Source of the DNA: a virus
Length of the DNA: 26,899 bases
Strand: one strand, 5' to 3'
Virus record (IMG/VR): IMGVR_UViG_3300025674_000307
Coordinates: 1-26,899 of that record
The number at the start of each line of letters is the position of its first letter. The first letter of the stretch is position 1. Below, in pieces: positions 1 to 26,899 of the stretch. The notes under the pieces are model-generated. The model had not been told where the DNA came from and ran no database searches. It saw only the letters and a list, made by a program, of their open reading frames with translations. Position numbers and translations under genes: made by a program.

Positions 1-1
1 T

Positions 2-274
2 GCTCCGAAACTATCTATTGAAGATGGGATAGAAGCAGTACGAAAGGCTTTGCCAAATTGTTTGTTTGATAAAAACAAATGTGGTAAAGGCATTGAAGCT
101 ATGAAAGCCTATCAGAAACGATGGGATGAAAAGAACCAATGTTTTAGAAATAAACCTTTACACAATTTTGCTTCGCATTGTGCTGATGCTTTTAGAACAG
201 GCATAGTCGGTTACGGTGTTCAGGCAACGGATTGGAAAAAAGAAATACCAGTAAATACAAATTATATAATTTAA
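2..274 (+). CDS. terL: Terminase large subunit, C-terminal end (partial)
   Basis: The reading frame is already open at base 2 (APKLSIEDGIEA...) and ends at the TAA at 272-274, so this is the 3' end of a gene that begins outside the window. The segment SHCADAFRTGIVGYG (just before the last 20 residues) matches the HxADAxR-type motif that carries the last metal-binding aspartate of the RNase H-like nuclease domain of phage large terminases. That nuclease cuts concatemeric DNA during packaging into the prohead. The portal gene follows three bases later, the usual packaging order. A TTG at 50 is only an internal codon. The family call rests on one motif plus context. Confidence 0.85.
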   Translation, partial: APKLSIEDGIEAVRKALPNCLFDKNKCGKGIEAMKAYQKRWDEKNQCFRNKPLHNFASHCADAFRTGIVGYGVQATDWKKEIPVNTNYII

Positions 275-277
275 ACT

Positions 278-2491
278 ATGGCAAAAATTTCAGATACAGA
301 ATTACGATTTATTATTAATAGTGAAATTAATAACTCTTTAGGATTTTTAGGTGGAGCATTATCCAACCAAAGAAAAAAATCACTAGAGTATTATTTAGGC
401 GATAAGTTAGGCACAGAGATTGATGGAAGAAGCCAGGTTGTTTCTACGGATGTGGCCGACACCATTGAAACCATTTTGCCAAACCTAATGAGAATTTTTA
501 CCTCATCAGATCATACGGTGAAATGCGAACCAGTTAATGCCGAAGATGTTCCTCTTGCTGAACAAGCAACAAGTTATATCAATTATGTATTTAACAAAGA
601 CAATGAAGGTTTTAAAATTTTATACTCTTGGTTTAAAGATGCGTTATTAGAAAAAAATGGAATTGTTAAAATCTATTGGGATGAGTCCGAAACTTCTGAA
701 CAAGAAACATATAAAAATTTAAATGATGACGAATATCAAGTTTTAGTTTCTGATGATAATGTACAAATTATTGAAGAAGAAGAAATGGAAGATGAGTTAG
801 CAATAGCTCAGTTAGAACAATTAAAACAAATTGCTGCTACTCAAGGACAAGAAATTAATACACCTATTCCTAAGTTGCACAATGTTATTATTCGTAGAGT
901 TAAAAAAGGTGGAAAAATAAAAATTGAAAATGTTCCGCCTGAAGAATTTCTTATTGAGAGAACTGCAAAATCTATTGAGGACGCAAACTTTGTAGCTCAC
1001 AGAACTATTAAAACAAGATCGCAATTAATTGAAATGGGTTATGACAAAGAAATCGTAAATGATTTACCTGCTACCCAGATTGTTTTATACAATAATGAAA
1101 GACTTACTAGATTTGGAGATATAGACGAATATCCTTTTGACCAAACTCCTGACAATTCTACAGAGAGCATTGAACTGTATGAATGTTATGTCAAAGTAGA
1201 TTATGATGGAGATGGTATTGCAGAGTTAAGAAAAGTAACTGTTGCAGGTGATTCAGGTTATCAAATTTTAGATAATCAAGCTGTGGACTTTGTTCCTTTC
1301 TGTTCTTTAACTCCTATTCCTATGCCACACCGATTCTATGGAAGAAGTGTTGCAGAGTTAGTAGAAGATGTTCAGTTAATTAAATCTACGGTGATGCGTC
1401 AGTTGTTAGACAATATGTATTTAACTAACAACAACAGAGTAGCGATTATGGATGGTATGGTCAATTTGGATGACCTACTAACATCAAGACCAGGTGGTGT
1501 GGTTAGAACGAAACAACCTCCATCTCAAGTAATGATGCCAATGCAATCTCAAACGATTTCGCAACAAGCATTTCCTATGTTGGAGTACCTAGATACAGTT
1601 AGAGAAACTAGAACTGGTGTTACTAGATATACGCAAGGATTAGATGCAGACGCACTAAATAAAACAGCTACCGGTGTAAATACTCTTATGTCGCAAACAC
1701 AAATGCGAATGGAGTTAATTGCAAGAATTTTTGCTGAAACAGGTGTGAAAGATTTATTTAAACGAATTTTTGAATTAACAGTTAAGTATCAAGACAAGGA
1801 ACGAATTATACAATTAAACAATCAGTTCATTCCTGTACGACCTACAGAATGGAAAAATAGATATAATATTTCTATTACCGTTGGTTTAGGTTCAGGTTCT
1901 AAAGACCAACAATTAGTTATTCTTAATGCTATTTTGGAAAAACAATTACAGGCTTTCCAATTACAAGGTGGCAAAGAATATCCAATGGTTTCATTGAAAA
2001 ACATTTATAATACTTTATCTAAAATGATTGAAAACGCAGGATTGAAAAGTGTGGACAATTATTTTGTTAATCCTGATGTGGGAATGAGAATGGTTCAACC
2101 TACTCCTCCACCTCCACCATCTCCTATTGAAAAAATTGAGTTCACTAGAATAGATGCAGAGAACAAGAGAAAACAAGCTGAACTAGAATTGAAATTAAAA
2201 GAATTACAATCTCAAAATGCTAAAAATTTATTAGACTTTGAAAGTAAAATTAAAGAACTAGAATTAAAATATAATGCTCAAATTGATACAGCTCAATTAA
2301 AAGCAGAATCTGATTTAAATAAAATGATTTTATCTAATCAAAATAAGGCATTTACACAAGCACAACAATCATCTATGCAACTAGGGGAACAGATTGAGAG
2401 TTTAAATGAACCAGGACGAACAGAATCAGCTCCAGAAGGAAGTGAGCAGATCGGAGAAAGCCAGACAGATACTGGACAATCAGGTATTTAA
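278..2491 (+). CDS. Portal protein
   Basis: A 737-residue protein directly after the terminase and before scaffold and capsid genes. It has features of the large podovirus portal family: an acidic N-terminal half, a central region around residues 330-400 with VPFCSLTPIPMPHRFYGRS and LDNMYLTNNNR, then TGVTRYTQGLDADALNKTATG, which is typical of P22/SU10-like portals. The C-terminal 120 residues begin with a PTPPPPPSP linker and continue as a charged coiled coil ending in a Gly/Ser/Glu-rich tail. Twelve copies would form the ring through which DNA enters and leaves the head and to which the adaptor binds. Its last 86 bases also encode the start of the next gene in another frame. Confidence 0.93.
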   Translation: MAKISDTELRFIINSEINNSLGFLGGALSNQRKKSLEYYLGDKLGTEIDGRSQVVSTDVADTIETILPNLMRIFTSSDHTVKCEPVNAEDVPLAEQATSYINYVFNKDNEGFKILYSWFKDALLEKNGIVKIYWDESETSEQETYKNLNDDEYQVLVSDDNVQIIEEEEMEDELAIAQLEQLKQIAATQGQEINTPIPKLHNVIIRRVKKGGKIKIENVPPEEFLIERTAKSIEDANFVAHRTIKTRSQLIEMGYDKEIVNDLPATQIVLYNNERLTRFGDIDEYPFDQTPDNSTESIELYECYVKVDYDGDGIAELRKVTVAGDSGYQILDNQAVDFVPFCSLTPIPMPHRFYGRSVAELVEDVQLIKSTVMRQLLDNMYLTNNNRVAIMDGMVNLDDLLTSRPGGVVRTKQPPSQVMMPMQSQTISQQAFPMLEYLDTVRETRTGVTRYTQGLDADALNKTATGVNTLMSQTQMRMELIARIFAETGVKDLFKRIFELTVKYQDKERIIQLNNQFIPVRPTEWKNRYNISITVGLGSGSKDQQLVILNAILEKQLQAFQLQGGKEYPMVSLKNIYNTLSKMIENAGLKSVDNYFVNPDVGMRMVQPTPPPPPSPIEKIEFTRIDAENKRKQAELELKLKELQSQNAKNLLDFESKIKELELKYNAQIDTAQLKAESDLNKMILSNQNKAFTQAQQSSMQLGEQIESLNEPGRTESAPEGSEQIGESQTDTGQSGI

Positions 2492-2699
2492 AGAATCTAT
2501 TGAGAAGTTAAAAAAATTATATACCGATAGTTTGTTTAATACTGGAGTAAATGAAAACGAAACTAGAGAAAAATTATATTTAGCTTACCATATTGTGCAA
2601 AAGGTAGAGCAAAACATACAAGAAGTTTTAGATACTGGGAAATTGGCAAAGAAACAATTAGAAGATTATCGCCAATCAATCCAAAAACAGAAATTCTAA
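2406..2699 (+). CDS. Small helical protein between portal and scaffold
   Basis: A 97-residue, highly charged, probably all-helical protein that starts inside the portal gene in a different frame. A GGGGAA stretch about 18 bases upstream is a poor ribosome site, so coupling to portal translation is likely. The N-terminal pattern EVSRSEKARQILDNQVFKESIEKL and the later LYLAYHIVQKVEQNIQEVL resemble small proteins at this position in many podoviruses and siphoviruses, for which I know no established function. The location suggests a role in head assembly. The overlap makes the first 28 residues dual-coded. Confidence 0.75.
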   Translation: MNQDEQNQLQKEVSRSEKARQILDNQVFKESIEKLKKLYTDSLFNTGVNENETREKLYLAYHIVQKVEQNIQEVLDTGKLAKKQLEDYRQSIQKQKF

Positions 2700-2758
2700 C
2701 AATCCGTTAGGATAAGCCAACCCATAAGGGAGCTTTAATCATAACAAAAGGACAAACA

Positions 2759-3802
2759 ATGTCAGACAATCTAGCCAACCCTGTGAAGGGAGCAGAAACT
2801 GATTTGCAATCAGCTGCAAAATCAATTTCAGGTTTATTAAATTTATCTAATGAACCCAAAAAAGAAAAACAGCAACAACAATCACAAGAACCAGAATTAC
2901 AAGTTTCTTCTGAACCAACTCAAGAGGAATCTTTGCAAGAAGATCAACCTCCGGTTCAAGAAAATCCAGAAATGGAATCGCAAGAGGAAGTTTCTGAAAC
3001 TGAAGTATCTCAAGAAGAACAAACTGAGATTCAACAGGAACACAATTCCACCTACAAGGTAAAAGTTGCAGGTCAAGAATTAGATGTTACCCTAGACGAA
3101 TTAAAGAGTGGTTACTCAAGGGATGCCGACTACCGTAGAAAGACGGAAGAATTGTCTGTTCAAAGACAACAATTCCAATCTGAAGCGGAAAAACAAAGGC
3201 AAGACTATTCCAATAAGTTGAACGAACTCAACCAACTTATGTCTTTGGCTCAAAACCAACTCAATGCAGAAATTGCTTCTGCTGATTTAGAGAGGTTATA
3301 TGAGGAAGATCCAACAGAGGCTCTTAGGCTTGAACGTAAGCTAAAGCAAAAACAAGAAAAGTTTGCTGAAGCGGTGAACAAAACTAGAGCTGAACAACAA
3401 AAACAATTGCAAGAAATTGTTCAGATACAACAGAAAGAATTGGTAAATAAATTACCAGAATTTTCTGATCCTGAAAAAGCTACGCAATTGAAATCACAGA
3501 TGAGAGGTTATTTGAACTCTTATGGTTTTCAAGACCAAGAGATTTCTCAAATCTACGATCATCGTATTGTGATGTTGGTGAACGATGCCATGAAGTATAG
3601 AAATATGCAAAAATTAAAACCAAACCTTGCAAGTAAAATTGCAAAACCAGGTAAGGTTTTAACAAGTGGTATGAAAAAAGACAAAAGCGATGTTGCGTTT
3701 GAAAAACGTAAGGAAAAGTTAAATCGTTTAAGAAAATCAGGTCATATCAAAGATGCGACTAATGTTTTCTTAGACATATTAAATAATAAAACCCAAAGAT
3801 AG
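2759..3802 (+). CDS. Scaffold (capsid assembly) protein
   Basis: A 347-residue protein located immediately before the major capsid gene. Residues 30-95 are a Gln/Glu-rich, proline-containing, disordered stretch. Residues 97-120 (TYKVKVAGQELDVTLDELKSGY followed by SRDADYRRKTEEL) form the short folded motif typical of phage scaffold proteins. The rest, to about residue 290, is a long Gln/Lys/Glu coiled coil, with a basic C-terminus (about 290-347) of the kind used to bind capsid subunits. It would direct prohead assembly and be absent from the mature virion. The AAAAGGACAAACAATG context supplies a weak ribosome site and fixes the start. Confidence 0.88.
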   Translation: MSDNLANPVKGAETDLQSAAKSISGLLNLSNEPKKEKQQQQSQEPELQVSSEPTQEESLQEDQPPVQENPEMESQEEVSETEVSQEEQTEIQQEHNSTYKVKVAGQELDVTLDELKSGYSRDADYRRKTEELSVQRQQFQSEAEKQRQDYSNKLNELNQLMSLAQNQLNAEIASADLERLYEEDPTEALRLERKLKQKQEKFAEAVNKTRAEQQKQLQEIVQIQQKELVNKLPEFSDPEKATQLKSQMRGYLNSYGFQDQEISQIYDHRIVMLVNDAMKYRNMQKLKPNLASKIAKPGKVLTSGMKKDKSDVAFEKRKEKLNRLRKSGHIKDATNVFLDILNNKTQR

Positions 3803-3814
3803 GAGAAAACTACT

Positions 3815-4759
3815 ATGACACAAATTAGTGGAACATATAGTACATACGATGCAGTTGGGGAAAGAGAAGATTTATCCGATGTGATATATAATATCTCTCC
3901 AACTGATACTCCATTCATGTCAGCTATTGCTAAAACTAAAGCAACTGCTGTGAACCATGAATGGCAATTAGACTCATTAGCAGCTGCTAGTGATTCTAAT
4001 GCTGCTGTAGAAGGCGATGAAGTTGCTTTCTCTGCACCAGCATCTACAACTAGAAAAGGAAACTACACTCAGATTGCTACTAAATCTGTATTAGTTTCTG
4101 GAACACTAGATGCAGTTAATAAAGCAGGAAGAAATTCCGAACTTGCTTACCAAATCTCTAAAAGATCAAAAGAACTTAAAAGAGATATGGAAGCATCTTT
4201 AACTGCGAACAATGCACCTGTAGCTGGAGATGATTCTACAGCTAGAGAACTTGCAGGTCTAGGTTCATGGTTAAAAACAAACCAATCTGCTGGATCTGGT
4301 GGAGCTGCTCCAACTACTTCTGGTGTTAATGCTAGAACTGATGGAACACAAAGAGCTTTCACAGAAGATCAATTGAAGAATGTTATCAAGTCCGTTTGGG
4401 ATAATGGTGGCGATCCTTCAATGATCATGCTTGGTTCTTTCAACAAACAAAAACTATCTGGTTTCACAGGTGGATCTACAAGATTTGATCCTGCTGAAAA
4501 CAAAAGATTAGTTGCAGCTGTTGATGTGTATGAGTCTGATTTCGGTGCTATGCAAGTAACACCTAACAGATTCTCAAGATCAAGAGATGCTTTCGTAATC
4601 ACTCCAGATTTATTTGCGGTAGCTTTCTTAAGAGATTTCTCTTTAGAAGACTTAGCGAAAACTGGTGATGCTATGAAGCAATTCTTAGTTTGTGAATACA
4701 CACTAGAATCAAGAAACGAAGCTGGATCTGGTATTATTGCCGATCTAACTACTGCGTAA
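3815..4759 (+). CDS. Major capsid protein, SU10-like (HK97 fold)
   Basis: A 314-residue protein preceded by AGGAGAAAACTACTATG. The N-terminus has GEREDLSDVIYNISPTDTPF, the hallmark of the SU10/DUF5309 capsid family, followed by the WQLDSLAAA region. The C-terminal part has DVYESDFGAMQVTPNRF and AFLRDFSLEDLAKTGD, typical of the same family. It should be the main shell subunit. Position after scaffold, a strong Shine-Dalgarno and a stable hairpin just after the stop (4775-4798) all fit a highly expressed gene. Length and order match related marine podoviruses. Confidence 0.95.
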   Translation: MTQISGTYSTYDAVGEREDLSDVIYNISPTDTPFMSAIAKTKATAVNHEWQLDSLAAASDSNAAVEGDEVAFSAPASTTRKGNYTQIATKSVLVSGTLDAVNKAGRNSELAYQISKRSKELKRDMEASLTANNAPVAGDDSTARELAGLGSWLKTNQSAGSGGAAPTTSGVNARTDGTQRAFTEDQLKNVIKSVWDNGGDPSMIMLGSFNKQKLSGFTGGSTRFDPAENKRLVAAVDVYESDFGAMQVTPNRFSRSRDAFVITPDLFAVAFLRDFSLEDLAKTGDAMKQFLVCEYTLESRNEAGSGIIADLTTA

Positions 4760-4774
4760 TCTTTGATTACTTTA

Positions 4775-4798
4775 AGAGGGGGGAGCAATCTCCCCTCT
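4775..4798 (+). terminator. Stable hairpin after capsid gene
   Basis: AGAGGGG...CCCCTCT forms a 7-bp stem extended by AG/CT with a two-base bulge, around a CAAT-type loop. The T-run that follows (CTTTTTG at about 4810) is some 12 bases away, so it is a weak or partial terminator or an mRNA-stabilising 3' hairpin rather than a full stop. Confidence 0.6.
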
Positions 4799-4868
4799 AA
4801 CTAACTTAAACTTTTTGTTTGGTCTTTGAAGTCTTAAAGGCGGAACGAAGCAAACGGAGAAAAATACA

Positions 4869-5216
4869 ATGAGAACATTAAACGACTATTTCTTAACGGT
4901 TAAAATGGCAGATGTTTCTACAGCAGGTTCAGTCCATGTTGTAGCACCTGACAACGGTAAGATTATAAAAGTAATGTCAGTTATTGACGGTGCAATTGCT
5001 ACTGCTGATGCTGGTATTACAACTAAGATTAACGGTACTGCTGTAACAGGTGGTGCGATTACTATTGCTAATGCAAGTTCTGCTGCTGGTGATGTAGATT
5101 CTGCTGAACCTACTGCGGCTAATGCTGTTAGCGAAGGTGATTATATCAGTTTTACTACTGATGGAGCTTCTACTAATACAGTAGCTGCTACATTCACAGT
5201 AATTATTAGAAGATAA
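4869..5216 (+). CDS. Small head protein (decoration/capsid-fibre type)
   Basis: A 115-residue protein beginning MRTLNDYFLTVKMADVSTAG and rich in Ala, Thr, Gly and Val. The composition and predicted beta-strand pattern (GKIIKVMSVIDGAI, TTKINGTAVTGGAITIAN, ATFTVIIRR) match small beta-rich proteins encoded next to the capsid gene in many marine and enteric short-tailed phages, where they decorate or cement the shell. AACGGAGAAAAATACAATG gives a good ribosome site. It sits between two hairpins (4775-4798 and 5223-5244), so its message may be processed or stabilised separately. Exact role on the virion is inferred. Confidence 0.7.
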   Translation: MRTLNDYFLTVKMADVSTAGSVHVVAPDNGKIIKVMSVIDGAIATADAGITTKINGTAVTGGAITIANASSAAGDVDSAEPTAANAVSEGDYISFTTDGASTNTVAATFTVIIRR

Positions 5217-5222
5217 TTTAAA

Positions 5223-5244
5223 ATGGGGGTGGAAACACCCCCAT
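5223..5244 (+). terminator. Perfect GNRA-loop hairpin after decoration gene
   Basis: ATGGGGGTG-GAAA-CACCCCCAT is a perfect 9-bp stem closed by a GAAA tetraloop, starting seven bases after the stop codon. No T-run follows, so it may act as an RNA-stability or attenuation element more than as an intrinsic terminator. Confidence 0.65.
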
Positions 5245-5282
5245 AAATCATTTATAGAGAATACATTTAGGAGATTAAAAAT

Positions 5283-5564
5283 ATGAAAACAAACGGATTA
5301 TACGCAATCGTTTCTAATGAGAATGTGGATTACACAGGAACTGCTGGAGTATCTGCTGCTTTTGCAAGTGGTATTCATGCAATTAGAATTTGTGCAAGTA
5401 CAGCTTCTTATTACAAAATAGGTGCTGCACCTGTAGCAACCTCTGCTGACACTTACTTACCTGCTGATGAAGTAGAATATTTAATTGTAAATCCTGGACA
5501 AAAGATTTCTTTTATCCAAGTTTCTTCTGGCGGAAAAGCATCTATTTCTCAGCTATCTAAATAA
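5283..5564 (+). CDS. Second small beta-rich head protein
   Basis: A 93-residue protein with AGGAGATTAAAAATATG upstream. Sequence such as ASGIHAIRICASTASYYKIGAAPVATSADTYLP... and EYLIVNPGQKISFIQVSSGGKASISQLSK has alternating strands and the pattern (I.VNPGQKISFIQ, then SSGGKA.IS) seen in small structural proteins downstream of the capsid gene in marine podoviruses. A role as a capsid accessory or decoration subunit is likely but unproven. Its stop codon shares a base with the ATG of the next gene (TAATG), suggesting translational coupling. Confidence 0.65.
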   Translation: MKTNGLYAIVSNENVDYTGTAGVSAAFASGIHAIRICASTASYYKIGAAPVATSADTYLPADEVEYLIVNPGQKISFIQVSSGGKASISQLSK

Positions 5565-5683
5565 TGGCGAAAAAAGCTAAAGGCTTTGGAGTCAATAATT
5601 TTATAAAGAGAAAAAGAAAAAAAAGACCAGGACGACACAGTAAAAAGGATAAGAACACTTATAGAGGACAAGGCAGACCATGA
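5564..5683 (+). CDS. 39-residue highly basic protein
   Basis: Starts at the ATG fused to the preceding stop (TAATG) and ends at a TGA that overlaps the next ATG (ATGA), so it is flanked on both sides by coupled genes. The product MAKKAKGFGVNNFIKRKRKK... continues with RPGRHSKKDKNTYRGQGRP. The RPGRHSKK...YRGQGR ending resembles a short conserved protein found in the head-tail region of many marine phages. About 40 percent of residues are Lys or Arg. Function is unknown; binding to DNA, RNA or acidic virion proteins would fit. Confidence 0.7.
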   Translation: MAKKAKGFGVNNFIKRKRKKRPGRHSKKDKNTYRGQGRP

Positions 5684-6012
5684 CGAAGTTAGTGGAATAT
5701 GATGGGTTAATAACAACTAAGTATCATAGCGATGAAACCAATAGACAAGTCGTTATTGAAAGAAATGTGAACTATAAACCTATCCTTGACCATAACAAAA
5801 AGATGTACACTCATAATGATGGTTATTCTAAGTCAAGAGAACTAAAAAGAGTGGCAAGTATTCCTACTTTAGTCTTGGAGTTGTGGAGCAAAGAATATAA
5901 TGGTAATGGTAATTGGTTTGCTTTACCTAAAGACGTACAAACAAAAATTCTAAAACAAAAACTAAATTCTAATGAGTTTAGATATTTTAGAACTGCACCA
6001 GGAAAATTATAA
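5680..6012 (+). CDS. Conserved marine-phage protein of unknown function
   Basis: A 110-residue protein that overlaps its neighbours by four bases upstream and one base downstream. It has a recognisable end: IPTLVLELWSKEYNGNGNWF, LPKDVQTKIL and NSNEFRYFRTAPGKL. I associate this pattern with an uncharacterised protein encoded between the capsid and adaptor genes of marine podoviruses. No catalytic motif or membrane segment is visible. Tight coupling with the basic 39-residue protein and the adaptor suggests a role in head completion or assembly, but that is inference from position. Confidence 0.65.
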   Translation: MTKLVEYDGLITTKYHSDETNRQVVIERNVNYKPILDHNKKMYTHNDGYSKSRELKRVASIPTLVLELWSKEYNGNGNWFALPKDVQTKILKQKLNSNEFRYFRTAPGKL

Positions 6013-6662
6013 TGGCATTAACAAACTATACTACTTTAAAAGCATCTATCGCAAATTGGTTAAACCGATCTGATTTATCTACAGAGATAGCAGATGATTT
6101 TATTGTTTTAGCAGAAGCTGATTTAAATTCTAAATTGCGTATTCGTAAAATGATTACTCAAGCTACGATTACTATAGATGCAGAAACAGAAAATCTTCCA
6201 ACAGGTTTTTTACAAATAAGAGATTTTTATATTTTATCAGGTTCAACTAAATATCCATTAAGATATATGACACCATCGCAAATGGATTCTATTAGAGGAA
6301 CTTCCACAACTGGTATTCCAAGTTCTTATACCATACTAGGAGATACGATTCGTTTTTCTCCTAAACCAGACGCAACTTATACTGCGTACATGAATTATTA
6401 TAAAAAGTTTGATGCTTTATCATCTTCTAATACTACCAATTATATTTTGGAAAACCACCCTGCTATTTATTTATATGGTTCTTTATTTCATGCAGCTAAT
6501 TTCTTAGGTGGTATTGACCCAAGACAAGTTCAAACTTGGCAACAGATGTACACAACTGCTTTAGAACGATTAGAATTAAACGACAGAGAAGATCAGTTCT
6601 CAGGTTCACCATTACAAGTTCGTTCTGAAGACACTATTGCATCTAACTTTAGTAATAGGTAA
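6012..6662 (+). CDS. Head-tail adaptor (SU10 adaptor-like)
   Basis: A 216-residue protein starting on the last base of the previous stop. The N-terminus (LKASIANWLNRSDLSTEIADDFIVLAE) is helical. The middle has LPTGFLQIRDFYIL, PLRYMTPSQMD and the beta segment SYTILGDTIRFSPKPDATYT followed by YMNYYKKFDALS. The C-terminal half contains NHPAIYLYGSLFHAANFLG, a helix found in phage adaptor proteins that dock under the portal. Family and position between capsid and tail hub genes make this the ring that joins portal to tail. Length is normal for the family. Confidence 0.82.
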   Translation: MALTNYTTLKASIANWLNRSDLSTEIADDFIVLAEADLNSKLRIRKMITQATITIDAETENLPTGFLQIRDFYILSGSTKYPLRYMTPSQMDSIRGTSTTGIPSSYTILGDTIRFSPKPDATYTAYMNYYKKFDALSSSNTTNYILENHPAIYLYGSLFHAANFLGGIDPRQVQTWQQMYTTALERLELNDREDQFSGSPLQVRSEDTIASNFSNR

Positions 6663-6665
6663 TTT

Positions 6666-8132
6666 ATGCAATTAAAATTTGGAGAATGGTTACCGGATCA
6701 ACCAAGCCATAATAATCCAGGTGCAAATGTTGCTACTAATGTTTATTATGCTTTAGATTCTTACAAACGATTTCCTTCCTTAGTGAATTATTCTACGAAT
6801 AACATAGGAGCAGATTGTAGAGGTGGTGGATCGTTTAGAGATGGAGCAAACAATGTTTTTAACTTTGTTGCAACGAATACAGATTTATACCAATTAGATG
6901 GTGGAACTTTTACTTCAAGAAAAGGATCATTGACTGGTGGTAATACAGACTTCTGGACATTTACTCAGTTTGGTAATTATGTCATAGCAAGTAATGGTGT
7001 AGATGCACCTCAATATTATTTAATGGGTACTTCTACAAACTTTGCTAATCTTTCTGCTATAGCAACAGATGGAACACCGCCAAATTTTAGAGTATCAGGA
7101 GTCATTAGGGATTTTTTAGTTACAGGTAATCAAGCTGCAAATACAAACAGAGTTCAATGGTCAGGCATCAATGATATTGGTGTTTGGAATCCAGGTGCTA
7201 AATCTGCTGACTACCAAGACTTACCAGGTTCTGGTGGAGAAATTGTTGCCATATCTTCTGGAGAAGTTGGATATATTTTTAGACAAAACCAAATAGTTCG
7301 TATGGACTTTGTGGGTGGTGCAACAATATTTAGATTTTCGGTTATCTCTCCTAATAGAGGAGCTGTCTATGGACAAACCGTTTGTCAAGATAATAGACAA
7401 GTATTCTTTTATGCAGACGATGGTTTCTTCCAAATTAATGGAGATCAAATTATTCCTATTGGTGCAGAAAAAGTAAATAGATTTTTTGATCTTGATTTAA
7501 ACAAAGCATTTTCAGATAGAATTGTAGCAACAACGGATCCATTTAATCAGTTAGCTTTATGGTTATATCCATCTGCACAAAATACTAATAACACTACAGG
7601 TATTTGCGATAGAATTTTAATTTACAATTATGCTACACAAAAATGGTCTTTGTCTGAAGCAAGTTGTTCATTTATTTTTTCACAGTTTGTGGGAGCTTAT
7701 ACAGTAGAATTAATGGATATTATTTCTCAAAACTTAGATACAATTAATATTGCATTAGACACAGACTTTTGGTCTGGTGGACAAAGATATTTAGGTGCAA
7801 TTGATACAAATTACAAAGCAGCTATTTTTTCTGGAACACAAAATGAAATAGAAATTGAAACGTCAGAAATAGAATTGGCAAAAGGTTCAAGAACCAATAT
7901 TCAAGCTGTTAGACCTTTAGTAGATGCACAAGCAACAGTATCTATTAAAACTAGAGATCGTTTAACTGACGATCCTATTCAAACATCTTATGCTGCTATG
8001 AACTCTAATGGTTTAAATCCAGTTAGGGCTTCTGGTAGATATATAAGAGCTAATGTTAAAATACCCTCTGGAGAAGTATTTACTCATGCTCAAGGTGTTG
8101 ATTTTGTTGCAAGTCAAGGAAGTTTAAGATAA
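6666..8132 (+). CDS. Tail hub/stabilisation protein, P22 gp10-like
   Basis: A 488-residue protein starting MQLKFGEWLPDQPSHNNPGA, an opening common to the P22 gp10-type tail needle/hub family of podoviruses. The body shows repeated short beta blades (FWTFTQFGNYVIASNGVDAP, RDFLVTGNQ, NRVQWSGINDIGVWNPG, GEVGYIFRQNQIVRMDFVGG, RQVFFYADDGFFQINGDQIIPIG, YNYATQKWSLSE), consistent with a beta-propeller. In this family the protein closes the portal channel below the adaptor and carries the tail fibres. Adaptor upstream and fibre downstream fit. TAATG links its stop to the following small gene. Confidence 0.82.
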   Translation: MQLKFGEWLPDQPSHNNPGANVATNVYYALDSYKRFPSLVNYSTNNIGADCRGGGSFRDGANNVFNFVATNTDLYQLDGGTFTSRKGSLTGGNTDFWTFTQFGNYVIASNGVDAPQYYLMGTSTNFANLSAIATDGTPPNFRVSGVIRDFLVTGNQAANTNRVQWSGINDIGVWNPGAKSADYQDLPGSGGEIVAISSGEVGYIFRQNQIVRMDFVGGATIFRFSVISPNRGAVYGQTVCQDNRQVFFYADDGFFQINGDQIIPIGAEKVNRFFDLDLNKAFSDRIVATTDPFNQLALWLYPSAQNTNNTTGICDRILIYNYATQKWSLSEASCSFIFSQFVGAYTVELMDIISQNLDTINIALDTDFWSGGQRYLGAIDTNYKAAIFSGTQNEIEIETSEIELAKGSRTNIQAVRPLVDAQATVSIKTRDRLTDDPIQTSYAAMNSNGLNPVRASGRYIRANVKIPSGEVFTHAQGVDFVASQGSLR

Positions 8133-8287
8133 TGGCAAACGAAGTTATTGAAAAAGATATAGATAATGTTAGATATAGCTTTGAAGCACAGGAATTTTTT
8201 CAACGACAATTGGAAGAATCTGTAAATAGTTTAATTAATAAAAATAATGTAGAAACTGATAAAGTTTTTGCTTGGTTTATAGGATAA
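8132..8287 (+). CDS. 51-residue acidic protein before the tail fibre
   Basis: A short frame that begins at the ATG fused to the preceding stop (TAATG) and ends three bases before the tail fibre ATG. The product (MANEVIEKDIDNVRYSF..., ending DKVFAWFIG) is acidic, probably helical and without motifs I recognise. Coupling on the upstream side and near-abutting spacing downstream support a real gene. A chaperone or connector for the fibre is a guess based only on position. Confidence 0.6.
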   Translation: MANEVIEKDIDNVRYSFEAQEFFQRQLEESVNSLINKNNVETDKVFAWFIG

Positions 8288-8290
8288 AAA

Positions 8291-11200
8291 ATGGCAGGTA
8301 TAAAAGATTATTCAACAACTCAAATAAATAATTCAAGTTTAAATGGCATTTCCGTAGCAGAAGGTATGCTACCATCTAATCTAAATAATGCAATTAGAGC
8401 ATTAATGAAAAACACTAGAGAATGGTTTAATGATTCTCAATGGGTAGAATATGGAGATGGTGATGGTGCTTATACAGCAACCTATGCTTCTGCAACTTCA
8501 TTTACTATAGATGGTGTTGATGTAACTCCTATTTATCATGCAGGTAGAAGAATTAAATTAACTGCAACTACTCCTGGCACAATTTATGGAACAATTAGTT
8601 CCTCATCTTTTTCAACCAATACTACTATCAATGTAACTTGGGATTCTGGTTCATTATCTAATGAAGCTATTTCTAATGTTTATATTGGAGCTTTATCTAA
8701 AACAAATTCATCTATTCCTGAAGGAGTAATTGCTACTGCAACTTTAGCAGATGGATCTGTTACTACAATTAAAATTGCTGATAGTGCTGTTACTACTGCA
8801 AAGATTAATGATGCTGCTGTAACTAATGCTAAGTTAGGTGCAGACTCTGTTAATGGTTCTAAGATTGCAGATGATAGTATAGATTCTGAACACTATGTGG
8901 ATGGTTCAATAGACACAGCTCATATTGCAGACTCACAAATTACAACTGCTAAAATTGCAAACTCAAATGTAACTACTGCTAAAATCGCAGATAGTAATAT
9001 TACCACAGCAAAAATAGCTGATAGTAATGTAACTACAGCTAAGATCGCTAATTTAAATGTTACTACTGGAAAGATTGCTGCTGATGCAGTTGATGGAACT
9101 AAAATAGCTGATGACAGCATAAACTCAGAACATTATGTAGATGGATCTATAGACACACAACATATTGCTGATTCTCAAATTACTACAGCTAAAATTGCTG
9201 ATTCAAATGTTACTACAGCAAAGATAGCAGATTCAAATGTTACAACTGCTAAAATTGCAGACAGTAATATTACAACTGCAAAAATTAATAATGATGCAGT
9301 AACTGCTGATAAGATAGCTGATGCAGTTATTGTAACTAATGCAGAAGCATCAGGTCATACTCCAAATGATACAACATTCTTTACAACGTCAGCTTCTGAT
9401 GGAAGATACTTTAGACAAGACTCAAGTGAAACTATTGCTTCAGGAGATACTTGGTCAGGTTCAGATTCTTATATTGCAACAACCGCTGCTATAGATGCTA
9501 GAATAATTGATTTAGTTGATGATGTAGGTGGTTTTGTTGCTATAGCAAACGAAGATTCATTCCCAACTACAAATCCAGATATTAATAACGGTACAGGAAC
9601 TATTGTTTCAATCGCTGATGCAGGTGGAATGACTTATAATACTGGTACTGGAGTTTCCGCAGATGCTCAAACAACTGCTGGTGCTACCGTAACTATTAAT
9701 TCTATACCAGCAGGTATTGGAAGTCCTATTCCTAATGGTTATGGAATGTTAGTAGAAACAACAGCAACTTTAAATACTTATACCTTTCATAGATTAGTTC
9801 CAATTGCAACTGAAGTAACAACTGTTGCTGGTATATCAGGAGATGTAACCAATGTAGCAGGAATTAGTGCTGATGTAACGACTGTTGCTGGAATATCTGC
9901 TGATGTTTCAAGTGTTGCTGCAATAGATACAGATGTAACTGCTGTAGCTGCTATAGATACAAATGTTACAACTGTTGCAAATAATATCTCTGGAGTTAAT
10001 TCTTTTGCAGAACGATATAGAGTTAATACAACCAATCCTACTACTTCATTAGATGAAGGTGATTTATTCTTTAATACAACTGATAATGAATTAAAATTTT
10101 ACAATGGTTCTGTTTGGTCAACTATTCAAGGTGGAATATCAAATGTTGTAGATGACACTACACCTCAACTTGGTGGAAACTTAGATTTAAACTCAAACAA
10201 TATAACAGGTACAGGAAACATTGATAACGTAGGAACTATAACTACAGATGGATTAACTGTAGCTGGTAACGTCAGCATAGATGGTGGCACAATCAAACTA
10301 GATGGTAATTATCCTGTAGGCACAAATAACGTTGCTTTAGGAGATGGTGCGTTAGATGATGCAAGTTTAACAGGTGGTTGTAATGTTGCTATTGGAACAA
10401 GTGCTTTAACTGCTAATACGACAGGTGTAAGAAATACAGCAATGGGTCTAGCATCTTTAAGAGATAACACAACAGGTGGTGATAATACAGCTATAGGTAA
10501 TAGTTCAATTTTAGCTAACACAACAGGTTGCAAAAACACAGCATTAGGTTATGGTTCTTTAAACCAAAACACTACAGCAGATAATAACACAGCAGTTGGT
10601 TATTATTCACTTTTATTAAATACAACAGGTGGATTAAACACAGCAGTAGGTTCAGTTGCATTAGATGCTAATACAACAGGTAGTAGTAACAGTGCATTTG
10701 GATTTTGTGCACTATCATCAAATACAACAGCTAATCAAAATACCGCAGTAGGTACTTATTCAAATTTTAAAAACACCACAGGTTGTCGTAATACATCTAT
10801 AGGACAAATTAGTTTGTGTTCAAATACTACAGGTAATCAAAATGTTGCCGTAGGAACTTTAGCATTAGCCAATAACACCACTGCTTCCAACAACATGGCA
10901 GCAGGTTATAATTCACTTGGTGCTAATACGACAGGTGCTTGTAACGTAGCCGTAGGTACTTGTTCTTTACAAGCCAATACTACAGCTTCCAACAACACAG
11001 CAGTAGGTTATGCTTCACTTTCTGCTAATACGACAGGAAGTCCAAACACCGCATTAGGTTTCTGTTCACTTTATACTAATACGACAGGTGCACATAACGT
11101 AGCAGTAGGTTATGCATCACTTACATATAATACTACAGGTACTGATAATACAGCAATAGGTCAAGCTTCTTTACTTGTTAACACAACAGGTTCTTACAAT

Positions 11201-11830
11201 ACAGCATTAGGTAGAAATGCTGGTAATACAGTGACCACAGGTTCAAACCTTACGACTATAGGTTACAACGCACAACCTTCATCTGCAACAGCTACCAATG
11301 AAGTTACTTTAGGCAATACAAACGTAACCATTGTAAGAAATCAAGGAAGTATATTATTTCCACAATCAGGCAGAGGAATTTATTTAGGTGTAACAACTGC
11401 TACAGCTTCTAACTTATTAGACGATTACGAAGAAGGAACTTGGACACCTTATTATTCAGGTACAACTGGTTCAGATGGTTCATTAGCTTTTACAAGTTCA
11501 GGTAGATACACAAAAGTTGGTAGAATGGTTTTTGCAACAGGTGATATTGTATTAAGTGATAAAGGAAGTCGTACAGGTGTGGTTGTAATAGGTGGCTTAC
11601 CTTTTAATGCAAGTTTAGGTGGAGCAGAAAAAAATTTAGGTCATCTTGTTTTAGGTAATGTTGATTTTGGTACAGGAGTTGTAAGTTTTAATGCAGTAAC
11701 TGTTGGTGGTTATTCAACAGGTTTTTATATTGGAAGAACAATAGATAATGCACCTGATTCAGCATTAAATACAAGCACTATAACTAATACATCTTCATTT
11801 GAAATTAACTTAACTTACACAGTATTATAA
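8291..11830 (+). CDS. Long repeat-rich tail fibre / receptor-binding protein
   Basis: A 1179-residue trimeric-fibre type protein. Residues 1-150 are a virion-attachment region (SLNGISVAEGMLPSNLNNAI, an opening common in marine phage fibres). Residues 157-346 are decapeptide repeats of the form xTTAKIADSN with an 80-residue duplication. Residues 508-567 are six decapeptides of the form DVTTVAGISA. After a small knob (DLFFNTTDNELKFYNGSVW) come sixteen regular 17-residue repeats NTAVGYxSLxxNTTGxx with a degenerate copy at each end (about residues 680-986), resembling the beta-roll heads of trimeric adhesins. Residues about 1044-1179 (DDYEEGTWTPYYSG onward) are a C-terminal domain seen on other marine fibres and probably the receptor-binding tip. 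Several repeats carry cysteines, unusual for an external fibre. Confidence 0.88.
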   Translation: MAGIKDYSTTQINNSSLNGISVAEGMLPSNLNNAIRALMKNTREWFNDSQWVEYGDGDGAYTATYASATSFTIDGVDVTPIYHAGRRIKLTATTPGTIYGTISSSSFSTNTTINVTWDSGSLSNEAISNVYIGALSKTNSSIPEGVIATATLADGSVTTIKIADSAVTTAKINDAAVTNAKLGADSVNGSKIADDSIDSEHYVDGSIDTAHIADSQITTAKIANSNVTTAKIADSNITTAKIADSNVTTAKIANLNVTTGKIAADAVDGTKIADDSINSEHYVDGSIDTQHIADSQITTAKIADSNVTTAKIADSNVTTAKIADSNITTAKINNDAVTADKIADAVIVTNAEASGHTPNDTTFFTTSASDGRYFRQDSSETIASGDTWSGSDSYIATTAAIDARIIDLVDDVGGFVAIANEDSFPTTNPDINNGTGTIVSIADAGGMTYNTGTGVSADAQTTAGATVTINSIPAGIGSPIPNGYGMLVETTATLNTYTFHRLVPIATEVTTVAGISGDVTNVAGISADVTTVAGISADVSSVAAIDTDVTAVAAIDTNVTTVANNISGVNSFAERYRVNTTNPTTSLDEGDLFFNTTDNELKFYNGSVWSTIQGGISNVVDDTTPQLGGNLDLNSNNITGTGNIDNVGTITTDGLTVAGNVSIDGGTIKLDGNYPVGTNNVALGDGALDDASLTGGCNVAIGTSALTANTTGVRNTAMGLASLRDNTTGGDNTAIGNSSILANTTGCKNTALGYGSLNQNTTADNNTAVGYYSLLLNTTGGLNTAVGSVALDANTTGSSNSAFGFCALSSNTTANQNTAVGTYSNFKNTTGCRNTSIGQISLCSNTTGNQNVAVGTLALANNTTASNNMAAGYNSLGANTTGACNVAVGTCSLQANTTASNNTAVGYASLSANTTGSPNTALGFCSLYTNTTGAHNVAVGYASLTYNTTGTDNTAIGQASLLVNTTGSYNTALGRNAGNTVTTGSNLTTIGYNAQPSSATATNEVTLGNTNVTIVRNQGSILFPQSGRGIYLGVTTATASNLLDDYEEGTWTPYYSGTTGSDGSLAFTSSGRYTKVGRMVFATGDIVLSDKGSRTGVVVIGGLPFNASLGGAEKNLGHLVLGNVDFGTGVVSFNAVTVGGYSTGFYIGRTIDNAPDSALNTSTITNTSSFEINLTYTVL
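8759..9330 (+). repeat. Decapeptide (30-bp) repeats xTTAKIADSN within the fibre gene
   Basis: At least nine clear copies of a ten-residue unit (VTTAKIADSN and variants), with two copies of a longer module (SKIADDSIDSEHYVDGSIDT and TKIADDSINSEHYVDGSIDT) placed exactly 240 bases apart. The copies match at protein level but use different synonymous codons. Such repeats form the extended shaft of fibre trimers. Confidence 0.85.
9812..9991 (+). repeat. Six decapeptide repeats DVTTVAGISA in the fibre gene
   Basis: Six consecutive 30-bp units (EVTTVAGISG, DVTNVAGISA, DVTTVAGISA, DVSSVAAIDT, DVTAVAAIDT, NVTTVANNIS). This is a common coiled-coil or shaft repeat of phage tail fibres. The last unit is degenerate. 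Confidence 0.85.
10328..11248 (+). repeat. 51-bp (17-residue) tandem repeats in the fibre gene
   Basis: A degenerate 54-bp first unit (10328-10381) is followed by sixteen units of exactly 51 bp from 10382 and a degenerate last unit at 11198. The consensus is N-T/V-A-V/I/L-G-Y-x-S-L-x-x-N-T-T-G-x-x. No indel breaks the period. The constancy points to a strict turn-by-turn beta-roll. Confidence 0.92.
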
Positions 11831-11852
11831 TTAACAACAATAGGAGAAAACT

Positions 11853-12110
11853 ATGGCAATAACTAAAGAGACACAAATCGGAAAGATTGAAGTGGTCGGA
11901 AAATACAAATCAGTTCAAGTGCGAACAGATACTGTAGTTATGGAAGATGGTGAAGAACTATCCAGAAAGTATCATAGACATGCTTTAACTCCAGATGCAG
12001 ATATTACTAATGAACACTCAGAGGTTCAAGCAGTATGTAATGCGGTCTGGACACAAGATGTCAAAGATGCTTATGCGACTTTCAAAGCTGAGCAAGAAAA
12101 CAATATATAG
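11853..12110 (+). CDS. Small conserved protein after the tail fibre
   Basis: An 85-residue protein preceded by AGGAGAAAACTATG, a strong ribosome site. The pattern MAITKETQIGKIEVVGKYKS and VQVRTDTVVMEDGEELSRKYHRHALTP is one I recognise from small proteins following tail-fibre genes in many marine phages. It has no signal peptide or catalytic motif. Function is unknown; association with the fibre, as chaperone or minor virion protein, is inferred only from position. Confidence 0.7.
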   Translation: MAITKETQIGKIEVVGKYKSVQVRTDTVVMEDGEELSRKYHRHALTPDADITNEHSEVQAVCNAVWTQDVKDAYATFKAEQENNI

Positions 12111-12116
12111 TATTTT

Positions 12117-12989
12117 ATGAATACCTATGTAGTGGAAGGTGGGATAGGTAAGTGTACTGCATTTACAGCTTTAATTCCTAAGCTAAAACAAAAATCCGAA
12201 GTACAAATCTACACACCTTACATTGGGTGCTTTGCAAATAATCCTGATGTGAAATTAGTATTAGAACAATCTTTGCCAATCCAAGACCCAAGAATTATGG
12301 CATCAGATAATATCTATTATTCTGAACCTTATAAATCTAATTTTCAGTTTGGCAAACAACATATCATTGAAAGCTATTGCGAACTTCACAATGTAGAATT
12401 TGATATAAATATGAAACCAAAACTCTACACAGAACATCTAAAGGAAAATGTAGATAAATGGTTAAAAGAAAAAGAAATAAACAAATATATTCTCATTCAA
12501 TTTAGTGGTGGACAATCTCCTATTACTTACAATGGTCAATACAATAACATTAACCCAAACAGAAACTATCAACCATTTCTTGCACAACAAGTAATTAATT
12601 ATTTAAAAGAAGAATATAAAGATGTAACCATTATTGATTGTACCTTACCTAATGAACCAGCATACTTTAATACTATTAAATGTGATTTGCATTGGACAGA
12701 AGTACATGAGTTATTAAAAGATGCAGAAACCTTTGTAAGCATAGACAGTTGCTTAAATCACTTTTCAGCATCAACAGAAAAGCATGGAGTAGTGATTTGG
12801 GGTTCAACTAGATGGACACAATTTGGCTATAGCCATAATACTAATTTACAATTCCACATGAAAGATAAGTGGGAAGATGAGAAATTCATTGATAGCGACC
12901 CTAGAAACAATATGGTAGAACCTAAATTAGTTATTGATGAATTAAAAAAAATTGATAAAAGCAAACCAGTTGCAGTAGCAACAAACTAA
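12117..12989 (+). CDS. GT9-like glycosyltransferase (heptosyltransferase fold)
   Basis: A 290-residue protein with the two signatures of the GT-B family GT9 (ADP-heptose:LPS heptosyltransferase type). The N-terminal glycine loop is GGIGKCTAFTALIPKLK (residues 8-24). The C-terminal sugar-nucleotide region has FVSIDSCLNHFSAS followed by VVIWGSTRWTQFGY (about residues 206-235). In cellular members the fold adds sugars to lipopolysaccharide. The usual D in the GxGD loop is replaced by K, so donor or activity may differ. Set right after the tail fibre, it could glycosylate virion proteins or alter host surface glycans to block superinfection; both are inference. No good Shine-Dalgarno precedes the ATG, six bases after the previous stop. 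Confidence 0.72.
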   Translation: MNTYVVEGGIGKCTAFTALIPKLKQKSEVQIYTPYIGCFANNPDVKLVLEQSLPIQDPRIMASDNIYYSEPYKSNFQFGKQHIIESYCELHNVEFDINMKPKLYTEHLKENVDKWLKEKEINKYILIQFSGGQSPITYNGQYNNINPNRNYQPFLAQQVINYLKEEYKDVTIIDCTLPNEPAYFNTIKCDLHWTEVHELLKDAETFVSIDSCLNHFSASTEKHGVVIWGSTRWTQFGYSHNTNLQFHMKDKWEDEKFIDSDPRNNMVEPKLVIDELKKIDKSKPVAVATN

Positions 12990-12998
12990 GGAGAAACT

Positions 12999-13247
12999 AT
13001 GGAAGAAAATGTAAAAACAGCAGAAGAAATAGCTCAAGATTATAAAGCTATGGGTGATTCAGTAGAATTAATCAATGGTGTTATTGATGGTTCAAAAATG
13101 GCAGATGAATCTGAAGAAGATAAAAAAGATACTGTGAAAAGAAATGTTGAACACTTAGAAATCATGGTAGCTAAAGATTACTGGACTAACGAAGATATGA
13201 CTGCTGTTAATGCTGCTATCTCTGCTGGTAATAATTATACTAATTAA
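12999..13247 (+). CDS. Small acidic conserved phage protein
   Basis: An 82-residue protein with AAGGAGAAACTATG as ribosome site. The pattern TAEEIAQDYKAMGDSVELIN and DTVKRNVEHLEIM, ending in NEDMTAVNAAISAG, matches a family of small acidic helical proteins commonly found in the tail region of marine phages. No function is known to me. Its stop is followed within 28 bases by the promoter of the next unit. Confidence 0.65.
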   Translation: MEENVKTAEEIAQDYKAMGDSVELINGVIDGSKMADESEEDKKDTVKRNVEHLEIMVAKDYWTNEDMTAVNAAISAGNNYTN

Positions 13248-13274
13248 TTCATATAAAAATTTCAAAACCAACTC

Positions 13275-13303
13275 TTGACTTTATTGCGGTGCAACATTAT
13301 ATG
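13275..13303 (+). promoter_or_regulatory. Sigma70-like promoter of the 45-residue gene
   Basis: TTGACT at 13275-13280 and TATATG at 13298-13303 are separated by exactly 17 bases. The -35 box matches the consensus at five of six positions and the -10 at four of six. It lies about 48 bases upstream of an ATG and is the clearest promoter-like pair I found inside the late operon. Confidence 0.6.
13284..13294 (+). promoter_or_regulatory. TTGC-GGT-GCAA operator candidate (PhaR-like)
   Basis: TTGC and GCAA form a perfect dyad with a three-base spacer, located between the -35 and -10 boxes where a repressor would block polymerase. TGC/GCA dyads are, as I recall, the type of site reported for PhaR, the alphaproteobacterial repressor of phasin genes. 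The link to PhaR is inference. Confidence 0.45.
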
Positions 13304-13350
13304 GCAACGCATGATACCTTATAACAACGAAGAAATGGAGTGGTTAAGCT

Positions 13351-13488
13351 ATGTTTGATAACTGGTTAAAAAACTTTGATGTATTGGATTACAAAACAGT
13401 AAAAAATAATTTTGTAGAATACAATCAAAAAGTAAAAAAGTTTTGGACAGACTTCTTTGAAGATGTCTTTTCTGACAAGAAAAAATAA
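13351..13488 (+). CDS. 45-residue phasin-like amphipathic protein
   Basis: A short frame starting ATG with GGAG ten bases upstream. The product begins MFDNWLKNFDVLDYKTVKNN, has a middle EYNQKVKKFWTDFF and ends EDVFSDKKK. Aromatic residues alternate with Lys/Asp/Glu in a way that predicts amphipathic helices able to coat a hydrophobic surface. The N-terminus and length resemble a truncated phasin, the protein that coats polyhydroxyalkanoate granules, but similarity is by eye only. The gene has its own promoter (13275-13303), a dyad in that promoter and its own terminator (13508-13549), unlike its neighbours, which share transcripts. It therefore looks like an independent accessory unit (a moron). 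Confidence 0.6.
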   Translation: MFDNWLKNFDVLDYKTVKNNFVEYNQKVKKFWTDFFEDVFSDKKK

Positions 13489-13507
13489 TTACAACAAATT
13501 AATTCTA

Positions 13508-13549
13508 TACCCTGCTTTATTTACATGATAAAGTGGGGTATTTCTTTAT
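13508..13549 (+). terminator. Intrinsic terminator of the phasin-like unit
   Basis: TACCCTGCTTTAT (13508-13520) pairs with ATAAAGTGGGGTA (13528-13540) over 13 bp including two G-U pairs, with a seven-base loop and a T-rich tail TTTCTTTA. It ends only a few bases before the ATG of the next gene at 13557. Confidence 0.75.
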
Positions 13550-13556
13550 CTACCCT

Positions 13557-13883
13557 ATGGCTAATACTTATAAGAACGCATTTTTTGATTTAACCACAAC
13601 TAGCAAAACTGATGTTTATACTTGTCCTGCTGAAACCACTTCTTTAGTCAGAACGATACAAGTTACTAATCATGCAGGTTCTAATCCTGAATTAGAAGTA
13701 TTTGTTTATGATGCTTCTGCATCTACAGAATACGAAATATCTCATAGTGTTATAACATCTAAAACATATCAAAACATGATTACCCATACTCTTGTTTTAG
13801 AAGCTGGAGATATTTTAAGGATGCAAGCAAATACAGCAAACGCAATCAAAGGTTTTATCAGTACATTAGAAATAGATTTCTAG
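13557..13883 (+). CDS. Small beta-rich virion protein
   Basis: A 108-residue protein. The frame is open from a GTG at 13533, but that codon lies inside the terminator stem, and the ATG at 13557 gives the natural start MANTYKNAFFDLTTTSKTDV. The rest (YTCPAETTSLVRTIQVTNHA, LEVFVYDASASTEYEIS, GDILRMQANTANAIKGFIS) has the strand pattern of small tail or decoration proteins common in marine phages. No Shine-Dalgarno is visible before the ATG. Position ahead of the internal virion genes supports a structural role. Confidence 0.65.
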   Translation: MANTYKNAFFDLTTTSKTDVYTCPAETTSLVRTIQVTNHAGSNPELEVFVYDASASTEYEISHSVITSKTYQNMITHTLVLEAGDILRMQANTANAIKGFISTLEIDF

Positions 13884-13884
13884 T

Positions 13885-14337
13885 ATGATTCAATTGGTAT
13901 TCATTCCAAAAGAAAAAGTCCAAGAGGTTTGGAAAGTCGTAGAGAATGATATTGCTTTAGCTCTTGTACGTTCTAATAGATATGCAGACTCTGACCATAT
14001 GAAACAATGGTGTATGAGTGGCAAACTACAATTATGGATTCTTTGGGATGACCAAGCAGAAAGTCATAATGTAAAATATTACGGAGTAGTGGTTACAGAA
14101 ATATTGCATAGACCACTTCAAAAATGTTTAAATATCCGTATAATGACAGGCAGAAGAAGACATAAATGGCAACATTTAATTAGCATTATTGAAGATTATG
14201 CTGTAAAGAATGGAGTAACTATGATGGAACTTATTGCTAGACCAGGTTGGGAAAGAGTATTGAAACAGTTTGAATATAAAAAAAGCCATGTGCTTTTAGA
14301 AAAACCATTAACAAATAATATAGAGGAGAAACAATAG
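13885..14337 (+). CDS. GNAT-like virion-associated protein
   Basis: A 150-residue protein starting just after the previous stop. The middle and C-terminal half (YYGVVVTEIL, LNIRIMTGRRRHKWQHLISI, EDYAVKNGVTMMELIARPGW, VLKQFEYKKSHVLLEKPL) follow the beta-alpha order of the N-acetyltransferase fold. Related proteins, including T7 gp13-like ones, lie upstream of the internal virion or ejection proteins of podoviruses. The acetyl-CoA loop is not obvious, so it may be a structural derivative of the fold. The ribosome site of the next gene is embedded in its last codons. Confidence 0.65.
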   Translation: MIQLVFIPKEKVQEVWKVVENDIALALVRSNRYADSDHMKQWCMSGKLQLWILWDDQAESHNVKYYGVVVTEILHRPLQKCLNIRIMTGRRRHKWQHLISIIEDYAVKNGVTMMELIARPGWERVLKQFEYKKSHVLLEKPLTNNIEEKQ

Positions 14338-15036
14338 ATGTCATTCGGAGGAGGAGGCGGAGGCGGTACACAAACTACACAAGTAACCCCATACGCACCA
14401 GCACAACCAGCTTTAAATCAGATTATTTCTGAAGCAGGACAATTATACGGACAAGGAGTAGGAGCAGCAGGATATGTTGCACCAACTACTCAAACATTAC
14501 AAGGTTTAGCAGGACAAGAAGTTATGGGTACTGCTGCACAACAACAGTTAGCAGCTACTCTTGGCGGACAATATTTAAATCCATTTTTATCTCCCTTAAT
14601 TCAAAAAACAGGTGCTGATATTTATGGAACAGTTGCTCAACAATTTTCAGGTGCAGGAAGAACTCCTACATCTCCCCTTGCTCAACAACAAGTAGCTAGT
14701 CAAGTTGCACAAGCTGCTTTACCTTTAGCATTTGGTTCTTATGAGCAGGAAAGAGCTAGACAATTAGGTGTTGCACAAACTACTCCTAGTTTAGTTCAAA
14801 CAGGTCAGCAATTAGAACAATTACAAAGACAACAGCAATTAGCACCGTTCCAAGCATTACAACAATATGCAGGAATAGTTTCGCCTATTGCATCTGGTTT
14901 TCCTTTACAAACAGGACAAACTCAAACACAAGCTAATCCATTAACTACAGCAGCAGGTGGTGCTTTGTTAGCATCTTCTCTTGGATTCAATCCTTTAATC
15001 GGTGGTGGTTTAGGATTCTTAGGAGGATTATTATAA
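14338..15036 (+). CDS. Internal/ejection protein, Gln- and Gly-rich
   Basis: A 232-residue protein with GAGGAGAAACAATAGATG upstream. It opens MSFGGGGGGGTQTTQV, continues as a Gln/Ala-rich helical region (QEVMGTAAQQQLAATLGGQY, PLAQQQVASQVAQAALP, QQLEQLQRQQQLAPFQ) and ends in a hydrophobic Gly/Leu-rich tail (GALLASSLGFNPLIGGGLGF). This composition and order are typical of small pilot/ejection proteins of marine short-tailed phages, thought to leave the virion with the DNA and help cross the envelope. The hydrophobic tail could insert into membrane. Confidence 0.68.
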   Translation: MSFGGGGGGGTQTTQVTPYAPAQPALNQIISEAGQLYGQGVGAAGYVAPTTQTLQGLAGQEVMGTAAQQQLAATLGGQYLNPFLSPLIQKTGADIYGTVAQQFSGAGRTPTSPLAQQQVASQVAQAALPLAFGSYEQERARQLGVAQTTPSLVQTGQQLEQLQRQQQLAPFQALQQYAGIVSPIASGFPLQTGQTQTQANPLTTAAGGALLASSLGFNPLIGGGLGFLGGLL

Positions 15037-15146
15037 TGGATAAAATAAATAAAATAATTTTTGATTACAAAACTAAAATTAAGAACAATCCAACTAAACA
15101 TATTATTATTTTATATATATTGTTTTTAATTTCTATTCTTTCATAA
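15036..15146 (+). CDS. 36-residue single-span membrane protein
   Basis: Begins at the ATG fused to the preceding stop (TAATG). The product is MDKINKIIFDYKTKIKNN followed by PTKHIIILYILFLISILS: a short charged N-terminus and one hydrophobic helix reaching the C-terminus. AAGGAG at its stop serves the next gene. Not recognised. It might act as a small membrane partner of the ejection proteins, but that rests only on position. Confidence 0.5.
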   Translation: MDKINKIIFDYKTKIKNNPTKHIIILYILFLISILS

Positions 15147-15155
15147 GGAGTAAAG

Positions 15156-16091
15156 ATGGATCCAGATTTTGAACCAACATACACTATGTACTGCGGAGAT
15201 GGCGGTGATGGCGGTGGAGATGGAGGCGGAGATGCTTCTAGTCCAGGCGACACAGGTGGAGCAGGTGGTGATGATGGAGCAGGTGGAAACGATGCTGGTG
15301 GATCAAGTGGTGGATCATCTGGCGGTGGAGGCGGTGGTGATGCACCAAGTCCAGGTGATACTGGAGGAGCTGGTGGAGATCCAGGAGATCCAGGCTCAGA
15401 AGCAGGTGGCGGCGGTGTAGGAACAGACGCATCTGGAAATGATACTAGTCCTGGAGCAACTGGAGGAGCAGGTGGAGATCCTAGCGATCCTGGTTCGGAA
15501 GCTGATGGTGGAACAGCAGGTGGTGGAGGAACTTCAACTGGTTTTGCACCTAGTCCTGCCGAAGTATCGTTAGCAGATATATCAGCAGATGAAGCAGCAG
15601 CAGCTGGTCTTGGAGTTACAGCAGTAGATCCTGGTATTCCTACAGAAACTATAAAATCTTATACTCAAAATTTACAGGCTCAGATGAAGTCTAATCCAAT
15701 AGGATTTGCATTATCTCCTGTGGGAACAATGGCTATGGTAGCAGCTCAAACAATTGCTGCTAATACTATGATGGGTGGTGTAGGAACAGGCACAGGAACA
15801 GGTGTTGGTTCTTCAACAGATCCATTTGGAACAATATCTGGTGGTGGAGATGCAGATACTTTAACAGCTACGATTGCTCCTTACTTATTAGGAAACACTC
15901 AAGTACAACCATCTCAAGTATTACAATACTTTTCTAATTTGCAAAACCAACCACAAGCTGAAGGGTTGCTTTCAAGATATGATCAAGCTAAACAGAATAT
16001 TAGTGGTATTTTAGGAACAAATAATCAACTAGGAGCTTCTAATACTTCAAATTTTTATTATAATTATTTAAACCAAAGAGGATTACTATAA
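15156..16091 (+). CDS. Glycine/aspartate-rich internal virion protein
   Basis: A 311-residue protein with TAAGGAGTAAAGATG as start context. Residues 14-130 are almost entirely Gly, Asp, Ser, Ala and Pro, with the block SPGxTGGAGGD repeated at residues 29, 65 and 98. This stretch is much more GC-rich than the rest of the window. Residues 135-311 look folded, with a helical, partly hydrophobic section (SYTQNLQAQMKSNPIGFALS, TMAMVAAQTIAANTMM) and a helical C-terminus. Position among ejection proteins, a TAATG link to the next gene and the presence of a hydrophobic segment suggest a virion-internal role. The Gly-rich part may be a flexible linker. Confidence 0.6.
   Translation: MDPDFEPTYTMYCGDGGDGGGDGGGDASSPGDTGGAGGDDGAGGNDAGGSSGGSSGGGGGGDAPSPGDTGGAGGDPGDPGSEAGGGGVGTDASGNDTSPGATGGAGGDPSDPGSEADGGTAGGGGTSTGFAPSPAEVSLADISADEAAAAGLGVTAVDPGIPTETIKSYTQNLQAQMKSNPIGFALSPVGTMAMVAAQTIAANTMMGGVGTGTGTGVGSSTDPFGTISGGGDADTLTATIAPYLLGNTQVQPSQVLQYFSNLQNQPQAEGLLSRYDQAKQNISGILGTNNQLGASNTSNFYYNYLNQRGLL
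15240..15510 (+). repeat. Degenerate GC-rich repeat, three copies
   Basis: Copies starting at 15240, 15348 and 15447 encode SPGDTGGAGGD, SPGDTGGAGGDPGDPGSEA and SPGATGGAGGDPSDPGSEA. The spacing is 108 and 99 bases. Copies 2 and 3 are clearly more similar to each other, as expected from a later duplication. Confidence 0.75.
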
Positions 16092-16939
16092 TGGAAGAAT
16101 TATTAAAACTGTTACAATTAAAAAAAGCTACAGAAGCATCACAAGTTACTCAACCAATGGGATTATTAGGTAATACAGAGGCTTTAATTGCTACTGGCTT
16201 GTTATCTCAAGGTGCTGCTGGAAAAAATATATTTGAAGCTGCATTGCCATCTTTAACACAAGCTGCACAAATTAGAAAATTAGTGCAACCAAAAAAAACC
16301 TCAAATTTTGTTCAATTAACTCCTGAACAGAAAAAAGCTAGGGGTTTACCAATGGATAAAGAATTTCAATTAGACACAAGCACAAATAAAGTATCTCAAA
16401 TTGGCGGTAGTCAGGTAACTGTTAATATGGGTAAAGAATTATCACAAGGATTATCAGTTACTAATCAATATCAAAAAGAAAGCGATACATTTATACAAAG
16501 AAATTCTTCAAGACAACAAATATTAGCTTTAACTGAAAAAAACAAAAAAAGAACTCCACAAGAAGACTTTGATTTAGTATATGCTTATTACAAATATCTT
16601 GATCCAGGATCAACTGTTAGAGAAACTGAATTTGAAAATTTAGAAAAACTTGGAAGTGTAGGAAGAAAAATTGCAAAAATTATTCCTAAATATACAAAAG
16701 GAAGAATTTTGTCAGATGAACAAGTTCAAGAAATTAAAAATTCAATGGAAAAACAATTTAGTAGTTTTGCAGAAGAACAAAAATCAAGATTTGATAGATA
16801 TTCTACTTTGTTAAAAGAAAATAAATTAAATCCTAATCTATATCTTCAAGATTATCTTGCTAAACCAAAAACTCCTGTTGATTTAAAAAATCTTAGCATG
16901 GAAGAATTAAAATTATTGTTAAATAGATTGCCTAAATAA
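16091..16939 (+). CDS. Internal virion (DNA ejection) protein
   Basis: A 282-residue protein starting on the last base of the previous stop. Residues about 154-186 contain EDFDLVYAYYKYLDPGSTVRE, a motif I know from internal/ejection proteins of many short-tailed phages. The C-terminal part is a charged helix (SDEQVQEIKNSMEKQFSSFAE, FDRYSTLLKE). The N-terminus is short and helical with a Gly/Ala-rich hydrophobic run (IATGLLSQGAAG). It would be packed in the head and released ahead of DNA. The following ejection gene begins two bases after its stop. Confidence 0.75.
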   Translation: MEELLKLLQLKKATEASQVTQPMGLLGNTEALIATGLLSQGAAGKNIFEAALPSLTQAAQIRKLVQPKKTSNFVQLTPEQKKARGLPMDKEFQLDTSTNKVSQIGGSQVTVNMGKELSQGLSVTNQYQKESDTFIQRNSSRQQILALTEKNKKRTPQEDFDLVYAYYKYLDPGSTVRETEFENLEKLGSVGRKIAKIIPKYTKGRILSDEQVQEIKNSMEKQFSSFAEEQKSRFDRYSTLLKENKLNPNLYLQDYLAKPKTPVDLKNLSMEELKLLLNRLPK

Positions 16940-16940
16940 A

Positions 16941-18983
16941 ATGGATAGACAACAAATTTTAGATGAAATAGAACGAAGAAATAACATTTCTCAAATAGAT
17001 ACGCAATCTATATCAAGAGAATCTATTTTAAAAGAAATACAAAGTAGAAGTAAACAACCTAAAAAATCTACAATAGTAGATACTGAAGGTGAATATATTC
17101 CTACAGCTCAAGAAGAAGCTAAGCAAAATCCATTTGGTGTAATTACTGATGATGTAGAAATTCCACAAATGAATCAAAGATCACAAGCTGTAGAAGATTA
17201 TTTGCAATCTCCTGCTTTTGGTAGATTAGTTTTAGAAGTAACTGGTGGTGTGGCAGGAAGTATATTAGCTCCTGGTATTGCACCTGCTGTATTAATTGGA
17301 AGAATGGCTTCTTATGCAAGACCTGCTTTACAAATGGCTTTTACTAGAATGGCAGGAGCTGGATTTGGTGAAGCAGCTGGTGCTGGAGTATCACAAACTT
17401 TTGATCCAACTTACGATTCTAAAGATGATTTTGAAAAAATCGCAGGTGATATAATGAAAGATATGGGTAGAGCTTATGCAACAGGTGTTGTGGGAGAAGG
17501 TGTTGGTGCTGTCGCTAATAAAGCAATTGCAAAAGTTATAGGAAAAAACAAAAAATTAATTGATGGAGCTGAAGAAGCTGTAGCAACTATTGAAAAACAA
17601 AAAGCAAAAATATTAAATAGTGCTGATAATATTTATGAAAATAAAATCAAAGATGCAGCAGCAACAGGACAATTAACTCCTGGATTGTTACAAGAAGGTC
17701 AATTTATTGATTTAGTAGAAAACATTTCTGAATTAAGTTTGGTTGGTGGAGGATCTATAAGATATGCAAGAGAAGGAGCAGAAACAATTGCTCAGTCTGG
17801 TATAGATGATTTTGTTAAAAATTTTAAAGTTTCTACAGATGATTATTCTTTAGGAGTTCTTTTTCAAAAAACATTAACAGATGATTTAAATGCTTTTAGA
17901 GCTGTATCAAAAACAAAATATAAAGCATTAGATAACGCATTAAAATCTACGAATCCAGAAGCTGTTTCTTTAATAGGACTTAAAAAAACTGCTCAAGAAG
18001 AATTAAATAATATTGGATTGCAAACTGAAAATGCAGACATAAGAAATTTTTTAACAGGAATTATTAAAAATAAAAATAATATTTCTTTTCAACAAGCTAA
18101 TAATATTAGATCGGATTTATTGGAAATATCAAGACAATTTAGTACAGAAGGATTATCTCAAAAAAAAGCAAGATTGTCTGCTATATTTTCTAAAAAAATT
18201 ACCGAATCAATGGATGAAGCTATTATACCTGATGCAACAAAAGAGCTATATAAAGATGCTAATAAATTTTACAAAGACGGTGCAGAAATATTTAATACAA
18301 AATTATTTTCAAAAATTATAGAAAATGATCCTGAGCTTGTTTATAAATCTATTGTAGCAGCAGGAGATAGACCAACTTTAATTCAAAAAACTTTTGAAAT
18401 TATAAATAAAAGAATAAAAGATCCTGTACAAAAAAATAAATTAATAAATTCTATTAGAGGTCAATTTTTAGAAGATGCGGTAGCAAAATCTCAAAAAACA
18501 AATAGTCAATATGGACAAGAATTAGATGCTAATAAATTAAATAATTTTTTATCAAAGAAAAAACAAACAGTAAAAGAAATGTTTACTCCTGAACAAATAA
18601 AGGAATTAAATAAATTTAAAAATGCTCTTGCTTTTTCTCAAGGAAGATTAAAGAAAAAAGGTGGATTGCCTGGAGCAATTATGATTCAAATGAAACAATC
18701 CGGTGCTGTTATGCAATTGATAGGAGCTGGAGGAGCTGGAATTGCTGGAGCTCCTGTATTTGCCACAAGTATTATTCTTGCTCCTGCTGTTATGGCAAAA
18801 GCATTTACTAATCCAAAAATTGTTAAAGCATTAACTCTTGGTTATAAATATAATCAAAACCAAACATTAGCAGGAAGATATTTTAGACAAGCAATAGCTC
18901 AAATGTCAAAAGAAGGATTAATTTCAAAAGATCAAGAAGATGAAATTTATAATGATATGAAACAAAATGGGTATAAAAAATAA
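16941..18983 (+). CDS. Large internal virion / ejection protein
   Basis: A 680-residue protein, the largest of the internal set. The N-terminus has a repeated short motif (ILDEIERRNNISQ and ILKEIQSRSKQ). Residues about 95-135 (VTGGVAGSILAPGIAPAVLI and flanking) are hydrophobic and Gly-rich. The long centre is Lys/Glu/Asn-rich helix. Another hydrophobic block lies near residues 590-630 (IGAGGAGIAGAPVFATSIIL, APAVMAKAF). Helical rods with membrane-active patches are typical of proteins that form the transient channel across the periplasm and inner membrane during DNA entry. No lytic transglycosylase motif was found. Family assignment is by context and composition. Confidence 0.68.
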   Translation: MDRQQILDEIERRNNISQIDTQSISRESILKEIQSRSKQPKKSTIVDTEGEYIPTAQEEAKQNPFGVITDDVEIPQMNQRSQAVEDYLQSPAFGRLVLEVTGGVAGSILAPGIAPAVLIGRMASYARPALQMAFTRMAGAGFGEAAGAGVSQTFDPTYDSKDDFEKIAGDIMKDMGRAYATGVVGEGVGAVANKAIAKVIGKNKKLIDGAEEAVATIEKQKAKILNSADNIYENKIKDAAATGQLTPGLLQEGQFIDLVENISELSLVGGGSIRYAREGAETIAQSGIDDFVKNFKVSTDDYSLGVLFQKTLTDDLNAFRAVSKTKYKALDNALKSTNPEAVSLIGLKKTAQEELNNIGLQTENADIRNFLTGIIKNKNNISFQQANNIRSDLLEISRQFSTEGLSQKKARLSAIFSKKITESMDEAIIPDATKELYKDANKFYKDGAEIFNTKLFSKIIENDPELVYKSIVAAGDRPTLIQKTFEIINKRIKDPVQKNKLINSIRGQFLEDAVAKSQKTNSQYGQELDANKLNNFLSKKKQTVKEMFTPEQIKELNKFKNALAFSQGRLKKKGGLPGAIMIQMKQSGAVMQLIGAGGAGIAGAPVFATSIILAPAVMAKAFTNPKIVKALTLGYKYNQNQTLAGRYFRQAIAQMSKEGLISKDQEDEIYNDMKQNGYKK

Positions 18984-18994
18984 AATGTAATATT

Positions 18995-19216
18995 ATGACT
19001 GAAGAAAAACTTTCCACTTCTCAAGAGAATAAAATTGAAATAGTTAAACTACAAGGTGAGATGGCTCTCATCCACCACAAGATAGACACCATTAAAGATA
19101 ATCACCTACACCATATAGACGAAAAAGTGAATCTAATCTATAAGGTTATATGGGTTGTATTAGGAATAAGTCTAACAGGTGTTGCAAATCTAATCGTAAC
19201 TTTACTAGCAAAATAA
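18995..19216 (+). CDS. Small single-span membrane protein, holin-like
   Basis: A 73-residue protein: a charged amphipathic N-terminal helix (KIEIVKLQGEMALIHHKIDT, VNLIYKV) followed by one membrane helix IWVVLGISLTGVANLIVTLL at the C-terminus. This layout matches XhlA-type haemolysin/holin accessory proteins that sit in the cytoplasmic membrane and promote lysis. It opens the lysis region. Its last 67 bases overlap the start of the nuclease gene in another frame. Confidence 0.6.
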   Translation: MTEEKLSTSQENKIEIVKLQGEMALIHHKIDTIKDNHLHHIDEKVNLIYKVIWVVLGISLTGVANLIVTLLAK

Positions 19217-19494
19217 CTAAATCCAATATTGGTACTATTGCAGAACATATTGCGATGATACAACTAATGAAAGAAAATTATTTAGTTGCCAAAGCAATAG
19301 ACCCACAATCTTTATTTGATTTAGTTGCAGTACATAAAGAAACCGGAGAGATAAGATTAATAGACGTAAAGACTAAAACATTTCGTAAAAAAGACAAATC
19401 TGAAATCTATAGATGTCCTACTGCCAAACAAAAAAAATTAAATATTGAAATATATTTTATAGATTTTATTAGTAATGGAAAAACAAAAACCTAA
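19150..19494 (+). CDS. PD-(D/E)XK nuclease (resolvase/endonuclease-like)
   Basis: A 114-residue protein with the small restriction-endonuclease fold signature: GTIAEHIAMIQLMKENYLVA gives the first helix with its Glu, then SLFDLVAVHKETGEI places the Asp, and IRLIDVKTKT gives the D-x-K pair. Related small nucleases of phages are annotated as Holliday-junction resolvases or stand-alone homing-type endonucleases. The only ATG in frame that keeps the fold intact is at 19150, inside the previous gene; a start near 19210 with a rare codon cannot be excluded. A 67-base overlap in a lysis region suggests later insertion. Confidence 0.65.
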   Translation: MGCIRNKSNRCCKSNRNFTSKITKSNIGTIAEHIAMIQLMKENYLVAKAIDPQSLFDLVAVHKETGEIRLIDVKTKTFRKKDKSEIYRCPTAKQKKLNIEIYFIDFISNGKTKT

Positions 19495-19606
19495 AAAAAA
19501 ATTAAGAAAAACAATATCTTTAAAAGAATTATATGATTTAATCAATAATACTCCTAATAAAGATATGTTTAATAATGTAAAAGAGAAAAAAAATAATGGG
19601 GAGTAA
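19475..19606 (+). CDS. 43-residue basic protein
   Basis: Starts at an ATG 20 bases before the end of the nuclease gene and ends two bases before the next gene. The product MEKQKPKKKLRKTISLKELY continues with DLINNTPNKDMFNN and a Lys-rich end. The first part is strongly basic and the middle helical. The GGGGAG that precedes the next ATG lies in its last codons. Not recognised; the tiling with both neighbours is the main support. Confidence 0.5.
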   Translation: MEKQKPKKKLRKTISLKELYDLINNTPNKDMFNNVKEKKNNGE

Positions 19607-19608
19607 CT

Positions 19609-19869
19609 ATGGAACGATTAAAGGATTTAATCATCAAGAACCATGAAGAAAAGAAAAAAGAACAAAGCAATAAAGTTTTATTTAAGAATAGAAAAGAAGT
19701 TGAAATTAATGCTAATGGAACTTCAGGTTATAAAATTAAAGAGGGTATAAACAAAGGAAAAATTTTAGGACACCTCAAGACAGAAAAAAATCCATTAGAA
19801 ACAGTTATAGATAGAATTGAACAAGATATAAACCATTGTGTAGTTTATGATGATGAGAGCTATACATGA
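19609..19869 (+). CDS. Hypothetical 86-residue protein
   Basis: A well-placed frame with GGGGAGTAACTATG as ribosome site. The N-terminus is a charged helix (MERLKDLIIKNHEEKKKEQS), the centre has a short beta-like stretch (VEINANGTSGYKIKEGINKG) and the end is acidic. Four bases overlap the next gene (ATGA), so the two are translationally coupled. I do not recognise it. Confidence 0.55.
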   Translation: MERLKDLIIKNHEEKKKEQSNKVLFKNRKEVEINANGTSGYKIKEGINKGKILGHLKTEKNPLETVIDRIEQDINHCVVYDDESYT

Positions 19870-20243
19870 AGATAAACGACAGTACAAACATAGCTTTACC
19901 TATTAGAAATTTATTGGCTATTCTTGGTGCAGTAGCTTTAGGAGTCTATGGTTATTTTGGGGTGATTGAACGACTCAATCAATTAGAAACCAAGAATAAA
20001 TTATTTGAACAAGATTTATTAGAGGCATCTAAACAAAAACCTATAGACCAGGAACAATTTTTATTAATTGAGTGGCTAACCAAGCAAGTAGAAAAACATA
20101 CAAAATTATTAGAAGAAAATATCCATACTGGGGTTATGCTCAAACAATTTGATAAAGAAATTGATAAAATTAAAAAAGATGTTGAACGATTAAAGGACGC
20201 AACAAGAGATATTAAATTTGCAAACGGAAACGGAAAACATTAA
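19866..20243 (+). CDS. Membrane-anchored coiled-coil protein (lysis region)
   Basis: A 125-residue protein with one N-terminal membrane helix (IRNLLAILGAVALGVYGYFG) followed by a long coiled coil (IERLNQLETKNKLFEQDLLE, then QFDKEIDKIKKDVERLKDA). The opening MKINDSTNIALPIRNLL is shared by a protein frequently found near the lysozyme of marine phages. A membrane anchor plus periplasmic coiled coil is the layout of an inner-membrane spanin, but no outer-membrane partner is certain. TAATG couples it to the next gene. Confidence 0.6.
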   Translation: MKINDSTNIALPIRNLLAILGAVALGVYGYFGVIERLNQLETKNKLFEQDLLEASKQKPIDQEQFLLIEWLTKQVEKHTKLLEENIHTGVMLKQFDKEIDKIKKDVERLKDATRDIKFANGNGKH

Positions 20244-20452
20244 TGATTGAGAGTATTGTTGCGTTAATGATGTTCTTAAATGATAAGATGATTGAACACT
20301 CTCCTAAAAAATCCTTATCCGAATGTTTAGAGATTAAAAGAAAAATAGAACGAAATAATGATAGTGGAAATTCTCATGTTAAGTGTGGCATTGTCAAAGC
20401 CAAAGTATATGTAGATAAACATGGGATTAAACGAATAGAAGAAATTAAATAA
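20243..20452 (+). CDS. Small exported Cys-containing phage protein
   Basis: A 69-residue protein with a hydrophobic start (MIESIVALMMFLNDKMIEHS) and a conserved-looking pattern SLSECLEIKRKIERN, VKCGIVKAKVYVDKHGIKRI. The two cysteines could pair outside the cytoplasm. Similar short proteins occur next to the lysozyme in marine phages, in my recollection without assigned function. One base overlaps the preceding stop and one base the following ATG (TAATG on both sides). Confidence 0.55.
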   Translation: MIESIVALMMFLNDKMIEHSPKKSLSECLEIKRKIERNNDSGNSHVKCGIVKAKVYVDKHGIKRIEEIK

Positions 20453-20628
20453 TGAAGTGCTACTGGTACTCACCAAACATCAAATGCTTTTTATTAGGGG
20501 GATGCAAATGTGTGAAAGATTCTATAGATTCTTGTTACGGAAAATTCTTACCATTGTCAGCAGACTGGAAAACAAAATATGGAGAGAGCTTTACGTTTGT
20601 AACAAAAGAAAGAAAAAATGAATATTGA
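20452..20628 (+). CDS. 58-residue cysteine-rich protein
   Basis: Begins at a TAATG junction and overlaps the lysozyme start by 11 bases. The product opens MKCYWYSPNIKCFLLGGCKC and contains five cysteines within 28 residues, then a charged end. FLLGGC looks like a lipobox, but the preceding segment is too short and polar for a normal signal peptide. It could be a small outer-membrane spanin or a disulfide-stabilised peptide. Not recognised; the evidence is tight tiling with both neighbours. Confidence 0.5.
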   Translation: MKCYWYSPNIKCFLLGGCKCVKDSIDSCYGKFLPLSADWKTKYGESFTFVTKERKNEY

Positions 20629-21052
20629 TTCCATAAAGGTTAGTATTAAAATCCATGAGGGGTTTCGCAATAGTATCTATGCAGATTCTCTTGGTAAAAA
20701 AACCATTGGTTATGGACATTTGATTACACCTAACGATACCTTTGAAGAAGGTGTAGAATATGATAAAGAAATACTAGAAGAAGTATTTGAGCAAGACTTT
20801 GATAATGCCAAGAAACAAATGGAATCGTTTTGTAGTGAATACAAATTAGATGTTCCTGATCAAATCAAAGGTGTTCTCATAGAAATGATTTTTCAGTTAG
20901 GTATAGGAACGGTTCATAAATTTAAAAAGTTTATTCAAGCATTACAAGAAAAGAATTGGGTTAATGCAGCTGATGAGATGATTGATTCCAGGTGGCATCA
21001 ACAAACTCCAGATCGTTGCAAGACCCTAGCCAACAGAGTAAGGACAACATAA
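20618..21052 (+). CDS. Endolysin, T4-type lysozyme (GH24)
   Basis: A 144-residue muramidase that cleaves the glycan backbone of peptidoglycan at lysis. The GH24 catalytic triad is complete: Glu14, Asp23 and Thr29 give the E-x8-D-x5-T pattern in HEGFRNSIYADSLGKKTIGY. The later QIKGVLIEMIFQLG and NRVRTT ending also fit T4-type lysozymes. There is no signal peptide or SAR anchor, so release needs a holin, and one follows three bases after the stop. Length is normal for the family. Confidence 0.93.
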   Translation: MNIDSIKVSIKIHEGFRNSIYADSLGKKTIGYGHLITPNDTFEEGVEYDKEILEEVFEQDFDNAKKQMESFCSEYKLDVPDQIKGVLIEMIFQLGIGTVHKFKKFIQALQEKNWVNAADEMIDSRWHQQTPDRCKTLANRVRTT

Positions 21053-21054
21053 TC

Positions 21055-21414
21055 ATGTTAAATTTCATATTACCACTTATTAAGAACCCTATTACTAATT
21101 TAATTATATCTAAAACGATTGGTGCAATTGAACATAAATTAGAAAAAGATAAAATTATCAGAGCAAAAGAAATAGAAGCAAGCAAAGATGTATCTGTTCA
21201 ACAAGTAGTTAGTTCCGAAAAATCTTGGAAAGATGAATGGATTACGATTGTCTATACATTAATTCTAGTTGCACATTTTGTGCCTTACACTCAACCTTTT
21301 ATGGCAGCAGGTTGGGAATTATTAAAATCAGCTAATGATTTGTTTTGGTATTCATTACTAGCCATCATATCAGGTAGCTTTGGAATTAATGTTTTGGATA
21401 AATTTAAAAAATGA
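21055..21414 (+). CDS. Holin, three-transmembrane type
   Basis: A 119-residue protein from the ATG at 21055; the frame is open to 20992 inside the lysozyme gene, but ATG 21055 is only three bases after the lysozyme stop and gives a sensible start (MLNFILPLIKN). Membrane helices are visible around TNLIISKTIGAI, WITIVYTLILVAHFVPY and WYSLLAIISGSFGINVL, with the SWKDEWIT turn typical of the GTA-type three-helix holin family. It would form lesions in the inner membrane that release the lysozyme. Four bases overlap the next gene. Confidence 0.78.
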   Translation: MLNFILPLIKNPITNLIISKTIGAIEHKLEKDKIIRAKEIEASKDVSVQQVVSSEKSWKDEWITIVYTLILVAHFVPYTQPFMAAGWELLKSANDLFWYSLLAIISGSFGINVLDKFKK

Positions 21415-21626
21415 AATTTGCTTTAATTATATATATATGCTCCACCCTACACCAAGTATGTATGCCTGAAATCAAATCAGGGGAGTTCTTAGATATGTAC
21501 GATTGTGGGGTTGCAGGATATGAAAGATCAACCGTTATACTAAAGAACATAGATAAAAAAGATTTTATTAAAGAACAATTAATTGTTAATTTTAGATGTG
21601 TGGAGATAAAGCATGATAACATATAG
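21411..21626 (+). CDS. Small exported Cys protein, lysis region
   Basis: A 71-residue protein coupled to the holin by an ATGA overlap. It starts with a probable signal peptide (MKFALIIYICSTLHQVC), followed by GEFLDMYDCGVAGYERS and a C-terminal INVNF-like segment with one cysteine (NFRCVEIKH). The Cys spacing and the YDC.(V)AGYE pattern occur in a small secreted protein next to holin genes in marine phages. A role in lysis or envelope interaction is inferred from position. Confidence 0.6.
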   Translation: MKFALIIYICSTLHQVCMPEIKSGEFLDMYDCGVAGYERSTVILKNIDKKDFIKEQLIVNFRCVEIKHDNI

Positions 21627-21858
21627 AGGTGAAAAATTTGCAGGTTATAACAAACCTAAACGAACACCAGGCAAATCTAAAAAGTCTGCGGTGTTGGCCA
21701 AGCAAGGAGATCAAGTTAGGTTAGTTCGCTTTGGTGATCCTAACATGAAGATTAAAAAACATATCGCAGCTAGACGTAAATCTTTTAGAGCAAGACACAA
21801 ATGTTCAACCGCTAAAAATAAATTGACGGCTAGGTACTGGTCATGTTCTAAATGGTAA
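21613..21858 (+). CDS. Basic protein, DUF6321-like
   Basis: An 81-residue, strongly basic protein overlapping the previous gene by 14 bases. It contains KRTPGKSKKSAVLAKQGDQV, VRFGDPNMKIKKHIAARRKS and a conserved end FRARHKCSTAKNKLTARYWSC. The RKSFRARHxC...ARYWSCxxW signature is familiar from a phage protein family I recall as DUF6321 and that is often virion-associated. The Cys pair in the motif could bind metal. Function is unknown; DNA binding in the capsid would fit its charge. Confidence 0.7.
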   Translation: MITYRGEKFAGYNKPKRTPGKSKKSAVLAKQGDQVRLVRFGDPNMKIKKHIAARRKSFRARHKCSTAKNKLTARYWSCSKW

Positions 21859-21859
21859 T

Positions 21860-22474
21860 ATGTTTCACTACATTTATAAAATAACAAACAAAATAAACAA
21901 TAAATATTATATTGGTAGGCACAGTACCAAAATTTTAAAAGATAATTATTTTGGAAGTGGAATTGGTATTAATAATGCTGTTAAAAAATATGGTAAAAAA
22001 AATTTTAATTTTGAAATTATAGCTCAATCTAAAACAACTGAAGACCTTTGGGAATTAGAAAAACAAATTGTAAATGAAAAAATAAAAAAAGACAGAATGT
22101 CTTATAACCAAACTTATGGAGGTAAATGCTACCTTGATGGTTTAAAAAAATATAATTTAAAAAAGTTTAAAGAACATCAAAGACAAGCTGGATTAAAAGG
22201 TGGTCAAGCAACAAAAAAAATAAGAACAAAAGAATGGCATAGAAAAGGTCAAAAAGTTTCATCAAGAAACAATGCAAAGAAATATGTTTATAAAATAATC
22301 ACTAACACAAATAAAGAATATATAGTTGATGGTCATGAGTTTAAAAAATTATGCAAAGAAAAAAAATGGAATCATAAAACTTTGTCTTGGAACAGAAGTT
22401 TTGGAAGATTTATTTCTAGAGGGTTGTTGAAAGGTTTTAAGATTGATATTATAAAACATCCTAAAATATTATGA
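21860..22474 (+). CDS. GIY-YIG homing endonuclease
   Basis: A 204-residue free-standing endonuclease. The GIY-YIG core is complete: YIYKITNKINNKYYIGRH (residues 4-21), the YFGSG turn, the helix with the catalytic Glu in DLWELEKQIVNEK, and the Asn of YNQTYGG. Residues 110-150 (QAGLKGGQATKKIRTKEWHR) resemble a NUMOD-type DNA-binding helix, and the C-terminus repeats a YVYKI start that may bind DNA. Such genes are mobile: they cut allelic sites lacking them. It starts one base after the previous stop with no Shine-Dalgarno and is richer in A and T than neighbours. Confidence 0.85.
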   Translation: MFHYIYKITNKINNKYYIGRHSTKILKDNYFGSGIGINNAVKKYGKKNFNFEIIAQSKTTEDLWELEKQIVNEKIKKDRMSYNQTYGGKCYLDGLKKYNLKKFKEHQRQAGLKGGQATKKIRTKEWHRKGQKVSSRNNAKKYVYKIITNTNKEYIVDGHEFKKLCKEKKWNHKTLSWNRSFGRFISRGLLKGFKIDIIKHPKIL

Positions 22475-22665
22475 AGAAAAAAAAGATAAAATCATTATTG
22501 ATTGGTCTTTGCAGACATTGTAATAAACAGTTAATGAATACTGATTCTTTTGTTTCTTTTGCAGACAAAAAGTCAGCTCATTTTAATTGCTATAAAAAAG
22601 ACACAGAACAACAACAGGAGAAATATTATGCCAATGGTAGGAAAGAAGAAGTTTCCTTATTCTAA
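22471..22665 (+). CDS. Small zinc-finger-like protein
   Basis: A 64-residue protein overlapping the homing endonuclease by four bases (ATGA). After a basic start it has CRHC at residues 14-17 and HFNC at 37-40, the CxxC...HxxC arrangement of a treble-clef-type zinc site, with the conserved-looking DSFVSFADKKSAHFNCYKK. Similar minute proteins occur in pelagic phages. It may bind DNA, RNA or protein. Its last 38 bases also contain the start of the next gene. Confidence 0.65.
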   Translation: MKKKKIKSLLIGLCRHCNKQLMNTDSFVSFADKKSAHFNCYKKDTEQQQEKYYANGRKEEVSLF

Positions 22666-22732
22666 AAAAGGAAAAGCTGCTGCTAAGAAGTATGCTAAGA
22701 AAACTGGAAAGAAAATGAAATCTAAATACTAG
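22628..22732 (+). CDS. 34-residue Lys-rich protein
   Basis: Starts at ATG 22628 after CAGGAGAAATATT, a good ribosome site. The frame is open from 22550 but the upstream part has no ribosome signal. The product begins MPMVGKKKFPYSKKGKAAAK and ends KKMKSKY, a short protein I have seen repeatedly in marine phages. Fifteen of 34 residues are Lys. Function is unknown; binding nucleic acid is likely from charge. Confidence 0.7.
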   Translation: MPMVGKKKFPYSKKGKAAAKKYAKKTGKKMKSKY

Positions 22733-22780
22733 ATTATCATGCTAACAACCAAGATTGCCAAACTTAGAGGAGAAATAATA

Positions 22781-22918
22781 GTGCCACTAACAACAAAAGG
22801 TAAAAAGATGATGAGTGCCATGAAGAAACAATATGGTGCTAAAAAAGCTAAACCTATATTCTATGCTACAGTTCGTAAGAAAAAACTAAAAGGCATGGAG
22901 AAAAAGAAAAAGAAATGA
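22781..22918 (+). CDS. 45-residue basic protein with GTG start
   Basis: GTG at 22781 follows AGAGGAGAAATAATA, which fixes the start; an in-frame ATG at 22739 lacks such a site. The product is MPLTTKGKKMMSAMKKQYGA followed by KKAKPIFYATVRKKKLKG and five final lysines. The pattern PLTxKGKKxMxxMKKQYGxKK...FYAxxxKxxxKG is widespread in small phage proteins of unknown function, often in tail or accessory regions. Four bases overlap the next gene. Confidence 0.7.
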   Translation: MPLTTKGKKMMSAMKKQYGAKKAKPIFYATVRKKKLKGMEKKKKK

Positions 22919-23073
22919 AATCCGGTTATCACAAAACTAAATCTGGAAAGATTGCTAAAAAAGGTCTTTGGTACAATATAAACCAAAGAAAGAAAAAAGG
23001 AACTTCCAGGAGTAAATCTAAATCAACTATTTCATCTAAGGCTTATGCAAAGATGAAAAAAGGTTTCAAATAG
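22915..23073 (+). CDS. 52-residue basic protein
   Basis: Starts at an ATGA overlap with the preceding gene. The product contains SGKIAKKGLWYNINQRKKKG and SRSKSKSTISSKAYAKMKKG. The KKGLWYNINxRKKxGTSRSKxxSTIS...AYAxMK pattern is one I know from small phage proteins. It is the last gene of the rightward operon and is followed by three hairpins ending in a terminator. Function is unknown. Confidence 0.68.
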   Translation: MKSGYHKTKSGKIAKKGLWYNINQRKKKGTSRSKSKSTISSKAYAKMKKGFK

Positions 23074-23080
23074 AATTGAG

Positions 23081-23119
23081 ATTGGCTTTATAGCCAATTG
23101 GTCGTAGCTTAGTGCTATG
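23081..23119 (+). other. Two tandem hairpins in the 3' region of the late operon
   Basis: ATTGGCT-TTAT-AGCCAAT (23081-23098, perfect 7-bp stem) is followed by CGTAGC-TTAGT-GCTATG (23103-23119, 6 bp with one G-U pair). They come before the terminator, so the late transcript ends in a structured tail. This might be a stable 3' fragment or small RNA. Confidence 0.5.
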
Positions 23120-23141
23120 GGTGGTGGTGGGAATCAATACA

Positions 23142-23187
23142 AGAGCTATCTAATAATCTTATGGGATTATTGGGTAGCTCTTTTTTT
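23142..23187 (+). terminator. Strong intrinsic terminator of the rightward operon
   Basis: AGAGCTATCTAATAATC (23142-23158) pairs with GATTATTGGGTAGCTCT (23165-23181) over 17 bp with two G-U pairs and a six-base loop, then seven T. It ends the rightward late operon, 70 bases after the last stop codon. Confidence 0.85.
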
Positions 23188-23204
23188 ATGCCTGTAATAA
23201 AGCA

Positions 23205-23247
23205 TGAGGCGACAAGTCTAACAGGGGAGTAAAAACCTATCGCCTCA
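23205..23247. other. Long-range dyad in the convergent junction
   Basis: TGAGGCGA (23205-23212) and TCGCCTCA (23240-23247) form a perfect 8-bp inverted repeat around a 27-base loop containing AACAGGGGAGTAAAAACC. No T-run adjoins it on either strand, so it is not a standard terminator. It lies in the 198-base gene-free junction between convergent operons and could be a folded RNA or a protein site. Confidence 0.45.
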
Positions 23248-23271
23248 CAACACACAACAACCAAATTGTTT

Positions 23272-23592
23272 TTACGATGTTTTATTAAACAGCATAGGAA
23301 CATGACTACCTAATACTGTATCTTGAAAGACATCATATGAACTTTCAAAATTCTGTATTATCTTTCTAGGCAGAGTATTTACATCTGCATGAAAGAAAAA
23401 ATCTATTGGTTTATCTAAAAGGTTGGCAATCTTTAACAGATTAGTAGAAGATATTTCTATCTTACCCTTTTCATATTTTTGTATGCATTGATGAGTAACA
23501 CCAAGTTCTTTAGCTATAGCAGCTTGTGTCATTCTTTTTTCAAATCTTGCACTAGCTATCCTTTTACCCATGTCAAGTTTTAAGTTATCCAT
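23272..23592 (-). CDS. XRE/Cro-CI family transcription regulator
   Basis: A 106-residue DNA-binding protein. The helix-turn-helix is clear: MGKRIASARFEKRMTQAAIA, KELGVTHQCIQKYEKGKIEI, then NLLKIANLLDKPIDFFF. The C-terminal 30 residues may mediate dimerisation. I chose the ATG at 23592 (MDNLKLDMGKRI) because AAAGGA lies eight bases upstream; the frame continues to 23622 without a better site. It is the last gene of the leftward operon and has an inverted repeat 38 bases upstream that could be its operator. It may control a lytic switch or early gene shut-off. No integrase was seen in the window. Confidence 0.88.
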   Translation of the reverse strand: MDNLKLDMGKRIASARFEKRMTQAAIAKELGVTHQCIQKYEKGKIEISSTNLLKIANLLDKPIDFFFHADVNTLPRKIIQNFESSYDVFQDTVLGSHVPMLFNKTS

Positions 23593-23629
23593 TTTATACA
23601 TCCTTTCTTTTTGAGCAAACAATGCCTAT

Positions 23630-23646
23630 AAGGTTTATGCAACCTT
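23630..23646. promoter_or_regulatory. Inverted repeat upstream of the XRE regulator
   Basis: AAGGTT-TATGC-AACCTT is a perfect 6-bp dyad with a five-base spacer (17 bp total), with partial extension outward (CCTA on the left, TAGG on the right). It lies between the XRE gene and its upstream neighbour, a natural autoregulatory operator position. Confidence 0.5.
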
Positions 23647-23669
23647 TGGTAGGTAAAGCAAAAAACTGT

Positions 23670-23843
23670 TTAAGTTGCTACAGTTTCTGCTGAGTTCGTC
23701 AAAGACTCAATTTTAAGTGTAAGCATATGTTGTTTCGCTTGGCACTTTTGGAAAAGCCTTTTGTACTTCCATGCTTTACGAAGTTCTTCATTTTGCTTCT
23801 CCTTTAGAGTCTTGATGATTTTTGGATTTATTTCCATCATCAT
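23670..23843 (-). CDS. Small helical protein upstream of XRE
   Basis: About 57 residues. The frame opens at 23852 (MRQMMMEINPK...), but GAGG just upstream of the ATG run makes one of the three consecutive ATGs (23843, 23840, 23837) the likely start. The product INPKIIKTLKEKQNEELRKA, WKYKRLFQKCQAKQHMLTL is a charged helix. It overlaps the preceding gene by 56 bases in another frame. Not recognised. Overlap in a compact early operon is the main support. Confidence 0.5.
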   Translation of the reverse strand: MMMEINPKIIKTLKEKQNEELRKAWKYKRLFQKCQAKQHMLTLKIESLTNSAETVAT

Positions 23844-23997
23844 TTGCCTCATTTAGTTTAGTCTTAGCTTTATCAAATTTTTGGCTAAGAACTGTTATCC
23901 TAGCATCCTTACTAGGTTTTTCACTCAAAGCTGCACTTTCTACATCTTTGAAGAAATCGGTAAATTTCACAGACATTGTGTAGTGAAATTCTTTCAT
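23788..23997 (-). CDS. Small charged protein of the early operon
   Basis: About 69 residues from the ATG at 23997 (MKEFHYTMSVKFTDFFKDVE), which has GGAAAA nine bases upstream and lies just after the previous stop; an in-frame ATG at 24018 overlapping that gene is the alternative. The N-terminus looks folded, the remainder (SKDARITVLSQKFDKAKTKL) helical, and the end Asn/Asp/Lys-rich and disordered. Not recognised. Confidence 0.5.
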   Translation of the reverse strand: MKEFHYTMSVKFTDFFKDVESAALSEKPSKDARITVLSQKFDKAKTKLNEANDDGNKSKNHQDSKGEAK

Positions 23998-24001
23998 AAC
24001 T

Positions 24002-24292
24002 TTATTTTCCAAACTCATTAACTTTATATTCCCTGTTATATTGTAAATTCAATGTCAATGCAACTTGTTTTTGGTTCATTCTAATTTTTCTATGAGATGA
24101 ATTTCCTTTGCTAATTAATCCTAAACGGAATAATTCCATAACAATGACACCTGCTCTTGCTCTTGTAAAACCTAGTTTTTTAGCTATTTCTGCAAGGGTT
24201 GGTGAGTATTCATGTTCTTTAATAAACTGTTTAATGTAGTTCAACACATCAAACTTAACTTTAGATAAATAAATATAATCTTTGCTATTCAT
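24002..24292 (-). CDS. Winged-helix DNA-binding protein, LexA-N-like
   Basis: A 96-residue protein from ATG 24292, which overlaps the previous stop by eight bases and has AAAGGAA before it. Residues about 10-62 form a winged helix: KFDVLNYIKQFIKEHEYSPT, LAEIAKKLGFTRARAGVIVM, ELFRLGLISKG. This is the LexA N-terminal pattern (helix, YSPT turn, recognition helix), without the protease domain. It probably regulates phage or host genes. It is the second DNA-binding protein of the leftward operon. Confidence 0.72.
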   Translation of the reverse strand: MNSKDYIYLSKVKFDVLNYIKQFIKEHEYSPTLAEIAKKLGFTRARAGVIVMELFRLGLISKGNSSHRKIRMNQKQVALTLNLQYNREYKVNEFGK

Positions 24293-24593
24293 GCTTTCCT
24301 TTTGGTTTAACAATTAAATTAGTTACACCTGATTCATTTTGATTATTTATGTCAAACCCTTTGCTCTTAATCTTTTCTAAATACTCAATACATTTCTCTA
24401 TGTACTTTAATGACTTCTTCATATCCATTAAGCATTTATCTATATCCCTACCGCCTTTTTCTCCAAAACGAAATAAGTGTTTTGCAACACAACCTTTCAT
24501 ATAACCAACTACCTCACCAGGAGATAGTTGGCTTATGATGGCATCCCAAGTTTCTATACTTTTTTTATAGTGATTAGGATTATCGGATTCCAT
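24285..24593 (-). CDS. DUF3310 family protein
   Basis: A 102-residue protein starting at a TAATG junction. The conserved block is NPNHYKKSIETWDAIISQL, then GYMKGCVAKHLFRFGEKGG and CLMDMKKSLKYIEK, which matches DUF3310 (a phage family sometimes fused to nucleotide kinases). The family is common in phage replication regions and its biochemical role is unclear. A basic C-terminal tail (NLIVKPKGKHE) is outside the domain. Position between recombination and regulatory genes supports an early function. Confidence 0.82.
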   Translation of the reverse strand: MESDNPNHYKKSIETWDAIISQLSPGEVVGYMKGCVAKHLFRFGEKGGRDIDKCLMDMKKSLKYIEKCIEYLEKIKSKGFDINNQNESGVTNLIVKPKGKHE

Positions 24594-24811
24594 TAAAACG
24601 GTATTTCTTCGCTTTTAGGTTTGTTAGTTGGTTCTGATAAACGAACAGTAAAGTCAGGAGAATTTTCATTCTTCTTTTCTGTATTAATCCATGCAGCTGC
24701 TTGAACATTTTTGCCACCAACAGTTCCTCTACCTGTATAAGCAGGATCTCTGTCGTTTCTTCGCTTTTGATTTTTCCAAAGAGCTATGGAGTCTTGTTTT
24801 TTATCTTCCAT
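24593..24811 (-). CDS. Small conserved protein after the annealing protein
   Basis: A 72-residue protein that overlaps the annealing protein gene by 11 bases. The pattern IALWKNQKRRNDRDPAYTGRG, TVGGKNVQAAAWINTEKKNE, then FTVRLSEP recalls the DUF736-like and related small beta proteins found beside phage recombination genes. It may be an accessory of DNA metabolism, possibly single-strand binding, but that is inference. The end is Pro/Ser/Glu-rich and likely disordered. Confidence 0.6.
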   Translation of the reverse strand: MEDKKQDSIALWKNQKRRNDRDPAYTGRGTVGGKNVQAAAWINTEKKNENSPDFTVRLSEPTNKPKSEEIPF

Positions 24812-25436
24812 GTTGGTTCATTTCCTTTTCTTGTTTGAGTGTTGTGTATCTGTTTTTAATCTTGTCAAATAATGTAGCATTAGAAAGTTTAATGTTTTCT
24901 AATTCTATTCTATACTCACCTAAGATTAATTCTTTTTGTTTTTCTAATGCGGTAGAACTTTTGGCATACTTAGCTGCCTGTTCTAACTTTCCTATTACAT
25001 CATTAGCCACTTCGTCTTGATTAGAAGTTGGTTTGGTTTCTACAGATTTAAGAGGTACTACGGATTGTTGAGATACAAAGTCTTTCATTTCTTCATAAGT
25101 CGCTAATTCGTTTCCTGCAAAACCTGCAACTGCTAAGGCTCTACCAATAGACACCGAAGCAACTTTTTCATACTCCTTGTCTTTCTTCATGGTTTGTTTG
25201 GCTTGACCTGTTGCAATTAGTTTTCCATCTAAATATATTTTAGTATGAAATTCTGCTAATCCATCTGGATAGCTTGTTGTTGTTTCAATACATATACGTT
25301 CACCAAAAGTTTGACGAACAAAGTTTAAACGATCTACTACCTTTAAATAAGATTGCTGACCTTTAATTTGTATATGCTGATCTTTTGTTTGTTCTACAAA
25401 TCTAGTTATAGCCGATTGTAGTGTTGCTTCACTCAT
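24801..25436 (-). CDS. Single-strand annealing protein, Rad52/ERF-like
   Basis: A 211-residue protein starting at ATG 25436, preceded by GGAGGATAAA; this start overlaps the previous stop (ATGA), while an in-frame codon at 25448 has no advantage. The core residues about 25-110 include SYLKVVDRLNFVRQTFGERI, TTSYPDGLAEFHTKIYLDGK and EYEKVASVSIGRALAVAGFA. The SxGRALAxAGF motif is shared by ERF/Rad52-type annealing proteins. The C-terminus is a charged helix. With the exonuclease at 26010 it forms an exonuclease-annealase pair for recombination and end repair of replicated DNA. Confidence 0.72.
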   Translation of the reverse strand: MSEATLQSAITRFVEQTKDQHIQIKGQQSYLKVVDRLNFVRQTFGERICIETTTSYPDGLAEFHTKIYLDGKLIATGQAKQTMKKDKEYEKVASVSIGRALAVAGFAGNELATYEEMKDFVSQQSVVPLKSVETKPTSNQDEVANDVIGKLEQAAKYAKSSTALEKQKELILGEYRIELENIKLSNATLFDKIKNRYTTLKQEKEMNQHGR

Positions 25437-25777
25437 TTTATCCTCCATATTCTGTAACCCTGAACCGTAGCTCCAAGTACATATTTGTTATCTTCTCTTG
25501 CAAGGAATGGTAATTGTATTCTCTTGTAAGAACCCTTTCCGTATTTTCTTCTAATAAAAGTTCCAAGCCTATTAGATGCGTTTTCACAATCCTTTACAGC
25601 AGTTACTATATCTGCTTTGCAAGGTTCTTCTTTATTAGTAAGAAAATCATATACATAAAATACTATGCTATCTTTTACATCCATTTTGTTTGCATAGTTC
25701 TTTAAACTTCCCCATTTACTACCAGGATTTAGTTTGGCAGGTATAGGAACATTTTTTTCAATTATTAAATTAAGCAT
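25433..25777 (-). CDS. DUF7303-like small phage protein
   Basis: A 114-residue protein overlapping its upstream neighbour by eight bases. It begins IIEKNVPIPAKLNPGSKWGS, has MDVKDSIVFYV in the middle and ends VLGATVQGYRIWRIK. The opening IEKxxPIP, the middle MxVxDS and the final G.R(I/V)WR match a small phage family that I associate with the label DUF7303. Function is unknown. It sits between exonuclease and annealing protein and may assist recombination or regulation. Confidence 0.65.
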   Translation of the reverse strand: MLNLIIEKNVPIPAKLNPGSKWGSLKNYANKMDVKDSIVFYVYDFLTNKEEPCKADIVTAVKDCENASNRLGTFIRRKYGKGSYKRIQLPFLAREDNKYVLGATVQGYRIWRIK

Positions 25778-25979
25778 TTTTTTTTAGTTTCTCTTTCGTT
25801 TCTTTTAATTTGATATTACTTGCATTTACATATCTAAGAGCATTGGCTAACTTATCTCTTAATTGATTGCGTTCTAAAATAAGATTAGCAAATTTCGTCA
25901 TATATAAATTCTTTTCTTTTATTTCGTCCTCTAATTGTTTTTTTACAAAATCTAATTCACTTATTTTTTGACTTTTCAT
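25770..25979 (-). CDS. Small coiled-coil protein
   Basis: A 69-residue protein made almost wholly of charged helix (ELDFVKKQLEDEIKEKNLYM, ILERNQLRDKLANALRYVN, IKLKETKEKLKK). There is no clear Shine-Dalgarno before the ATG at 25979. It lies between the exonuclease and the DUF7303-like gene. Not recognised; a scaffold or partner for the recombination proteins is a guess. Confidence 0.55.
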   Translation of the reverse strand: MKSQKISELDFVKKQLEDEIKEKNLYMTKFANLILERNQLRDKLANALRYVNASNIKLKETKEKLKKNA

Positions 25980-26009
25980 AATAAACCAAAAATAATAATA
26001 ATAATCAAA

Positions 26010-26891
26010 TCAAGCATAATATGTTTTTAATCTATCTATGTACTCCTGTGGTATATTCTTCCACCAAAAATCTTGTTTTCTAATGCTAGAGAAATCTGTT
26101 TTGACTAACATGGCTAATTTTTTTACATCACCATCAGCTATCTTTAATTTTAATTCCCATTGTCTTTGATATAAAATTAATTCTTCATAGGCTTTGTGTA
26201 AATATTCAGGTTTCATTTCAGGTGTATTGTCAGGGTGAAAACATCTCACATCATCTACCGTTGCGTAAATTAAACAAGGTTTATGATTGGGTAATACCTT
26301 GCTATACAAAGCCATTTGCATAATATCGCTTGAAAATAATTTTGCATCTAAAGACCTAGACGATATTGACCAACCTTTTTTCGTTTGCCTAACCGAACCA
26401 AATAAATTTTTAAAATCTATAAAATATTTTTCACCTACTGCATCCACAAACATTCTAAAGTAAGTTCCTACTCTATTATCCCAATGTACATATTCTAATT
26501 CAGACTTCCAACCTTTGTCTTGCAAAGACTCCACACCTTTTACAAAATTGGTTACAATCTTTTTTGCTTGAATAGCAACTAATCTACTTTTGGCATGGTC
26601 TTTATCATCTAAGGATTTATAGCTGCGAACCTTTTTAATTAAACTGTCTTGGTCTTTATAAATAACATCATTCAATGTTTTGCCATGACAAATCATTTTT
26701 TGCACAGCTTCATGGATTAATGTACCCATTGTAAGAGAAGCATTACCAGGTAAAGATCGTCTTTCCTTTTCTGTTAAAATTATTCTTTGAAATAATCTAA
26801 CATCTTCAGGAAGTTTGTTTTCTGATACAGAAGTATTCTCTAAACCAAATTTTTTATAAACTTCTGAAACTGTATTTAAAAAATTATCCAT
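26010..26891 (-). CDS. PD-(D/E)XK exonuclease, RecB/Cas4-like
   Basis: A 293-residue nuclease. Motifs run in the order of the RecB/Cas4 nuclease family: LTMGTLIHEAVQKMI (first His/Glu motif, around residue 53), MFVDAVGEKYFIDFKNLFG (Asp and D-x-K core, about residues 150-168) and the later DIMQMALYSKVL (QxxxY motif). It would resect DNA ends to produce the single strand used by the annealing protein. It is the first gene of the leftward operon visible here, with the start at 26891 close to the window edge. No cysteine cluster for an iron-sulfur centre is obvious. Confidence 0.83.
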   Translation of the reverse strand: MDNFLNTVSEVYKKFGLENTSVSENKLPEDVRLFQRIILTEKERRSLPGNASLTMGTLIHEAVQKMICHGKTLNDVIYKDQDSLIKKVRSYKSLDDKDHAKSRLVAIQAKKIVTNFVKGVESLQDKGWKSELEYVHWDNRVGTYFRMFVDAVGEKYFIDFKNLFGSVRQTKKGWSISSRSLDAKLFSSDIMQMALYSKVLPNHKPCLIYATVDDVRCFHPDNTPEMKPEYLHKAYEELILYQRQWELKLKIADGDVKKLAMLVKTDFSSIRKQDFWWKNIPQEYIDRLKTYYA

Positions 26892-26899
26892 TCTTGATT

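Follow-up and report, generated by a model that had tools for sequence, protein, structure and literature searches.

Why would a phage place a 45-codon gene with a promoter of its own among its late genes, and in what state of the host would that gene be read? The locus lies in a 26.9-kb viral record (26,899 nucleotides; hereafter, the window) that encodes an SU10-type portal protein and a major capsid protein and whose nearest cultured relative, judged by the capsid (57.6%), is pelagiphage HTVC106P. It is flanked upstream by a short open reading frame (ORF) at positions 12999-13247 and downstream by a plus-strand late-region gene (phrog_1276; 13557-13883) that also lies 3' of the corresponding unit in L314, L258, L315, and L326. 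The original prediction described the locus as a moron with its own promoter, ribosome site, and terminator, encoding an amphipathic, phasin-like protein that might act on PHA granules.

The gene unit itself is confirmed, as all of the predicted elements are present on the plus strand: a sigma70-like promoter, TTGACT-17-TATATG (13275-13303), in which a 17-nt spacer separates the -35 element TTGACT (13275-13280) from the -10 element TATATG (13298-13303); a GGAG ribosome-binding site (13337-13340); the 45-amino-acid (aa) gene (13351-13488; ATG at 13351 and stop codon at 13486-13488); and an intrinsic terminator (13507-13541), consisting of a hairpin of 15 pairs followed by TTCTTT. Two features had been overlooked, namely, a palindrome within the promoter spacer (13284-13294) and a leader ORF (13311-13358). 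In consensus scans, 31 promoter-like sites were observed in 10 kb versus 43.6 expected, and 6 terminator-like sites versus 4.9 expected; the promoter at 13275-13303 was not listed because TATATG does not have the final T. Since promoter and terminator elements alone do not rise above chance in such scans, we relied on comparison with relatives.

These comparisons place the unit above chance and delimit it. In L007, the block from the -35 element to the stop codon is 100% identical to that of the window (217 nt), whereas identity falls to 49% on the upstream side, where the DNA is unrelated, and to 89% on the downstream side. In L314, the slot holds a different subfamily of the mini-gene, and yet all 68 of the 68 nucleotides after the stop codon are identical to those of the window, terminator included, and the next three genes are 92% identical; the terminator is, therefore, part of the slot rather than of the gene. 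This identity, together with the presence of the terminator in just 4 of the 24 relatives checked that carry the promoter box described below, rules out the terminator as a part of the mobile unit. The independently regulated accessory unit that was originally proposed is thus upheld, and it is swapped horizontally, with the qualification that its promoter travels with the gene and its terminator stays behind. The cassette is exchanged between related genomes with a sharp upstream edge at the -35 element, which doubles as the boundary of the mobile segment. The proposed survey of the locus in relatives, which turned up this exchange in L314, also turned up an absence: HTVC106P has no mini-gene at the corresponding place, where gp47 and gp46 overlap. 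The location of the mini-gene varies among genomes and includes the tail region, the lysis region, and the head-gene region (L094 and L087).

The 45-aa ORF is a real gene under purifying selection. Homologues occur in over 100 viral contigs: scans of viral contigs returned 39 and then 88 loci, 80 of which were kept, and a search for a sister subfamily (MFNNPFK..) returned 73 loci. With tblastn, the ORF is matched in the cultured pelagiphage HTVC025P (54%, E=7e-6) within a gap between annotated genes; this unannotated 48-aa homologue occupies L002:4001-4147, which corresponds to MH598799.1 33654-33800. Members of the family are 40 to 49 aa long and share a set of invariant or nearly invariant residues (Y14, K18, N25, K27, F31, W32, D34, and D38), and in most scorable pairs dN is far smaller than dS (e.g., 0.012 versus 0.54 and 0.11 versus 0.49).

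The amphipathic character that had been anticipated for the protein is borne out by prediction. AlphaFold2 models two helices, at residues 3-12 and 14-44, with moderate confidence (mean pLDDT of 74 and pTM of 0.39), and the aromatic-rich, amphipathic helix has a hydrophobic moment exceeding that of shuffled sequences (p=0.009). The structure prediction thus supplied the two amphipathic helices that were looked for, although these yielded no fold match among solved structures. The proposed resemblance to phasins did not hold at the sequence level, where profile searches matched no phasin model: against the families concerned (PF09361, TIGR01841, and kin), the protein agrees in being small and, by prediction, amphipathic and alpha-helical, but it fails the profile test, so that membership in a phasin family is not established. 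Direct phasin homology was rejected after searches that came back empty against Pfam, NCBIfam, and PHROGs and against the PDB by both sequence profile and fold. Searches of 84,980 species genomes with short exact peptide patterns likewise recovered no cellular relative, although a diverged host phasin could escape this type of search. A holin or membrane lysis protein was also rejected as a candidate, given a net charge of about +1, no hydrophobic span, and no transmembrane or strongly cationic character.

What, then, connects this gene to storage granules? The spacer palindrome, TTGCGGTGCAA (13284-13294, plus strand, between the -35 and -10 elements), is the sole perfect TTGCN3GCAA in the window. 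In bacteria that make PHB, PhaR represses phasin genes until PHB granules draw it off the DNA, and published PhaR sites adjoin the -35 elements of phasin genes. Such sites read TGCRNYGCASMA in Bradyrhizobium diazoefficiens (PMC6201568) and WNWD2NYGCRNYGCRNH2WNW in Sinorhizobium meliloti (PMC12542648); TGCGGTGCAACA is one substitution away from TGCRNYGCASMA and appears in the list of sites in PMC6201568. The operator core in the window, TGCRNYGCA, equals the PhaR consensus from these two alphaproteobacteria. With a matrix built from 15 sites in S. meliloti promoters that bind PhaR efficiently, positions 13279-13299 score highest in the window, 6.4 bits over the next match. Of 40 random windows, 4 contained a site reaching that score, so that a single site is only suggestive, and we therefore tested its conservation from two opposite directions. 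(A possible weak second half-fit, GGCAACGCA at 13303-13311 on the plus strand, can be made out by eye against the relaxed consensus NGCN3GC[GA] of PMC10888616 but is absent from the top matrix hits in the window.)

Proceeding from protein to DNA, we find that, of the 38 distinct combinations of protein and promoter yielded by a protein-only search for the sister subfamily, 36 have a box within 120 nt upstream, versus 1 of 416 control upstream regions from the same contigs, figures to be read with the caveats that the eight seed proteins were first met via the box scan and that many of the 38 are closely related, one 40-aa protein being common to 16. The box-bearing loci contain 19 distinct 17-mers, with centers AAC, GTT, GGT, ACC, and ATT, a variety that speaks against recent common descent as the sole explanation. 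The two arms of the palindrome do not covary symmetrically more than in shuffles, and covariation is, therefore, not used as evidence. Within the window's own subfamily, the box precedes 4 of 48 members, versus 0 of 1408 controls. The other 44, including HTVC025P, are box-less and are placed behind tail-fiber genes; these relatives, such as HTVC025P on HTCC1062, may either point to a wider role of the protein or be read with the late genes. Box-less versions (L015-L046) follow many different tail-fiber C termini and retain AAAGGAGTAAACT as a conserved ribosome site, which gives the small gene the look of an anchor for fiber exchange.

Proceeding from DNA to protein, viral contigs were scanned at the DNA level only for TTGACT-N1-7-TTGCRNYGCA-N1-7-TATA, which yielded 54 stretches, 33 of them intergenic (i.e., with the site in no stop-free frame of at least 420 nt). 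Members of the mini-protein family, divergent relatives of the 45-aa protein among them, stand behind 16 of the 33 intergenic sites (one runs off the end of its sequence). Three sites head proteins of 83 to 90 aa that are phasin-like by inspection, one heads an IbpA-type HSP20, and the rest head assorted genes, DUF3563-like ones among them. A decoy box of equal composition yielded 21 stretches, 4 of which were intergenic and none of which preceded a family member, and when the family profile was run on 50,060 ORF segments from all loci collected, the only matches beyond the known family were ORFs directly behind box promoters. An earlier form of the pattern with a fixed 3-nt gap, which excludes the window, had given 14 matches, none of them promoter-like ahead of a small phasin-like gene. 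Because the DNA-only and protein-only searches agree, we consider the spacer palindrome, which fits the PhaR consensus of the literature, to be an operator conserved in relatives. The window and its relatives thereby display two features expected of the PhaR regulon, i.e., an operator TGCRNYGCA(SMA) at the promoter and its retention across genomes, from which we infer that PhaR would bind the predicted operator at 13284-13294.

Larger phage proteins that resemble phasins are likewise encoded behind promoters of this kind. Three of the six members of an 85- to 90-aa group touch Phasin_2 weakly (E=0.007, below the cutoff), and searches of named phages and plasmids did not recover the phasin-like protein of 89 aa. 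This core of 85 to 90 aa, with weak Phasin_2 similarity and PhaR-box promoters, occurs in L125, L151, L248, L240, L135, and L141, some of which are very large phage contigs. In L268 (2930-3471), a PhaR-box promoter lies immediately 5' of a phage IbpA/HSP20 gene; in other bacteria, IbpA is a protein of PHB granules (PMC10646324). PhaR-like boxes in L247, L269, L136, L257, L120, and L123 head small proteins of 47 to 63 aa that are DUF3563-like by eye. A phasin reading of the 45-aa protein is favored because three observations converge, namely, the PhaR-type operator, the larger phasin-like phage proteins behind like promoters, and the amphipathic predicted helix. A link to PHB granules, in line with what was first suggested for this locus, is likely.

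Between promoter and gene lies the leader ORF, MIPYNNEEMEWLSYV (15 codons; 13311-13358, plus strand), which begins close to where transcription is expected to start and runs into the first codons of the 45-aa gene. It is kept in L302-L304, L307, L308, L310, and L311 and, more loosely, in L313 and L271; leader ORFs of this type are 14 to 16 residues long and overlap the mini-gene start in most of those loci. Its conservation in both subfamilies indicates that it may belong to the functional unit, possibly through a leaderless start and translational coupling.

The hosts of these phages are plausibly brackish and freshwater SAR11, an assignment by relatedness only. Genomes of brackish (IIIa) and freshwater (LD12) SAR11 often carry phaABC together with a phasin, and PHB production has been demonstrated in an LD12 strain; SAR11 PHB metabolism was experimentally confirmed only in 2025, in a paper that leaves PhaR unmentioned (PMC12113158). 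The explanation that we favor, and hold to be probable, is that the unit is a phage-borne, PhaR-gated mini-phasin that is fired when the host holds PHB. In a PHB-free cell, host PhaR would occupy the palindrome between the -35 and -10 elements and keep the promoter shut; in a cell holding PHB, granules would pull PhaR from the DNA, and host RNA polymerase could read the gene at once, outside of the late program. The 45-aa amphipathic, helical product would then coat the granule surface. Phasins are needed for PHB mobilization, and in Ralstonia eutropha and Rhodospirillum rubrum they help depolymerase to act on PHB (PMC5658603), so that a phage phasin could speed carbon release; the likeliest benefit would be a granule opened to depolymerase, with the stored carbon and reducing power put to phage replication. 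PHB production by the host, binding of the protein to the granules, and the direction in which PHB would be affected are all inferred.

Each part of this explanation has competitors. The box might be the operator of some other regulator that recognizes TTGC-N3-GCAA, be it a repressor of the phage or another factor of the host, and the gene behind it might be an accessory gene of the ordinary sort with no tie to PHB, a view to which the window's HTH proteins (23272-23622 and 24002-24313), the still putative presence of PhaR in the hosts, and the like boxes heading DUF3563-like and other small genes lend some credit. A phage repressor would, however, have several operators, whereas this site is unique in the window by the 6.4-bit gap, and its core is exactly the PhaR consensus, common to phasin-like and HSP20 genes; we regard this alternative as unlikely. 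Gating by PhaR might also be correct and the granule coat wrong, with the product binding PhaR or PhaC or with the leader peptide and the small protein together switching the PHB program on or off. The amphipathic, aromatic-rich helices suit a surface binder, and phasin models are touched by the larger proteins that such promoters head, which leaves this version improbable despite the very short protein without a phasin profile and the conserved leader peptide encoded alongside it.

The remaining competitors dispense with storage altogether. In L185, L253, L246, L252, L276, and L129, the gene lies just 3' of a small membrane protein and near endolysin-like genes, as might be expected if it encoded an amphipathic membrane peptide that helps lysis beside holin and endolysin; but the charge and the lack of a hydrophobic span given above do not fit, the slot is far from lysis genes in the window, L314, and L258, and a PHB-type operator would be senseless for the timing of lysis, so that we give this view only a slim chance. 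Slimmer still is the chance of a virion or tail-fiber accessory protein (a chaperone or adaptor) made with the late genes, a role suggested by box-less members, HTVC025P among them, that lie directly 3' of tail-fiber genes and have a strong ribosome site but lack a promoter. Against it stand the varying location of the gene across tail, lysis, and head-gene regions, its own regulated promoter in the window, and its exchange independently of fiber genes.

Cyanophage genes placed under the host regulator PhoB via pho boxes offer one precedent for a PhaR-gated phage gene, with the difference that the present case involves a storage-polymer repressor and a phasin-like gene, not phosphate genes. 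Phage genes under a host nutrient-status regulator are known (PMC10976474), as are phage-borne PHA genes (phaC, phbB, and others) from PHA-producing mixed cultures that are predicted to act on PHA metabolism (PMC12013262). The latter are enzyme homologues recognized via annotation, and neither phasins nor PhaR operators were reported there. Alphaproteobacterial PhaP genes under PhaR/AniA (S. meliloti phaP1 and phaP2; B. diazoefficiens phaP1 and phaP4) likewise have a TGCRNYGCA core by a sigma70 -35 element and a small amphipathic, helical product; by comparison, the present gene is phage encoded, specifies 40 to 49 aa rather than over 100 aa, has no profile similarity, and stands singly without pha neighbors. 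For such a short protein, the MinP/BioF segment of the Pseudomonas putida phasin PhaF, which is short and able by itself to bind PHA granules (PMC7267194), is a parallel, although it is an engineered fragment, and the likeness is that of a short amphipathic helix, with no sequence relation claimed. Morons share with the unit a promoter of their own, insertion between late genes, and exchange among relatives but differ in that here the terminator is that of the slot and the promoter holds a host-type operator.

Whether widespread aquatic phages, many of them plausibly on SAR11, carry storage-sensing cassettes, in which PhaR would silence a mini-phasin until the cell holds PHB and granule takeover would then free carbon, is to us an evenly balanced proposition. 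If so, phages of abundant brackish and freshwater bacteria would read and act on host carbon storage, which no paper that we found describes; our literature search likewise found no account of phage phasins under PhaR. Virus infection would be tied to PHB turnover in SAR11, and infected cells would run different programs with and without PHB. A PhaR box inside a promoter may serve as a sequence signature for phage genes that homology tools miss because of their shortness, and the cassette offers very short natural candidates for granule binding. Within the tail region of the window, upstream of the cassette, positions 12117-12989 hold a gene resembling glycosyltransferase family 9 (Pfam E=8.9e-6).
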